Origin: Cellulosimicrobium funkei
Lineage (GTDB): Bacteria; Actinomycetota; Actinomycetes; Actinomycetales; Cellulomonadaceae
Direction of reading: 5' to 3'
Length of the DNA stretch: 64,000 bases
Assembly (NCBI RefSeq): GCF_004519295.1
Contig: NZ_SOZH01000007.1
Coordinates: forward strand, 124,001 to 188,000
The notes beneath the pieces are model-generated. The model was not told where the DNA came from, made no database searches, and was given only the letters and a program-made list of their open reading frames with translations. The position numbers and the translations under genes are program-made. Positions 1-64,000 of the stretch are shown here, in pieces. How positions within the stretch are numbered: position 1 is the stretch's first letter; the number at the start of each line of letters is the position of its first letter.

Positions 1-636
1 CGCCGCCTTGGCCGCGGCGTCGTACCCCTCGACGTCGGCCGTCGGGTCCGCCTCCGCGTAGCCGAGGTCCTGCGCCTCCCGGACGGCCTCGTCGAGGCCT
101 CGGCCCGTCGTGGCCATCTGGTCGAGCACGTAGTTGGTGGTCCCGTTGACGATGCCGAGCACGCGACGCACGCGGTCGCCCGCGAGCGACTCGCGCACCG
201 GGCGCACGATGGGGATGGCGCCCGCGACGGCGGCCTCGAAGTAGATGTCCACCCCGGCGGCGTCGGCCGCCTTGTAGAGCGTGGGGCCGTCCTCGGCGAG
301 GAGGGCCTTGTTCGCCGTCACGACGGCGGCGCCCGCCTCGATCGCGCGCAGCAGCAGCGACCGCGCGGGCTCGGTGCCGCCCATCACCTCGACGACGATG
401 TCGGCGCGCTCGACGAGGCCCGCCGCGTCCTCCGTGAGCAGCGACCGGTCCACGGCGGCGTCGCGCGGGGCGGACGCGTCGCGGACCGCGATCCCGACGA
501 GCTCCAGGGGTGCCCCGACCCGGGACGCGAGGTCGTCGGCCTGCTCCGTGAGCAGCCGCGCGACCTGGGTGCCGACGACGCCGCACCCCAGCAGGGCGAC
601 GCGCAGGGGCGGGTGGGACTCGGCGGCAGACGGCAC
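1..636 (-). CDS. hom: Homoserine dehydrogenase, N-terminal 212 residues (gene runs off the window)
   Basis: Would reduce aspartate semialdehyde to homoserine at the branch to threonine and methionine. Seen: a Rossmann start with GCGVVG near residues 17-22, the VTANKALL stretch of the NAD(P)-binding domain, and GIVNGTTNYVL leading into the catalytic domain. The catalytic remainder and any ACT domain lie off the left edge. I start it at a GTG at 636 because GAGGAAGG sits just upstream. It follows lysA on the same strand, as in the usual actinobacterial argS-lysA-hom order, but a strong hairpin separates the two, so hom may be transcribed or attenuated separately. Confidence 0.93.
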   Translation of the reverse strand, partial: MPSAAESHPPLRVALLGCGVVGTQVARLLTEQADDLASRVGAPLELVGIAVRDASAPRDAAVDRSLLTEDAAGLVERADIVVEVMGGTEPARSLLLRAIEAGAAVVTANKALLAEDGPTLYKAADAAGVDIYFEAAVAGAIPIVRPVRESLAGDRVRRVLGIVNGTTNYVLDQMATTGRGLDEAVREAQDLGYAEADPTADVEGYDAAAKAA

Positions 637-750
637 GACGGACCTTCCTCGGGTGGTCAGGACGGGTGCGGCGCCGGGCGCGGCCCGGGTCGTGCCCGGG
701 TGGCTCGGGAGCCGCAGGCACAGGATACGGCGACGCGCGCGCCCGCCCGG

Positions 751-789
751 GGCGTGCCCACAGGTCGGATGCCGACCTGTGGGCACGCC
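751..789. terminator. Perfect 18-bp stem between lysA and hom
   Basis: Arms 751-768 and 772-789 are perfect reverse complements around a 3-nt loop. The stem begins 7 nt past the lysA stop in the direction of transcription. There is no T-tract on either strand, as is common in high-GC actinobacteria. It could end lysA transcription or act as an attenuator ahead of hom. Confidence 0.7.
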
Positions 790-795
790 GGCGGG

Positions 796-2184
796 TCAGC
801 CCTCGTCGAGCGCCAGCAGGTCCTCGACGGTCTCGCGCCGCACGAGCACGCGGCTCGCGCCGTCGTGCACGGCGACCACGGGAGGACGCGTCAGCAGGTT
901 GTAGTTCGACGCCATCGAACGGCCGTAGGCCCCCGTGGCGGGCACCGCGAGCAGGTCGCCCGCGCGCACGTCCCCGGGGAGCTGCACCTCGTGGACGACG
1001 ATGTCGCCGCTCTCGCAGTGCTTGCCCACGACGCGCGCGAGCACGGGCCCGGCCTCGGACGCCCGGCCGACGACCTCCGCGTGGTACTGCGCCGCGTAGA
1101 GCGCGGGGCGGATGTTGTCGCTCATGCCGCCGTCCACCGACACGTACGTGCGCACGCGCCCGTCGTCGAGCGTCACGGGCTTCACCGTGCCGACCGTGTA
1201 GAGCGTGAGGCCGGCCGGCCCGACGATCGCGCGCCCCGGCTCGATCGAGAACCGCGGCAGCGGCGTGCCGAGCTCCGCGGCCACCGCCTCGACCGCGCGC
1301 GCGACGTCCTTCGCGACGCGCTCCGGGTCGAGCGCGACGTCGCCCGGGAGGTACGCGATGCCGTAGCCGCCGCCGATGTCGACCTCGTCGACGAGCACGC
1401 CCGAGCGAGCCGCGAGCCGCGCCCGCAGCTCCAGCACGGCGCGCGCCGCGACCTCGAAGCCCGAGGGGTCGAGGATCTGGGAGCCGATGTGCGAGTGGAT
1501 CCCGAGCAGGTGCAGCTCGGGGCGCGCGACGACGTCGAGCAGCGCGGTCATCGCCGGGGAGTCGCCGGCCCCGCCGCCGTCCGCGGGGCGCGGCGCGGCG
1601 ATCGACAGCCCGAACTTCTGGTCCTCGTGCGCGGTCGAGATGTACTCGTGCCCGCCCGCGTGGACGCCCGTCGTCACGCGGACCATGACGGGCGCGACGA
1701 CGCCGCGCTCGCCCGCGAGCCGAGCGACGCGCTCGACCTCGACGAGCGAGTCGACGATGATCCGGCCCACGCCCTCGTCGAGCGCCCGGCCGATCTCGGC
1801 GTCGGACTTGTTGTTGCCGTGCAGGCCGATCTCGGGACCGGGGACGCCGGCGCGCAGCGCGACGGCGAGCTCTCCCCCGCTCGCGGTGTCGACGCGCAGG
1901 CCCTCCTCGCGCGCCCAGCGCGCGACGGCGACCGTGAGCAGCGCCTTGCCCGCGTAGTACACGTCGACGTCCGACCCGACGGCGCGGAACGCCGTCTCGA
2001 ACGCCGTGCGGTACGCGCGCGCCCGGGCGCGGAAGTCCGCCTCGTCGAGCACGTACGCGGGCGTCCCGTGCTCGGCCGCGAGCGTGCGGACGTCGACGCC
2101 CGCGACCTCGACGACGCCATCGTCCCGGCGCCGCACGCCGCGCGACCACGGCTCGCCGGGGTGACCCGGCAGGCTCGTGCTCAC
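796..2184 (-). CDS. lysA: Diaminopimelate decarboxylase
   Basis: PLP-dependent fold-III decarboxylase that converts meso-diaminopimelate to L-lysine, the last step of lysine synthesis. Seen: VYYAGKAL with the PLP lysine near residue 80, HSHIGSQ, the GGGYGI phosphate-binding loop, EPGR, and CESGDI near the C-terminus. It has 462 residues, normal for the family. I choose the GTG at 2184 rather than an upstream ATG because this GTG overlaps the argS stop as GTGA, a classic coupled start, and the upstream extension is Arg/Gly/Pro-rich shadow sequence. It is expected to be co-translated with argS. Confidence 0.95.
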
Positions 2185-3866
2185 ATGCGCTCCGGCGCGG
2201 TCACGCCGAGCAGCCCCAGGCCGTTGGCGAGGACCTGGCGCACCGCGTCGTTGAGCCACAGGCGCGTGCGGTGCGTGTCCGTGACCTCCTCGTCCGGGTA
2301 GGGCAGGACGCGCTGCGACTTCTGCTGGTACCACGTGTGGTAGTCGCCGGCCAGGGCCTCGAGGTAGCGCGCGACGCGGTGCGGCTCGCGCAGCTCGGCC
2401 GCCTGGGCGACGATGCGCGGGAACTCGGTGAGACGCCCGACGAGCGCCGCCTCGCTCGGGTGGTCGAGGAGCGCGGGCTCGAACCCGTCGGCGCGCGCGA
2501 CGCCGCGGTCGGCCGCGTTGCGGTCCACCGCCGCGGTGCGCGAGTGCGCGTACTGCACGTAGTAGACGGGGTTCTCGTTCGTCGCCCGCGCGAGCAGGTC
2601 GAGGTCGAGGTCGATGTTCTGGTCCGCGGACGAGCGCGCGAGCGAGTAGCGCGCGGCGTCGACACCGACGGCGTCCACCAGGTCCTCCAGCGTCACGACC
2701 GTCCCGGCACGCTTGGACATGCGCACCGGCTGGCCGTCCTTGACGAGGTTGACCATCTGCCCGATGAGCAGCTGGAGGTTCTTGCCCGGCGTGTCGCCGA
2801 AAGCCGCGCAGACCGCCATCATGCGGCCGACGTACCCGTGGTGGTCGGCGCCGAGCATGATGATGACCTCGTCGAAGCCGCGCTCGCGCTTGTCGAGGTA
2901 GTAGGCGATGTCGCCCGCGATGTACGCGGCGTCGCCGTCGGACTTGATGACGACGCGGTCCTTGTCGTCGCCGAAGTCGGTCGTGCGCAGCCAGGTCGCG
3001 CCGTCCTTCTCGAACATGTGCCCGGACCCGCGCAGGCGCTCGACCGCCCGCTCGACGGCGCCCGACTCGTGCAGCGAGTCCTCGTGGAAGTACACGTCGA
3101 AGTCGACGCCGAAGTCGTGCAGCGACGCCTTGATCTCGCCGAACATGCGCTCGACGCCGCGCGCGCGGAACACCTCCTGCGCCTCCGCGTCCGGGAGCGT
3201 GCGCGGGTCGGGGTCGCCCGCGGCGACGGCGTCCGCGACGACCGCGTCCGCGATCTCGGTGATGTACTCGCCGCCGTACCCGTCCTCCGGTGCCTCCTGG
3301 CCGCGCGAGCGCGCGAGGAGCGAGCGCGCGAAGCGGTCGATCTGCGCGCCGTGGTCGTTGAAGTAGTACTCCCGCGTCACGGTCGCGCCGCTCGCCTCGA
3401 GCACGCGCGCGAGCGAGTCGCCGACGGCGGCCCAGCGGACCCCGCCGATGTGGATGGGCCCGGTCGGGTTCGCGGAGACGAACTCGAGGTTGACCTTCTT
3501 GCCCGCCTCGGAGTTGCCGCGCCCGTACGCCGGGCCGGCCTCGACGATGGTGCGCGCGAGCTCGCCCGCGGCGGCGGCGTCGAGCGAGATGTTGAGGAAG
3601 CCGGGGCCTGCGACGTCCACGGCCTTGATGCCCGGGTGCGCGGCGAGGCGGCGCGCGAGGTCCTCGGCGAGCGCGCGCGGCGTCGTGCCCGCCTTCTTCG
3701 CGAGCTGCAGCGCGACGTTCGTGGCCCAGTCGCCGTGCTCGCGCTGCCGGGGTCGCTCCACGTGGACGCGCTCGGGGACCGCGGTCGGGTCCAGGTCGAG
3801 GGTGCCGTCGGCGACGGCGGCGGCCAGGGCAGCGCTCAGCGCTTCGGAGAGCTCGTCGGGGGTCAC
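2181..3866 (-). CDS. argS: Arginyl-tRNA synthetase
   Basis: Class I aminoacyl-tRNA synthetase charging tRNA-Arg; 561 residues, normal length. Seen: an N-terminal Add1-type domain, the HIGH signature as HIGG near residues 139-142, the KMSKS-type loop as VRMSKRAG near residue 375, and a C-terminal helical anticodon-binding domain ending [11 protein letters not shown]. The start is a GTG at 3866. A TAGAAT box ends 6 nt upstream of it, so the message is probably leaderless. It overlaps lysA by 4 nt and faces the tRNA-Arg gene on the other strand, putting enzyme and substrate side by side. Confidence 0.96.
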
Positions 3867-3872
3867 CGGGCG

Positions 3873-3878
3873 ATTCTA
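3873..3878 (-). promoter_or_regulatory. -10 box of a probable leaderless argS promoter
   Basis: TAGAAT on the minus strand, 6 nt before the GTG of argS. No Shine-Dalgarno sequence intervenes. The spacing fits transcription starting at the start codon. Confidence 0.6.
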
Positions 3879-4071
3879 CCGAGGCGCGGGCACCGTCCGT
3901 CGCGGGATTTCACCGGGTCGGCGCCAGGTCGGCGCCGGGCTGGCGCGGAGCCTGCCAGGGGCCGGCTCATGGGTCGGCCCAGGGCTCGGGCCGGAGGTGG
4001 GCCCGGAGGTCGGCGCACCCCGCGCGGGCTGGTAGTCTCGTGCATCGCGTCGGCGGTCACCGTCGGCGCTC

Positions 4072-4144
4072 GCCCTCGTAGCTCAGTGGATAGAGCGTCT
4101 GCCTCCGGAGCAGAAGGTCGTAGGTTCGAATCCTATCGAGGGCA
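4072..4144 (+). tRNA. tRNA-Arg (anticodon CCG)
   Basis: Full cloverleaf visible: acceptor arms GCCCTCG and CGAGGGC, D-stem GCTC/GAGC, anticodon stem TCTGC/GCAGA with loop CTCCGGA (anticodon CCG), and T-stem GTAGG/CCTAT around TTCGAAT. The discriminator is A. CCA does not follow, so it must be added after transcription. It lies about 200 bp from argS and is divergent to it. CGG is a common arginine codon in a genome this GC-rich. Confidence 0.97.
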
Positions 4145-4242
4145 CCCGCACCGCTCCCACGAGCCCGGCCCGCCTCGCGCGGCCGGGCTCGCGCCGTCTC
4201 CGGCCCGTGCACGAGGTCCCGCCACGGCCCCCGCGCTCCCGC

Positions 4243-4248
4243 TACGGT
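4243..4248 (+). promoter_or_regulatory. -10 box of a probable leaderless promoter for the CYTH gene
   Basis: TACGGT, 6 nt before the ATG at 4255, with no Shine-Dalgarno sequence. The same box and spacing recur before other genes in this window. Confidence 0.55.
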
Positions 4249-4254
4249 GGGGCC

Positions 4255-4887
4255 ATGACCGACGGCGGCTACGGGGACTTCGAGTTCGAGCGCCGGTTCC
4301 TCGTGCGCGAGCTGCCCGAGGACCTGCGCGACGCGCCCGCCCTCATCGTGCAGAGCTACTACCTGGCCGACGAGGGCTACGCGCTGCGGCTGCGCGCGAA
4401 GGTGCCCACGGTCGACGCGACGATGGACGCCACGACCGACCCGGTCCGGCTGCTCGACCGCTACGCCCCCGCCGTCGACCTGTGCACGCTCACCGTCAAG
4501 GGCCCGATGGCCGGCGGCACGCGGTACGAGGCGGAGCGCGAGGTCGACGTGGCGGTCGGCGTCCAGATGATCCGCCGCGGCGGTGCGCGCGTCGTCAAGA
4601 CGCGGTACTCCGTGTGGGTCGGGGCCGACGGCTGGGTCGTCGACGTGTTCGGCGGGGCGAACCACCCGCTCGTCGTCGCGGAGTGCGAGCGCACCGGCCC
4701 GGTCACGGACCTGCAGATCCCCGCGTTCTGCGTCACCGAGCTCACGGACGACCCCCGGTTCTCCAACGACGCCCTCGCGGGCCGCCCCTACGGCGCGTGG
4801 CGCGAGGAGTTCGAGGCCGAGCTCGCCGCGTCCGGCCCGCGGTTCCTCCAGGACTTCGGCCGCAACGAGCGGCTCTCCGGCCCGTAG
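4255..4887 (+). CDS. CYTH-domain protein (triphosphate tunnel metalloenzyme type)
   Basis: The 210 residues fit the CYTH fold, an eight-stranded tunnel that binds triphosphate and metal. The family includes thiamine triphosphatases, inorganic triphosphatases and class IV adenylate cyclases. Seen: EFERRFLV at residues 10-17, the ExExK signature with Arg in place of Lys; alternating basic and acidic strand residues such as LRLRAKV, TVKGP and EAEREVDV; and VAECE near residue 145. Inorganic tri- or polyphosphatase activity is more likely than cyclase, but the substrate cannot be read from sequence. It stands alone downstream of the tRNA. Confidence 0.8.
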   Translation: MTDGGYGDFEFERRFLVRELPEDLRDAPALIVQSYYLADEGYALRLRAKVPTVDATMDATTDPVRLLDRYAPAVDLCTLTVKGPMAGGTRYEAEREVDVAVGVQMIRRGGARVVKTRYSVWVGADGWVVDVFGGANHPLVVAECERTGPVTDLQIPAFCVTELTDDPRFSNDALAGRPYGAWREEFEAELAASGPRFLQDFGRNERLSGP

Positions 4888-4925
4888 CCGCCGCGCGGCC
4901 ACGCCCGACGGCGGTCCCGCCCCGG

Positions 4926-5489
4926 TCAGCGCAGCGCGTCCGCCGCCGCGCACACCGCGGCGACGTCGAACCGGACCGTGCGCCCGTCGACCGGCACCCA
5001 CCCGGGCTCGTGCCCGAACAGGACCGCCCACGGCAGCGCGCCGGGCGACACGTGCTCGCGCGCGCGGTCGTGCGCACGTGCCTCCGCGACCTCGCGCTCG
5101 ACGGCGTCCTCCAGCGCGACGAGGTCGGCCCGCACCGCGTCGCCCTTCTCCGTGAGCCGGCGCGCCCGTCCCGCCTCCAGGTAGCCGTCGTGGCGCGCGC
5201 TGCGCACGACCCGGCGCGCGGCGTCGTGCACGCGGAGACGCAGGGCGTCGTCGGCGGGGTCGAGCGCAACCCGGGCGCCCTCGCCCGCCGTCTCGCCGAA
5301 GAGGGTCGACAGCGCGAGGTGCTCGCGCTCGGAGGCGGGCGACGCGTCGAGGAGGACGAGGACGGGGGGCTCGCCGGGCGCCGTCGGCTCCACGCGGACG
5401 AGGCCGCTCACGGCGAGGCTCAGCACCTGCGCGGCGAGCGCGTGCTCGGGGCGGCGCAGGACGACCGCGGCGAGGAGCAGGTCGGCCAC
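4926..5489 (-). CDS. Soluble protein resembling the C-terminal domain of DUF2207 proteins
   Basis: 187 residues. The pattern of an N-terminal helix (LLLAAVVL), a SGLVRVE strand and a late LPWAVLFGHEPGW motif resembles the cytoplasmic C-terminal part of DUF2207 (YciQ-like) membrane proteins, here without the membrane segments. That similarity is from memory and tentative. There are no catalytic residues I recognise. The GTG at 5489 is chosen because TATCGT lies 6 nt upstream, fitting a leaderless start; upstream sequence in frame is Arg/Ser/Pro-rich and looks non-coding. Function unknown. Confidence 0.65.
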   Translation of the reverse strand: MADLLLAAVVLRRPEHALAAQVLSLAVSGLVRVEPTAPGEPPVLVLLDASPASEREHLALSTLFGETAGEGARVALDPADDALRLRVHDAARRVVRSARHDGYLEAGRARRLTEKGDAVRADLVALEDAVEREVAEARAHDRAREHVSPGALPWAVLFGHEPGWVPVDGRTVRFDVAAVCAAADALR

Positions 5490-5495
5490 GGTCCG

Positions 5496-5501
5496 ACGAT
5501 A
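5496..5501 (-). promoter_or_regulatory. -10 box of a probable leaderless promoter
   Basis: TATCGT on the minus strand, 6 nt before the GTG at 5489; it decides the start of that gene. Confidence 0.5.
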
Positions 5502-5544
5502 CGGCGTGGCACTGCCGCGCGCGGGGCGACCGGCCGGAGGCGCG

Positions 5545-6351
5545 TCAGGAGTTCTGGATCTCCTCGACGCCCTGGACGAACTCGAAGTGCCAGGGCTCGT
5601 AGGCACCGCTGCCGCCGCGCTTGGCCCACGCGGGGTTGGCCCAGCCGTACGTGCCGCCGTTCTGGTTGATCCACGCGTAGACCTCGCGCGAGCCGGTCTC
5701 GACGGAGCAGAGGTCGATCGCGAGCCCCCACCCGTGCATGGACCAGCCGGGGGGCGCCGCGAAGGCGCCGCGGGAGGACTTGAGCGAGACCTGCGTCGAG
5801 AGCGTGCGGTACGACGACACGAGGCAGAGGTCCCGGCCGAAGGTCGCCCGGAACGCCTCGTTCATCGCGGAGAGGGCGACGGCCGCGTCGGGCCGCAGGT
5901 GCTCGTCGGCCTGCCACAGCTCGCACAGCGCGTGCTCGTCGAGGTTGCCGTTCGTGCCCTCGGGCTTCACGGTCGGGTCGCAGCCCGGCAGCGGGTCGCG
6001 CGCGGCCGAGCGGGAGGCCGCCTCGCGGCGCACCTCGACGCGGGGGGCGGCGGCGACGCTCGGGGAGACGGCGGGCGCCGTCGGGGCGGCGGTCGCGAGG
6101 TCGAGAGCGCTCGGGCCGACGGGGCGGGTGTCCGGCTCGAAGGGCGAGCCGGTGCCCAGCGCGTCGTCGGCGCCCGCGGAGAGCGGCATCGCGATGGTCG
6201 CGGCGGCGAGCGTCCCGAGGACGGCGACGCGCGGCACCCAGCGGTGCTGGCTGGAGACCTGTGCCTGGGGGCGGCGACGCCGGGAGCCCTGCTCCGCCTC
6301 GCGCCGGGCCCGTCGTGAGTCGAGGGCGGGTGCGCCGTGCTGCGACTCCAC
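5545..6351 (-). CDS. Exported M15-family D-alanyl-D-alanine carboxypeptidase
   Basis: Zinc peptidase of the VanY/M15B type, expected to trim the terminal D-Ala of peptidoglycan stem peptides outside the membrane. Seen in 268 residues: an Arg-rich N-terminus, one hydrophobic segment near residues 39-60 (signal anchor or signal peptide), an Ala/Pro/Val-rich linker, then the catalytic domain. Metal and catalytic motifs are HGWGLAID and EPWHFEF. The GTG at 6351 is preceded by AGGCAGGTGG. A direct-repeat operator candidate lies about 55-70 bp upstream, suggesting control by an OmpR-family regulator. Two Cys pairs in the catalytic domain could form disulfides. Confidence 0.9.
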   Translation of the reverse strand: MESQHGAPALDSRRARREAEQGSRRRRPQAQVSSQHRWVPRVAVLGTLAAATIAMPLSAGADDALGTGSPFEPDTRPVGPSALDLATAAPTAPAVSPSVAAAPRVEVRREAASRSAARDPLPGCDPTVKPEGTNGNLDEHALCELWQADEHLRPDAAVALSAMNEAFRATFGRDLCLVSSYRTLSTQVSLKSSRGAFAAPPGWSMHGWGLAIDLCSVETGSREVYAWINQNGGTYGWANPAWAKRGGSGAYEPWHFEFVQGVEEIQNS

Positions 6352-6404
6352 CCGCCACCTGCCTCTCACGTCGTCGGGGTGGCTCCGAGCCACCGATGAC
6401 CGAT

Positions 6405-6423
6405 CAATCACGGAACAGTAACG
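6405..6423 (-). promoter_or_regulatory. Candidate MtrA-type direct repeat upstream of the M15 peptidase
   Basis: On the minus strand, CGTTACTG, a 3-nt spacer, then CGTGATTG. The 8-bp half-sites match at 6 of 8 positions and repeat with 11-bp periodicity, as OmpR-family regulators prefer. An almost identical element lies at 59590-59608 upstream of the osmoprotectant transporter. Assignment to MtrA is inference. Confidence 0.45.
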
Positions 6424-6505
6424 AAGGGCTCCGGCGATGCCAAGTCCCCTGCTCAGAGCCTCGCGGAGCATCCTCGGGGAACCCTACGCCGACCGGGCCG
6501 GCGGC

Positions 6506-7549
6506 CTACGGCCGACGCTGCATCGCGTCGCGCACCTCGCCGACGAGCTCCTCGAGGATGTCCTCGAGGAAGACGACCCCGAGCGCGCCGCCGCCCTCCG
6601 GACCGTCGACGCGCGCCAGGTGCGCCCCCGAGCGCTGCATGGCGCGCAGCGCGTCCTCCACCTCGTCGTCGGGCGCGGCGGCCGCGAGCGCCCGCACGCG
6701 CCACGACGGGACGGGGGCCTCGCGCGTCGTCTCGTCCGCGTAGAGGACGTCCTTGACGTGCAGGTAGCCCACGAGGTCGCCCGTGACGTCCGCGACGGCG
6801 AACCGGGAGAAGCCGGTCTTCGCGACGAGGCGCTCGACCTCGTCGGGCGTGCAGCCCTCCGTCACGGTGACGAGGTCCGCGACGGGCACCATGACGTCCT
6901 GCGCGGTGCGCTCGGAGAACTCGATGGCTCCCGAGAGCAGCCCCTGCTCGTCGCGCAGCACGCCCTCGGCCTGGGAGTGCTCGACGATGGACTGCACCTC
7001 CTCGGCGGTGAACGCCGACGCCACCTCGTCCTTCGGCTCGACGCCCGTGGCGCGCACCGCGTGGTTCGCGAGCCAGTTGAGCGCGACGATGACGGGACGC
7101 AGCACGCGGCCGATCCACACGAGCGGCGGGCCGAACCACATGACGGCCGTCTCCGGCCCGGAGACCGCGAGGTTCTTCGGGACCATCTCGCCCAGCACCA
7201 CGTGCAGGTAGACGACGATCGCGAGCGCCACGACGAACGCGATCGGGTGCGCGAGCGCGGTGCTCACGCCGAGCGCGTGCAACGGGTCCTCGATGAGGTG
7301 CGCGATGGCCGGCTCCGCGACGACGCCCAGGCCGGTCGAGCACACCGTCACGCCGAGCTGGGCGCACGCGAGCATGAGCGACACGTGCTCCATCGCCCAC
7401 AGGACCGTCTGGGCGCGCCGGTTGCCCTGCGCGGCGAGCGGCTCGATCGCCGAGCGGCGCGCGGAGATCACTGCGAACTCGGCGCCGACGAAGAACGCGT
7501 TGCCGGCGAGCAGGAGGAGCGCGACGAGGAGCGCCGTGGTCGAGCTCAT
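6506..7549 (-). CDS. CNNM/CBS-domain membrane protein (second of a pair)
   Basis: 347 residues: an N-terminal CNNM (DUF21) domain with hydrophobic helices around residues 5-25, 55-75, 95-120 and 130-150, including GEMVPKNLAV, then two CBS repeats ending in FLEDILEELVGEV. It lacks the C-terminal CorC/HlyC domain that its upstream partner has. The ATG at 7549 overlaps the partner stop as ATGA, so the two are translationally coupled and may form a heteromer. Family members are linked to magnesium or cobalt export and resistance; the transported ion here is not evident from sequence. Confidence 0.9.
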   Translation of the reverse strand: MSSTTALLVALLLLAGNAFFVGAEFAVISARRSAIEPLAAQGNRRAQTVLWAMEHVSLMLACAQLGVTVCSTGLGVVAEPAIAHLIEDPLHALGVSTALAHPIAFVVALAIVVYLHVVLGEMVPKNLAVSGPETAVMWFGPPLVWIGRVLRPVIVALNWLANHAVRATGVEPKDEVASAFTAEEVQSIVEHSQAEGVLRDEQGLLSGAIEFSERTAQDVMVPVADLVTVTEGCTPDEVERLVAKTGFSRFAVADVTGDLVGYLHVKDVLYADETTREAPVPSWRVRALAAAAPDDEVEDALRAMQRSGAHLARVDGPEGGGALGVVFLEDILEELVGEVRDAMQRRP

Positions 7550-8934
7550 GCGTCTCCCTCCGGTGGCGTCGCGCGGACCGAGAGCCGCTCGACGCGCCGC
7601 CCCTCCATCGCCTCCACGCGGAGCACCACGCGGTGCCGGCCCGCGCCTGCGGCGACCTCGTCGCCCGGCTCGGGCACCCGGCCCAGGCGGGCCATGACGA
7701 GGCCGCCGAGCGTCTCGTAGGCGCCGTCCTCCGGGACACGGAGGCCGGTGACCTCGGTGAGCTCGTCGGGCCGCATGACGCCGGGCACGAGCCACGAGCC
7801 GTCCGCGCGGCGGGCCGCGCCGGAGCGCCGCGGGTCGTGCTCGTCCGCGACGTCGCCCACGAGCTCCTCGACGACGTCCTCGAGGGTGACGACGCCCGAG
7901 GTGCCGCCGTACTCGTCGACGACGACCGCCATCTGGAGGCCGAAGCCGCGGAGCTCGACGAGGAGCGGGCCGAGCCGCACCGTCTCGGGCACGCGCGGGG
8001 CGTCGGCCATGAGGGCCGCCGCCGGCACCTCGTGGCGCCGCTCGTAGGGGACGGCGACGGCGCGGCGCAGGTGGACGAGGCCGACGACGTCGTCGCGGTC
8101 CTCGCCGATGACGGGGAACCGCGAGTGCCCCGTGCGCCGGGCGGCGTCGACGACGTCCGCGGCGGTCGCGTCCCGGTCCACGACGACCATGCGCATGCGG
8201 TCGGTCATGACGTCGACGGCGCTCAGCTCGTCGAGCTCGATCGAGTTGGTGAGGAGGGTCGCGACGGAGACGTCGAGCGTGCCCTCCTGCGCGGAGCGGC
8301 GCACGAGGGCGGCGAGCTCGGACGCCGATCGGGCGCCCGACAGCTCCTCGCGCGGCTCGACGCCGACGCGGCGCAGGATCGCGTTCGCCGAGCCGTTGAG
8401 CACGGCGATGACCGGCCGGAACAGCTTGGTGAACTGCCGCTGCACGGGCACGACCTGCCGCGCGGTCGCGTAGGGCGCGCTGAGCGCGAAGTTCTTGGGG
8501 ATGAGCTCGCCGAAGAGCATCGAGACGAAGTTCACGACGAGCAGCGCGAGCACGCCCGCGAGGACCGCGGAGGCCGCGTGGCCGAGCGGCGTCGAGCTCA
8601 GGGCGTCCCCGAAGAGCGCGAGGAGCGCGGGCTGCGCGGTGTACCCGAGGAGGATGGTCGTGAGGGTGATGCCGACCTGCGCCGAGGAGAGCTCGGTCGA
8701 CAGGTGCTTGAGCCCGGCCCGGACGCTGCGGTCGCGGCGGTCGGGGCCGCCCGTCCCGCCCGACGGCGGGGAGCCGCGTCTGTCGCCCTCCTGGTCGGCG
8801 TCGTCCCCGGCGGGGAGGACGGCGGGGTCGAGGGTGACCAGGGAGAACTCGCTGGCCACGAAGACGGCGGTACCTGCGGTGAGGAGCACCCCGAGCGCGA
8901 CCATGACCCAGTCGCCTACCACGGAGTGCTCCAC
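7546..8934 (-). CDS. CNNM/CBS/CorC-HlyC-domain membrane protein (first of a pair)
   Basis: 462 residues with the full domain order: a CNNM membrane domain ([10 protein letters not shown] present), two CBS domains with the second ending [14 protein letters not shown], and a C-terminal CorC/HlyC domain ([14 protein letters not shown] through RVLRVE-like strands). An Asp/Gly/Arg-rich insert near residues 42-70 lies in the first cytoplasmic loop. It probably works in divalent-cation homeostasis with its coupled neighbour. The GTG at 8934 is used; a nearby GTG GTA four codons in has a GGAG sequence in front and is a reasonable alternative start. Confidence 0.88.
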
Positions 8935-8966
8935 CGATATCGGGAGGTGCTCTTCATCGTGCCGAC

Positions 8967-8972
8967 GATGTT
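8967..8972 (-). promoter_or_regulatory. -10 box for the CNNM pair
   Basis: TAACAT on the minus strand, about 32 nt before the GTG, in the intergenic region shared with the divergent response regulator. The 8935-9108 gap holds nothing else I can identify. Confidence 0.4.
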
Positions 8973-9108
8973 AGCGCTCGCCCCTCGCCCGGCGCCCGGG
9001 AGGGACGGCTCGGCGGCGCCCAGGAGGGGCCGCCCCGCCGTGCGACCTGGTGGCCGGACGGCGACGAAATCCGGCCGACCTGGGCCGACGTGTGCCACGC
9101 TGTATCCC

Positions 9109-9915
9109 ATGGCAGATCCGAGGGCAGCGAGCGCAGCACCGACCGGCGCGGGGGCCGGTCCCGTCCCCGGCCGCGGGCCCGTGCCCACGACCGCCCCGGT
9201 GGCCGGCGGCGGCACCCCGCAGCAGGCGGCCACGGTCCTCGTCGTCGAGGACGAGCCCGCGATCGCGACCGCCATCGCGCAGCGGCTGAGCGCGGAGGGC
9301 TGGCGCGTCGAGGTCGCGCGCGACGGCCTGTCCGCCGTCGACGCCGCGGCGCGCCTGCGCCCGGACGCGATCGTCCTCGACGTCATGCTCCCCGGCATCG
9401 ACGGTCTCGAGGTGACGCGCCGCATCCAGGCGGAGCAGCCCGTCCCGATCCTCATGCTCACCGCGCGCGACGACGAGACCGACATGCTCATCGGGCTCGG
9501 CGTCGGCGCGGACGACTACATGACGAAGCCGTTCTCCATGCGCGAGCTCGTCGCGCGCATCAAGGCGCTGCTGCGCCGCGTCGACCGCGCCACGCAGGCC
9601 GCGAGCTCCGCCCCGAGCGACCCGCCCATGACGGTGGGCGACGTGACGATCGACAAGGCCCAGCGCCGCGTCTACCGCGCGGGCGAGGAGGTCCACCTCA
9701 CGCCCACCGAGTTCGAGCTGCTCGTCATGCTCGCGAGCTCGCCGAAGACGGTCCTCACGCGCGAGCGCCTGCTCGCCGAGGTGTGGGACTGGGCCGACGC
9801 CAGCGGGACGCGCACCGTCGACTCCCACATCAAGGCGCTGCGCCGCAAGCTCGGTGCGGACCTCATCCGCACGGTCCACGGCGTCGGCTACGCGTTCGAG
9901 CCGCCCGCCGGATGA
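9109..9915 (+). CDS. OmpR/PhoB-family response regulator
   Basis: 268 residues: a Pro/Ala/Gly-rich N-terminal tail of about 38 residues, unusual for the family, then a receiver domain with VVEDE, phospho-acceptor Asp in LDVMLPG and Lys in MTKPFS, and a winged-helix DNA-binding domain (LTPTEFELL, TVDSHIKALRRKL, RTVHGVGYAF). The ATG at 9109 has no Shine-Dalgarno sequence; CACGCT 7 nt upstream could make it leaderless. A start nearer the receiver domain cannot be excluded. It is coupled to the downstream kinase by an ATGA overlap. The stimulus and targets are unknown. Confidence 0.93.
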   Translation: MADPRAASAAPTGAGAGPVPGRGPVPTTAPVAGGGTPQQAATVLVVEDEPAIATAIAQRLSAEGWRVEVARDGLSAVDAAARLRPDAIVLDVMLPGIDGLEVTRRIQAEQPVPILMLTARDDETDMLIGLGVGADDYMTKPFSMRELVARIKALLRRVDRATQAASSAPSDPPMTVGDVTIDKAQRRVYRAGEEVHLTPTEFELLVMLASSPKTVLTRERLLAEVWDWADASGTRTVDSHIKALRRKLGADLIRTVHGVGYAFEPPAG

Positions 9916-11108
9916 CCTCCTCCCCCGCCGACCCCGCCGGCGGCACGGACCCGGGACAGGCGCAGGCTCCCGGCCCGGCGCGGCCGGGACCGCACCGAGC
10001 CCACACGATCCGCCCGCACCTCCCGGACGTCCGGCCGCTCGACTCGTTCCGCTCGCTGAAGATCAAGCTCGGCGTGCTGGTCGCCGCGACGGTGACGCTC
10101 GCCGTCCTCATCACGTGGATCGGGCTGCAGAACCAGCTCGGGCCGTCGCGCACGTTCCCGCTCGCGATCGTGCTGTCGCTGCTGCTCACGCAGCTCCTCG
10201 CGCGCGGCATGACGTCGCCCCTGCGGGAGATGACCGCCGCCGCCCGGGCGATGGCCGACGGCGACTACACGCGGCGCGTGCGCGCCACGAGCCGCGACGA
10301 GGTGGGCCAGCTCGCGGTGGCGTTCAACGTCATGGCGGAGGACCTCGCGACGAGCGACCAGGTGCGCCGGGAGCTCATCGCGAACGTCTCGCACGAGCTG
10401 CGCACCCCGATCGCGGCGCTCCAGGCCCAGCTCGAGAACGTCGTGGACGGGGTGACGCCCCCGACGCCCGCGACGATGGAGATGTCGCTCGCGCAGACCG
10501 AGCGCCTCACGCGGCTCGTCGCGTACCTCCTGGACCTGTCGCGTATCGAGGCGGGCGCGGCGGCGCTCAACATCACCCAGATCGACGTCGGCGACTTCCT
10601 CGAGGAGAACGCCGAGGCCGTGTCGATGGTCGAGGCGGGCAAGCAGCTGCGCTACGTCGTGGACGTCACGCCCCCAGACCTCGTGCTCGAGGCGGACCGC
10701 GAGCGGCTGCACCAGGTCGTGACCAACCTCCTGCAGAACGCGATCCGGCACTCGCCGCAGGGCGGGGAGATCCGGCTCGAGGCGTACCCGGTAGACGACG
10801 ACGTCGTGCTGGAGGTCGTCGACGAGGGCCCCGGGATCGCCAAGGAGGACCGCGAGCGGATCTTCGAGCGCTTCGCCCGGGCCAGCGCGACGGGCGCGCA
10901 CACGACGACGGGCGGGTCGACGGGCGGCACGGGGATCGGGCTCGCGATCGTGCGCTGGGCGGTGGACCTGCACGGCGGCCGGATCGAGGTCGCGGACTCG
11001 CGCCGGGGGGCGACGATGCGCGTCACGCTGCCCGCGCACGCGGGCTCCGCGCCGCTCCCGCCCGAGGACGGCGACGCGTCGTACCCGGCGCACCCCGACG
11101 TGCGGTGA
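9912..11108 (+). CDS. Membrane sensor histidine kinase, partner of the upstream regulator
   Basis: 398 residues. A Pro/Gly-rich cytoplasmic tail leads into two closely spaced hydrophobic segments near residues 52-70 and 77-95 with almost no periplasmic loop, so the sensor probably reads the membrane or an intracellular cue. A HAMP domain follows (SPLREMTAAARAMADGDY). Then the H-box SHELRTPIAAL with the phospho-His, N-box NLLQNAIRHSP, G1 DEGPGI and G2 GGTGIGLAIV. It starts at the ATG overlapping the regulator stop. It is the last gene of the pair; kgd follows after 350 bp and has its own promoter signals. Confidence 0.94.
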   Translation: MTSSPADPAGGTDPGQAQAPGPARPGPHRAHTIRPHLPDVRPLDSFRSLKIKLGVLVAATVTLAVLITWIGLQNQLGPSRTFPLAIVLSLLLTQLLARGMTSPLREMTAAARAMADGDYTRRVRATSRDEVGQLAVAFNVMAEDLATSDQVRRELIANVSHELRTPIAALQAQLENVVDGVTPPTPATMEMSLAQTERLTRLVAYLLDLSRIEAGAAALNITQIDVGDFLEENAEAVSMVEAGKQLRYVVDVTPPDLVLEADRERLHQVVTNLLQNAIRHSPQGGEIRLEAYPVDDDVVLEVVDEGPGIAKEDRERIFERFARASATGAHTTTGGSTGGTGIGLAIVRWAVDLHGGRIEVADSRRGATMRVTLPAHAGSAPLPPEDGDASYPAHPDVR

Positions 11109-11458
11109 CTCCGTCCTGACAGCGCGCGCACCCGCCCGCGCTCGGACGTGAGATGCGTCACACCGCCGCGCGGAGATACCTCGGGATGGCGTGGAATTCC
11201 GCGATCTTGCCCTCCGACGAGGTGCGCGTGGGGTCACGTTTGCCTGGCCCAGACACGGCGTGAAGAACCCGCGAACAGGCCGCGCCGGAACGCTCGGCCC
11301 AACGCCCGAGGCCGACGACGAGGGCCTAGGCTGGAGTGGTCCGGAACCCGGACGAGCCCGTGCCGACGTCGGGGGCGCCGCAGCAGCGGTGCGCCGTCGT
11401 ACCACGGTCGCGGGCTGTGACCGACAGCGACCTGTGTGTGAAAGTGGGCGATCCTCGC
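11109..11458 (+). promoter_or_regulatory. kgd upstream region with a CRP/GlxR-type palindrome and a -10 box
   Basis: This 350-bp gap has no credible gene. At 11147-11162 lies CGTGA-N6-TCACA, matching the CRP/FNR-family half-sites GTGA and TCAC. At 11327-11332 lies TAGGCT, a likely -10 box, which would give a leader of about 120 nt before kgd. The operator is about 170 bp upstream of that box, so it could serve this promoter only at a distance, or an unseen earlier one. Confidence 0.45.
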
Positions 11459-14400
11459 GTGTCCCCGAAGGCTGAGTCAGAGGCGATCAGCGACGCAAGC
11501 TCCGTGTTCGGAGCGAACGAGTGGCTCGTCGACGAGCTGTACGAGCAGTACCTCCAGGACAAGAACGCGGTGGACCCCGCGTGGTGGGACTTCTTCGAGG
11601 ACTACCGCCCTGCGGAACGCTCGGACGCCGACACCACGAGCGACGCCCCGGCGGCGCCCGCGAACGGGTCCGTCCCGGCCGCGGCACCCGCGAACGGGTC
11701 CCGCCCGGCCGCGGCGCCGGTGAACGGCTCGCCCGCTCCGGCGGCACCCGCCGCGCCGGCACCCGCAGCGCCGACCGCCGTGACGGACGGCTCGGCCGCC
11801 GCCGAGGCCGCGCAGCGCGTCAAGCCGCCGAAGCTCCCGGCCGACCCGGCGGTCAACGCCGCGGTCGAGGCCGTGCACGCGTCGCGCCCCGTCGCGACCG
11901 CCCAGCCCGCGACGGCGCCGTACGCCCAGGTGCCCGCGCGCAAGGTCGCCGGCGCCCCCGCGCCCGAGGACCAGGCCACGGACGACGTGCAGAAGCTCCG
12001 CGGCCCGGCCGCGCGCGTCGTGACGAACATGGAGGCCAGCATCCAGGTGCCGACGGCGACGTCGGTGCGCGCGGTGCCGGCCAAGCTCATGGTCGACAAC
12101 CGCATCGTCATCAACAACCACCTCGCGCGCGGTCGCGGCGGCAAGATCTCGTTCACGCACCTCATCGGGTTCGCGCTCGTCGAGGCGCTGGCCGACATGC
12201 CGGTGATGAACGCGAGCTACACGCAGATCGAGGGCAAGCCCGCGGTCAACCAGCCCGCGCACGTGAACTTCGGGCTCGCGATCGACCTGGCGAAGCCGGA
12301 CGGCTCGCGCCAGCTCCTCGTGCCGAGCATCAAGAAGGCCGAGACGATGGACTTCGCCCAGTTCTGGGCAGCCTACGAGGACCTCGTGCGCCGTGCGCGC
12401 GGCGGCAAGCTCGGCGTCGACGACTTCGCGGGCACCACGATCTCGCTCACCAACCCGGGCGGCATCGGCACCGTGCACTCGGTGCCCCGCCTCATGCAGG
12501 GCCAGGGCACGATCATCGGCGTCGGCGCGATGGACTACCCCGCGGAGTTCGCGGGCGCCTCGACCGAGCGGCTCGCCCGCCTGGGCATCTCGAAGGTCCT
12601 GACGATCACGTCGACCTACGACCACCGCATCATCCAGGGGGCGCAGTCGGGCGAGTTCCTGCGCATCCTGTCGCAGAAGCTCCTCGGCGAGGACGGCTTC
12701 TACGACCGCGTCTTCGCCGCGCTGCGCATCCCCTACGAGCCGGTGCGCTGGGTCCGCGACAACACGACGGACGCCGAGATCGAGGCGGCCAAGCCCGCCA
12801 AGATCGCCGAGCTGGTGCATTCCTACCGCTCGCGCGGCCACCTCATGGCCGACACCGACCCGCTTGCGTACCGCCAGCGCAAGCACGGCGACCTCGACAT
12901 CCAGAACCACGGCATGACGCTGTGGGACCTCGACCGCACGTTCCCCACGGGCGGGTTCGGCGGCCGCACCAAGTCGACGCTGCGCGACATCCTCGGCCTG
13001 CTGCGCGACTCCTACTGCCGCACCGTCGGCGTGGAGTACATGCACCTCGCCGACCGCACGCAGCGCAAGTGGCTCCAGGAGCGCCTCGAGTCCGGGTACG
13101 CGCGCACGCCGCGCGAGGACCAGCTCCGCATCCTGCGCCGCCTCAACTCCGCCGAGGCGTTCGAGACGTTCCTGCAGACGAAGTTCGTCGGGCAGAAGCG
13201 CTTCTCGCTCGAGGGCGGCGAGGCGCTCATCCCGCTGCTCGACGCGATCCTGTCGAAGGCCGCGGAGAACGGCCTCGACGAGGTCGGCATCGGCATGGCG
13301 CACCGCGGGCGGCTCAACGTGCTCGCCAACATCGCGGGCAAGAGCTACGCGCAGATCTTCGCGGAGTTCGAGGGCAACCTCGACCCGAAGAGCGTCCAGG
13401 GCTCGGGCGACGTGAAGTACCACCTCGGCACCGAGGGCGTCTTCACCGCCGAGACCGGCGCGACGACGAAGGTCTACCTCGCGGCGAACCCCTCGCACCT
13501 CGAGGCGGTCGACCCGGTCCTCGAGGGCATCGTGCGCGCCAAGCAGGACCGCATCGACCTGGGCGGCGACGGCTTCTCCGTGCTGCCGATCCTCATCCAC
13601 GGCGACGCGGCCTTCGCGGGCCAGGGCGTCGTGCCCGAGGTGCTCAACCTCGCCCAGCTGCGCGGGTACCGCACCGGCGGCACCGTGCACGTCATCATCA
13701 ACAACCAGGTCGGCTTCACCACGGGCCCGTCGTCGTCGCGCTCGACGACGTACGCGACCGACGTCGCCAAGGGCTACCAGGTCCCGATCTTCCACGTGAA
13801 CGGCGACGACCCCGAGGCGTGCGTGCGCGTCGCCGAGCTCGCCTTCGCGTTCCGCGAGCAGTTCGACCGCGACGTGATCATCGACATGATCTGCTACCGC
13901 CGCCGCGGTCACAACGAGGGCGACGACCCCTCGATGACGCAGCCGCTCATGTACAACCTCATCGAGGCGAAGCGCTCGGTGCGCAAGCTGTACACCGAGA
14001 ACCTCGTCGCGCGCGGGGACATCACGCTCGAGGAGGCCGAGCACGTCCTCCAGGACTACCAGGCCCAGCTCGAGCGCGTCTTCACCGAGACCAAGGAGGG
14101 CGGCTTCACGCCCGCCGCGGACCGCGAGCCGGTCGCCGGTCTCGAGCGCCCGGAGTCCCAGCTCGAGGACGCCGGCACGATGGTCGGCTGGAAGACGGCG
14201 ATCGACCGCTCGGTCCTCGAGCGCGTCGGCCAGGTGCACGTCGCGCCGCCGGAGGGCTTCACCGTCCACCCGAAGCTCGCGCAGCTCCTCGAGAAGCGCC
14301 GGCAGATGTCCGTCGAGGGCAACATCGACTGGGGCTTCGGCGAGCTCGCCGCGTTCGGCTCGCTCCTCGTCGAGGGCACCCCGGTGCGCCTCGCCGGCCA

Positions 14401-15337
14401 GGACTCGCGCCGCGGCACGTTCGTGCAGCGTCACGCCGTCCTGCACGACCGCGAGACGGGCGCCGAGTGGACGCCGCTGCTGTACCTGTCGGCGGACCAG
14501 GCGAAGTTCTGGGTCTACGACTCGTCGCTCTCGGAGTACGCCGCGCTCGGGTTCGAGTACGGCTACTCGGTCGAGCGCCCCGACGCGCTCGTGCTGTGGG
14601 AGGCGCAGTTCGGCGACTTCGTCAACGGCGCCCAGACGGTGATCGACGAGTTCATCTCGTCCGCCGAGCAGAAGTGGGGCCAGTACTCCTCGGTCGTCAT
14701 GCTCCTCCCCCACGGCTACGAGGGCCAGGGGCCGGACCACTCGTCCGCGCGCATCGAGCGCTTCCTCCAGCTCGCCGCCGAGGACAACATGACGATCGCG
14801 CAGCCGTCGACGCCCGCGTCGTACTTCCACCTGCTGCGCCGGCAGGCGTACGCCCGCCCGCGTCGTCCGCTCATCGTGTTCACGCCGAAGCAGCTCCTGC
14901 GCCTCAAGGCCGCCGCGTCGAGCGTCGAGGACTTCACGACCGGCACGTTCCAGCCCGTCATCGCGGACGCGACGGCCGACCCGGCGAAGGTCGACCGCGT
15001 GCTCCTCTGCACGGGCCGCGTGTACTACGACCTCCTCGCCGAGCGCACCAAGCGCGGCGACGAGGGCGTGGCGCTCGTCCGCCTCGAGCAGCTCTACCCG
15101 CTCGACGTCGACGGCATCCGGGCCGAGCTCGCCAAGTACCCGGGCGCCGAGGTCGTGTGGGTGCAGGATGAGCCCGAGAACCAGGGTGCCTGGTCGTTCG
15201 TGCACATCAACCTGCCGGAGGACCTGCCGCGCGTGAGCGTCGTCTCCCGACCGGCGTCGGCCTCCACGGCCGCCGGCACGGCGAAGAAGCACCAGGCGCA
15301 GCAGGCGGTGCTGCTGGAGCAGGCGTTCGCCCGCTGA
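11459..15337 (+). CDS. kgd: Multifunctional 2-oxoglutarate decarboxylase/dehydrogenase (E1 fused to an E2 catalytic domain)
   Basis: Central TCA-cycle enzyme of Actinobacteria that decarboxylates 2-oxoglutarate with thiamine diphosphate. Seen in 1292 residues: an N-terminal segment ([16 protein letters not shown]), an Ala/Pro-rich linker to about residue 170, an E2-type acyltransferase domain without a lipoyl domain ([13 protein letters not shown]), then E1 with [27 protein letters not shown] and [11 protein letters not shown]. The usual E2 Asp after the His is Gln here, as I recall for other Kgd proteins. I choose the GTG at 11459; an in-frame GTG at about 11417 is possible. A strong terminator follows. 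Confidence 0.95.
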
Positions 15338-15357
15338 CCGGCCCGCACGACCCGCGC

Positions 15358-15397
15358 ACGACGAAGGCCCCCTCCGCGCGGAGGGGGCCTTCGTCGT
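15358..15397. terminator. Bidirectional terminator between kgd and the aldo/keto reductase
   Basis: Perfect 19-bp inverted repeat, arms 15358-15376 and 15379-15397, between convergent genes. It is symmetric, so it can serve both. Confidence 0.85.
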
Positions 15398-15439
15398 CGG
15401 TGCGCCGTCGCCGTCGCACCGGGGGTCGGTCGTGCCGAC

Positions 15440-16435
15440 CTACCAGCGGTCGTGGATCTTCTCGCGCAGGTAGCGGTCGTAGATCTCGCGCACGCCCGAG
15501 GTGAAGAGCGGGCCGAGGACGTCCGCGTCGCCCGCGGCGGCGTTCGACCGCGCCTGCTCGACGTTGCGCGCGCCGGGGATGACGGTCGACACGCCCGGCT
15601 GCTGCCAGACCCACGCGATGGCCACCTGGGCCGGGGTGAGGTCCTGCCCGACGACGTCGTGCACGAGCGTGGTGAACTCGGCCGCCGCCTGGACCCCGGT
15701 CTCGAAGTCGACGCCCGAGAACGTCTCGCCGACGTCGAACGCGCTGCCGTCGCGGTTGTACGTGCGGTGGTCGTCCGCGGCGAACGTCGTGTCCTTCGTG
15801 TACTTCCCGGACAGCAGCCCGGACGCGAGCGGGACGCGAGCGATGACGCCGACGCCGGCGTCGGACGCCGCGGGCAGCACCGCGTCGAGCGGCTTGAGCC
15901 GGAACGCGTTGAGGATGATCTGCACCGTGGCGACGTGGGGGCGCGCGATGGCCGTGAGGGCCTCGTCCACGGTCTCGACGCTCACGCCGTAGCTCGCGAT
16001 CGCACCCTCGGCGACGAGCGTGTCGAGGCCGTCGTAGACCTCGTCGCGCGAGTAGACGGCGGTCGGCGGGCAGTGGAGCTGCACGAGGTCGAGCCGGTCG
16101 GTCCGCAGGTTGCGGCGCGAGCGGTCGACCCACTCGCGGAACTTCGCGAGCGTGTAGTTGTCGGCGTCCTGCGGCTCCCGGCGACCCATCTTCGTGGCGA
16201 CCGTGATCCCGTGGCCGGGGTTGTCGGCGAGGTAGGAGCCGATGATCTGCTCGCTGCGCCCGTCGCCGTAGACGTCCGCGGTGTCGAAGAACGTCACGCC
16301 GGCCTGCGCGGAGGCGTCGAGGACGGCGCGCGCGTCGTCCTCGCTCACGTCGCCCCAGTCGGCGCCGAGCTGCCAGGTTCCCAGTCCGACGACCGAGACG
16401 AGCCGTCCCGTCCGCCCGAGCACCTGTCGTTCCAT
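15440..16435 (-). CDS. Aldo/keto reductase
   Basis: NADPH-dependent TIM-barrel reductase of the AKR superfamily; 331 residues. Seen: GLGTWQLG, FDTADVYGDGRSE with the catalytic Asp and Tyr, VATKMGR with the catalytic Lys, and the C-terminal cofactor-site motif VIPGARN. A CP in HCPP after LVQLH marks the active-site His region. The ATG at 16435 is preceded by GAGGAGGAACG, a strong ribosome-binding site. It is divergent from the aldose-epimerase gene, so a sugar substrate is plausible, but the substrate is not determined. Confidence 0.92.
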   Translation of the reverse strand: MERQVLGRTGRLVSVVGLGTWQLGADWGDVSEDDARAVLDASAQAGVTFFDTADVYGDGRSEQIIGSYLADNPGHGITVATKMGRREPQDADNYTLAKFREWVDRSRRNLRTDRLDLVQLHCPPTAVYSRDEVYDGLDTLVAEGAIASYGVSVETVDEALTAIARPHVATVQIILNAFRLKPLDAVLPAASDAGVGVIARVPLASGLLSGKYTKDTTFAADDHRTYNRDGSAFDVGETFSGVDFETGVQAAAEFTTLVHDVVGQDLTPAQVAIAWVWQQPGVSTVIPGARNVEQARSNAAAGDADVLGPLFTSGVREIYDRYLREKIHDRW

Positions 16436-16529
16436 CGTTCCTCCTCGTGCTGCGTCGGGTGCGCCGGAAGACACACCCGGGCACCGAGTCTGACGGGCGT
16501 GGGCGCATCGCGCACCCGCGCACGCCGAG

Positions 16530-16535
16530 TACCGT
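16530..16535 (+). promoter_or_regulatory. -10 box of a probable leaderless promoter for the epimerase
   Basis: TACCGT, 8 nt before the GTG at 16544; no Shine-Dalgarno sequence. Confidence 0.45.
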
Positions 16536-16543
16536 ATGTGAGC

Positions 16544-17458
16544 GTGAACACCCATGCCCCCTCAGGAGCCCAGGTCCGCATCGCCCACGGCGACCACGCA
16601 GCGACGATCACCGAGGTCGGAGCGGCCGTCCGCGAGTACGCGGTGGGGGGCCGGCCGGTCTTCACGCCCTTCGGCGAGGACGAGGTGTCGCCCGCGTTCA
16701 ACGGCGCCGTCCTGCTCCCCTGGCCCAACCGGCTCCGCGACGGGCAGTACACGGTCGACGGCACGACGTACCAGGTGCCGATCTCGGAGCCGGACCGCGG
16801 GACCGCGCTGCACGGCCTCGCGTGCTGGCAGCGCTGGACGGTCGTCGAGCACGAGGCCGCGCGCGCGACGCTCGAGCTGCACCTGCCGCCGTCCCCCGGC
16901 TACCCGTTCGACCTCGTCGCGCGCGTGACGTACTCGCTCGACGACGCGGGGCTGCGCGTCCACGTCCGCACGACGAACGTCGGCACGGCGACCGCCCCGT
17001 ACGGCGTCGGCTTCCACCCGTGGCTCTCGGCCGACGGCGCGGACCTCGACGCGTGCACGCTGCGCCTGGACGCGGCGACCCGCGTCACGACCGACGAGCG
17101 GCTCCTGCCGACCGGCACCGAGCCCGCCACCGGCACCTTCGACCTGCGCGAGCCGCGCCTGCTCGCGGGCGTCGACCTCGACGACGCGTACGTGGACGTG
17201 CTGCGCGACGAGGACGGGCTGTCCTGGATCCGCCTCACCGCGCCCGACGGCCGCACGGCCGCCGTGTGGATGGACGGCTCGATGGACACGTGGCAGGTCT
17301 GCACGGGCGACCACGTCGGCGACGTCGCGTTCCGCCGCACCGGCGTCGCCGCCGAGCCGATGAGCTGCGTCGCGGACGCGTTCCGCACGGGCGAGCGCCT
17401 CGTCCGGCTCGAGCCCGGCGCGTCCCACGAGGTCACCTGGGGAGCGACCCTGGCCTGA
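16544..17458 (+). CDS. Aldose 1-epimerase family protein
   Basis: 304-residue beta-sandwich mutarotase-type protein, expected to interconvert alpha and beta anomers of a hexose or a phosphorylated sugar. Seen: the substrate-binding Arg in LLPWPNRLRDG, HGLACWQRW with one catalytic His, GVGFHPWLS with the second, DLDDAYVDV, and a late acidic residue in RLEPGASHEVTW that could be the base. LLPWPNR is typical of the YeaD/GalM-like branch. The start is GTG 16544, chosen from the -10 spacing; GTG 16538 in the same frame is equally open. Confidence 0.88.
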   Translation: MNTHAPSGAQVRIAHGDHAATITEVGAAVREYAVGGRPVFTPFGEDEVSPAFNGAVLLPWPNRLRDGQYTVDGTTYQVPISEPDRGTALHGLACWQRWTVVEHEAARATLELHLPPSPGYPFDLVARVTYSLDDAGLRVHVRTTNVGTATAPYGVGFHPWLSADGADLDACTLRLDAATRVTTDERLLPTGTEPATGTFDLREPRLLAGVDLDDAYVDVLRDEDGLSWIRLTAPDGRTAAVWMDGSMDTWQVCTGDHVGDVAFRRTGVAAEPMSCVADAFRTGERLVRLEPGASHEVTWGATLA

Positions 17459-17555
17459 CGCGTCCGGGCGCCGCGGCGACCCCCGCGCGGGTCGACACGC
17501 CGTCCGCACCGGCTCGGATCGACCCGCGCGGCCCGCGTCGGGGAGAATGGCGCTC

Positions 17556-18170
17556 GTGGAAGACGCGGTGAGTCGTGAGGTACGGATCTGCGTCGTCGGC
17601 GACGAGCTGAGCGCCGGCGTCGGCGACGCGAAGGCCCTGGGGTGGGCGGGGCGCGTCGTCGCGCGCACGCGCTTCCCCCAGCCGGCGTACGTGTTCCCGC
17701 TCGCCATCCCCGGCGAGACGACGACGGCCCTCAGCCAGCGCTGGGAGGCGGAGACCGCGCGCCGGTTCTCCCCCGAGCCGGACGTCGACAACCGCCTCGT
17801 CATCGGCCTCGGCCGCCACGACCTCGACGCGGGGCTGTCGGTCGCGCGCTCGCGCCTCAACCTCGCGAACGTGCTCGACGTCGCGGAGTCCCACCGCCTG
17901 CCCACGTTCGTCGTCGGGCCGCCGCCGGGCCACGCGCAGGACGCGGAGCGCCTCGCGGAGCTGTCCCACGCGTTCTCGGACGTCGCGAACCGGCGCCGCG
18001 TCCCCTACGTCGACACGTTCAGCCCGCTCGTCACGCACGAGCAGTGGCTCGCCGACCTCGCGCAGAGCGGGAACGGCTTCCCCGGCCAGGCGGGCTACGG
18101 GCTCATGGCGTGGCTCGTGCTGCACACCGGCTGGCACGCGTGGCTCGGGCTGCCCGACGACACCGTCTGA
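17556..18170 (+). CDS. SGNH/GDSL-hydrolase-like protein with the nucleophile replaced
   Basis: 204 residues with the SGNH layout: VVGDELSAG in block I and VIGLGRHDLD in the block III position. However, the GDSL serine is Glu, and the C-terminal DxxH pair is absent (GFPGQAGYGLMA). As read, it lacks the catalytic triad, so a non-hydrolytic or differently catalysed role is likely. I recall similar GDEL-type sequences in related actinobacteria, so it may be a conserved subfamily, not a decayed gene. The GTG at 17556 is preceded by GGGGAG at good spacing; the ATG 9 nt earlier is too close to it. Confidence 0.8.
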   Translation: MEDAVSREVRICVVGDELSAGVGDAKALGWAGRVVARTRFPQPAYVFPLAIPGETTTALSQRWEAETARRFSPEPDVDNRLVIGLGRHDLDAGLSVARSRLNLANVLDVAESHRLPTFVVGPPPGHAQDAERLAELSHAFSDVANRRRVPYVDTFSPLVTHEQWLADLAQSGNGFPGQAGYGLMAWLVLHTGWHAWLGLPDDTV

Positions 18171-18186
18171 GGCCGCGGGGATGCAC

Positions 18187-18223
18187 GAGGGGGAGGCGTG
18201 GTCGCGGACCACGCCTCCCCCTC
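18187..18223. terminator. Bidirectional terminator
   Basis: Perfect 17-bp stem (18187-18203 and 18207-18223) with a 3-nt loop, between the convergent SGNH-like gene and the DUF4097/PadR operon. Confidence 0.85.
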
Positions 18224-18242
18224 GGCGTCGGGGCGGTACCGC

Positions 18243-19046
18243 TCAGCCGCGCGAGACCGTGAGGTCGCCCGAGACGGTGCTCGCCGACACGTAGGCGCCG
18301 CCCGCGCCGTGCTGGTCGACGTGGTCGACGGACGTGGTGCGCTGCGCGCTGGAGTCGAGCCGCACGCCGTCGAGCACGGCCTTGCCGGTGACGCTGCGGG
18401 CCTTGAGGTTCACGGCCGAGCCGGCGCCGAGGCGCACGGCCACGTCGCCCGAGACCGTGCGCGCGTCGACGAGCGGGGTGCTCTCGCGCGCGACGACCTC
18501 GACGCCGCTCGTGACGGTGCTGACCGACACGCGCCCGAGCGTGCCGCCGAGCGTGACGGTGCCGGACGCCGTGGTCACGTGGACGTCGCCGACGTGCTCG
18601 CCGACGTCGACGGAGCCGGTGGCCGTGCGGACCGACGCCGTGCCCGAGACGCCCTGGACGCGGACGGCGCCGGTCCCGGTCGTGACGGACACGTCCGCGC
18701 GCGTCCCGACGACGGTCGCCGCGGCACGCGCGGTCGTCACCTTGAGCGGGACGCTCGCGGGCACGGTGACCCGCACGACGGCGCGGTCCTTGTCGCGCAG
18801 GCCCTTCGCGCGGTCGACGAGGCCCTCGATGCCGGCGAAGTCGTACCCGACGCGCAGCTCGCCGTCGTGCACGCTCACCTGCAGCGGGCGCTCGGACACC
18901 TCGCTCACGTCGAGGTGCGCCCCGCTCTCGCGGCCGGGGTCGGCGACGACGTCGACCGACCCGTCCGTGAGCTGGACGACGACGCGCCGGACGTCCGCGA
19001 CGTCGACGCTCCGGGGGGCGTTGATGACCCAGGACTCGGTGCTCAT
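18243..19046 (-). CDS. DUF4097-type beta-repeat protein (third gene of the PadR operon)
   Basis: 267 residues. After a short N-terminal domain (WVINAPRSVDVADV) the protein is a run of strand repeats of the type TxSGxVxVG, which should fold as a right-handed beta-solenoid: VRTATGSVDVG, VTTASGTVTLG, VSTVTSGVEV, ARTVSGDVAV. No signal peptide or membrane helix. DUF4097 proteins often accompany stress operons such as lia, but their biochemical role is unknown. GAGGAG precedes the ATG. It is paralogous to the first gene of the same operon. Confidence 0.88.
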   Translation of the reverse strand: MSTESWVINAPRSVDVADVRRVVVQLTDGSVDVVADPGRESGAHLDVSEVSERPLQVSVHDGELRVGYDFAGIEGLVDRAKGLRDKDRAVVRVTVPASVPLKVTTARAAATVVGTRADVSVTTGTGAVRVQGVSGTASVRTATGSVDVGEHVGDVHVTTASGTVTLGGTLGRVSVSTVTSGVEVVARESTPLVDARTVSGDVAVRLGAGSAVNLKARSVTGKAVLDGVRLDSSAQRTTSVDHVDQHGAGGAYVSASTVSGDLTVSRG

Positions 19047-19096
19047 GCGCTTCTCCTCGTTCGGTTCTCTGGTGCGTGGTCGGTGGTCTCGGGACG

Positions 19097-19696
19097 TCAG
19101 GGCAGGGTGGACCGCACGGCGCGGCGCGCGCTGTCGAGCACGGTGCGCAGCGTGTCGACCGTCAGCTCGGGCACGCCGCCGGTCGCGTCCGCCCGGCGCA
19201 GGTCCGCGCGGAGCTCGTCGCGGAAGCGCTGCAGCACGGCCTCCGCCTCGGCACGGCGCGCGGTCGACTCGCGACACCGGGTGTCGTGCTCGCCGTCGCG
19301 CGGGCGGGCGCGCGCCGTCTGGGCGGCGGCGGCGAGCTCGGCGCGCAGGCCCCGCAGCGAGCCCTGCACGTCGGCGCGCAGCGCCTCGGCGCGCTGGCGC
19401 ACCGTCTCGGCGATGCCGTGCTCGAGCGCCGCGACGTCCGCGCGCCGCGCCTCGATCTCGGCGCGCCCCGCGGGGGTCAGCTCGTACGTCGTCTTGCGCC
19501 CGTCGGCGCTGCGGTGGACCAGGCCCTCGTCCTCGAGCCGCGCGAGGCGCGGGTAGATCGTCCCGGCGCTCGGGCGGTAGGTGCCCCCGAACCGCTCGGA
19601 GAGCTCGGTGATGAGCTCGTACCCGTGCTTGGGCCCGGACGCGAGGAGCGCGAGCAGGTAGAGCCGGAGCTGGCCGTGGGCGAAGACGGTGGCCAT
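19097..19696 (-). CDS. PadR-family transcriptional regulator
   Basis: 199 residues. The N-terminal winged helix carries the PadR pattern: LRLYLLALL, GPKHGYELI, GTIYPRLARLEDEGLV, and the wing TTYELTPAGR. A longer than usual Ala/Arg/Glu-rich helical C-terminus (about residues 85-199) should mediate dimerisation and possibly ligand sensing. Its ATG overlaps the stop of the upstream DUF4097 gene (TGATG). It probably represses its own operon through the twin GATATATC palindromes upstream; this assignment rests on proximity and symmetry. Confidence 0.93.
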   Translation of the reverse strand: MATVFAHGQLRLYLLALLASGPKHGYELITELSERFGGTYRPSAGTIYPRLARLEDEGLVHRSADGRKTTYELTPAGRAEIEARRADVAALEHGIAETVRQRAEALRADVQGSLRGLRAELAAAAQTARARPRDGEHDTRCRESTARRAEAEAVLQRFRDELRADLRRADATGGVPELTVDTLRTVLDSARRAVRSTLP

Positions 19697-20625
19697 CAGC
19701 GGTCCACCGGGCCGCTCGCGGGGGCCGGTCGCCCGGCGGGAGCACCGGGGCTGCCCCACGCCGGGGCGTCCGGGGCCGCGTCCTGCACCGGGGGCGCGTC
19801 GGCCGGGGCGGACGACGTCCCGGACGTCCCCCGCAGCACGGTGACGTCGCCCGAGACGGCCGAGACGCGGACGGGCGCGCCCGCGCCGAGCCGCGCCGCG
19901 CGGCGGAAGGACCGCGCGGACCCGCGCTGCTCCTCACCGTCGACGACGAGCCGGCCGCTGAGGCAGCGGACGGCGTAGTCCATCGCGTCCGGGTCGGGCA
20001 GGCGCACGAGCACGTCGGCGGAGACGGCGCTCACCGTGATCTCGTCCGGCGTCGTGCGCGTGTCCACGGTCACGGAGCCGGAGACCGAGTCGAGCCGCAG
20101 CGAGCGCAGGGCACCCGTCGCGGTGAGGCCGCCGGAGACGGACTCCATCCGGACCGGGCCGTCGTGCTCGCTCGCGGCGACCTCGCCGGAGACGGTGTCG
20201 ACGCGCAGCGGGCCGCGCGTCCGGCTCGTCATGACGGCGCCGGACACGGTCGCGAGCCGCACGCCCTCGCAGGCTCCCGCGACGAGCGCCTCGCCCTGCA
20301 CGGTCGCGACCTCGACCTGCGCGCCCGCCGGGACGGCGACGTGGACCTCCGCGGCGTCCTTGCCGGTGTACGTGCGGAAGCGCTCGAGGAAGCCCTTCCA
20401 GCCCGCCTCGAACGGGCCGTAGCCCACCCGGAGCGTCGTCCCGTCGAGCCGCACCTCGAGCGCGCGCCCGCTCACCGAGTGCACCTCGACGCGCGCGTCG
20501 GTCCGTGCCGGGTCCTCGTGCGCGACGACGTCGATGCGCCCGCCGATCATCGTCGCGTCGAGTCGGCGCACGAGCGCGAGGTCGATGGCCTGCGGACCGG
20601 TGAGGGTCCAGAGCTCCTGCGTCAT
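19696..20625 (-). CDS. DUF4097-type beta-repeat protein (first gene of the PadR operon)
   Basis: 309 residues. A short N-terminal domain is followed by strand repeats: VHSVSGRALEV, LATVSGAVMT, VDTVSGEVAA, MESVSGGLTA, LDSVSGSVTV, VSAVSADVLV, and VSAVSGDVTV near residue 255. A Pro/Ala-rich tail of about 45 residues follows. Predicted cytoplasmic solenoid of unknown function. The two DUF4097 proteins flank the PadR gene in one operon, so they could be sensors, partners or effectors in the same response. The ATG at 20625 has only a weak AGGA-type site upstream. The twin operators lie 60-100 bp upstream. Confidence 0.88.
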   Translation of the reverse strand: MTQELWTLTGPQAIDLALVRRLDATMIGGRIDVVAHEDPARTDARVEVHSVSGRALEVRLDGTTLRVGYGPFEAGWKGFLERFRTYTGKDAAEVHVAVPAGAQVEVATVQGEALVAGACEGVRLATVSGAVMTSRTRGPLRVDTVSGEVAASEHDGPVRMESVSGGLTATGALRSLRLDSVSGSVTVDTRTTPDEITVSAVSADVLVRLPDPDAMDYAVRCLSGRLVVDGEEQRGSARSFRRAARLGAGAPVRVSAVSGDVTVLRGTSGTSSAPADAPPVQDAAPDAPAWGSPGAPAGRPAPASGPVDR

Positions 20626-20685
20626 CCCGCGCTCCGTCCTGGTCGCCGCGCGCGCCGGGTCGACCAGGACGGCCGGGCAGGCACT

Positions 20686-20723
20686 CGCGATATATCTCGT
20701 TCCGCCAGACACGATATATCGCG
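20686..20723. promoter_or_regulatory. Twin palindromic operator for the PadR operon
   Basis: Two copies of the palindrome GATATATC (20689-20696 and 20713-20720), 24 bp centre to centre. They sit inside a larger inverted repeat, with outer arms 20686-20700 and 20709-20723 starting and ending CGCG. It is a strikingly AT-rich patch in this GC background and overlaps the expected promoter of the minus-strand operon. Confidence 0.65.
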
Positions 20724-20857
20724 TGCTCGACCGTGACAAGGGGTCGCGTGTGGGACCATGGGAGACGGACTGGACACGCCGAGACCGGTCGTTCCACGTC
20801 GACACCCGTCGAGAACCGCCGAGACCGGCAGCACTCCCCGACCGTCAGGAGAACACC

Positions 20858-20932
20858 ATGAGCAAGCGCGGACGCAAGCGTCGCAGCCGCAAGGGCAACG
20901 CCGCGAACCACGGCAAGCGCCCCAACGCCTGA
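20858..20932 (+). CDS. Ribosomal micro-protein bL37 (24 residues)
   Basis: The protein begins MSKRGRKRRSRKG and ends NHGKRPNA. It is extremely basic and matches my memory of bL37, a 24-residue subunit described in mycobacterial 70S structures and confined to Actinobacteria. There it sits in the large subunit near rRNA. AGGAG precedes the ATG at ideal spacing and a perfect 17-bp terminator follows 33 nt after the stop, so it is a complete monocistronic gene. It is small enough to be missed by automatic calling. Confidence 0.85.
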   Translation: MSKRGRKRRSRKGNAANHGKRPNA

Positions 20933-20964
20933 GACGGCGCAGCCCCCGCGAGGGGGAGCACGGA

Positions 20965-21001
20965 AGAGGGCCCGGACCGACGTCGTCGGTCCGGGCCCTC
21001 T
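20965..21001. terminator. Bidirectional terminator between bL37 and rsrA
   Basis: Perfect 17-bp stem (20965-20981 and 20985-21001) with a GTC loop. It serves the convergent bL37 gene and the sigR-rsrA operon. Confidence 0.88.
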
Positions 21002-21042
21002 CTCGTGCGCGCGGGCCCCAGGGGCTGGCCCCCGGACCCGGG

Positions 21043-21378
21043 TCAGCGGGTCTCGACGACCGTCGTCGTCGTGACCATCACGGTGAGCTGCGTGTGGATG
21101 CGCTCCCGCAGCCCCGCCGGCGCCTTCTCGTGGCACGAGCGGCGCACGAGCTGCTTGACGAGCTCCTCGACGCTCAGCTCGGCCAGGCACGGCGAGCAGT
21201 GCGCGACGTGCTGGCGCATGCGCAGCTCGTCGTCGGGCGTCATCTCGGAGTCCAGGTACTCGTACAGGTGCGTGAGCGCGTGCTCGCACTCGGACTCGCC
21301 CGCGGTCGAGTGCGGGATCGGGGTCACCGGCTCCTCGACCGGACCCCGTCCGGGCTCACGGGTCTCTGACGTGCTCAC
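21043..21378 (-). CDS. rsrA: Zinc-binding anti-sigma factor of the RsrA/RshA type
   Basis: 111 residues; binds and silences SigR under reducing conditions and releases it when its thiols are oxidised. Seen: the ZAS motif HVAHCSPC (HxxxCxxC), another Cys in [14 protein letters not shown] and one in RRSCHEK. These positions match the redox and zinc ligands of the family. The start is a GTG overlapping the sigR stop as GTGA, so anti-sigma synthesis is coupled to sigma synthesis. GGAGGTGAG precedes it. Confidence 0.93.
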
Positions 21379-22106
21379 GACTCACCTCCGGGGCTCTTCG
21401 CGCCCACCAGTCCTCGCCTCGCGGCGTAGTCGGCCAGCAGCTCGCGCAGCTGGCGCCTGCCTCGGTGCAGGCGGGACATGACCGTGCCGATCGGTGTCCC
21501 CATGATCTCCGCGATCTCCTTGTACGGGAAGCCCTCGACGTCGGCGTAGTACACGACCATGCGCCGGTCCTCGGGGAGCTCCTGGAGCGCGCGCTTGACG
21601 TCCGAGTCCGGCAGGCGGTCGAGCGCCTCCGCCTCGGCCGAGCGCAGGCCCTGCGACGTGTGCGACGCCGCGCGCGCGATCTGCCAGTCCTCGACGTCGT
21701 CCGTCTGCGCCTGCTGCGGCTCGCGCTGCTTCTTGCGGTACGTGTTGATGAACGTGTTCGTGAGGATCCGGTACAGCCACGCCTTGAGGTTCGTGCCCGG
21801 GCGGTACTGGTGGAACGCCGCGAACGCCTTCGCGAACGTCTCCTGCACCAGGTCCTCGGCGTCCGAGGGGTTGCGCGTCATCCGCAGCGCGGCGGAGTAC
21901 AGCTGGTCGAGGTACTGCAGGGCGTCCCGCTCGAACCGGGCGGCGCGCGCGGCGTCGCTCTCGGCCTCCGGGGCCCGGTTCGTGTCCTCGGCGTCCGTCG
22001 CGTCGGCGGGCAGCGTCGTGCCGGCGGGCGCACCGTCGTCCGGCGTCGTTCCCGACGTCGTCGCAGGGCTGCCGGAGACGTCGCTGCCGGAGATTCGCTC
22101 TGTCAT
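21375..22106 (-). CDS. sigR: ECF sigma factor SigR/SigH (thiol-oxidative and heat stress)
   Basis: 243 residues from the ATG at 22106: an acidic, disordered N-terminus of about 45 residues, sigma region 2 ([26 protein letters not shown], with the -10 reading helix [14 protein letters not shown]), then region 4 ([45 protein letters not shown]). I break these motifs only to mark positions: region 2 near residues 70-135, region 4 near 180-235. The proximal ATG has TAGGCT 8 nt upstream (22115-22120), a leaderless house-keeping start. A distal SigR-type promoter would give a longer protein; see the separate entry. Confidence 0.94.
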
Positions 22107-22280
22107 CAACAACGAGCCTAGTCCCCCGTTCGTCTGGGTGTTCGATGAGGCGTCCCGCGCACGGCCCGGCACCGACCACGCGGCGGCGAACGCGGCGTCC
22201 GGCGCCGGAGACCCCGGGGTCGGCGACGCGACCCGGGCGGCGGGTGCAGGAGTCTGGAGCAGGGCGGTCACGAGGGGTGC

Positions 22281-22306
22281 AACCCGCGAGCGCCCCCGGG
22301 CATTCC
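22281..22306 (-). promoter_or_regulatory. SigR-dependent autoregulatory promoter with an upstream in-frame GTG
   Basis: On the minus strand GGAAT (22306-22302), an 18-nt spacer, then GTT (22283-22281): the SigR consensus. An in-frame GTG at 22271-22269 lies 9 nt past GTT, about where transcription would begin, and would extend SigR by 55 residues. The rest of the 22107-22419 gap, about 110 bp toward the DoxX-like gene, shows nothing else I recognise. Confidence 0.7.
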
Positions 22307-22419
22307 CGGCCCGGGCACCGCCGCGGGTGGCGCCGTCCCGGGGGGCGCGGCAGGCTGGGACCCACCGGAGGACGCCCGCCCAGGGCACCGGCGAGTCACC
22401 AGCGATGAGGAGAGAACCG

Positions 22420-23046
22420 ATGCTGCTGCGTCACCTCGCGAGGCCCATGCTGGCCTCGTGGTTCGTCTACGACGGGGTCCAGGCCGCGCTCAAGCCGGCG
22501 GAGCACGTGCGGGCCGCGCGCGCGGGCGTCGAGCTCGTCGAGAAGCGCGTCGGCATCGAGGCCACCCTGAGCGAGCGGCAGGTGACGACGCTCGTCCGCG
22601 CCCACGGCGCGGCGACGGCGGTCGCGGGCCTGTGCCTCGCCGTCGGCAAGGCGCCCCGGACCGCCGCGCTCACGCTCGCCGCGCTCACGGTCCCGCTCGC
22701 CGTCGTCAACCAGCCGTTCACGGGCGGCGAGGCCACGCGCACCGAGCGGACGCGGAAGTTCGTCGCGAACGTCGGGGCGATCGGGGCCGCGCTCATCGCG
22801 GGCGCCGACTACGAGGGCCGCCCGGGCGTCCAGTGGCGTCTCGAGCGGGCGCGGCACGACCTCGCGCTCGCCAAGCAGGCGAAGCAGGAGGCCGTCGTCG
22901 CGGGAGCGAAGAGCACGGCGAAGGACGTGTCGCGCTCGGCTCGCCGCGCCGCGAAGGCCGCCCAGGACGCCGCGCAGCACGCCGCGAGCAGCACCGCGGG
23001 CGCCGTGCACGACGCCGGGGCCGCCGTCCGCGCCAAGGTCGCCTGA
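22420..23046 (+). CDS. DoxX-family membrane protein with a helical Ala/Lys-rich tail
   Basis: 208 residues. The first 125 fit Dox[13 protein letters not shown] near the start, hydrophobic segments around residues 60-90 and 112-125, and [11 protein letters not shown]. DoxX proteins are small four-helix membrane proteins tied in some actinobacteria to thiol or oxidative-stress complexes, which suits the position next to sigR. The last 70 residues are charged and Ala-rich ([20 protein letters not shown]), probably one long amphipathic helix. The start at 22420 is chosen for the AGGAGAG 6 nt upstream; an ATG at 22405 precedes that site. Confidence 0.82.
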
Positions 23047-23132
23047 CGCGTCGCACCGCACGGCCGCGCCCGTCCGCCGGCCGCGCCCGTCCGCCGGGCG
23101 GGACCGGCCGCCGTCGGGCGGCTACGCTCCAC

Positions 23133-23138
23133 TAGCCT
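23133..23138 (+). promoter_or_regulatory. -10 box of a probable leaderless aroA promoter
   Basis: TAGCCT, 7 nt before the ATG of aroA; no Shine-Dalgarno sequence. Confidence 0.55.
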
Positions 23139-23145
23139 GGACGCC

Positions 23146-24495
23146 ATGACGACGCAGCCCCCCGCGCCCACCGACGCACCGTCCCCCGCCCCGGCCGACG
23201 CCTGGGTCGCGCCCACGGCGCGCGGGCCGCTCGACGCGACGGTCGAGGTCCCGGGGTCGAAGTCGCTGACGAACCGGCTGCTCGTGCTCGCGGCGCTCGC
23301 CGACGGCCCCGGGACGCTGCGCGGCGCGCTGCGCAGCCGCGACGCCGACCTCATGATCGCGGCGCTGCGCGCGCTGGGCGTGGGGATCGAGGAGGGCGCG
23401 TCGCCGACCGAGCTGCACGTGACACCCGGCGCCCTGCGCGGACCGGTCGACGTCGACTGCGGCCTCGCCGGGACGGTCATGCGCTTCCTCCCGCCGGTCG
23501 CGGCGCTGGCGGACGGCGCGGTGCGGTTCGACGGCGACGAGGGCGCGCGGGTGCGGCCCATGGGCCCGGTCGTGGCGGCGCTCAGCGCGCTGGACGTCCC
23601 GGTCGCGGGCGACGACGGCGGCAGCCTGCCCACGACCCTCCCGTTCACCGTGCGCGGGCGCGGCCGGGTCCGGGGCGGGTCCGTCGACATCGACGCGTCG
23701 GCGTCGAGCCAGTTCGTCTCCGGGCTGCTCCTCGCGGCGGCGCGCTACGACCAGGGCCTCACGGTCCGGCACGTCGGGCACACGCTGCCGAGCATGCCCC
23801 ACATCGAGATGACGGTGGAGGTCCTGCGGGAGGTCGGGGTCGTCGTCGACGACTCGCGCCCGGCGATCTGGCGCGTCGAGCCGGGACCGATCGCGGCGCG
23901 CGACGTGCAGGTCGAGCCCGACCTGTCGAACGCCGCGCCGTTCCTCGCGGCCGCGCTCGTCGCCGGGGGCACCGTGCGCGTCACGGGCTGGCCGACGGCG
24001 ACCACGCAGCCCGGCGCGATGGTCCCCGAGCTGCTCGAGACCATGGGCGCCACGTCGTCCCTCGACGGCGACGTGCTCACCGTGACGGGCACGGGCGAGG
24101 TGCGCGGCGTCGACGTGGACCTCCACGCCGCCGGCGAGCTCGCCCCCACGATCGCCGCGCTCGCGGCCCTCGCCGACGGGCCCAGCCGCCTGCGCGGCAT
24201 CGCGCACCTGCGCGGGCACGAGACCGACCGCCTGGCCGCGCTCGCGGCCGAGATCACGCGCCTCGGCGGGCAGGCCGAGGAGACGCGCGACGGGCTCGTC
24301 GTCACGCCGCGCCCCCTGCACGGCGCCGTCTTCCGCACCTACCACGACCACCGCATGGCGACCTCGGCCGCCGTGATCGGGCTGCGCGTGCCGGGCGTCG
24401 GCGTCGAGAACGTCGCGACGACGGCCAAGACGCTCCCCGGCTTCGCGGGCATGTGGGAGCGGATGCTCGGCGGCTCGGGGGCGGCGGCCCGCTGA
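23146..24495 (+). CDS. aroA: 3-phosphoshikimate 1-carboxyvinyltransferase (EPSP synthase)
   Basis: Joins shikimate-3-phosphate and PEP in the shikimate pathway. 449 residues in the two-domain inside-out barrel. Seen: [11 protein letters not shown] near residue 38 (S3P site), [11 protein letters not shown] in place of the usual GNAGTxMR loop, [29 protein letters not shown] and the C-terminal [13 protein letters not shown]. The Asn-to-Leu change in the GNAGT loop is, as I recall, common in actinobacterial enzymes. The stop overlaps the rsgA start by one base (TGATG). It is the first gene of the aroA-rsgA pair, followed by hisN. Confidence 0.96.
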
Positions 24496-25562
24496 TGGCC
24501 CGCGTCCCGGACGAGTCCGACTTCCGCTCGCGCCCCGGCAAGCGCGGCAGCCGCCCGCGCACCAAGCAGCGCCCCGAGCACGCGGACGCGGTGACCGGGT
24601 TCGTCACGGGCGTGGACCGGGGCCGCTACACGCTGCTCGTGGGCGGGACCGACGACGGGACGGTCGTCGGCGCCGAGGACGAGCGCACCGTCCTCGCCAT
24701 GAAGGCGCGCGAGCTCGGGCGCACGCGGATCGTGTGCGGGGACCGCGTCGACCTCGTCGGCGACGTCACCGGGGACGACGGCTCGCTCGCGCGCATCGTC
24801 CGCATCCAGGAGCGGTCGTCGGTGCTGCGCCGCACCGCCGACGACACCGACCCGTACGAGCGCGTCATCGTCGCGAACGCGGACCAGCTCGTCGTCGTCA
24901 CCGCCCTCGCCGAGCCCGAGCCGCGCACCCGCATGATCGACCGGTGCGTCGTTGCCGCGTACGACGCCGGCATGGACGTCCTGCTGTGCCTCACCAAGGC
25001 GGACCTCGCCGACCCGGCGCCGCTGCGCGCGCTGTACGAGCCGCTCGGCGTCTCCGTCGTCGTCACGCGGCGCGCGCCCGACGGCCTCGCGCCGGACGGC
25101 TGGGCCATCGAGCCGCTCGACGCGGTCCGCGAGGCGCTGGCCGGGCGCACGTCGGTGTTCGTCGGGCACTCGGGCGTGGGGAAGTCGACGCTCGTCAACG
25201 CGCTCGTGCCCGACGCCCGGCGCGCGACGGGGCACGTCAACGACGTCACGGGGCGCGGCCGGCACACGTCGACGTCGGCGGTCGCGCTGCGCCTGCCGGG
25301 CGGCGGGTGGGTCATCGACACGCCCGGCGTGCGGTCGTTCGGGCTCGCGCACGTGCAGGTCGACCACCTGCTGCGCGCGTTCGAGGACCTCGACGCCGTC
25401 GCCGCCGCGTGCCCGCGCGGGTGCACCCACCTCGACGACGCGCCGGACTGCGCGCTCGACGACTGGGTGGCCGACTCCCCCGACGACGTCACCCGCGACG
25501 CCCGCGCGGCGCGGCTCGAGTCGTTCCGGCGTGTGCTCGCCTCGCGCACCGGCGCCGCCTGA
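24495..25562 (+). CDS. rsgA: Ribosome small-subunit biogenesis GTPase RsgA
   Basis: Circularly permuted GTPase that assists late 30S maturation. 355 residues. The basic N-terminal tail (RPGKRGSRPRTK) and an OB-fold come first, then the G motifs in permuted order: TKAD (G4) near residue 170, GHSGVGKST (G1) near residue 223, DTPG (G3) near residue 275. A C-terminal zinc site follows with CPRGC, a His two residues on and a final Cys (CALDDW region). The ATG overlaps the aroA stop, so it is translationally coupled. Confidence 0.96.
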   Translation: MARVPDESDFRSRPGKRGSRPRTKQRPEHADAVTGFVTGVDRGRYTLLVGGTDDGTVVGAEDERTVLAMKARELGRTRIVCGDRVDLVGDVTGDDGSLARIVRIQERSSVLRRTADDTDPYERVIVANADQLVVVTALAEPEPRTRMIDRCVVAAYDAGMDVLLCLTKADLADPAPLRALYEPLGVSVVVTRRAPDGLAPDGWAIEPLDAVREALAGRTSVFVGHSGVGKSTLVNALVPDARRATGHVNDVTGRGRHTSTSAVALRLPGGGWVIDTPGVRSFGLAHVQVDHLLRAFEDLDAVAAACPRGCTHLDDAPDCALDDWVADSPDDVTRDARAARLESFRRVLASRTGAA

Positions 25563-25607
25563 GCCCGCACCCCGCGCGGCGCCTCCCCCGGCCCGTGCGC
25601 GCACCGC

Positions 25608-25613
25608 TACGGT
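25608..25613 (+). promoter_or_regulatory. -10 box of a probable leaderless hisN promoter
   Basis: TACGGT, 7 nt before the ATG at 25621. Confidence 0.5.
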
Positions 25614-25620
25614 GTGAGCC

Positions 25621-26415
25621 ATGACGCCCCCCTCGACGCGCGGCTACGACGACGACCTGCGCCTCGCCCACGTGATCGCCGACCAGGTCGACGCCCACAC
25701 CCTGTCGCGCTTCAAGGCGCTCGACCTGCACGTCGAGTCCAAGCCCGACTCGACGCCCGTGAGCGACGCCGACCGGACGGCCGAGGAGATCATCCGCGGC
25801 CAGCTCGGCCGGGCCCGCGGCCGCGACGCGATCGTGGGCGAGGAGTACGGCGAGACGGGCCACGGCGCCCGCCGCTGGATCGTCGACCCGATCGACGGGA
25901 CGAAGAACTTCGTGCGCGGCGTCCCCGTGTGGGCCACGCTCATCGCGCTCGCCGACGGCGACGAGGTCGTCGTCGGGCTGGTGTCCGCGCCCGCGCTCGG
26001 CCGGCGCTGGTGGGCCTCGAAGGGCACCGGCGCGTGGACGGGCAAGTCGCTCGCCGCCGCGTCGCGCCTGCACGTCTCGGGCGTCTCGTCGTGGTCGGAC
26101 GCGTCGCTCGCCTACGCGTCGCTCGACGGCTGGGAGGAGCGCGGCAAGCTCGAGCCGTTCCTCGACCTCATGCGCGGCGCGTGGCGCACGCGCGGCTACG
26201 GCGACTTCTGGTCGTACATGCTCGTCGCCGAGGGCGCGGTCGACGCGGCCGCCGAGCCCGAGCTCGAGCTCTACGACATGGCGGCGCTCGTGCCGATCGT
26301 CACCGAGGCGGGCGGGCGGTTCACGTCGCTGGACGGCGCCGACGGCCCGTGGGGCGGCAACGCCCTCGCGACGAACGGCCTGCTGCACGACGAGGTGCTG
26401 GGCCGCCTGGGCTGA
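25621..26415 (+). CDS. hisN: Histidinol-phosphatase of the inositol-monophosphatase family
   Basis: 264 residues with the magnesium-dependent phosphatase fold. Seen: GEEYGETG with the metal-binding Glu near residue 78, WIVDPIDGTKNF with the DPIDGT metal site near residue 88, and ELYDMAALVPIVTEAGG near residue 220, the C-terminal Asp region. In Actinobacteria the HisN branch of this family supplies histidinol-phosphatase. Location right after aroA-rsgA supports that assignment, but inositol-monophosphatase activity cannot be excluded from sequence. Last gene of the plus-strand run. Confidence 0.88.
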   Translation: MTPPSTRGYDDDLRLAHVIADQVDAHTLSRFKALDLHVESKPDSTPVSDADRTAEEIIRGQLGRARGRDAIVGEEYGETGHGARRWIVDPIDGTKNFVRGVPVWATLIALADGDEVVVGLVSAPALGRRWWASKGTGAWTGKSLAAASRLHVSGVSSWSDASLAYASLDGWEERGKLEPFLDLMRGAWRTRGYGDFWSYMLVAEGAVDAAAEPELELYDMAALVPIVTEAGGRFTSLDGADGPWGGNALATNGLLHDEVLGRLG

Positions 26416-26474
26416 CGGGCCTCGTCACCCCAGGCGGCGTCCCAGGTTCGGTCTGCCCCGGGTTCGCCCCGGTC

Positions 26475-27005
26475 TCAGCCGCGCGGCACGTCCTTGAGCT
26501 CGGACCAGTCGTACCAGAGCAGGTCGCGCTCGCCCACGCGCTCGATGGCCGCGTCGAGCGCCGCGTCCGCATCGGGACCGTCGTCGTCCGCCGCGGCGAG
26601 CACGGCCTCGACGTCCGCGACCGCCTCCGGCTCGTCGACGTGCACGCACACGATCGCGACGTCGGGCACCGTGCGCAGCACCTCGACGGCGCTCGGGGCG
26701 GGCGCGTCCTCGTCGTCGGAGTCCTCGGCCCCCACGACCTGGACCGCGCCGTCGGGCACCTCGAGCGTGACGACGAGCCGCTGCCGCGGCGCGTCCGGGC
26801 GCGACGCGACGAGCGCGAGCGAGTCGTCCGCCGCCTCGAGCGCCGCCGCGTACTCGAGGCCCTCCTCGTCCTCGTCGGGCAGCGCACGCGTCAGCGCGGC
26901 GGTCACGGCGTGGGCGCCGCGCGGGGCGACGGTCCAGCGGGCGGCGTCGGCGGTCACGGTGACGGCGTCGAGCTCGTCGAGCGTCGCGGGGAGATAGATG
27001 CGCAT
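26475..27005 (-). CDS. DUF6912-type protein, function unknown
   Basis: 176 residues beginning MRIYLPATLDELDAV, a start I associate with DUF6912. The protein is strongly acidic, with a DEDEEG stretch near residue 45 and several Asp/Glu runs. It alternates short strands and helices with no membrane segment and ends WYDWSELKDVPRG. No catalytic motif is recognisable. It follows the CpaE-like gene on the same strand with a 4-bp gap, so it is probably in that operon. The ATG at 27005 has CACACT 6 nt upstream, which might also allow a leaderless internal transcript. Confidence 0.75.
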   Translation of the reverse strand: MRIYLPATLDELDAVTVTADAARWTVAPRGAHAVTAALTRALPDEDEEGLEYAAALEAADDSLALVASRPDAPRQRLVVTLEVPDGAVQVVGAEDSDDEDAPAPSAVEVLRTVPDVAIVCVHVDEPEAVADVEAVLAAADDDGPDADAALDAAIERVGERDLLWYDWSELKDVPRG

Positions 27006-27009
27006 GGGT

Positions 27010-28386
27010 TCAGTGTGCCGCCTCGAGCACCGGTCCGGGCGCCGCACCACGCCCGGACGGGGCGGCCTCCCGCACTGCCTCCGCGAGCCGGGCCAGCGCG
27101 CGCCGGGCAGGGCTCGCCGGGGCGGTCTCGCCGAGCGTCCTCCCCTCCCGGAGCGCCGTGTCGACGGCGGCGTCCTCCGGGACGACGTGCAGGTCCTCGA
27201 CGCCGGCGTACCGCGCCATCGCGTCGCGCACCGCGCGCTCGGGCCGTGGCCCGACGACGCTCGCCCGCACCCGGTTCGCGACGACGACCCGGGCCGCGGC
27301 GACCGCCGCCCCGGAGTCTCGCAGCTCGTCGAGCGCGCGGACGAGGCGCTGCAGCCCGACCGGGTCTCCGCCGCCCACGACCACGACGACGTCCGCGGCG
27401 CCCAGCGCGCTGAGCGTCGCGTCGTGGCGCTGCGGGGCGCGGGTGTCGTAGCTGAGCAGCTCGTCCTGCTCGATGCCGAAGCCGCAGTCGACGACGGTCC
27501 AGTCCGCGACCGACCGTGCCACCTGCCACACCGCGTCGAGCGACGGGCCCGGCAGCTCGGGCCAGCGCGCCGCGCGGGCGAGGCCCGTGAGGACGCGGAC
27601 ACGGGGCACGAGCACCGGGGCCAGCGCGCGGAGGCCCGCGGCGTCGAGCACGCCCTGACCGGCGCTGCGGGCCGCGGCGGCGAGCCCCGGGGACTCGTCG
27701 AGCAGCCCGAGGCGCTGCGCGACCGTCCCGCCGTACGTGTCCGCGTCGACGAGCAGCACCTCGGCCGGAGGCCCGACGGTGGCCGTGGCAGCCGCGTCGA
27801 CCTCGCGCGCGCGGCGTGCGGCGCGGCGCCGCCGGGGCCTCCCCGCGAGTGCCGGGCCCGCGAGCTCGACCGCGAGGTTCGTCGCGACGGTCGTGCGGCC
27901 CGGCGCCCCGGTCGGGCCCCAGACGGCGACGGTCCGGCCGTCGTGCCGGTCGCCCTCGTCGTCGGCCGGCACAGGCGCCGGGACGCGGGCGGGCGCTCCG
28001 GGCGGGCCCGCGTGCGCGGTGCGCGCCGGCACGACCGCCCGGACGGCGTCGCACAGGGTGCCCGGCGACCGGTCCACGTCCACCACGGTGTCCACCCCGT
28101 GAGCCCGCAGCCGGTCCTCCTCCCACGTGCCCCCGGGGGCGAGCGCGACGACCCGGACGTCGTGCGCGTGCAGGTCGGCCACGGCCTGCCGGTCCAGCGC
28201 CGGGAGGTCGTGCGAGACGACGGCGACCCGCCCGGCCCCCGCGGCCGCCGCGGCGAGCAGCTCGACGACGTCCGCGCAGCGCCGCGTCACCCGCAGCCCG
28301 GACGCGTCGAGCGTCGTGACGACCTCCGCCTCGCGCGCCCCGCGGACCGCGCACAGGACCGTCGTGACCGTGGTCGCGCCGCTCAC
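27010..28386 (-). CDS. CpaE/TadZ-like ParA-superfamily ATPase with altered Walker A
   Basis: 458 residues. Residues 1-125 look like a receiver-type domain without a clear phosphorylation triad, as in CpaE/TadZ. The ATPase domain follows, with the P-loop region GPTGAPGRTT near residue 155 where ParA/MinD proteins have KGGxGKTT: the signature Lys is Thr and the P-loop Lys is Arg. An Arg-rich insert ([13 protein letters not shown]) interrupts the next region before VLLVDADTYGG. The start is GTG overlapping the SAF gene stop (GTGA). No tadA, tadB or pilin gene is in the window. Role in pilus placement is suggested only by family. Confidence 0.82.
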   Translation of the reverse strand: MSGATTVTTVLCAVRGAREAEVVTTLDASGLRVTRRCADVVELLAAAAAGAGRVAVVSHDLPALDRQAVADLHAHDVRVVALAPGGTWEEDRLRAHGVDTVVDVDRSPGTLCDAVRAVVPARTAHAGPPGAPARVPAPVPADDEGDRHDGRTVAVWGPTGAPGRTTVATNLAVELAGPALAGRPRRRRAARRAREVDAAATATVGPPAEVLLVDADTYGGTVAQRLGLLDESPGLAAAARSAGQGVLDAAGLRALAPVLVPRVRVLTGLARAARWPELPGPSLDAVWQVARSVADWTVVDCGFGIEQDELLSYDTRAPQRHDATLSALGAADVVVVVGGGDPVGLQRLVRALDELRDSGAAVAAARVVVANRVRASVVGPRPERAVRDAMARYAGVEDLHVVPEDAAVDTALREGRTLGETAPASPARRALARLAEAVREAAPSGRGAAPGPVLEAAH

Positions 28387-29084
28387 CCCGCACCGCCGAC
28401 CGGGACCAGCGCGAGGGTCCCCTCCCCCGCGACGGCGGCGAGCACGGCGGGGAGGTCGTCGACCTCGACGAGCAGGTGCACCGTCGTCGGCCCGCCGACC
28501 ACGAGCGTGCCCTCACCCTCGTCGACCTGGGCGACCGTGACGCCGCCGACGAGCATCTCCGGCACGGCACCCGGTCCGTCCGGGGCGTCCTGCGCGACCT
28601 CCGGGGACGGTGCGGCGGCGGCCTCCGGGACGTGCCAGAGGTCGACGTCGGCGCCGGCCACGATCCGCTCCGAGAGGCCCGACGTCACGGGCACCGCGAC
28701 CGCCCGCACCGCGAGGTCGGTGGCGGCACCGAGCGCCGTCGCGGGGACGAGCTCGCCCGCGGCCACCGTCCGCAGGACGACCGCCTCGTCCGGGAGCCCG
28801 TCCTCGACAATCAGGTAGCGGTCGGTCTGCGCGCCGAGCCGCACCTCGACCGTGCGCAGCTCGGCCGCACCGACGGTGGTGCCGGGCGTCAGCGGCGTGC
28901 CGGCCGCGTACACCGCGACGGTCCGGCTCGCGCTGCTCACGGCCCAGGACCCCAGCGCGACGGACAGCGCCACCACGACGACCCCCACGAGCAGCCGCGG
29001 GTCCTTCCAGCCCGGCCGCCGTAGCCGCGCGGCGGGCGGGGGCGTCGCGGCCCCCGGGACGGGTCGTTCCACGGTCGTCGTCAT
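28383..29084 (-). CDS. SAF-domain membrane protein (CpaB/RcpC-like)
   Basis: 233 residues. A Pro-rich cytoplasmic N-terminus, one membrane helix near residues 30-52 (LLVGVVVVALSVALGSWAV), then an extracytoplasmic SAF domain: VYAAGTPLTPGTTV, DRYLIVED, ELVPATAL and AVAVPVTSGLSERIVAG. A C-terminal strand-rich part follows. SAF proteins of this type help assemble Flp pili; here it is coupled to a CpaE-like ATPase by a 4-bp overlap and nothing else of a tad locus is seen. GGGGGAG precedes the ATG. Confidence 0.85.
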   Translation of the reverse strand: MTTTVERPVPGAATPPPAARLRRPGWKDPRLLVGVVVVALSVALGSWAVSSASRTVAVYAAGTPLTPGTTVGAAELRTVEVRLGAQTDRYLIVEDGLPDEAVVLRTVAAGELVPATALGAATDLAVRAVAVPVTSGLSERIVAGADVDLWHVPEAAAAPSPEVAQDAPDGPGAVPEMLVGGVTVAQVDEGEGTLVVGGPTTVHLLVEVDDLPAVLAAVAGEGTLALVPVGGAG

Positions 29085-29197
29085 CCATCTCCCCCTCGGT
29101 GGTCGGCACGTCGCCCGTGCCGCGGCTTCATGATCCCCGGTCGGCGGGGCGCGTGGCAGGGCCTGTGGACGAGCACCGCGGTGGGGTGTGGGCGTGC

Positions 29198-29203
29198 CAG
29201 ACT
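29198..29203 (+). promoter_or_regulatory. -10 box of a probable leaderless bldC promoter
   Basis: CAGACT, 6 nt before the ATG of bldC; no ribosome-binding site. Confidence 0.45.
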
Positions 29204-29209
29204 GACGCC

Positions 29210-29425
29210 ATGCCCCAGCGGTTCCTCACCCTCGCCGACGTCACGGACGAGCTCAACATCTCGGCGGCCCAGGCGTACGCGCTCGTCCGGTCGGGAGAGC
29301 TGCCCGCGATCCAGGTGGGCGGTCGCGGCCAGTGGCGGGTCGAGGTGAGCGAGCTCGAGGCGTACATCCAGCGCATGTACGCGCAGACGCGCCAGCGCAT
29401 CGAGGCGGGCGACTTCGACGGCTGA
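29210..29425 (+). CDS. bldC: BldC, small MerR-like DNA-binding protein
   Basis: 71 residues, essentially one winged helix-turn-helix of the MerR/excisionase kind: FLTLADVTDELNISAAQAYALV, then the wing VGGRGQWRVE and helix ELEAYIQRMY. In Streptomyces BldC controls the timing of development and binds AT-rich direct repeats head-to-tail. It has no effector domain, so its activity is set by its own level. It stands alone and is divergent from the SAF gene. A triple 10-bp direct repeat 740 bp downstream is a candidate target. Confidence 0.93.
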   Translation: MPQRFLTLADVTDELNISAAQAYALVRSGELPAIQVGGRGQWRVEVSELEAYIQRMYAQTRQRIEAGDFDG

Positions 29426-29517
29426 CGGCACGCCGTCGCACCTCCGCGGTCCTGTACCGCGTCCCCACGCCGTAGCACGACGACGTCTCCGCTCCCTCGG
29501 CTCCCCCTGCCGCGCGC

Positions 29518-30057
29518 TCACCTCGGTACGTACCCCGTCTCCGCCTCGCTGACGCACACGAGGGCCGACCAGGGGACCACCCGCGCGCCGTGTGCGCTGC
29601 CGGGCGACGGCTCGAGGTCGAGATGGTCCTTCCCCACCCGGGCGACCCACCCGGACCAGGACCCGGCGGTCGTCCGCACCTGGACCGGTCTCCGGTCCCG
29701 CTGGAGCGCGCGCAGCACGTGCCCGAGGCCGAGCGTCGCCGACCGGGACGAGCGCGGCGGGTCGGCGTGCCGCCCGAGACCTCGCACCGCGACCACGGCG
29801 TCCAGCGGGACGAGGTGCTGCCGGCGGCCGTCGACGACCAGCGCCCACTCCTGCGCGACCTCCCGCACCTCGCCGGTCACCGCCGACGCGTCGCGGAGCT
29901 CGAGCGTCACGGGCCCCGGCGCGGCGCGCAGCCGCTCGGTGAGGAGCACCGTCGCGTGCTCCGCCCGGGTCAGGTCGGCGACCGCGGCGACGCGGTCCTG
30001 CGACTCCGCCGCGGCGAGCTGCGCCGCGAGGTCGTCGAACAGGGCGTCCCATCGCAT
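29518..30057 (-). CDS. Conserved-looking protein of unknown function
   Basis: 179 residues. An N-terminal helix (MRWDALFDDLAAQLAAAE) is followed by RAEHATVLLTERL. A strand-rich part then has VTLELRDASAVTGEVREVAQEWALV, HLVPLDAVVAVRGLG, and later VRTTAGSWSGWVARVGKDHLDLE, which reads like two SH3-like barrels repeated in tandem. No membrane segment or catalytic motif. I recall similar proteins annotated as hypothetical next to bldC in Cellulomonas-like genomes. TACGGT lies 6 nt before the ATG (30064-30069, minus), so it is probably leaderless and this start is well supported. Confidence 0.75.
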   Translation of the reverse strand: MRWDALFDDLAAQLAAAESQDRVAAVADLTRAEHATVLLTERLRAAPGPVTLELRDASAVTGEVREVAQEWALVVDGRRQHLVPLDAVVAVRGLGRHADPPRSSRSATLGLGHVLRALQRDRRPVQVRTTAGSWSGWVARVGKDHLDLEPSPGSAHGARVVPWSALVCVSEAETGYVPR

Positions 30058-30063
30058 CGGCAC

Positions 30064-30069
30064 ACCGTA
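30064..30069 (-). promoter_or_regulatory. -10 box of a probable leaderless promoter
   Basis: TACGGT on the minus strand, 6 nt before the ATG at 30057. Confidence 0.5.
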
Positions 30070-30160
30070 GCTGGGTGCCACCGCACCCGACCCTCCGTCG
30101 TCCACATCACGGGACGGGCCTGGACAGGCGTCGATCCTGCGCGCTTAGATCGATGTGTCG

Positions 30161-30190
30161 TCATCAAACGACACCAAACGACATCAAAAG
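30161..30190 (+). promoter_or_regulatory. Three tandem 10-bp AT-rich direct repeats upstream of the LysM gene
   Basis: Units TCATCAAACG, ACACCAAACG and ACATCAAAAG follow each other without spacing, sharing CA(T/C)CAAA. They end 34 bp before the ATG at 30225. Periodicity near one helical turn and AT-richness suit head-to-tail binding by a BldC-like protein. The regulator is not proven. Confidence 0.45.
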
Positions 30191-30224
30191 CCGTCGAGTG
30201 CGCGACGGCAGGCAGGGGGCAACG

Positions 30225-31418
30225 ATGGACCGAGGTACTGCTGCATCCCGACGAGCCGGGGGTCTGCTCGCCCTCCTCGCGCTCGTCCTCGCCCTGGGCG
30301 GCGCGACGACCGTCCTGTCGCTCCGGGCGCTGCACCTCGTCGCCGCGCTCCCGACGCACCGCGTCGAGTCCTGGGTGGAGCTCGCCGCGGTGTCGGTGGG
30401 CGCGCTGGCCGCTCTCTGGGTCGCGCTCAGCGCGCTCGTCGCGCTGGCCTGCGTGGCTGCCGGTGCCGCCGGGCGGTCCTGGACGACGGGAGAACGACTC
30501 CTGCGCCGTGCGGCGCCGGCCGTCGTCCGGCACGCGGCGCGCGCCGCCGTCGGCGCCACCGTCGGCGCGGGTCTGCTCGTCGCCGGCGGGGCGGCGCACG
30601 CGGCCGCCCCGGCAGACGACCCGGGCGTCGTCGCCGTCGATCTCGGGTGGCGACCCAGCGGTGCCGTCGCCGGGGACGAGGGTACGGCGTCGGGGAACGG
30701 CGCGTCGGAGAGGGCAGCTTCGACGTCCCGGGCGACCCCCGGCGGCTCGTCCGCCACGGCGGACGGCTCCACGGCGGCGTCCGACGGTCCGTCGGGCACC
30801 GCGGCGGACGCCGCGCCAGGCCAGCCCGCGCCGGTCACCTCGGTGCCGCCGTCTTCGGTGCCGGCATCGTCCGTGCCGGCGCCTTCGGTGCCGCCGTCTT
30901 CGGTGCCGGCATCGTCCGTGCCGGCGCCTTCGGTGCCGCCCTCCGGGGTGCCGGGGGACGCCGGCACGTCGCAGGACCCCCACCGCTCGCACGGTGCCAC
31001 CTCCGCAGCGACCGACGCGCCGCCGTCGACCAGCACCGAGAGTGCTGGGGCGGGAGACGCCGCGGGCTCCGGAGGGAAGCACGCCGCCGGGGCGGGCGTC
31101 GTCGGCCAGGGGGCAGAGGCCTCCGGCGCCGCGGGACCGACGGTCGCCGCGGAGGGGACCTCGTCGGACGCCGCCCGCCAGCGCGACGCGGCGCTGGCCG
31201 TGACGCGCGATGTGCCCGGCCCGGAGACCGCGCCGGAGGTGGTCGTCGTGCGCGGTGACTCGCTGTGGTCGATCGCCGCCCGGCACCTGCCCGCAGGGTC
31301 CACCGACGCGCAGGTCGCGGAGGCGGTGGAGCGCTGGTACGCGACGAACGCCCACGTGGTGGGCGCGGACCCCGACCTCGTCCGGCCGGGCCAGGTCCTC
31401 GTCGCACCGTCCGCCTGA
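30225..31418 (+). CDS. Membrane-anchored LysM-domain protein with a Ser/Val/Pro tandem-repeat linker
   Basis: 397 residues. Three hydrophobic segments near residues 12-35, 52-82 and 108-127 anchor it; a long Ala/Gly/Ser/Pro-rich linker follows with a 15-residue repeat (SVPPSSVPASSVPAP) near residues 206-240. The C-terminal LysM-like module reads VRGDSLWSIAARHLP, then a late DLVRPGQVLVAP. LysM binds N-acetylglucosamine in peptidoglycan. It is followed 28 bp later by the Rv3235-like gene, and this pairing upstream of secA recurs in actinobacteria as I recall. AGGGGG precedes the ATG. The linker should reach through the wall. Confidence 0.85.
   Translation: MDRGTAASRRAGGLLALLALVLALGGATTVLSLRALHLVAALPTHRVESWVELAAVSVGALAALWVALSALVALACVAAGAAGRSWTTGERLLRRAAPAVVRHAARAAVGATVGAGLLVAGGAAHAAAPADDPGVVAVDLGWRPSGAVAGDEGTASGNGASERAASTSRATPGGSSATADGSTAASDGPSGTAADAAPGQPAPVTSVPPSSVPASSVPAPSVPPSSVPASSVPAPSVPPSGVPGDAGTSQDPHRSHGATSAATDAPPSTSTESAGAGDAAGSGGKHAAGAGVVGQGAEASGAAGPTVAAEGTSSDAARQRDAALAVTRDVPGPETAPEVVVVRGDSLWSIAARHLPAGSTDAQVAEAVERWYATNAHVVGADPDLVRPGQVLVAPSA
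30840..30944 (+). repeat. 45-bp coding tandem repeat in the LysM protein linker
   Basis: Two identical 45-bp units (30840-30884 and 30885-30929) and a partial third. Identity at the DNA level, synonymous sites included, indicates recent duplication or gene conversion. Confidence 0.85.
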
Positions 31419-31446
31419 CCACCGCCGACCTCGAAGGAGCCCCACC

Positions 31447-32037
31447 ATGACCGCTCCCCTGCTGGCCGGCGCGCACGCCCCGGTCACCACCGTGACGCCC
31501 GCGGCCGCACCGACGGTCCCACCTACGAGCGGGCCCACGGTCCGCCCGCTCCGCTCGACGAGCGTCCCGTCCGCCCCGCCGGCGCGGCTGCTCCGCTGCC
31601 TCGGCGACCCGACCGTCGCCACGGTCGACGTGACCGACCCGACGGCGGCCCGCGTGCCGCAGCACGTCGTCCGGGGTCGTCCCCTCGGGCGCCCGACGAC
31701 GCCTGTGCCCCTGCCGGACCCGACCGCGCTGTGCTGCGCCGTGGTCCGGGCTGCGGTCGAGGTCGTCCGGGGCGAGCGCACGGTGGGACAGCTCGCGCGG
31801 TGGGTGTCGCCGGAGATCTACGAGGCGCTCGCCCGGCGCGCTCGACTCGTGGCCGACGGGCCGGGCGATACCCCGGCCCGTCCGGTCGCCGTCCGCCGCG
31901 CGCGCGTCCTGCGCATCGGCGACGGCGTCGCCGAGGGGACGGTCGTCGTCCAGGACGGGGACCGGGTCCGCGCCGCCGCGGCGCGGCTGGAGGCGCGCCG
32001 CGGAGCCTGGCGCGTGGTCGCGCTCGAGATCGGCTGA
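31447..32037 (+). CDS. Rv3235-family protein
   Basis: 196 residues. A Pro/Thr/Ala-rich disordered N-terminus of about 85 residues is followed by a compact domain: ALCCAVVRAAVEVVRGERTVGQLARWVSPEIYEALARR, then strands VRRARVLRIGDGVAEGTVVVQDG and a final GAWRVVALEIG. The composition resembles the actinobacterial Rv3235 family found near secA1; that match is from memory. The domain looks like an NTF2-type or SHS2-like fold, but no catalytic residues are evident. GAAGGAG precedes the ATG. Co-transcribed with the LysM gene. Confidence 0.78.
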   Translation: MTAPLLAGAHAPVTTVTPAAAPTVPPTSGPTVRPLRSTSVPSAPPARLLRCLGDPTVATVDVTDPTAARVPQHVVRGRPLGRPTTPVPLPDPTALCCAVVRAAVEVVRGERTVGQLARWVSPEIYEALARRARLVADGPGDTPARPVAVRRARVLRIGDGVAEGTVVVQDGDRVRAAAARLEARRGAWRVVALEIG

Positions 32038-32108
32038 GCCCTTCCCGGTCCGGGCACGACGACGCCCTTCCCGGACCCGACATCCCCGGCGGCCTTCCTG
32101 GCTGGGCA

Positions 32109-32156
32109 CGACGACGGCGAGGCGCCCACCCGCAGGTGGACGCCTCGCCGTCGTCG
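32109..32156. terminator. Bidirectional terminator between the Rv3235-like gene and secA
   Basis: Perfect 16-bp outer stem (32109-32124 and 32141-32156), with further pairing inside. It lies between convergent genes. Confidence 0.8.
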
Positions 32157-32184
32157 TCAGGGTGCCCGGCGGACGGGCATCCGG

Positions 32185-35250
<3,066 letters not shown>

Positions 35251-35357
35251 GCAGGACTCCCGTATCGATCGGTGCCCGGGCCGGGTGGTCCGGGAGCAGA
35301 GCCGACGCTCTGCCGCGCGGGCGCGCACGGCAGCGGACGTCGGCAACGTCACACAAC

Positions 35358-35363
35358 ATCGTA
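35358..35363 (-). promoter_or_regulatory. -10 box for secA
   Basis: TACGAT on the minus strand, about 108 nt before the secA start. The rest of the 35251-35541 gap shows no further signal. Confidence 0.4.
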
Positions 35364-35541
35364 GGGGAGTCGGGGCCGCGCCGGTCCCGTCCGGGTTTCG
35401 CCGACGACGAACCTCTCCCCCGCGACGTCGTCCGCCAGCCTACGGCGAGGGCCACCCGGGCCGGGCGCCTCGTCCACCGCCGACGCGGCCGTCGGGACGA
35501 TCGCGGCGGCGGCGCCGCCAGCGACGACGGCAGCGACGACG

Positions 35542-36786
35542 TCAGTGCGCCGCGACCTCGGCGGCGAGCGCGGGCGCCAGGTCCCCCACCGGGGCGACGT
35601 CGACCTCCGGCACCCCCAGCCACCGGCCCAGCACGTGCAGCTCGGCGGCGAGGCGCGCCGCCGTCTGCGGCCCGGCCGCCTGCTCGCGGTGCGCCGACTG
35701 CACGCGCAGCACCCCGGCCCGACGGTCGGCCTTGAGGTCGACGCGCGCGGTGAGCGCCTCTCCCTCGAGGAAGGGCAGGACGTAGTAGCCGTGGACCCGC
35801 TTCGCCGCGGGCACGTAGATCTCGATCCGGTAGTGCACGTCGAACAGCCGCTCGAGGCGCGTCCGCTCGAACACGAGCGGGTCGAACGGGTTGAGCAGCG
35901 TCGTCCCCGTCGCGCGCCGCGGGAGCGCCGCGTCCGCGTGCAGGTAGGTCGGCTCTTCCCACCCCCGCACGGTCACCGGGCGCAGGGTGCCCGCCTCGAC
36001 GAGCTCGTCGAGCGCCGTCCGCACCGCGGGCCCCTTGAGCCGGAAGTAGTCGCGGAAGCAGCGCAGCGTCCCGACGCCGTGCGCGCGGGCGCCGATCTCG
36101 AGCAGCGCCCGGACGGCATCGGCGTCCGCGACCGGCGGCGCCGCGACGACCTCCGGCGGGAGCACGCGCTCCGTGAGGTCGTAGCAGCGCTCGAACGCGC
36201 CGTTGCGCCGCGCGGACGTGATCTCGCCCGTGAAGAAGAGGAACTCGAGCGCGCGCTTCGCGACCGTCCAGTTCCAGCCCCACTGCGAGCGGTCGCGCGG
36301 GTGCGCGCGCCCCTCGGCCTCGAGGATCTCGTGCACCTCGCTCGCGGTGATCGGGCCGCGCTCCGTGACGAGCCGCCGCACGTCCTGGACCGCCTCGGAG
36401 TGGCTCATCTCGACCGCGCTGATGGTGCCCCACGCCTCGGTGCGGTACCGGCGGCGGCGCCACTCGAGCAGCGGCCACGTGCTGGGCGGCACGTAGGACG
36501 CGACGTGCGCCCACGTCTCCACGAGCCGACGCGGCGCACGGCCCGCCGCGCGGTCGAGCAGCGCCGTGTCGTACGGGCCGAGCCGCGCGTACAGCGGCAT
36601 GAGGTGCGCCCGCGCGAGCACGTTGACCGAGTCGATCTGGAGGAGCCCCAGGCGGTCGATGACCCCCTGGACCTGCCGCATCGTCGGGGCGCGGCCGCCG
36701 GACCCGGCACGCGCGGCGACGTCCGGGCGCTCCCGGTGCAGCCCTTGCGCGGCGAGCGCGACACGGCGCGCCTGGGACAGGGACAT
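35542..36786 (-). CDS. AlkX/YcaQ-type winged-helix DNA glycosylase (QxD class)
   Basis: 414 residues of the HTH_42 superfamily: tandem winged helices then a beta-barrel. Seen: LLQIDSVNVLARAH, with the catalytic motif Q50-I-D52 that marks the YcaQ/AlkX branch, which unhooks interstrand crosslinks and removes alkylated bases in characterised members. Further family pattern: HYRIEIYVPAAKRVHGYYVLPFL. A Gly/Arg-rich in-frame extension upstream is ignored; the start is the ATG at 36786 behind GAGG. A second superfamily member of the QxQ class lies at 50023. Confidence 0.88.
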   Translation of the reverse strand: MSLSQARRVALAAQGLHRERPDVAARAGSGGRAPTMRQVQGVIDRLGLLQIDSVNVLARAHLMPLYARLGPYDTALLDRAAGRAPRRLVETWAHVASYVPPSTWPLLEWRRRRYRTEAWGTISAVEMSHSEAVQDVRRLVTERGPITASEVHEILEAEGRAHPRDRSQWGWNWTVAKRALEFLFFTGEITSARRNGAFERCYDLTERVLPPEVVAAPPVADADAVRALLEIGARAHGVGTLRCFRDYFRLKGPAVRTALDELVEAGTLRPVTVRGWEEPTYLHADAALPRRATGTTLLNPFDPLVFERTRLERLFDVHYRIEIYVPAAKRVHGYYVLPFLEGEALTARVDLKADRRAGVLRVQSAHREQAAGPQTAARLAAELHVLGRWLGVPEVDVAPVGDLAPALAAEVAAH

Positions 36787-37027
36787 CGACTCGGACCTCG
36801 ACGGCGTGGCGACCACCCCCCGATCCTCCCCGCCCCCACCCACACGCCGACCCGTCGCCCACCCACCCGTCGCCCGCCCACCCACCCGCCCCCGCCGAGC
36901 AGGCGGTCCTGACGCGTCCCGGCGGCCGGACCCGCCACGACCACCTGCTCGGCCGACCGGGATCGCCTGGTCGGCGGCGGACGGCGGGCGGCGGGGTCGG
37001 TCAGCGGGCGACGGGTCCGGACAGCAC

Positions 37028-37061
37028 GACGCGCCCGGACCCTCGAGGGTCCGGGCGCGTC
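37028..37061. terminator. Perfect 34-bp palindrome downstream of hpf
   Basis: Arms 37028-37044 and 37045-37061 match fully with no spacer (centre CTCGAG). It begins 8 nt past the hpf stop. Confidence 0.85.
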
Positions 37062-37069
37062 GGGTGCGG

Positions 37070-37723
37070 TCAGGCGCTCTTCTCGACCGTGGCGTCGGCG
37101 CAGTCGCAGGACGTGTCGAGCGCGACGACGCCGTACGTCCAGCCGCGGCGGCGGTAGGCGACGGACGGGCGCGACGTCTCGATGTCGACGAAGAGGAAGA
37201 AGTCGTGGCCGACCATCTCCATCTCGTACAGCGCGTCGTCCACCGTCATGGGCTCCGCGGTGTGCAGCTTCTGCCGGATGACGACGGGCGAGTCGCCGAG
37301 CGTCGTCTCGACGGCCTCCCCGGGCGCGGTCGGCGCGGTCGGCGCCGGCGGCGGGGGTGCCTCGTGCGTGGCCGGGTCGTAGGGACGCACGTCGACGGGC
37401 GGCACGACGGTGTGGTTGCGGTGGTCCTTGCGACGGTCGCGGGCGCGGCGCAGCCGTTCCGCGAGCTTGTCCATCGCGAGGTCGAGGGCGCCGAACCGGT
37501 CGTCGGCCGCGGCCTCGGCGCGGACGACGGGTCCCTTGGCCCGCACGGTGAGCTCGACGCGTTCGCGGACCCCCGAGAGCCTCGGGTTGTTCTCGTGGGT
37601 GACCTCGACGTCCACGCGCTGCGCCGTGGGCGCGAGCTGCTGGACCTTGGCGAGCTTGTCCTCCACGTGCCGGCGGAAGCGGTCTGCCACTTCCGTGTGC
37701 CTGCCGACGACGACGATCTCCAT
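37070..37723 (-). CDS. hpf: Long-form ribosome hibernation promoting factor
   Basis: 217 residues. N-terminal HPF/RaiA domain (MEIVVVGRHTEV, helix DKLAKVQQL, second helix AMDKLAERLRRARDRRKDH), a Pro-rich linker near residues 115-135, and a C-terminal dimerisation domain (VVIRQKLHTAEPMTVDDALYEMEMVGHDFFLF). Long HPF joins two 70S ribosomes into the 100S dimer in stationary phase. GCGGAGG precedes the ATG. Neighbours secA and comF are conserved. The leader contains an isolated, very strong Shine-Dalgarno sequence; see the separate entry. Confidence 0.95.
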   Translation of the reverse strand: MEIVVVGRHTEVADRFRRHVEDKLAKVQQLAPTAQRVDVEVTHENNPRLSGVRERVELTVRAKGPVVRAEAAADDRFGALDLAMDKLAERLRRARDRRKDHRNHTVVPPVDVRPYDPATHEAPPPPAPTAPTAPGEAVETTLGDSPVVIRQKLHTAEPMTVDDALYEMEMVGHDFFLFVDIETSRPSVAYRRRGWTYGVVALDTSCDCADATVEKSA

Positions 37724-37993
37724 GTGAGCCTCCGCGAGGATCTAGTGCGACGCCCGGCCCGGTGCGTCCGGGCGCCTCGTTCGGATTCGGTAGGAGCACC
37801 CGCTGCCGGGTGCGGTGGGCTACCACCTCCTTGCGGCGCAGGGCCGCGCGCTCGGTACGCTCGCGCGGCGGCGCACGTGTCCTGCACGTCCGTCGTCCGC
37901 GGCGACTGGCCCTCAGCCTAACCCCCGGTCCGGGGTGTCGGCAGCACCAACGGGAGGTGAACGAGGGGACCTTCGGCCCCCGCGGCGCGCACC
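37724..37993 (-). promoter_or_regulatory. hpf leader with an orphan Shine-Dalgarno sequence and stem-loops
   Basis: A TAGGCT -10 box (37915-37920, minus) predicts a leader of about 185 nt. At 37832-37824 the leader has AAGGAGGTG, a nine-base complement to the 16S 3' end, with no start codon at working distance. GGTGG of this site can pair with CCACC (loop TAGC), and a second stem GCACCC/GGGTGC follows. It may be a ribosome-sensing element; no known RNA class is recognised. Confidence 0.4.
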
Positions 37994-38956
37994 TCACGGA
38001 GGCTGCCCGGCGGACCGCCGTCGTTCGCCCGGCGACGGGGTCGCGGCGAGCGCGACGGCGCCCAGCACGAGAGCGCCGGCGCTGGTCAGCGCCCTCTCGC
38101 ACGCGGCGAGGGTCGCTCCCGTGGTGACGACGTCGTCGACGAGGAGGCACGCCACGACCGGTGCCGGCGCGCCGGTCGACGGGCGCCGCCCGGGCGGTCC
38201 TCGACGCGCTCCGGCGGACGGTCCGACGAGCCTTCCGGCACCGGCCCCGAGAAGTTTCCCGGGGGCGACGGCGACCGTGCCGAGACGGGCCCCGCGCGCC
38301 CGCGAGCCGAGCCCGACCTGGTCCCGGGCGCGCCCGCGGTGCACGAGGAGCGCGGCGCTCCGGGCGGAGGTCCCCGAGGTGTCGAGGCCGGCGGCGACCG
38401 CACGCGCGAGCAGAGCGACGGGGTCGCGCCCGCGGGCGCGACGCGCGGCCCGCGTCGTCGGTGCCGGGACGACGAGCACCGGGAGACCCCGGGACCCCTC
38501 CCCCCGCACCGCCCCGAACCCGGACCCGAGCGCGGGACCGAGCGCGGGGCCGCGCCCCGGCCCGAGCACGGCTCCGAGCACCGGCCCCAGCGCGGTGCCC
38601 GCGCGCCACGCGGCGTCCGCGAGCGGCCGGTCGAGGTCCGCCCGGCCGCGGTCCTTCCAGGCGACGACGACGCCGCGCACGGGCCCCGTGTACGCCGCCG
38701 GCGCCCACACCGGCAGGGGCGCGACGCCGTCGAGCCGGTCGAGGCGGGGCGCCCCACGTTCGCGCCGCCGGAGCGGGGCGCGCAGCGGCGCGAGGCAGGG
38801 TTCGCACCACCGGACGTCGGACGCGTCGCAGCCGGGGCACGCGACGGGCAGGACGAGGCGGGCGACGTCGTCGAGGGCGGCGAGGAGCACCGGGCCAGCG
38901 TGCCCGGTGGCGCGGGCGTCCGGCACCGGCGAACCGGCCACCTGTGGACGACGCAC
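37994..38956 (-). CDS. ComF-like amidophosphoribosyltransferase-fold protein
   Basis: 320 residues. N-terminal zinc site CPGCDASDVRWCEPC near residues 40-54, AYTGPVRGVVVAWKDRGR, then the type I PRTase domain with the PRPP loop LLVDDVVTTGATL near residue 270. Two low-complexity inserts, Gly/Pro/Leu-rich near 130-150 and Gly/Arg/Pro-rich near 225-260, make it longer than ordinary ComF (about 230). In naturally competent bacteria ComF aids DNA uptake; here it is simply the conserved neighbour of lpqB and hpf. The GTG at 38956 is not strongly supported; a GTG six codons in is possible. Confidence 0.85.
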   Translation of the reverse strand: MRRPQVAGSPVPDARATGHAGPVLLAALDDVARLVLPVACPGCDASDVRWCEPCLAPLRAPLRRRERGAPRLDRLDGVAPLPVWAPAAYTGPVRGVVVAWKDRGRADLDRPLADAAWRAGTALGPVLGAVLGPGRGPALGPALGSGFGAVRGEGSRGLPVLVVPAPTTRAARRARGRDPVALLARAVAAGLDTSGTSARSAALLVHRGRARDQVGLGSRARGARLGTVAVAPGKLLGAGAGRLVGPSAGARRGPPGRRPSTGAPAPVVACLLVDDVVTTGATLAACERALTSAGALVLGAVALAATPSPGERRRSAGQPP

Positions 38957-39035
38957 GCGCCGCCGGCTCCCGACCCGCGCCGTCCGGGAGCCTGTGGTCG
39001 CCCGGCACGCCGCGCGCCGCCGGGCGCGCGGCGTC

Positions 39036-40796
39036 TCAGCCGGGGTACGTGGGCAGCCGGACCTCGGTGGCGATCTTGGTCCAGAGGCTCGACGTGCCCG
39101 CGGCGTACAGGCTGCTGTCGCTCGTCCCGACGAGCGTCGTGCCGACGCCCGTGGCCGACGCGAGCGAGACGGCGCCCTCGACGGGCGAGGCGGCGACCGT
39201 CGGTCCCCCGACGGGCACCCGCTGGACGACGACCTCGGACTCCCCGGACGCCCGGCCGAGGACCCCGAGGAGCGTGCGGTCGGCCCACGTCACCTGCGTC
39301 GCGGCGGCGATCGGCTGCCCGACCCGGACCGGGGCGGAGAGCTGGGTCGGCCGGCCGGCCTCGTCACGGACGATGCCCGCGACGTGGACCTGCGCCCCGG
39401 AGCCCGAGTCGCTGACGACGGCCACCCGGGCGCCGTCGGGCGCGACCCGCAGCGACATCACGGTGCGCCCGTCGAGCCACGGCGCGGCCACCTCGGAGAC
39501 CGCGGCGTCGCTGCCGGCCTCCCGCAGGTCCACGACCTGCAACGACCCTGCCTGCACCTGCGGGCCGCTCCACACGTACTGGAACCGGTCGATCGACGGC
39601 GCGACGAGGCTCGTCCCGGTGAGGAGCGTGACGGGCCCGGCCTCGGCCGTCGGCGCCGTGACGAGCCGCCCGGCACCGTCCCGCACGACGTACGTGGCGT
39701 CGTCGGCGCGGCCGCGGAACGCGAGCGCGGTGGGCTGGAGCCCGGCGAGCGGGGCGGCCGACGTCACCGCGCGCGTCGTGCGCCCCTCCAGGCTCATGAT
39801 CTGGTCGCCCGAGAGCACGACCGGCTCGTCGGGCGTGGTGGCGACGCCGATGGTCGGGACGTCGTCGGCCGAGAGCTCCGAGCCGCCGACGCCCACCGTG
39901 ATGTCGACGGGCACGCCGAGCGAGGCCTGGAGCTGCGCGATGAGCATCGCGCGGTCGGCCGGCGACGCCGCGGTCACCGGGTCGGTGAGGGGCACCGCGA
40001 CCCTGCCCTCCACCGGCGGCACGGAGTCGATGCTCAGCGAGGTGCCCTCGGGCGCGACCGTCGCGACGGACCCTGCGAGCCAGTCCGCCGGTCCGCGCAG
40101 CGTCTCACGGACCGCGAGCGCCTGCCAGTTCCGGCTCGGGAACCAGCGGGCGTCGGGCACGAGGTAGGCCCGGTCGAGGGCCGGGAAGTAGAGGTTGGCC
40201 TGCTTGAAGGTGCGCGCGAAGTTGGTGGCCGTGATCGTCAGCCCGTCGTCGACCACGTCGATGCGCCACTGGTCGTCGGCGTCGCGGACGAGGCCGTAGG
40301 AGACCTCGGTGGTGCGGCCGGGCGCCTGCTCCGTGTAGACGCCGCGCTCGTCGACGGTGCCCACGACGTCGGCGGTGGCGCGGACCGTCGTCGTGCCGCC
40401 CTCGATCGCGGCCTCGTCGACCTCGAGCTGCGGCACGTCCTCGAGGATCGCGACCTGGGAGACGGGCGACCAGTCGTCCTGCGCGTCGCGCGTGAGGAAC
40501 TCGGACGCGACGTCGAACGAGCCGCGCGCGCCCTGGGCCTGGGCGGCCAGGAAGCCGCGGACGATCTGGTCCGGCGAGGCGTCGCGGCGGGGCGAGGCGG
40601 CGCTGACGAACGGCTGGCCCGGGTCCTCCGGCGTGGCCTCGCCCTCGACGACGGGCCCGGACGTGGGGATCGAGGCGCACGCCGCGAGGGCGGCGACCCC
40701 CACGGCCGCGAGCCCAGCGGCGAGCGCGCGCCCGACCCGGCGCCGCAGGTCCGCCTGCCCCGCGGTCGGACGCCGCACGGTCCCCGTCGTGGTCAT
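39036..40796 (-). CDS. lpqB: Lipoprotein LpqB, partner of MtrB
   Basis: 586 residues. A signal peptide ends in the lipobox LAAC near residue 39. Then a GerMN-like N-terminal domain (GQPFVSAASPRRDASPDQIVRGFL, GLTITATNFARTF) and a C-terminal beta-propeller-like region. In mycobacteria LpqB binds the extracellular part of MtrB and tunes MtrA phosphorylation. Its ATG overlaps the mtrB stop as ATGA, so MtrB and LpqB are made together. Normal length for the family. Confidence 0.95.
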   Translation of the reverse strand: MTTTGTVRRPTAGQADLRRRVGRALAAGLAAVGVAALAACASIPTSGPVVEGEATPEDPGQPFVSAASPRRDASPDQIVRGFLAAQAQGARGSFDVASEFLTRDAQDDWSPVSQVAILEDVPQLEVDEAAIEGGTTTVRATADVVGTVDERGVYTEQAPGRTTEVSYGLVRDADDQWRIDVVDDGLTITATNFARTFKQANLYFPALDRAYLVPDARWFPSRNWQALAVRETLRGPADWLAGSVATVAPEGTSLSIDSVPPVEGRVAVPLTDPVTAASPADRAMLIAQLQASLGVPVDITVGVGGSELSADDVPTIGVATTPDEPVVLSGDQIMSLEGRTTRAVTSAAPLAGLQPTALAFRGRADDATYVVRDGAGRLVTAPTAEAGPVTLLTGTSLVAPSIDRFQYVWSGPQVQAGSLQVVDLREAGSDAAVSEVAAPWLDGRTVMSLRVAPDGARVAVVSDSGSGAQVHVAGIVRDEAGRPTQLSAPVRVGQPIAAATQVTWADRTLLGVLGRASGESEVVVQRVPVGGPTVAASPVEGAVSLASATGVGTTLVGTSDSSLYAAGTSSLWTKIATEVRLPTYPG

Positions 40797-42634
40797 CGCC
40801 CCTCCTGGACGTCGTCGGGGCCGGCGGTCGGACCGCCGCCGGAGCCGGGCACCGTCGCCCGGCCGGGCTGGGGCGCGTGGTCGCGCGGGATGACGACGGG
40901 GATGCCGCCCGTGACGGACGGCAGGTCGGCCGGGCCCGCCGTGCCCTCGACGTCCTCGACGACCGGCGTCCGCACGCTCCACTCGGCGGGCAGCCCGCGG
41001 CCGGTGGCCGCCTCGGAGACGAGCGGCAGGGGGGACGACTGGAGCCGGATCCCGGCGCGCCGCGGGAGCGTGAGCCGGAAGCTCGCGCCCCGGCCGGGGC
41101 GGCCCCACGCCTCGAGCCACCCGCCGTGCAGGTGCGCGTCCTCCAGGGAGATCGCGAGCCCGAGGCCCGTGCCGCCGGTCGTGCGGGCGCGTGCCGGGTC
41201 CGCACGCCAGAAGCGGTCGAACACGTGCTGGACCTCGTCGGTCGTCATCCCGACCCCGTGGTCGCGGACCGTCACCGCGACGGCGTGCCCGTCGCCGTCG
41301 ACCGTGATCTCGACCGGCCGCTCCTCGGCGTGCTCGATCGCGTTGACGACGAGGTTGCGCACGATGCGCTCGACGCGCCGCGGGTCGATGTCGGCCGTGA
41401 CGGGCTCGTCGCCAAGGTGGACCGACAGCCACACGCCCTTGCGCTCGGCGAGCGGGGCGGCGTGGTCGACGGCGGCGTTCACCACGTCGCGCAGGTCGCG
41501 CCGCTCGGCGTCGAGGACCGCGGCGCCGGCGTCGAACCGGCTGATCTCGAGCAGGTCGGCGAGCAGGTCCTCGAACCGGTCGAGCTGGGCCTGCAGGAGC
41601 TCGGTCGAGCGCCGCGAGACCGGGTCGAAGTCCTCGCGCGACGCGTGCAGCACCTCGGAGGCCATGCGGATCGTGGTGAGCGGCGTGCGCAGCTCGTGGG
41701 ACACGTCCGAGACGAACCGGCGCTGGAGCATCGACAGCTCCTCCATGCGCCCGATCTGCTCCTGGAGGCTCTGCGCCATCTCGTTGAACGAGTGCGCGAG
41801 GGACGCCATCTCGTCGTGGCCCTTGACCGGGAGCCGCTCGTCGAGGCGGCCGTCCGCGAGCCGTTCCGCGACGCTCGCGGCCTGGCGCACCGGGAGCACC
41901 GCCTGGCGCGTGACGAGCGCCGTGATCCCGACGAGCAGGGCGAGCAGTACGAGCGCCCCCACGAGCAGGACCGACTGGAGGAAGCGCAGCGTCTCCTGGT
42001 CGGCCTCGAGGTCGTAGAGGTAGTAGAGCTCGTACGTGCCCGCGACCGGCACCTCGACGGTCGAGCCCACGACGATGCCGGGCACCACCCCCGACGACTC
42101 CGGGTGCGCCGGGTCGACCGGGATCGCCACCGACTGGAGGTACTGCTCGCCGTCCGCCGCGACGGTCGCCGCACGCATCTCGGGCGACACGAGGCCGTCG
42201 AGCTGCTGGTCGGTCGACTGGTCGAGGAAGCCGACCGTGCCCGAGCCGCCGGACTGCCAGAGGAAGACGTCGCGCGACGACCCGGTGGTCTGGAGCATGG
42301 AGAAGAGGTCGAAGAGGAGCGACTGGGCCTCGGTCGGCGTCGACGCGGGCGACGCGTCGAGCGTGCGGCGCGCCTGCTGCGTGGACTGGGCGCTCTCCTG
42401 GTCGAGCTCGGCGGCACGCCGCTCGTAGAGGCCGTCGCGCATGGCGTCGGTGAGGTACGCGCCGAGCGCCCCGACGGTCAGCACGCCGACGACGAGCGCC
42501 GACGTGACGACGCGCAGCTGCATCGACGAGCGCCAGCGCCACACCACCCGGCGGACGGTCGCGCGCGCCCGGCGCCGGACGCGGCGCCAGAGCCCTCGCC
42601 CGCGCCCGTCGGCGGAGCCGGCCGTCGTGCTCAC
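40793..42634 (-). CDS. mtrB: Sensor histidine kinase MtrB
   Basis: 613 residues. An Arg-rich cytoplasmic N-terminus, membrane helices near residues 35-58 and 215-240, and a 155-residue extracytoplasmic sensor domain between them. Then HAMP (QAASVAERLADGRLDERLP), H-box SDVSHELRTPLTTIR, N-box NLVVNAIEHAEE, G1 RDHGVGM and G2 TGGTGLGLAI. A Pro/Gly-rich tail of about 80 residues follows the kinase core. MtrB responds to osmotic and division cues and phosphorylates MtrA. Its GTG overlaps the mtrA stop (GTGA). Confidence 0.96.
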   Translation of the reverse strand: MSTTAGSADGRGRGLWRRVRRRARATVRRVVWRWRSSMQLRVVTSALVVGVLTVGALGAYLTDAMRDGLYERRAAELDQESAQSTQQARRTLDASPASTPTEAQSLLFDLFSMLQTTGSSRDVFLWQSGGSGTVGFLDQSTDQQLDGLVSPEMRAATVAADGEQYLQSVAIPVDPAHPESSGVVPGIVVGSTVEVPVAGTYELYYLYDLEADQETLRFLQSVLLVGALVLLALLVGITALVTRQAVLPVRQAASVAERLADGRLDERLPVKGHDEMASLAHSFNEMAQSLQEQIGRMEELSMLQRRFVSDVSHELRTPLTTIRMASEVLHASREDFDPVSRRSTELLQAQLDRFEDLLADLLEISRFDAGAAVLDAERRDLRDVVNAAVDHAAPLAERKGVWLSVHLGDEPVTADIDPRRVERIVRNLVVNAIEHAEERPVEITVDGDGHAVAVTVRDHGVGMTTDEVQHVFDRFWRADPARARTTGGTGLGLAISLEDAHLHGGWLEAWGRPGRGASFRLTLPRRAGIRLQSSPLPLVSEAATGRGLPAEWSVRTPVVEDVEGTAGPADLPSVTGGIPVVIPRDHAPQPGRATVPGSGGGPTAGPDDVQEGR

Positions 42635-43314
42635 GTGCGGGTCGCGCCCGCCTTGTAGCCGACGCCGCGCACGGTGAGGACGATCTCCGGGTTCTCCGGG
42701 TCGTGCTCGATCTTCGAGCGCAGGCGCTGCACGTGGACGTTGACGAGCCGCGTGTCCGCCGCGTGCCGGTAGCCCCAGACCTTCTCGAGGAGCACCTCGC
42801 GCGTGAAGACCTGCCACGGCTTGCGCGCGAGCGCGACGAGGAGGTCGAACTCGAGCGGGGTCAGGGACACCTGCTCGCCGCCGCGCGACACGCGGTGCCC
42901 CGTGACGTCGATCTCGACGTCGCCGATGGACAGGTGCTCGGGGGCGGGCTCCTCCGTGCGACGCAGGCGCGCCCGGATGCGGGCGACGAGCTCCTTGGGC
43001 TTGAACGGCTTGGAGATGTAGTCGTCGGCACCCGACTCCAGGCCGAGCACGACGTCGACCGTGTCGCTCTTCGCGGTGAGCATGATGATCGGGACGCCCG
43101 ACTCCGCCCGGATGAGGCGGCACACCTCCGTGCCGTCCTTGCCCGGGAGCATGAGGTCGAGCAGGACCAGGTCCGGCTGCGTGGTGCGGAACGTCTCGAG
43201 CGCGAGGTCGCCGTCCGCGCAGAACACCGGTTCGAAGCCCTCGGAGCGCAGGACGATGCCGATCATCTCGGCCAGGGCGGTGTCGTCGTCCACCACGAGC
43301 ACACGAACCTTCAT
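42631..43314 (-). CDS. mtrA: Response regulator MtrA
   Basis: 227 residues, OmpR/PhoB family. Receiver: VLVVDDDTALAEM, phospho-acceptor Asp in LLDLMLPGKDG, Lys in ISKPFKPKE. DNA-binding winged helix: LTPLEFDLLVAL, KVWGYRHAADTRLVNVHVQRLRSK, TVRGVGYKAG. MtrA is a master regulator of cell-wall hydrolases, division and osmoadaptation in Actinobacteria. Two candidate target sites with 11-bp repeat periodicity occur in this window, at the M15 peptidase and at the osmoprotectant transporter. It is the first gene of mtrA-mtrB-lpqB. The upstream Shine-Dalgarno is weak. Confidence 0.97.
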   Translation of the reverse strand: MKVRVLVVDDDTALAEMIGIVLRSEGFEPVFCADGDLALETFRTTQPDLVLLDLMLPGKDGTEVCRLIRAESGVPIIMLTAKSDTVDVVLGLESGADDYISKPFKPKELVARIRARLRRTEEPAPEHLSIGDVEIDVTGHRVSRGGEQVSLTPLEFDLLVALARKPWQVFTREVLLEKVWGYRHAADTRLVNVHVQRLRSKIEHDPENPEIVLTVRGVGYKAGATRT

Positions 43315-43519
43315 GCGGACATCTTGCCATCGACGGGCCCGACGTCGGGGCGGCCGGGCCCCGCGGCGAGGGTGAACCCGCGGGCGGGGGCGCACCCGGC
43401 GGCGCGAGCCGGTCGGCCGCCGCGCAGGGCCGCGTACTAGGGTGGCCTCGCCGCCGTTGCCGATCCTCGCCCGGCGGCCTGGACCGACGCCCGAGCCGAT
43501 CGCGGGGGACCACGAGCAC

Positions 43520-44962
43520 ATGAGCACACCCGACACCTCCGGCACGCCGGACGGTGCCACGCCCGACCCGACGGCGGCCCCCGGCCCCACGCCGCCCGCC
43601 GCGCCCGGTCCGGGCGGCGACACGAGCGGCTGGGGCGCGCCCTCGTACGGCGCCCCCGGCTACGGTGCGCCCGGCTCGCCGGCGCCGCAGCCGCGGTACG
43701 GCCAGTACGCGCCCGGCCAGGAGCCCGGTCAGCACCCGCCGACGGACCAGCCGCCCGCACCCGGCGCGTGGGGTGCGCCCGGCGCCGCTCCGGGCCAGCC
43801 GGGCTACGGCCAGCCGGGCTACGGCCAGCAGCCCGGCTACGGCCAGCAGCAGCCGGGGTACGGCCAGCCCGGCTACGGTCAGCAGCCCGGCTACGGCCAG
43901 CAGCAGCCGGGTTACGGCCAGCAGCCCGGTTACGGCCAGCAGCAGTTCGGGCAGGGCCAGTACGGGCAGCAGCAGTACGGCGCGCCGGGCTACGGCCCGC
44001 CGCCCGGCCTCGCGGGCGCGCCCTACGCGCCGGCCGCGGCGAAGCCCGGCATCATCCCGCTGCGCCCGCTGTCGCTCGGCGAGATCTTCGACGGCGCGTT
44101 CGGCGCGATCCGCCACAACCCCCGGGTCGTGCTCGGCATGAGCGCGCTCGTCGTCGTGGTCGCGACGCTGCTCGGCACCTTCCTCGGCTGGGCGTTCTCC
44201 GGCTACGTCGCCCAGTACTTCGACGTCGTGCTGGACGAGGCCACCTTCCCCGGCTTCGACGAGAGCTTCGCCACGACGCTCGCGAGCTCCCTCGGCATCC
44301 AGGTGACCACGTTCTTCGCCGCGCCGATCATCGCGGGTCTCCTCACGGTCTCCGTCGGCCAGTCCGCGATCGGGCGCAAGGCCGGCGTCGGCGAGGTCTG
44401 GTCCCAGGTCGGACGGCGCACGTGGTTCCTCATCGCCTTCCCCCTGCTGACCGGCCTGGCCGCGTCCGTGGCGCTCGGCCTGGCCACGCTCCTCGTCGTC
44501 GCGGGCTTCGCGGTCTCCGAGGGGCTCGGCGCGTTCCTCATCGTCGTCGCCCTGCTCGCCTGGCCCGTGCTCCTCGTCTGGGTCGGGACGCGGACCGGCC
44601 TCGTGCCTCCCGCCCTGGCGCTGGAGGGGCAGCCGTTCTGGCGGACCGTCAAGCGGGCGTGGCTGCTCACCCGCGGCAGCTTCTGGCGGCTGTTCGGCAT
44701 CTACCTGCTCGCCCTCGTGGCGATGAGCTTCGTCTCCGGCATCGTCGCGTACCCCGCGAGCCTCGCCGCGTCGTTCCTGCTCATGGCGGGCCAGACCTTC
44801 CTGTACCACCTCGTGCAGGCGATCGGCGTCGCGCTCTCGATGATCCTCACCTCGGTCTTCCTGGGCTGCATCGTCGCCCTGCTCTACATCGACGTGCGCA
44901 TGCGCCGCGAGGGCCTGGACGTCGAGCTCGCCGCGGCGGCGAGCGAGCAGCCGCCCGCATGA
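43520..44962 (+). CDS. Membrane protein with a GPDPase-membrane-type domain and a Tyr/Gly/Gln-rich tail
   Basis: 480 residues. The first 170 are disordered: Pro/Gly-rich, then many YGQQPG-type repeats. From about residue 175 ([24 protein letters not shown]) there are about six membrane helices matching the membrane domain seen in glycerophosphodiester phosphodiesterases, but no phosphodiesterase domain follows. Likely a scaffold or sensor in the envelope. It opens a coupled operon with DUF4129, DUF4350, MoxR and DUF58. The ATG at 43520 follows GGGGGA; a TAGGGT -10 box lies at 43438-43443. Confidence 0.85.
43796..43985 (+). repeat. Coding Gly/Tyr/Gln repeat tract
   Basis: About a dozen units of GGCTACGGCCAGCAG type encode PGYGQ or PGYGQQ. 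Units vary in third positions, so the tract is old enough to have drifted but still in frame. Confidence 0.85.
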
Positions 44963-45621
44963 CCGTCCGGTCGCTCGCGGCCGACGTGCCCGTGCAGCCC
45001 GGCGCCGACGAGGCCCGGCGGTGGCTCGTCGGCGAGCTCGCCGGGCCGGAGTACCGCACGGACCCGTCGCTCCTGCAGCGGTTCCTCGAGTGGCTCCAGG
45101 GACTGTTCGACGGCGCGCCCACGCTCGACCTCGGCGGCCCGCTGACGGCGGTGGTCGTCGTCGTGGCGGTCGCCGTGGTCGCGGCGGTGGCCTACTGGGT
45201 CGCCGGTCCGGTGCGCCTGTCGCGCCGGGCGAAGGCCTCGGTGGTCGTGCTCGACGACGACGCGCGCACCGCGGCCGAGATGCGGGCCGCGGCCGACGCC
45301 GCCGCGGCGCGCGCCGACTGGGCGACCGCCGCGCTCGAACGCTTCCGCGGCGTCGTGCGCTCGCTGGAGGAGCGCGCGGTCCTCGACCCGCGTCCCGGAC
45401 GGACCGCGTGGGAGGCCGCACGGACGGCGGGCGAGCGCCTGCCCGACGTCGCGGACGGGCTCGAGCGCGGCGCGCACCTGTTCGACGACGTCGCGTACGG
45501 CGCCGTGACCGTCGGCCCGGAGGCGGACGCCTTCCTGCGCGCGCTCGACGAGCGGACGCTCGCGACGCGCCCCGCGCTCCGTGCGGAGCTCGCCGCCTCC
45601 GCGCCCGGTGACGGCGCATGA
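44959..45621 (+). CDS. DUF4129-domain membrane protein
   Basis: 220 residues. An N-terminal soluble part has [33 protein letters not shown], followed by one membrane helix near residues 62-82 and a cytoplasmic helical DUF4129 domain ending in REL-like helices. DUF4129 modules often sit at the end of transglutaminase-like membrane proteins or beside MoxR/DUF58. Here the ATG overlaps the upstream stop (ATGA) and its own stop overlaps the next gene. The function is structural or regulatory and unproven. Confidence 0.87.
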
Positions 45622-46874
45622 GCGCCCCGACGACGTCCTCCGCACCGCCCTCCGCGGGCGCGTCGGGCGACCCGCGAGCCGTGACGACCGCCTACGTGCC
45701 CGTCGTCGGCGACGGCACGACCGCCCGCTCGCGGGCCCGCAGCCGCTGGCGCCGGGCGCGCTGGCCCGTCGCCGTCGTCGGCGCGCTGCTGCTGCTCGCC
45801 GGGCTGACGGCGCTCGCGCGGCCCGCGACGTCGGCCACGCCGCTCGCACCCGACAACCCGGGCCCCGCCGGGGCGCGCGCGGTCGCGCAGGTGCTGGGCG
45901 ACCAGGGCGTGCAGGTCACCTACGTGCGCACGGTCGCCGACGCGGTGCGCGCCGCCGAGGAGGGCGGCACGCTCCTCGTCGCACAGGGCGACTACCTGCT
46001 CGACGAGCAGGTGGAAGCGCTCGTCGGGACCCCCGCGGACCTCGTGCTCGTCGCGCCGCCCGACCACCTGCTCGCCGCCGCGACCGACGGCGGCACGGAG
46101 CTCGCGTACGACTGGGGCTCCGGCGGATCGGCACGACCGGCGCGCTGCGCGGACCCGGCCGCGCAGGCCGCGGGCTCGATCCGCTCCGACGGCGTCGGCT
46201 TCGTCGCGCTCGACGACGCGACCGTCCTCTGCTTCCCCTCCCCCGACGACCCGTCCCTGGGCGCCTACCTCGTGCACGAGGCCGACGGGCGCACGGTGCG
46301 CGCGGTGGACACGCCCGCAGTCCTGCGCAACGATTCGGTCACCGAGGACGGCAACGCCGCGCTCGCGCTCTGGACGCTCGGCGCGCACGACCGTCTCGTG
46401 TGGCTCGTGCCCGACCCGTTCGACACGTCGCTCGCCGACGACGGGAGCACGACCCCCGGGCTGTCCCTGCCGCCGTGGTTCGGCGTCGTCGCCCTGCAGG
46501 CGCTCGTCGTGCTGCTCGTGGTCGTGCTGTGGCGCGGCCGCCGGCTGGGCCCCCTCGTGACGGAGGACCTGCCGGTCGTCGTGCGCGCCGCCGAGACGAC
46601 CCGCGGCCGCGGCCGCCTCTACCGGCGCGCGGGCGCGCGCGGCCACGCCGCCGCAGGGCTGCGCGCGAGCGCCGCCGACCGCCTCGCGCACCGCCTCGGC
46701 CTGCCCCGCTCGGCCGACGCCCCCACCGTCGTCGACGCCGTCGCCCGCGCGACGGGTCGGCCGGGCGACCAGGTCGCCCAGCTCCTGTACGGACCACCAC
46801 CCGCCGACGACGCGGCGCTGCTCGAGCTCGCGCGTCACCTTGACCGGATCGAGAGCGAGGTCTACCACTCGTGA
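45618..46874 (+). CDS. DUF4350-domain membrane protein
   Basis: 418 residues. Membrane helix near residues 50-67, then an extracytoplasmic domain (GARAVAQVLGDQGVQVTYVRT, LLVAQGDYLLDEQVEAL, TPADLVLVAPPDHLL) resembling a glutamine-amidotransferase-like Rossmann fold without its Cys nucleophile. A second helix near 290-310 follows, with a cytoplasmic tail rich in Arg/Ala. Corresponds to the Rv3691 position in the mycobacterial cluster, as I recall. ATGA and GTGA overlaps on both sides show tight translational coupling. Confidence 0.87.
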   Translation: MSAPTTSSAPPSAGASGDPRAVTTAYVPVVGDGTTARSRARSRWRRARWPVAVVGALLLLAGLTALARPATSATPLAPDNPGPAGARAVAQVLGDQGVQVTYVRTVADAVRAAEEGGTLLVAQGDYLLDEQVEALVGTPADLVLVAPPDHLLAAATDGGTELAYDWGSGGSARPARCADPAAQAAGSIRSDGVGFVALDDATVLCFPSPDDPSLGAYLVHEADGRTVRAVDTPAVLRNDSVTEDGNAALALWTLGAHDRLVWLVPDPFDTSLADDGSTTPGLSLPPWFGVVALQALVVLLVVVLWRGRRLGPLVTEDLPVVVRAAETTRGRGRLYRRAGARGHAAAGLRASAADRLAHRLGLPRSADAPTVVDAVARATGRPGDQVAQLLYGPPPADDAALLELARHLDRIESEVYHS

Positions 46875-48040
46875 CGCACCACCCCGACGGCTCCGTGCCG
46901 CAGCCCGACCGCTACGCGCCGCCCGCCCAGGACCAGGGCGTCGCCGACCGCGTGAGCGCGGCCGCCGGCCAGCCCGTGCACCGGCCCGGGCCGCAGGCAC
47001 CCGCCCCGCAGGCGCCGTACGGCCAGGGCCACGCGCCCGCCACGCCGACCCCGAACCCCACACCCGTGCACGACGCCCCGCCCGCGCCGTCGCCCGAGCT
47101 GCGGCAGGCGCTCGCCGCCGTCCGCAGCGAGGTCGGCAAGGCCGTCGTCGGGCAGGACGGCGCCGTGACGAGCCTGCTCATCGCGCTGCTCTGCAAGGGC
47201 CACGTGCTGCTCGAGGGCGTGCCCGGCGTCGCCAAGACGCTGCTCGTGCGCACGCTCGCCGCGTCGCTCGACCTCGGCACGAAGCGCGTGCAGTTCACGC
47301 CCGACCTCATGCCCGGCGACGTCACGGGCTCGCTCGTGTACGACGCGCGGACCGCCGAGTTCTCGTTCCGCGAGGGGCCGGTCTTCACGAACCTGCTGCT
47401 CGCCGACGAGATCAACCGCACGCCCCCCAAGACCCAGGCGTCGCTCCTGGAGGCCATGGAGGAGCGGCAGGTCTCGGTCGACGGCACGCCGCGCCCGCTG
47501 CCCGACCCCTTCCTCGTCATCGCGACGCAGAACCCCGTCGAGTACGAGGGCACGTACCCGCTGCCCGAGGCGCAGCTCGACCGCTTCCTGCTCAAGGTCG
47601 TGCTGCCGCTGCCGGAGCGCGAGCAGGAGGTCGAGGTGCTCGCACGGCACGCCGCCGGCTTCAACCCGCGCGACCTCGCGGGCGCCGGGGTGCGCGCCGT
47701 CGCCGGGCGCGACGTGCTCGACCGCGCCCGCGCGGAGGTCGCGCGCGTCCAGGTCGCGCGCGAGGTGCTCGGCTACGCCGTCGACGTGTGCCGCGCGACG
47801 CGCCACTCCCCCTCGCTCTCCCTCGGCGTGTCCCCGCGCGGTGCGACGGCGCTGCTCGCCACGTCGCGCGCGTGGGCGTGGCTCTCGGGCCGCTCCTACG
47901 TGACGCCGGACGACGTCAAGGCCCTCGCGCACCCCACGCTGCGCCACCGCGTGCAGCTGCGGCCCGAGGCCGAGCTGGAGGGCGTGACGGCCGAGAGCGT
48001 GCTCGACACCGTGCTCGCGTCCGTCCCCGTCCCCCGCTGA
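46871..48040 (+). CDS. MoxR-family AAA+ ATPase
   Basis: 389 residues. After a Pro/Gly/His-rich N-terminus of about 70 residues comes the AAA+ core: Walker A GVPGVAKTLL near residue 118, Walker B LLADEINR near 177, sensor 1 IATQNPVE near 218, and the Arg finger region QLDRFLLK. The C-terminal lid has YVTPDDVKALAHPTLRHR. MoxR proteins act as chaperones that insert metals or mature partner proteins, usually with an adjacent DUF58 and VWA protein; DUF58 is next. GTG start overlaps DUF4350. Confidence 0.94.
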   Translation: MTHHPDGSVPQPDRYAPPAQDQGVADRVSAAAGQPVHRPGPQAPAPQAPYGQGHAPATPTPNPTPVHDAPPAPSPELRQALAAVRSEVGKAVVGQDGAVTSLLIALLCKGHVLLEGVPGVAKTLLVRTLAASLDLGTKRVQFTPDLMPGDVTGSLVYDARTAEFSFREGPVFTNLLLADEINRTPPKTQASLLEAMEERQVSVDGTPRPLPDPFLVIATQNPVEYEGTYPLPEAQLDRFLLKVVLPLPEREQEVEVLARHAAGFNPRDLAGAGVRAVAGRDVLDRARAEVARVQVAREVLGYAVDVCRATRHSPSLSLGVSPRGATALLATSRAWAWLSGRSYVTPDDVKALAHPTLRHRVQLRPEAELEGVTAESVLDTVLASVPVPR

Positions 48041-48050
48041 GGCGTCGCTC

Positions 48051-49343
48051 GTGGCCCTGACGTGGCGCGCCGTCGTGCTGGCGGCGCTCGGGATCGTCCC
48101 CGTGCTGCTCGTCCCCGTGCCGGGGACGGTGCTCGTGTGGACGCTGCTCGTCGTCGCGCTGTGCGTGCTCGACGCGGCCCTCGCGGCGTCCCCGCGGCGC
48201 GTCGCGATCGAGCGGCGCGTCGCGGGCTCCGTGCGGCTGACCGACGCGACGGCGTCCCGGCTCACGCTGACGAACCTCGCCCCGCGGCGGCTGCGCGCGC
48301 TCGTGCGCGACGCGTGGCCGCCGTCCGCGGGGACGCAGGTCAACCGGCACGCCGTCGACCTGACGCCGGGCGAGGCGACGCGCGTGACGACCGTGCTCGT
48401 CCCGACGCGCCGCGGCGAGCGCGTCGCGGACCGCGTGACGATCCGCTCGTTCGGCCCGCTGCGGCTCGCCGCGCGCCAGGCCTCGATCCCCGTGCCCGGG
48501 CGGCTGCGCGTGCTCCCCGAGTTCGCGTCGCGACGCCACCTCCCGAGCCGCCTCGCGCGCCTGCGCGAGATGGACGGGCGCGCCGCGGTGCAGGTGCGCG
48601 GCGAGGGCACCGAGTTCGACTCGCTGCGCGAGTACGTGCTCGGCGACGACGTCCGCTCGATCGACTGGCGCGCGTCGGCGCGCGGCCGGGACATGGTCGT
48701 GCGCACGTGGCGGCCCGAGCGCGACCGCCGCGTGCTCATCGTCGTCGACACGTCCCGCACGTCGGCGGCGCGCGTCGGGGACGCGCCGCGCCTCGACGCG
48801 AGCATCGAGGCGGCGCTGCTGCTCGCCGCTCTTGCGGGGCGCGCCGGGGACCGCGTCGAGCTCGTCGCGTACGACCGCACCGTGCGCTCGCGCGTCGCAG
48901 GGGCCGCCGGGCCGCGCCTCATGCCCGCCATGGCGGACGCCCTCGCGCCGCTCGAGCCCGCGCTCCTCGAGACCGACTGGCCCGGCCTCGTCGGCACCGT
49001 CCACGAGCGCCTGTCGCAGCGCGCGCTCGTCGTGCTCCTGTCGACGCTCGACGCCGCCGCCGTCGAGTCCGGGCTGCTGCCCGTCGTCGGGCAGCTCACG
49101 GCCAAGCACCAGGTCGTGCTCGCCGCGGCGGGCGACCCCGAGGTCGCCGCCCTGCGCGACGACCGCACCGGGACCGCCGAGGTGTACGACGCCGCGGCCG
49201 CCGCGCGCGGCGAGATCGAGCGCGCCGCCGTGACGACGGTCCTGCGCCAGCGCGGGGTCGAGGTCGTCGACGCCCTCCCCGACGACCTCGCCCCCCGCCT
49301 CGCCGACACCTACCTGGCGCTCAAGGCGGCCGGCCGCCTCTGA
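48051..49343 (+). CDS. DUF58-domain protein
   Basis: 430 residues. Two N-terminal hydrophobic segments near residues 5-45, then an Ig-like strand region, then DUF58: EFDSLREYVLGDDVRSIDWRASARGRDMVV with the conserved DxxRxIDW core. A VWA-like domain begins VLIVVDTSRTS, with its DxSxS metal site degenerate (DTSRT). It partners MoxR in the conserved cluster. The GTG at 48051 lacks a clear ribosome-binding site and is probably reached by coupling over the 10-bp gap. A short GC hairpin follows the stop. Confidence 0.93.
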   Translation: MALTWRAVVLAALGIVPVLLVPVPGTVLVWTLLVVALCVLDAALAASPRRVAIERRVAGSVRLTDATASRLTLTNLAPRRLRALVRDAWPPSAGTQVNRHAVDLTPGEATRVTTVLVPTRRGERVADRVTIRSFGPLRLAARQASIPVPGRLRVLPEFASRRHLPSRLARLREMDGRAAVQVRGEGTEFDSLREYVLGDDVRSIDWRASARGRDMVVRTWRPERDRRVLIVVDTSRTSAARVGDAPRLDASIEAALLLAALAGRAGDRVELVAYDRTVRSRVAGAAGPRLMPAMADALAPLEPALLETDWPGLVGTVHERLSQRALVVLLSTLDAAAVESGLLPVVGQLTAKHQVVLAAAGDPEVAALRDDRTGTAEVYDAAAAARGEIERAAVTTVLRQRGVEVVDALPDDLAPRLADTYLALKAAGRL

Positions 49344-49359
49344 GCCCCCGCCGGGGGGC
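49344..49359 (+). terminator. Short GC hairpin after DUF58
   Basis: GCCCCC and GGGGGC pair across 4 nt directly after the DUF58 stop. Probably ends the membrane-cluster operon. Confidence 0.5.
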
Positions 49360-49384
49360 AACCGAGCCGGAGCCGGTGGTCGCG

Positions 49385-49480
49385 CGAGGTAGAGCCGCGG
49401 TCGCACGAGGTAGAGGCCCGGTCCCACGAGGTAGAGCCGAGGCCGCGCGAGGTAGAGGCCTGGTCTCACGAGTTGAGGTT
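49385..49480 (+). repeat. 21-bp repeat array A (5 units)
   Basis: Cores CGAGGTAGAG begin at 49385, 49406, 49427 and 49448, with a degenerate CGAGTTGAGG at 49469: exactly 21 bp apart each time. The unit consensus is the core plus SCNNGGTCNCR. The cores are almost invariant while the inter-core bases vary. No reading frame is preserved convincingly. Confidence 0.85.
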
Positions 49481-49643
49481 CCCCGGGTTCGCCGAGCAGG
49501 GATCCCGGCTCCGTCTGCGGCGCCGGGCCACCTGAAGCGCCCGGTCGGGCGCCACGACCATCCGGTCGGCGCGCAACCCGTCTGAGGTGGCACGACGTCG
49601 TCGTCCCTTCGAGCGTGGGCAGGCCCACCCCGGGCGACCACGG

Positions 49644-49810
49644 CTCTACCTGGCGGAACCACCGCTCTACCTCGCGGAACCACCGCGCTACCTCGCGCAA
49701 CCCACGCCTCTACCTCGCGCAACCACCGCTCTACCTCGCGCAAACCACGCCTCTAACTCGCGGAGCTACGGCTCTACATCGGGAGACCAGGCCTCTACCT
49801 CGCGGGAGGT
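49644..49810 (-). repeat. 21-bp repeat array B (8 units), inverted relative to array A
   Basis: On the plus strand the core reads CTCTACCTCG, the reverse complement of array A, at 49644, 49665, 49686, 49708, 49729, 49751, 49772 and 49793. Spacing is 21 or 22 bp. Unit consensus on the minus strand matches array A. The 163 bp between the arrays (49481-49643) hold no gene, only short inverted repeats such as GCCACCT and AGGTGGC. Confidence 0.85.
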
Positions 49811-49850
49811 GGTTCCGGGGCCCTCTCCCCCGACCGTCAGGGGCGGGAGG

Positions 49851-49856
49851 TAGGGT
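49851..49856 (+). promoter_or_regulatory. -10 box for the 40-residue peptide and AlkZ-type gene
   Basis: TAGGGT, about 37 nt before the GTG at 49893 and 41 bp past the end of array B. Confidence 0.45.
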
Positions 49857-49892
49857 CGTCCAGCACGTCCATCCCGACCTCAGGAGACTCCC

Positions 49893-50015
49893 GTGGCCTG
49901 GCAGCCGACCGACCCCCGGCAGCGCGTCCGGCGCAACCGTCGCGTCGCGATCATCGTCGTGGTGGCGCTGCTCGCGACGTTCCTCGTCCCGGCGCTCGCG
50001 ATCGTCCTGTCCTGA
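49893..50015 (+). CDS. Small single-pass membrane protein (40 residues)
   Basis: GTG start behind AGGAG, stop at 50015. The protein begins MAWQPTDPRQRVRRNRRV, an Arg-rich cytoplasmic tail, then one hydrophobic helix of about 20 residues (IIVVVALLATFLVPALAIVL). The positive-inside rule predicts N-terminus in the cytoplasm. Its stop is 7 nt before the next gene, so the two are co-transcribed. It is too short for most gene callers. No homolog is recognised; it could be a membrane-anchoring or toxin-like peptide, but nothing shows that. Confidence 0.75.
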   Translation: MAWQPTDPRQRVRRNRRVAIIVVVALLATFLVPALAIVLS

Positions 50016-50022
50016 CGGGCCG

Positions 50023-51333
50023 ATGGCCGACGAGCGGTTCGGGCCGCGGCTGAGCCACGACGACCTCAACCGGGCGCTGCTCGCGCGCCAGCACCTCGCG
50101 GCCCCGCGCGACGCGACCGTGCTGGACGAGGTGCGCCACCTCGTCGGCCTGCAGTCGCAGGTCCCGTCGTCGCCGTACCCGGCGCTCTGGTCGCGCCTGG
50201 CGGGCTTCGCGCCGGACGACCTGGGCGACCGCCTGCTCGACCACCAGGTGGTGCGCGTCGCGACGCTGCGTGGCACGGTGCACCTCGTCGCGGCCGACGA
50301 CGCGCTCGAGCTGACGGCGCTCGCCCGCCCCGGTCTGGCGACCTACCTGCGGTCGCGGAACCAGCACGGGACGGCGCTCGCCCATGTCGACCTCGACGAC
50401 CTCGAGCGCGCGGCGCGCGACCTGCTCGCGGACCCGCTGACGTCGGTCGAGCTGGGGCTGCGCCTCGCGGAGCGCTGGCCCGACGTCGACCCGAAGCACC
50501 TCGCGTACGCGGCCCGCTGCCTGCTCCCGCTCGTGCAGGTCCCGCCCCGCGGCCTGTGGGGCGCGAGCGGCACGGGCACGACGACCACCTGGACGACGGC
50601 GCAGGCCTGGCTCGGGCGGTCCGACGACGCCCTCGACGCCGTCGCGCACGGCACGGACCCGGACGCGACGCTCGCGGCGCGCGTCCGGCTCGTGCGCCGG
50701 TACCTCGCGGCGTTCGGCCCGGCGTCGGTGGCGGACGCGCAGCGCTGGGCGGGCCTGACCCGGCTGCGCGCCGCGGTCGACGTGCTGCGACCGGAGCTCG
50801 TGACGTTCACCGGCCCGGCCGGCACCGAGCTCCTCGACCTGCCCGACGCGCCGCGCCCACCGGGCGACGAGCCCGTGCCCGTGGTCCTCGCGGGCGACTT
50901 CGACAACCTGCTCCTGTCCCACGACGACCGCACGCGCGTCCTCGGGGACCTGCCGGTCACGAGCGTCGTGAGCGTCAACGGTCAGGTCGCGGCGGCGGTC
51001 CTCGTCGACGGCCGCGTCGCGGGCGCCTGGACGGCCCGCCCGGCGGCACCGGCGGCGCGCAGCGCCCGAGCAGCGACCGCGAACACCCCTAGCGCCCGAG
51101 CAGCGGCCCCGGCCGACGGGACGCGCCCGGTCGACGGGACGGACGTCGTCGTGCACGTCGAGGTGCGGCCCCTGCGCGCACGGAGCGGCCCCGGCGCGTC
51201 CGGCGGCGAGGCGCCGAGCCTCGCCGACCGACTGCGCGACCCCGCGGTGCGCGACGAGGTCGTCGCGCGCGCCGAGGACTGGGTGCGGTGCGGGTGGCCG
51301 GACGCGCGGGCGCGCGTCGTCGTCGACGGCTGA
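50023..51333 (+). CDS. AlkZ-type winged-helix DNA glycosylase (QxQ class)
   Basis: 436 residues of the HTH_42 superfamily. Seen: VGLQSQVPSSPY with the catalytic motif Q44-S-Q46, the hallmark of the AlkZ branch, which unhooks bulky alkyl crosslinks such as those from azinomycin in Streptomyces. Also LRGTVHLVAADDA, VAGDFDNLLLSHDDRTRV and a disordered Ala-rich insert near residues 345-375. AlkZ proteins often confer resistance to a self-made or environmental genotoxin, but no toxin cluster is visible here. The ATG at 50023 follows the small membrane peptide gene by 7 bp. Confidence 0.88.
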   Translation: MADERFGPRLSHDDLNRALLARQHLAAPRDATVLDEVRHLVGLQSQVPSSPYPALWSRLAGFAPDDLGDRLLDHQVVRVATLRGTVHLVAADDALELTALARPGLATYLRSRNQHGTALAHVDLDDLERAARDLLADPLTSVELGLRLAERWPDVDPKHLAYAARCLLPLVQVPPRGLWGASGTGTTTTWTTAQAWLGRSDDALDAVAHGTDPDATLAARVRLVRRYLAAFGPASVADAQRWAGLTRLRAAVDVLRPELVTFTGPAGTELLDLPDAPRPPGDEPVPVVLAGDFDNLLLSHDDRTRVLGDLPVTSVVSVNGQVAAAVLVDGRVAGAWTARPAAPAARSARAATANTPSARAAAPADGTRPVDGTDVVVHVEVRPLRARSGPGASGGEAPSLADRLRDPAVRDEVVARAEDWVRCGWPDARARVVVDG

Positions 51334-51344
51334 GGCATCGTCGG

Positions 51345-52334
51345 TCAGGCCGCGACGGGGGCCGTGTCGCCCGCGTGGTCGGCCGTGAGGTCGCCCGTCT
51401 CCCCGGCCCGGACCGCGCGGCGACCGAGCACGATCGTGTAGACCCAGAACGCCGCGAGCGCGACCGCCCCGATCACGATCTTGAGCCACCACGGCAGCTC
51501 CGACCCGGTGACGAACCCCTCGATGACGCCGGAGACCGCGAGCGCGATCGCGAGGCCGATCGCGACGGTGACGAGCGCCCGGCCCTCCTGCGCGAGGGCG
51601 CGCGAGCGCGGCAGGGGCCCGGGGTCGATCCACGCCCAGAAGATCCGCAGCCCGGCGGCGCCGGCGACGAAGATCGACATGAGCTCGAGCAGCCCGTGCG
51701 GCGCGATGAGCTGGAGGAAGAGCGCGAGCTCGCCGTGCGCGGCCATCATGCCGCCGATCGAGCCGATGCCGACCGCGTTCTGGAACAGGACCCACACGGG
51801 GAACACCCCCGTGATCCCGAGGCCCACGCAGAAGGCCGCGATCCGCGCGTTGTTCGTCCACACGACGGCGGCGAAGTCGACGCCCGGGTCGTAGTAGGAC
51901 GCGAACGCGTCGTTCACGTACTCCTCCTGGACGCTGGGCGGGCCCATGGAGGCGAGGCCCTCGGGCGTGGTCGCGACCCAGACGCCCGCGACGAGCGCGA
52001 CGAGGAGGCACGCGGCGGTCACGCCGACCGACCACCACCGGATCCGGTAGAGCGCGGCCGGGAGGGACACCGTGAGGAACCGCACGACGTCGCGCCACGC
52101 GGGTTCGTGCGCCCCCGCGATGCGCGTGCGGGCGCGCCCGAGGAGCACGGACAGGCGCGAGATGAGCACCGGGTCCGGCGCGACGGAGCGCACGGTCGAC
52201 AGGTGCGTCGCGACGGACTGGTAGAGCCGGACGAGCTCGTCGGCCTCCGCGCCGTCGAGCGTGCGGCGGCGGACGAGCGCGTCGAGGCGGTCCCACTCCG
52301 CGCCGTGCACGTCGGTGAAGGCGTCGAGGTCCAC
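51345..52334 (-). CDS. SpoIIM-like (DUF95) integral membrane protein
   Basis: 329 residues. A soluble N-terminal helical region (DAFTDVHGAEWDRLDALVRRR through TRIAGAHEPAW, about 85 residues) is followed by about five membrane helices. The SpoIIM pattern is visible in NNARIAAFCVGLGITGVFPVWVLFQNAVGIG and LIAPHGLLELMSIFVAGAAGL. In sporulating Firmicutes SpoIIM drives engulfment; the actinobacterial relatives sit beside MoxR/DUF58 and RDD genes and have an unknown envelope role. The GTG at 52334 has CAGGGT 7 nt upstream, allowing a leaderless start. Divergent from the RDD gene. Confidence 0.88.
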   Translation of the reverse strand: MDLDAFTDVHGAEWDRLDALVRRRTLDGAEADELVRLYQSVATHLSTVRSVAPDPVLISRLSVLLGRARTRIAGAHEPAWRDVVRFLTVSLPAALYRIRWWSVGVTAACLLVALVAGVWVATTPEGLASMGPPSVQEEYVNDAFASYYDPGVDFAAVVWTNNARIAAFCVGLGITGVFPVWVLFQNAVGIGSIGGMMAAHGELALFLQLIAPHGLLELMSIFVAGAAGLRIFWAWIDPGPLPRSRALAQEGRALVTVAIGLAIALAVSGVIEGFVTGSELPWWLKIVIGAVALAAFWVYTIVLGRRAVRAGETGDLTADHAGDTAPVAA

Positions 52335-52420
52335 GACCGATACCCTGCCACACGGGGCGTGCCGCCGGTGCGCCGACCGACCGGCGGGCAGGACCCGCGA
52401 CGGCGAGGACGGGAGCGGGC

Positions 52421-53239
52421 GTGCGCGAGGGCATCGTGATCGGCGAGGGCGTGGTCCTGGACGCGCGACCGGCGTCGTTCGTGACGCGCGGGCTCGCGCT
52501 CGCGCTCGACCTGCTCGTCGTGCTCGTGTTCTTCGTCGCGACGCTCTTCGTACTCGGCGCCTCGCTGGGCTCGCTCGAGCTCGACCTGGTCACCGCGATC
52601 CTCATCGCGTTCTCGGTCCTCGTCATGGTCGTCATCCCGACGACGGTCGAGACGCTCTCGCGCGGCCGCTCGCTCGGCAAGCTCGCGCTCGGCATCCGGG
52701 TCGTGCGCGACGACGGCGGCCCGGTCCGGTTCCGGCACGCGTTCCTGCGGGCGCTCGTCGGGGTCGGCGAGATCTGGCTGACGTTCGGCTCGGTCGCGCT
52801 CGTCGCGTCGCTGACGAACGACAAGGGCAAGCGGCTCGGCGACATGGCGGCGGGCACGTACGCGATCCGGGTGCGGGGCGGGCGACCGACGCTCGCCCCG
52901 CTCGCGATGCCGCCCTACCTCGCCGCGTGGGCCGCGCACGCCGACATGCGCCGGCTGCCGGACGGCCTCGCGCTGGCCGCCCGGCAGTTCCTCGGGCGCG
53001 CCGACCGCCTGCACCCGGCGTCGCGCGCGCGGCTGGGCCAGGAGCTCGCGGGGCAGGTCGAGCGGTACGTCGCTCCGGGCCCGCCGCCCGGCACCCACCC
53101 CGAGACGTTCCTGCTCGCCGTGCTCACCGAACGCCGCGACCGGGACCGCGCGACGGCCCACCGTGCGCAGGCCGCCGCGCGGGAGCAGGCCGAGCTGCTC
53201 CACCGGCTCCCCTACTCGGTGCCCGACCCGACGCGCTGA
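52421..53239 (+). CDS. RDD-family membrane protein
   Basis: 272 residues. RDD helices near residues 20-50 and 60-85, with RPASFVTRGLALALDLLVV carrying the Arg and Asp of the RDD motif and SLGKLALGIRVVRDDGG after the second helix. A long cytoplasmic C-terminal half follows, rich in Ala/Arg/Leu helices. It is the conserved partner of the divergent SpoIIM-like gene. The GTG at 52421 follows GGGAGCGGGC. The 3' end overlaps the convergent acyltransferase by 28 bp. Confidence 0.88.
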   Translation: MREGIVIGEGVVLDARPASFVTRGLALALDLLVVLVFFVATLFVLGASLGSLELDLVTAILIAFSVLVMVVIPTTVETLSRGRSLGKLALGIRVVRDDGGPVRFRHAFLRALVGVGEIWLTFGSVALVASLTNDKGKRLGDMAAGTYAIRVRGGRPTLAPLAMPPYLAAWAAHADMRRLPDGLALAARQFLGRADRLHPASRARLGQELAGQVERYVAPGPPPGTHPETFLLAVLTERRDRDRATAHRAQAAAREQAELLHRLPYSVPDPTR

Positions 53240-54564
53240 CGCGCGCGGCGCCCCGTCGGGGCGTCCTCGAACCGCCCGACGGCGCGCGCGATCCCGACGA
53301 GCACGAGGGCGAACGCGCCGAACCACACGGGCCGGCTCGCCCACCAGTCGGCGCCGCCGACGGCCGGGAGCTCCTGCCCGAGCACCACGAGGACGACCCC
53401 GACCACGACCACCATCGCGGTGAGGTGCCACAGGTACACGGTCATCGAGCGTCGCGCGAGACCGCGCACGACGGACCGCCCCCGGCCGTCGGCCCAGCGC
53501 ACGAGCGGTCCCCGCGCGGCGAGCGCGAGCGCGACGAGCGCGACGGCGTGCAGCACGACGGGCGCGGTCGGCGGCCCGAGGTTGGAGATGGCGTCGCCCG
53601 GCATGCCGATGAGCGAGACCGGGTAGGGCCCGACGGCGACGAGCAGGGCGGCGAGGGAAGCCGCGGCGAGCCCGACGGCCACGAGCACGCGGGGCCGCGG
53701 CACGACGGCGACGGGGACGACGCGGCCCCGGCGCACGACCCGCAGGCCCGAGCGGGCGTCGGCATAGAGGAGCCCGACCGCGTAGGGCACGGCCCACACG
53801 AGCACCACGTTGACGAGCGCGAGCCGCTCGAGCCCGGCGCCGAACCGCAGGGCCTCGACCGCGAGCGGGGCCGCGGCGAGCCCGGCGACGGCCCACCAGC
53901 CGGCGGCGTGCAGCGCGCGACGCAGGAGCGGCGTGAGGACGACGAGACCGAGGTAGACCGCGAGGAACCACAGGAGCTGCGGCGCGAGCGTCGCGAGCGA
54001 GCGGACGGCGTCGGCCGGGAGCCCGACGGCCAGCAGGACGCCGACGGCGACCACCCACGCCCCGACGAAGACGGCCACCGGCCGCAGCAGGCGCGGCAGC
54101 CGGGCGCCCGCGAGGCGGACGCCGTCGGCCAGGTCGGCGACGGCGCTCGGGCGGGTCACGACCCGGCCCCGGGCCGCGGTCCCACCAGGGCCGCCGGCAC
54201 GCCGCAGCCCGTACGCCGCCGAGGCGCCCGCCGCGAAGAACAGCAGGGCGAGCACCTGGAGCACCCACGTCACGGCCCACCCGGCGCCGTGCGCGAGGGC
54301 GTTCCCGATCCGGAGCTGCTCGCCGTCCCACGTCGCGTCCGCCATGAGCCAGTGCACCGTGAGGACGCTGAGGGTCGCGACGGCGCGCACGGCGTCGACG
54401 AACACGTCGCGCGACGGGCGACGCGGTCCCTCGCCCGCCGCGGCCGCCGCGCCGGGCCGGTCCGGGCGCGGGGCCGGCGGGCCGCCGTCCCGGGTCCGGC
54501 GCGAGGCCGGGAGGACGGGCGACGACGCGCGGGGTCGGGCGGGGGGTGGCGACAGGACGGCCAC
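53212..54564 (-). CDS. Acyltransferase-3-family integral membrane protein
   Basis: 450 residues. After a Pro/Arg/Ala-rich cytoplasmic tail of about 50 residues, the first helix carries the family start RDVFVDAVRAVATLSVLTVHW with the conserved His. About ten membrane helices follow, and YLWHLTAMVVVVGV near residue 375 is the second conserved His region. Such proteins acetylate or succinylate surface glycans or peptidoglycan. The substrate is not indicated. GAGGAG precedes the GTG. The TAG stop lies inside the end of the RDD gene, an unusual convergent overlap. Confidence 0.88.
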   Translation of the reverse strand: MAVLSPPPARPRASSPVLPASRRTRDGGPPAPRPDRPGAAAAAGEGPRRPSRDVFVDAVRAVATLSVLTVHWLMADATWDGEQLRIGNALAHGAGWAVTWVLQVLALLFFAAGASAAYGLRRAGGPGGTAARGRVVTRPSAVADLADGVRLAGARLPRLLRPVAVFVGAWVVAVGVLLAVGLPADAVRSLATLAPQLLWFLAVYLGLVVLTPLLRRALHAAGWWAVAGLAAAPLAVEALRFGAGLERLALVNVVLVWAVPYAVGLLYADARSGLRVVRRGRVVPVAVVPRPRVLVAVGLAAASLAALLVAVGPYPVSLIGMPGDAISNLGPPTAPVVLHAVALVALALAARGPLVRWADGRGRSVVRGLARRSMTVYLWHLTAMVVVVGVVLVVLGQELPAVGGADWWASRPVWFGAFALVLVGIARAVGRFEDAPTGRRARQRVGSGTE

Positions 54565-54630
54565 GGGATGCTCCTCGGTCGGCAGGCCCGGGAGGTCTCC
54601 CGGTGCTCACCAGTCTGGAAACATCCCGTT

Positions 54631-54740
54631 CGTCCCGGTACGGGACGGTCCCCCGACCGCGTCGCGGTCGTCCACCGAGGTTCCGGGGGGTTGTCCCCCG
54701 CCGCTCGGACCTGGAGTCGCTGAGACCTGGAGGCGCTGAG
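54631..54740. repeat. Intergenic inverted repeat and 16-bp tandem duplication
   Basis: At 54631-54647 a 7-bp inverted repeat (CGTCCCG, GTA, CGGGACG) lies upstream of the acyltransferase and may be an operator. At 54709-54724 and 54725-54740 a 16-bp sequence is tandemly repeated with one mismatch, just before the end of the NarL-type regulator gene. Confidence 0.5.
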
Positions 54741-54746
54741 AGCCGC

Positions 54747-55406
54747 TCAGACCTTGAGGTAGCGCAGCACCGCGAGGACGCGGCGGTGGTCGCCGGCGTC
54801 CTGCGGCAGCCCGAGCTTGCCGAAGATCGAGGTGACGTTCTTCTCGACCGCGCCGTAGGAGAGGAACAGGGCCTCCGCGATGGCGGAGTTCGACCGGCCC
54901 TGCGCCATGAGCTCGAGCACCTCGGTCTCGCGCGGCGTGAGGCGCGCGAGACCGTCGTCGGACCGCGACGCGCCCATGAGCTGGCTCACGACCTCCGGGT
55001 CGAGGACGGTCTGGCCCGCGGCGATGCGCGTGAGCGCGTCGACGAACTCGCCGACGTCCGCGACCCGGTCCTTGAGGAGGTAGCCGACGCCGCGCGCCCC
55101 GCCCGTGAGCAGCTCGCTCGCGAACCGCGTCTCGACGTACTGGGAGAACAGCAGCACCCCGAGATCGGGGTGCGCCGCGCGCAGCGCCAGGGCCGCGCGC
55201 AGCCCCTCGTCCGTGAACGTCGGGGGCATGCGGATGTCGACGACGGCGACGTCCGGCAGCGCGTCCTGCGCCGCGAGCCGCGCGACCTGCGCGACGAGCT
55301 CGTCGCCGTCCGCGACCGCCGCCGCGACCTCGTGGCCGCGGCGGGTGACGAGCGCGACGAGACCGTCGCGCAGGATGGCGGAGTCCTCGGCGATGACGAG
55401 CCGCAT
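54747..55406 (-). CDS. NarL/LuxR-family response regulator
   Basis: 219 residues. Receiver: VIAEDSAILRDGL, phospho-acceptor Asp in VVDIRMPP, Lys in YLLKDRV. The C-terminal LuxR helix-turn-helix reads LTPRETEVLELMAQGRSNSAIAEALFLSYGAVEKNVTSIFGKLG. This matches DesR/LiaR-like regulators paired with HisKA_3 kinases. GGAAGGA precedes the ATG. It follows its kinase on the same strand with a gap of 115 bp. Confidence 0.95.
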   Translation of the reverse strand: MRLVIAEDSAILRDGLVALVTRRGHEVAAAVADGDELVAQVARLAAQDALPDVAVVDIRMPPTFTDEGLRAALALRAAHPDLGVLLFSQYVETRFASELLTGGARGVGYLLKDRVADVGEFVDALTRIAAGQTVLDPEVVSQLMGASRSDDGLARLTPRETEVLELMAQGRSNSAIAEALFLSYGAVEKNVTSIFGKLGLPQDAGDHRRVLAVLRYLKV

Positions 55407-55521
55407 GGTGTCCTTCCGGTCGGGCGGGCCGGGCGGCCCGGGCGGGCGCGGTGCCCCGGGGACATCCTGCCCGACGCCGTCCCGCCACCCGGGCAGGACC
55501 GTCCCGTCCGTGCGCAGCACG

Positions 55522-57057
55522 TCAGACCCGGACGGGCAGGAGGACCGTGACCACCGTGGGCCCGCCGACGGGGCTCGTGAGCTCGAGCGAGCCGTCCACG
55601 GAGCGCACGCGCTCCGCGAGGCCCGCGAGCCCCGAGCGGTGACCGTCGGAGCCCGGCTGCACGACGCGCGCGCCGCCCTGGCCGTCGTCGCGCACCCGCA
55701 GGCGCAGGCGCGCCCCGCGGCCGCTGCCCTGGCGCTCCACGAGCACGTACACCCCTGTCGCGCGCGCGTGCTTGACGGCGTTGGTGACGAGCTCGGCGAC
55801 GCAGAAGTACGCGATCGACTCGACCGCGGGGGCGAGCCGGCCGGACGCCTCGACGGCCGGGTCGACGTCGACCGTCACCGGCAGCGGCGAGCGCGCCGCG
55901 AGGGTCTCGAGCGCGACCGCGAGACCGTTGTCGAGCGCCGGCGGGTGGATGCCGCGCGCGAGCTCGCGCAGCTCGACCAGCGCCTCCTTGGTCGACGAGT
56001 GCGCGAGGTCGACGAGCTCGAGCGCGTCGCCCGCGTCACCGCCCGCCGCGAGCTGCTCCTTGGCCTCGCCGAGCTGCATCGCGACGGCGACGAGGCGCGC
56101 CTGGGTGCCGTCGTGCAGGTCGCGCTCGATGCGGCGCAGCTTCGCGTCGGCGTCCTCGACCGTGCGGCCGCGCGACTCCTCGAGGTCGGCGACGCGCAGG
56201 CTGGACAGCGTGGGGCCGAGCAGCGCCACCGTGAGCACGCGGAAGAGGTGGGCGAACGCGCGCGTGACGTGGGGCCAGACCCAGAGGAAGAGCGCCCCGA
56301 CGAGCACGAGGCCGAGCTGGCGCGCCGGGGTGTCGACGTACCAGTCGACGCCGATCTGCGCCCCGCGGTGCCACGTCCCGTCGGCGGCCTGCTGCAGCGG
56401 GAGCCAGCGCGACCAGATCCAGTGCGTCGTGCCGCCCAGCCCGACGGCGAGGAAGACCGTGCTCACGACGAAGGACAGGATGGCGAGCGGGAACGTCACG
56501 AGGAGGAAGAGCACGGCCCGCCACCCCGTGCCGTCACCGATCCCGCTCCACAGCGTGCTCCAGAAGCCGCGGCGGCGCGTGTACGGGGCGGGGGCGGCGA
56601 CGTCGACCCCGAGCAGGGACCGCGCGAGCGACCGGTACATCGAGCCCCAGCCGCGCCCGCCGACCACGACCCACCCCGCGACGACGAGGCCCAGGACGGG
56701 CACGATCATCGCGACGAGGAAGACCACGGAGAACAGCCCGTAGGAGAACGCGAAGGGCGCCAGCAGGAGCGCGAGCGAGAGGTACCCGTACTCGCGCCAC
56801 GTGCGCCCCGCGAACGGCGCGCGCGCGAAGCCGACCCGCTCGCGGTGGTCCACGTACCGCGGGTCGGGCTGCGAGCCCGCGAACGCGCCCGGGACCCCGG
56901 GCGCGGCGGCCACGGCGGACGCCGAGGGGTCCGACGACGTGGCGGGCGTCGACGGCACCGCGGAGGGGTGCGGCGTCGGCACGACCGCGTCGGGCGCGCC
57001 CGGCGAGGGCTCGCCCGCGGGCACGACGCTCGGCTGGTCAGGGGTCACGGCAGTCAT
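55522..57057 (-). CDS. HisKA_3 sensor histidine kinase with a putative-sensor membrane domain
   Basis: 511 residues. A Pro/Ala/Ser-rich N-terminus of about 75 residues, then several membrane helices between about residues 90 and 285 (YLSLALLLAPFAFSYGLF, FLVAMIVPVLGLVV, VLFLLVTFPLAILSFVV, LGLVLVGALFLWVWP), resembling the sensor domain of LiaS/DesK-like actinobacterial kinases. The HisKA_3 core has RIERDLHDGTQARLVAVAMQLG with the phospho-His near residue 330; a HATPase domain ends RSGLAGLAERVRSVDGS. CAGACT lies 6 nt before the ATG (57064-57069, minus), suggesting a leaderless start. Likely senses membrane or wall state. Confidence 0.93.
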   Translation of the reverse strand: MTAVTPDQPSVVPAGEPSPGAPDAVVPTPHPSAVPSTPATSSDPSASAVAAAPGVPGAFAGSQPDPRYVDHRERVGFARAPFAGRTWREYGYLSLALLLAPFAFSYGLFSVVFLVAMIVPVLGLVVAGWVVVGGRGWGSMYRSLARSLLGVDVAAPAPYTRRRGFWSTLWSGIGDGTGWRAVLFLLVTFPLAILSFVVSTVFLAVGLGGTTHWIWSRWLPLQQAADGTWHRGAQIGVDWYVDTPARQLGLVLVGALFLWVWPHVTRAFAHLFRVLTVALLGPTLSSLRVADLEESRGRTVEDADAKLRRIERDLHDGTQARLVAVAMQLGEAKEQLAAGGDAGDALELVDLAHSSTKEALVELRELARGIHPPALDNGLAVALETLAARSPLPVTVDVDPAVEASGRLAPAVESIAYFCVAELVTNAVKHARATGVYVLVERQGSGRGARLRLRVRDDGQGGARVVQPGSDGHRSGLAGLAERVRSVDGSLELTSPVGGPTVVTVLLPVRV

Positions 57058-57139
57058 GGTGCCAGTCTGGGCGCGCGCGTGCGGCGACGACAGGGTGGCG
57101 TCCGCCGCACCCGGGTGGGGACAACCCCCGTGCCTGCCG

Positions 57140-57748
57140 TCAGTGCAGCAGGTACTTGACCGCGATGACCACGCCGCCGAACGCCGCGGCGAGCAGCGTC
57201 TCTCCCACCAGCAGGCCTCCGCGCGCCCCCGCGCGGTACGCGGCGAGGAACCCCACCACACCGAGCAGGACGACGGTGAACCACACCGCGACGAGGGCGG
57301 CGCCCTCGGCGTCGAGCCCGGCCGCGAGCGCCACGAGGTACACGACGATCCCGGGGAGCGCGCCGAGGAGCACCCCGACGTTGGACCGCAGCGCGACGAC
57401 CGTGCGGCCCCACAGCGAGTGCCCGGTGTCGTGGAAGCGTCCGCTCACCGCGTCCACGTAGCAGTGCGCGAGCCAGTAGCCCACCGCCACGAGGGTCGTC
57501 GCGAGCACGACGCGGTCGCCCGTCGGCGCGTGCACGCTGGAGACCGCCATGACGAACCCCGCGACGATCGCGCCGTACAGGAGGTCGTGCGGGGGCTCGC
57601 GCTCCCAGCGGTCGCCCACGCGGTGCCACAGCGGCCGCACCCGGCCGGGCGGCGGCTCGTCGCGCACCTCGTCGGCCGGCCCCGACGTGCCCTCGCCCGC
57701 GGGGGGCGAGGGCACGACCGGCGTGCGCTCGTCGGACGACGGGTCCAT
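57140..57748 (-). CDS. Integral membrane protein of unknown function
   Basis: 202 residues. A Pro/Glu/Asp-rich N-terminus of about 40 residues, then a conserved-looking WHRVGDRWEREPPHDLLYGAIVAGFVM and four to five membrane helices to the end (VLLGALPGIVVYLVALAAGL, WFTVVLLGVVGFLAAYRAG, FGGVVIAVKYLLH). HCYVDAVSGRFHDTGHS, between helices 2 and 3, has His and Asp residues that could bind metal. No family is recognised. GAGGAGG precedes the ATG at 57748. It lies between ahcY and the kinase gene, all on the minus strand. Confidence 0.78.
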   Translation of the reverse strand: MDPSSDERTPVVPSPPAGEGTSGPADEVRDEPPPGRVRPLWHRVGDRWEREPPHDLLYGAIVAGFVMAVSSVHAPTGDRVVLATTLVAVGYWLAHCYVDAVSGRFHDTGHSLWGRTVVALRSNVGVLLGALPGIVVYLVALAAGLDAEGAALVAVWFTVVLLGVVGFLAAYRAGARGGLLVGETLLAAAFGGVVIAVKYLLH

Positions 57749-57788
57749 ACGACCTCCTCGGCGCGTGCCGGACGACTCGGGTCGGTGC

Positions 57789-59342
<1,554 letters not shown>

Positions 59343-59577
59343 GGTTCTCCTGTGCGTTCTCGGTGCCGGCGGAGCCGGTGGTACCGGCTCCGCGGTGGCT
59401 CCCGATGACTGGTCGGTTGCTGCGCTGGGGGCTCCCGTCCGCGCGGGACGGGACCGCGGCCCGCCCGGCACCAGCGTACCGAGGACGACGCCGTCCGGCC
59501 GGGGCGCGGACCACCCGCGCCCGCAGCTCCACCGTTCGTCCGGCGCGCGCGCCCGGGCGCGCGCGTAACACGAACGC

Positions 59578-59607
59578 TTGACCATCTCAAGATCACGAAG
59601 GGATAAC
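59578..59607 (+). promoter_or_regulatory. Promoter upstream of the osmoprotectant transporter
   Basis: TTGACC (59578-59583), an 18-nt spacer, GATAAC (59602-59607). It predicts a leader of about 310 nt before the first transporter gene. Confidence 0.5.
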
Positions 59608-59608
59608 G
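59590..59608 (-). promoter_or_regulatory. Candidate MtrA-type direct repeat upstream of the osmoprotectant operon
   Basis: On the minus strand CGTTATCC, 3 nt, CGTGATCT: the same layout and 11-bp periodicity as the element at 6405-6423. It covers the spacer and -10 box of the predicted promoter, which would suit repression, or activation of an alternative promoter. Confidence 0.45.
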
Positions 59609-59927
59609 ATCCCGGTTCCGCCGTCATCCGCGCCATTCCAACGATGCTCGGTCAAGAATCGTCCTGGAATCGCCCCTGGCGCGGGGGTCCTGGGTAGAAG
59701 TTGAACCTCGAATCAGGCAGGGTGGGCGCGAACCGATTGACATCGGATCAGCGTGAGGCCCTGTGTGCGCCGGCCCCTGCGGGGGCAACCGGCCGGACGC
59801 GCCACCCCAGGGAGGACGTCCTCGCACCCGGGGCCTCCTGCCGTGCCCTCTCGTCGAGCGCCCGCACCCGGGTGCTCCGGAGGGGCGTGACGCTGGTCCA
59901 CGACCGGAAGGTGGCGACACCCACCGC

Positions 59928-61289
59928 ATGACAGCTCTCAGCACACCCGTGCCGACCGACCCGGCCGCGCACGCCGGCGCCGCGACCGTCGGCACCGACG
60001 AGCGCGCGACCGCGCTCTCGGTCCGCGACGTCTACAAGGTCTTCGGGCGCCGCCCCGTCGAGGCGATCCGCCGCCTCGAGCAGGGCGCGAGCCGCGACGA
60101 CGTCAAGCCGCTCGGCACCGCCGCGGTCATCGACGCGTCGTTCGACGTGAAGCAGGGCGAGATCTTCGTCGTCATGGGCCTCTCGGGCTCCGGCAAGTCG
60201 ACGCTCATCCGCATGCTCAACGGGCTGTGGAAGCCGACGTCCGGGCACGTGCTGCTCGGCGGCACCGACCTCGCCCAGGCCGACGCCAAGCAGATGCGCG
60301 CGCTGCGCCGCAAGCACGTGTCGATGGTCTTCCAGCACTTCGCGCTCCTGCCCCACCGCACCGTGCTCGACAACGCCGCCTACCCCCTGGAGATCCAGGG
60401 CGTCGGCAAGGCGGAGCGCCGCGAGAAGGCCCGCACCGCGCTCGGCCTCGTCGGGCTCGGCGGCTGGGAGGACTCCCTGCCCTCGCAGCTCTCCGGAGGC
60501 ATGCGCCAGCGCGTCGGGCTCGCCCGCGCGCTCGCCGCCGACACCGACGTCCTGCTCATGGACGAGGCGTTCTCCGCGCTCGACCCGCTCATCCGGCGCG
60601 AGATGCAGGAGCAGCTCCTCGAGCTCCAGCAGACGCTCGGCAAGACGATCGTCTTCATCACGCACGACCTCAACGAGGCGATGCACCTCGGGGACCGGAT
60701 CGCCGTCATGCGCGACGGCCGGATCGTGCAGATCGGCACCGCCGAGCAGATCCTGTCCGACCCCGCGAACGACTACGTCGCCCAGTTCGTCGCCGACGTG
60801 GACCGCACGCGCGTCCTCACGGCCTCGTCCGTCATGGTGCGCCCCGCCGTCGTCGTCCCGCTCTCCGGCGGTCCCCGCCAGGCGAGCCGCACGATGCGCG
60901 AGGCGCAGGTCTCGGCCGCGTACGTCGTCGACCGCCAGCGCCGCCTCCAGGGCGTCGTGCGCGACGAGGACGCGGTCGCCGCCCTGAAGAAGGGCCAGGA
61001 CAGCCTCGACGGGCTCGTGCGCCAGGGCGTCGCGCCCGTCTCTCCCGACACCCCGCTCGCGGAGGTCTTCGCCCCCGCCGCGGAGTCGCCGCTGCCCGTC
61101 GCGGTCACGGACGAGCAGGGCCGCCTCGTCGGCGTCGTCCCCCGCGTCACGCTCCTCGAGGCCATGGTCCCCGGCGACCAGCCGAAGACCGGCGAGATCG
61201 ACCTCGGGCAGACGCCCGTCGTCCAGGACGCGGCGGCGGAGGGCTCCGCCCCGCTCGCGGCCGCCCCGACGGAAGGCGGTGCCGCGTGA
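59928..61289 (+). CDS. opuAA: Glycine betaine/proline-type ABC transporter, ATP-binding subunit with CBS domains
   Basis: 453 residues. An Ala/Thr-rich N-terminus, then LSVRDVYKVFGRRP, Walker A GLSGSGKST near residue 90, Q-loop VFQHFALLPHRTV, signature LSGGMRQRVG near 190, Walker B VLLMDEAFSALDP and H-loop ITHDLNEAMH. Two CBS domains in the last 170 residues sense ionic strength or adenine nucleotides in OpuA. A Pro/Ala-rich tail ends the protein. GGAAGGTGG lies 14 nt before the ATG. The stop overlaps the permease start (GTGA). Confidence 0.93.
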   Translation: MTALSTPVPTDPAAHAGAATVGTDERATALSVRDVYKVFGRRPVEAIRRLEQGASRDDVKPLGTAAVIDASFDVKQGEIFVVMGLSGSGKSTLIRMLNGLWKPTSGHVLLGGTDLAQADAKQMRALRRKHVSMVFQHFALLPHRTVLDNAAYPLEIQGVGKAERREKARTALGLVGLGGWEDSLPSQLSGGMRQRVGLARALAADTDVLLMDEAFSALDPLIRREMQEQLLELQQTLGKTIVFITHDLNEAMHLGDRIAVMRDGRIVQIGTAEQILSDPANDYVAQFVADVDRTRVLTASSVMVRPAVVVPLSGGPRQASRTMREAQVSAAYVVDRQRRLQGVVRDEDAVAALKKGQDSLDGLVRQGVAPVSPDTPLAEVFAPAAESPLPVAVTDEQGRLVGVVPRVTLLEAMVPGDQPKTGEIDLGQTPVVQDAAAEGSAPLAAAPTEGGAA

Positions 61290-62155
61290 ACGACACCCTC
61301 GTCCCCCGCATCCCGCTCGGCGAGTGGGTCGACGCCTTCGTCGGCTGGGTCACCACCACGTTCCGCCCGCTCTTCCGGTTCATCAAGGACGTCCTCGTGG
61401 GCGTCTACGACGGGCTCGACGCCGTGCTGTCCGGCCCGCCGTTCTGGGTCGTCGCGATCGCCCTCGCCGCGCTGGCGTTCTTCGTCAAGGGCTGGCGGCT
61501 CGCGGTCGGCACGCTCGTCGGCTTCGTCCTCATCGCGGGCGTGAACCAGTGGGACAACGCGATGGACACCCTCGCGCTCGTCCTGCTGTCCGCCGTCCTC
61601 GCGATCGCGATCGCGATCCCGCTCGGCATCTGGGCCGCGCGCAACGACCGCGTCTCCGCCGTCGTGCGGCCCGTGCTCGACTTCATGCAGACCATGCCGG
61701 CGTTCGTCTACCTCATCCCGACGGTCGTCATCTTCCTCACCGGGCCCGTGCCCGGGATCATCGCGACGATCGTCTTCGCCATGGCGCCCGGCGTCCGGTT
61801 CACCGAGCTGGGCATCCGGCAGGTCGACAAGGAGGTGGTCGAGGCCGGCCAGGCGTTCGGCTCGACCCCCGGCCGCATCCTGCGCCAGATCCAGCTCCCG
61901 CTCGCCCTGCCCACGATCATGGCGGGCGTCAACCAGGTCATCATGCTCTCGCTCTCCATGGTCGTCATCGCCGGCATGGTCGGCGCCGGCGGCCTGGGCG
62001 AGGACGTCGTCGCCGCGCTCCAGCGCGTCGACGTGGCGCTCGGGTTCGAGGCAGGCCTCGCCGTCGTCATCCTCGCGATGTTCCTCGACCGCGTAACCTC
62101 CGCGCTCGGCGACCGCGCCCCCGTGGCGCGTGCCCTCGCCGCGGCGCGCGTCTGA
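61286..62155 (+). CDS. opuAB: Glycine betaine/proline-type ABC transporter, permease subunit
   Basis: 289 residues with about six membrane helices. After an N-terminal helix pair (PFWVVAIALAALAFFV, LAVGTLVGFVLIAG) comes the permease core: LALVLLSAVLAIAIAIPLGIW, LDFMQTMPAFVYLIPTVVIF, and the cytoplasmic coupling loop EAGQAFGSTPGRILRQIQLPLALPTI. LSMVVIAGMVGAGGLGEDV is typical of ProW/OpuAB. The GTG start overlaps the ATPase gene stop. The binding protein is separate, not fused. Confidence 0.94.
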   Translation: MNDTLVPRIPLGEWVDAFVGWVTTTFRPLFRFIKDVLVGVYDGLDAVLSGPPFWVVAIALAALAFFVKGWRLAVGTLVGFVLIAGVNQWDNAMDTLALVLLSAVLAIAIAIPLGIWAARNDRVSAVVRPVLDFMQTMPAFVYLIPTVVIFLTGPVPGIIATIVFAMAPGVRFTELGIRQVDKEVVEAGQAFGSTPGRILRQIQLPLALPTIMAGVNQVIMLSLSMVVIAGMVGAGGLGEDVVAALQRVDVALGFEAGLAVVILAMFLDRVTSALGDRAPVARALAAARV

Positions 62156-62196
62156 CCGCGCCACCCACCGTCCCCGGCCGCATGCCGGGACCCCCT

Positions 62197-62214
62197 CCCA
62201 CGCACCGTCGTGGG
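62197..62214 (+). other. Intercistronic stem-loop before the binding-protein gene
   Basis: CCCACG and CGTGGG pair across a 6-nt loop, 39 nt before the ATG at 62253. Such loops often stabilise the binding-protein message relative to its neighbours. Confidence 0.4.
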
Positions 62215-62252
62215 GCACCCCGACCGGGCCTCACGGCCCACGGAAGGAACGC

Positions 62253-63188
62253 ATGACCCCCGCACGCAAGCGCACCACCCGCACCGCCGCCGTCGCCGCG
62301 ACCGCCGTCCTCGGTCTCGCGCTCACCGGCTGCGCGTCCGACTCCGGCTCGGGCGGCTCCGGCGACGGCGCCTCCTCCACCGGCGAGGACGAGACGTCGG
62401 TCTCCATCGGCATCCCGTCCGGCTGGGACGAGGGCATCGCCGTCTCCCACCTGTGGACCACCATCCTCGAGGACGAGGGCTACGACGTGTCGACGCAGAC
62501 CGCCGACGTCGGCGTCGTGTACACCGGCCTCGTCGGCGGGGACTTCGACCTCACGCTCGACGTCTGGCTGCCCTACACGCACGCGTCGTACGAGAAGAAG
62601 TACGGCGGCGAGATCACCGACCTCGGCTACTGGTACGACGACGCCAAGCTCACCATCGCGGTGAACGAGGACTCGCCCGCGCAGTCCCTCGAGGACCTCG
62701 CGGCCATGTCCGACGAGTACGGCAACAAGCTCGTCGGCATCGAGGCGGGCGCCGGCCTGACCGAGATCACCCAGGACCAGGTCATCCCAACCTACGGCCT
62801 CGAGGACATGGACTACTCCATCTCCTCCACCCCCGCGATGCTCGCCGAGCTCAAGGGCGCGACCGACGCCGGCGAGAACATCGCGGTCACGCTGTGGCGC
62901 CCGCACTGGGCCTACGACGAGTTCCCCGTCCGCGACCTCGAGGACCCCGAGGGCGCTCTCGGCGAGGCGGAGAAGATCCACATGTGGGGCTCGGCCGACT
63001 TCGAGGAGCGCTACCCGACGCTGACGAAGCTGCTCGGCGCGTTCTCCCTCGACGACGAGCAGCTGTTCTCGCTCGAGAACATGATGTTCAACTCCGACGA
63101 GTACGCCGACGAGCAGGCCGCCGTCGAGGCGTGGCTCGAGGAGAACCCGACGTTCGTCGACGACCTCAAGGAGGCCGCGGGCGTCTGA
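62253..63188 (+). CDS. opuAC: Glycine betaine-type substrate-binding lipoprotein
   Basis: 311 residues. A signal peptide with the lipobox LTGC (Cys near residue 27) and a Ser/Gly-rich linker precede the OpuAC domain: VSIGIPSGWDEGIAVSHLWTTILED, DVGVVYTGLVGGDFDLTLDVWLPYTH and VTLWRPHWAYDEF. The aromatic residues W, Y and W in these stretches could form the quaternary-ammonium cage. GGAAGGAACGC precedes the ATG. A terminator follows, ending the operon. The ligand (betaine, proline betaine or ectoine) is not decidable from sequence. Confidence 0.94.
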   Translation: MTPARKRTTRTAAVAATAVLGLALTGCASDSGSGGSGDGASSTGEDETSVSIGIPSGWDEGIAVSHLWTTILEDEGYDVSTQTADVGVVYTGLVGGDFDLTLDVWLPYTHASYEKKYGGEITDLGYWYDDAKLTIAVNEDSPAQSLEDLAAMSDEYGNKLVGIEAGAGLTEITQDQVIPTYGLEDMDYSISSTPAMLAELKGATDAGENIAVTLWRPHWAYDEFPVRDLEDPEGALGEAEKIHMWGSADFEERYPTLTKLLGAFSLDDEQLFSLENMMFNSDEYADEQAAVEAWLEENPTFVDDLKEAAGV

Positions 63189-63289
63189 CGCCTCGACCAC
63201 CCGCGCTCCGACGGACCCGGCAGGGCCCGTCCCGGACGGGCTGCGGTCCCGGTTCGCCGCAGCCGTGCGGGCACCCTCGGTGCCCGACG

Positions 63290-63325
63290 CCGAAGGCCGG
63301 CTCCCTCGCGGGGGCCGGCCTTCGG
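63290..63325. terminator. Bidirectional terminator after the osmoprotectant operon
   Basis: Perfect 12-bp stem (63290-63301 and 63314-63325) extended by further pairs inward, between the convergent opuAC and Trm112-like genes. Confidence 0.8.
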
Positions 63326-63348
63326 TCGTGCGGCGGGACGCGGCGCCC

Positions 63349-63537
63349 TCAGAGCTCGCGCGCGTCGTCCTCCAGCAGCACCGGGATACCGTCGCGCACG
63401 GGGTACGCGAGCGGACGCGCCGGGTCGGTCGAGTGCAGCTCCGGCTCGCCGGAGGGGCTCGTCCCGTCCACGAGGCGGGCGCCCGTCACCGGGCACCGCA
63501 GCGCCTCGCGCACCCAGGGGTCGATCTGCAGGCTCAT
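63349..63537 (-). CDS. Trm112-like small protein
   Basis: 62 residues matching the UPF0434/Trm112 type: LRCPVTGARL near residue 13, then a linker and AYPVRDGIPVLLEDDARE at the end. The usual CP..C zinc pair is reduced to a single Cys, as in many bacterial members. Eukaryotic Trm112 activates methyltransferases; the bacterial role is unknown. Its ATG overlaps the manB stop (ATGA), so the two are translated together, as in the manB-Trm112 order typical of Actinobacteria. Confidence 0.88.
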   Translation of the reverse strand: MSLQIDPWVREALRCPVTGARLVDGTSPSGEPELHSTDPARPLAYPVRDGIPVLLEDDAREL

Positions 63538-64000
63538 GCTCGCTCCTCGTCGTCGTCCGTGCGCACGAGCGACAGGACGTCGTCGCGCACCTTCTCCATG
63601 ATGTCCTCGTCAGCGGCCTCGACGTTGAGCCGCAGGAGCGGCTCCGTGTTGGACGCCCGCAGGTTGAACCACCACTGCGGGTGGGAGCCCCAGTGCGAGA
63701 CCGTCAGGCCGTCGAGCTCGTCGACCTCGACGGGGCCGGCCCCCTGCTGCGTCACGTACGCCTCGACGACGCGCGCACGCGCCGCCGGGACGTCCGCCAC
63801 GGTCGAGTTGATCTCCCCCGAGGCGACGTAGGGCTCGTACATCTCCGCGAGGTCGGACAGCGCGTGCGGCTGCGACCCGAGGGCGGCCAGGACGTGCATC
63901 GCCGCCAGCATCCCGGTGTCCGCGAAGAAGAAGTCGCGGAAGTAGTAGTGGGCGCTGTGCTCGCCCCCGAACACGGCGTCGTGCTCCGCCATCTGCGCCT
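63534..64000 (-). CDS. manB: Phosphomannomutase/phosphoglucomutase, C-terminal part (runs off the window)
   Basis: About 155 residues of the C-terminal end of an alpha-D-phosphohexomutase. Seen: FGGEHSAHYYFRDFFFADTGMLAAM, the sugar-binding GEHS loop with the metal-independent third domain, and RASNTEPLLRLNVEA, the phosphate-binding loop of domain 4. It interconverts mannose-6-phosphate and mannose-1-phosphate for GDP-mannose and wall glycans. The catalytic serine lies off the right edge. Overlaps the Trm112-like gene by 4 bp. Confidence 0.93.
   Translation of the reverse strand, partial: AQMAEHDAVFGGEHSAHYYFRDFFFADTGMLAAMHVLAALGSQPHALSDLAEMYEPYVASGEINSTVADVPAARARVVEAYVTQQGAGPVEVDELDGLTVSHWGSHPQWWFNLRASNTEPLLRLNVEAADEDIMEKVRDDVLSLVRTDDDEERA

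Follow-up and report, generated by a model that had tools for sequence, protein, structure and literature searches.

The facing repeat arrays described here for Cellulosimicrobium funkei are one copy of a genus-wide interspersed repeat family. The family is apparently undescribed so far, and no description of the 21-bp repeat was found in the open-access literature (PMC). We are inclined to think, with confidence just above even, that its units are recognised by a sequence-specific putative factor whose preference would have drifted between species. An earlier note on this DNA had suggested a protein bound repeatedly on one face of the helix, or an RNA that folds back on itself. That interpretation is partly supported: the repeat does occur elsewhere, it is capable of folding back and there is indirect support for a protein, but the copies are not always inverted and a long stem is not favoured.

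Facing arrays at the window site

The window is the whole 64,000-nucleotide stretch of DNA that was analysed, and positions are numbered from its first letter. The facing 21-bp repeat arrays reported in the earlier note were confirmed, four intact and one decayed forward units being followed by eight reverse units. The features of the window are listed below, with gene calls taken from a codon-usage model caller and not from curated annotation.

46871–48040, plus strand: MoxR-type AAA ATPase gene (PF07726, PF17863), before the DUF58 gene
48051–49343, plus strand: DUF58 protein gene (PF01882, E 2e-25), upstream of array A
49385–49478, plus strand: array A, four intact 21-bp units (cores at 49385, 49406, 49427 and 49448) and a decayed one at 49469–49478
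49479–49636, no strand: inter-arm spacer, kept apart by blastn grouping (E 1e-5, 50 bp or more) from the central module that other elements have
49637–49805, minus strand: array B, eight reverse units (cores at 49644, 49665, 49686, 49708, 49729, 49751, 49772 and 49793)
49849–49858, plus strand: promoter-like GGTAGGGTCG, read by eye, a putative promoter
50023–51333, plus strand: AlkZ-like DNA glycosylase gene (PF06224, E 6.8e-64), downstream of the arrays
18186–18224, no strand: second, decayed element between convergent genes, with one plus and one minus unit forming a hairpin-capable palindrome

Array A begins 42 bp past the last base of the DUF58 gene. The five units first counted in it comprise four with the exact core CGAGGTAGAG and a fifth (CGAGTTGAGG, 49469) that is in register yet decayed, while the eight units of array B were all recovered in the opposite orientation, as reverse cores between 49644 and 49802. 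The description of the core as nearly invariant holds for array A but is only fair for array B, in which four of the eight cores are exact and four have one mismatch. Spacing is 21 bp in array A and 21 or 22 bp in array B, as first read, and the gap between the arrays, given as 163 bp, measures approximately 160–170 bp. The promoter-like GGTAGGGTCG is kept in 13 of the 14 window-site spacers reaching that far (own included), and its position just outside array B suggests that the element ends before it. The 40-aa ORF at 49893–50015, before the AlkZ-like gene, has no Pfam match. In total, the window contains 32 cores with at most one mismatch, 12 of them in the arrays, versus a mean of 4.6 (sd 2.1, maximum 11) in 100 shuffles. 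Both cores of the palindrome at 18186–18224 have CGAGGGGGAG, and its ortholog in genome G009 (L232) is changed alike in both arms. Apart from these elements, a CAGCCCGGCTACGGCCAG tandem repeat with periods of 18 and 54 bp (score 234) is found at 43796–43997.

A repeat family in Cellulosimicrobium

The 10-bp core is present in 254 copies in the 4.38-Mb own genome, against 8 for the reversed pattern used as a control, and core doublets number 90 against 0. The search for the core with 21-bp spacing, proposed in the earlier note, was thus positive, with the doublets grouping into 35 sites. The own-genome loci examined comprise the 34 doublet sites that lie beyond the window, plus nine further places that have cores and no doublet. 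Same-strand neighbours 15–30 bp apart in these loci are separated by 21 bp in 137 of 149 cases, by 22 bp in seven and by 20 bp in five. The unit can be written approximately as CGAGGTAG-NN-(C/G)C-NN-GGT followed by four variable bases, with the core first and conservation extending to GGT. Eight of the unit bases, GGTAGAGC, resemble the tRNA D-arm, presumably by chance.

Exact doublets occur in 13 of the 17 Cellulosimicrobium genomes, and 14 of the 17 match when bases 3, 8, 9, 12 and 13 are left free with CC and GGT fixed. Among the matches listed for named genomes, at least 100 exact-doublet stretches were obtained, most of them from Cellulosimicrobium, two from Oerskovia, five filed under Sphaerisporangium cinnabarinum and four under other labels. 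The record filed as Sphaerisporangium cinnabarinum ATCC 31213 (L010, L011, L028, L034 and L100; QAPD records) is a close match to Cellulosimicrobium and is probably mislabelled or contaminated. In the family sample, the 9-bp core has matches in 22 of 150 genomes and five of 25 genera. Three of these genera have a single match in one genome each, which is about the control level (one match in 150 genomes), so that the firm signal is confined to Cellulosimicrobium and genus g23, which is probably Oerskovia. A 20-bp variant was observed in G003 (e.g. C57:5775–5843), where the core CGAGGTAGAG is kept and the linker is different (GGGTTCTC).

Geometry and position relative to genes

Copies outside the window had been expected always as inverted pairs. 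They do occur elsewhere and most are inverted, but not all: of the 38 own intergenic sites that contain two or more units, 31 are forward-then-reverse, three are reverse-then-forward and four have a single orientation. The commonest element consists of two unit arms in facing orientation, its most frequent form being a palindrome in which the arms abut over 2 bp. A 2-bp centre is found in 45 of the 108 forward-reverse pairs from all loci (AT, GT or AC in 38 of the 45), and in the facing dimer GTAG is seen to pair with CTAC. In 37 of the 38 sites the spacer is bounded by the 3' end of some gene. The sites lie between convergent genes in 17 cases, codirectional genes in 20 and divergent genes in one, compared with 30, 111 and 59 of 200 spacers that lack units (by Fisher test, p = 1e-4 for the convergent excess and 1.5e-4 for the divergent deficit). 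At 18 of the 20 codirectional sites the upstream stop is the nearer gene boundary, and the stop codon of a flanking gene is the TAG of a core in 17 cases among the 38 sites. Counting orthologs, which make the arm-orientation cases non-independent, arrays of one orientation follow the sense of the upstream gene in 11 of 11 codirectional cases, and that of the gene with the nearer 3' end in eight of nine cases between convergent genes. A bias in arm length was rejected: when the two arms of 49 codirectional elements are compared, the upstream one proves longer in 17, shorter in 19 and equal in 13.

Four genes with internal arrays are found among the own loci, against the 38 intergenic sites. Across species there are 25 multi-unit in-gene cases, which include orthologs and hence are not independent (approximately eight gene groups by eye); 19 are antisense only, four mixed and two sense only, both of the latter lying 40–57 bp from the stop. 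Antisense units share one frame in 22 of the 25 cases and give heptapeptide repeats such as DQGSTSR, while one case (L085) formed no cluster in the frame test. The genes include those for a pyridoxal-dependent decarboxylase, an EamA transporter and a xanthine dehydrogenase-like protein. Because 22 of the 25 cases use one frame, the antisense bias is explained by coding tolerance; directional blocking of transcription, at which both the sense-only single arrays and the antisense in-gene arrays hint, was therefore rejected as a cause of that bias and is kept only as part of the terminator explanation discussed below. The earlier note took a reading frame conserved through the arrays as the mark of a coding microsatellite. 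The frame is kept in 22 of the 25 in-gene cases listed, but this concerns only a minority of the arrays.

Species-specific bases in the core

With bases 8–9 freed, AG was found in most of the listed genomes, AA in G012 and mainly TA in G015 and G016, whereas G011 is mixed (TA, AA and GA); 11% of the G015 units have CA instead of TA. Forty array sites were taken from these four genomes, fetched with bases 8–9 free. An ortholog in the reference loci exists for 18 of the 40, and units are present in all 18 orthologs (36 of 39 site pairs). In the following comparison one reference site may count via several strains, and the AG share is partly ascertained, the reference loci having been fetched with the AG core: at the ortholog-bearing sites, G015 has TA in 26 of 26 units and its orthologs AG in 42 of 45, G012 has AA in 22 of 23 and its orthologs AG in 47 of 52, G016 has TA in four of four and its orthologs AG in 12 of 12, and G011 has five AA and four TA with AG in eight of nine units of its orthologs.

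Across four genomes, Fst reaches 0.78 and 0.86 at positions 8–9, versus 0.46 at position 13, 0.15 at 10, 0.09 at 3 and 0.01–0.03 at 12 and 17–20. Within species, diversity at bases 8–9 is five- to ninefold below that of linker bases 12 and 17–20, both measures being based on units selected with several core bases held fixed and on a sample fetched in part by the AG core. At positions 0–8, identity is at least 96% among units located solely by their register with a detected unit on either side (n = 302), whereas linkers are of 91 types among 163 own units. With linkers so diverse and the core nearly fixed, the core, the two species-specific bases included, looks constrained within species. The low core diversity among adjacent units could partly be due to homogenisation. 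Linker types common with the AG species account for 53–64% of the units in G012 and for 0–7% in G015, and linker order differs between the orthologous arrays compared. Since G015 shares few linker types with the AG species, replacement of whole units fits its state as well as substitution of two bases, and besides base change, unit replacement is also under way. The notion of a protein bound repeatedly thus gains indirect support from bases 8–9, which have low diversity within species yet differ between species, the binding itself being putative.

Turnover between genomes

Fifteen genomes, the own genome among them, yielded the window site, in one case cut by a contig end; the spacer ranges from 68 to 923 bp and at least one unit is present in 10 of the 15. 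The nearest relative, G009, shares 97% identity along 646 bp of the upstream gene and has two decayed units at this site versus twelve in the window. Of 30 sites queried against G009, 27 aligned on both flanks, and all 27 differ in length from the window genome, G009 being shorter at most and longer at some, with lengths depending on the ends of the BLAST alignments. Their flanks are mostly 90–100% identical (lowest 72%), and array remnants are visible at most sites. The four in-gene own sites differ from G009 by 21, 42, 42 and 63 bp, and arms gain and lose length mostly by whole 21-bp units. At one site, a module-bearing element in two strains (L013, L038) corresponds to an abutting palindrome in the window genome (L115). 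At variable positions, the likeness of adjacent units is 0.74 and that of units paired at random 0.59, in counts that include orthologs. Many of the orthologous sites carry old arrays, and recent movement was therefore not caught.

Folding of the arms

The suggestion that an RNA folds back on itself stands as regards physical capacity, the whole element having z = -7.5, but not as regards a selected long stem. Three short elements give z = -7.9, -8.9 and -10.1, the first and last of these with -71 and -77 kcal/mol, while the arm of array A alone folds no better than shuffles (z +1.0). In counts that include orthologs and are hence not independent, the innermost units of 50 abutting elements have a complementarity of 0.78 versus 0.675 (sd 0.022), a value attained by none of 1000 shuffles, whereas that of the outer units is 0.56 in register (n = 33) and 0.53 out of register (n = 68). 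Pairing is therefore above chance in the innermost units only, a long selected stem is unsupported, and selection for it was rejected. The helical phasing proposed in the earlier note agrees with the 21/22-bp spacing but is not required by it, because slippage by 21 bp or stem register yields equal spacing; phasing as such was set aside as inseparable from these two.

The elements might instead have been selected where they stand, as terminators of transcription in both directions or as stabilisers of mRNA 3' ends, with a hairpin ending transcription from both sides. This would suit the sites at gene 3' ends, the strong folds of the two short elements, the above-chance complementarity of the innermost units and the sense orientation of single-orientation arrays (11 of 11 codirectional and eight of nine convergent cases). 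However, a hairpin requires complementarity and not a fixed core, the outer units are barely more complementary in register than out of it, arm A by itself does not fold better than chance, and elements have shrunk, been lost or been enlarged in a closely related sister. Furthermore, no TTTT is found within 25 nt beyond either end in any of the 41 own clusters. We consider this explanation unlikely. Strong hairpins form with both arms, but only the innermost units are complementary beyond chance, so that the arrays may influence transcription or mRNA ends, though not as the main cause of the core.

The central module and its hairpin

Among the 35 pairs whose arms stand 60 bp or more apart, 25 have a homologous central module in common (L097 and L154 among the 25 being one locus). 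The module is up to approximately 660 bp long, occurs in both orientations and has matches in all 17 genus genomes. For inverted ends with a common interior, as in MITEs, the picture is mixed: 31 of 38 sites are forward-then-reverse and 25 of 35 wide-gap elements share the interior, but the window copy does not. These inward-facing site arrays at both ends, together with the common module, could point to a non-autonomous transposon with several transposase sites per end, either Tn7-/Mu-like or foldback-like. Against this, target-site duplication was not seen in 29 elements, as judged by exact matches, which would miss decayed ones; at any offset, at most three of the 29 share a 3-mer, two a 4- or 5-mer, one a 6-mer and none an 8- or 9-mer. 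In addition, the arms often abut with nothing between them (the 45 of 108 pairs with a 2-bp centre), and TRF places unit-type arrays beside the best module copy in just eight of 17 genus loci (L169–L185). A transposon of this kind therefore seems improbable. An 845-bp element has no match in plasmid or phage collections at E 1e-5, and plasmids and phages were rejected as carriers.

A 171-bp piece of the module is found in 34 of the 150 family genomes and seven of 25 genera (own genus included), the match outside the genus being mostly to its middle. This middle is a hairpin with a conserved loop of approximately 46 nt (TACCATCCG, an inner hairpin and TCCCGCCAGGCCCGCCAC) and a stem that varies from site to site; at several loci it lies directly past a stop codon. 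Long near-perfect site-specific stems are seen, for example, in L217:712–808, L219:734–830 and L214:727–823. The hairpin alignment A1 comprises 37 of 71 distinct copies, hand-picked against near-duplicates, and the structure was read from A1 itself. In it, 91.0% of cells pair, 23 of 25 pairs are changed on both sides (183 double-change cells), and none of 500 shuffles attains the observed value on any of five measures; when partners are slid by 1–3 columns, pairing falls to 39–53%. Single-sided changes, such as those to G-U, amount to eight cells, and this scarcity would fit RNA alone less well than copying or constraint acting on the DNA. A covariance model search recovered the hairpin in at least 12 of 248 genomes, at least nine of 86 genera and at least five families of the order, which is a lower bound since filters were strict and 16 candidates were scored per genome.

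The window copy is without the hairpin: the whole window has no match to model R1 below E 0.05. Searches against Rfam gave no match at the gathering score in seven element-bearing loci, a best E of 0.35, outside the arrays, for window positions 49000–50100, and in six other-genus loci only four sub-threshold microRNA matches, with nothing credible at a relaxed threshold. Three or more tandem units of approximately 20 bp accompany the hairpin in one of 31 other-genus loci (L213), with a different sequence. We treat the hairpin as a separate, associated element. In other genera, a repeat of approximately 20 bp with core CGAGTCAGCGC is tandem in L213 (6.6 copies) and, by eye, inverted in L212, an architecture similar to that of the Cellulosimicrobium arrays.

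Relation to known repeats

As described by Di Nocera (2013, PMC3733652), GTAG REPs form facing dimers with GTAG outside, lie at 3' ends, supply TAG stop codons and have intragenic copies. By the same description (PMC3733652), the Cellulosimicrobium family is similar to REP/BIME sequences (GTAG and CGTC REPs) in being a high-copy short interspersed repeat with facing dimers and copies inside genes, located mainly between convergent or codirectional genes, near 3' ends and with a TAG stop. These shared traits, and the GTAG contained in the core, speak for REPs or REPINs that bear the GTAG tag and depend on a RAYT transposase for movement. The location near the 3' ends of convergent or codirectional genes indeed applies to 37 of 38 sites, but GTAG REPs have a palindromic unit of 20–40 bp with an unpaired GTAG at one end, and the 21-bp unit is not itself a palindrome: in 202 single-unit windows, each compared with its own shuffles, the mean z is +0.58 and only three beat 95% of the shuffles in folding. 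Unlike REP/BIME, the units are joined head to tail into arms (eight units in array B), two bases of the unit vary by species, and no Y1 transposase was found in the genus. Y1_Tnp (RAYT) was found in none of 17 genus genomes at E 0.001, with the control positive in five of 14 genomes, including E. coli; RAYT mobilisation was rejected on this ground and we regard it as very unlikely. Since the unit is no palindrome and neither Y1 transposase nor target duplication was found, we do not file the family in the REP-RAYT system but consider it a new variant of interspersed palindromic repeats outside that system. For the same lack of target-site duplication and Y1 transposase, mobility is deduced from dispersal only.

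Equally implausible is a neutral minisatellite shaped by replication slippage and gene conversion alone, which would account for in-gene shifts by whole units and for the likeness of adjacent units (0.74 versus 0.59) but leaves unexplained the spread to at least 35 sites, the inverted geometry and a conservation limited to the core (91 linker types among 163 own units).

BOX elements of Streptococcus pneumoniae, judged probably parasitic by the authors of their description (PMC3049150), are also modular, with a variable number of tandem units, a predicted RNA fold and over-representation between convergent genes. There, the boxB tandem lies between boxA and boxC, whereas in Cellulosimicrobium the units form both inverted arms and a unique module, if any, is central. 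Rickettsia palindromic elements, as summarised in PMC3733652, are likewise inserted in frame in unrelated genes. Different from them are the 21-bp units and the nearly constant use of one antisense frame with heptapeptides such as DQGSTSR.

Proposed explanation and significance

The explanation that we favour is an interspersed repeat family with units recognised by a sequence-specific factor, which may be a mobilising enzyme or a DNA-binding protein. The preference of this putative factor would have drifted between species, units fitting it being kept or multiplied while others decay. Slippage or recombination between the 21-bp repeats would alter arm lengths, and purifying selection against copies upstream of or inside genes could leave copies mainly at 3' ends. 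Inverted arms, when transcribed, can form strong predicted hairpins and may insulate neighbouring genes.

Eukaryotic foldback elements have inverted arms of short tandem repeats, with variable arm length and a centre that is variable or absent. By analogy, the Cellulosimicrobium arrays appear to share this arm architecture, but they are bacterial, far shorter and tied to gene 3' ends. Only tentatively, and with more doubt than confidence, we raise the possibility of a new bacterial foldback-like class, in which phased 21-bp sites form inverted arms, often with a hairpin module, and in which factor specificity was switched at two adjacent bases between species with hundreds of sites rewritten in concert.

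In practical terms, the arrays are hypervariable markers, and the stop codons and heptapeptide inserts that they supply complicate gene annotation. The conserved-loop hairpin merits a study of its own. For the family as a whole, the repeats are a natural record of how a recognition-like sequence changes in step across a whole genome, at dozens of its sites. Orthologous sites and three species types (AG, AA and TA) can be compared, so that the concerted evolution of dispersed bacterial repeats, and the nature of their putative recogniser, is directly testable.
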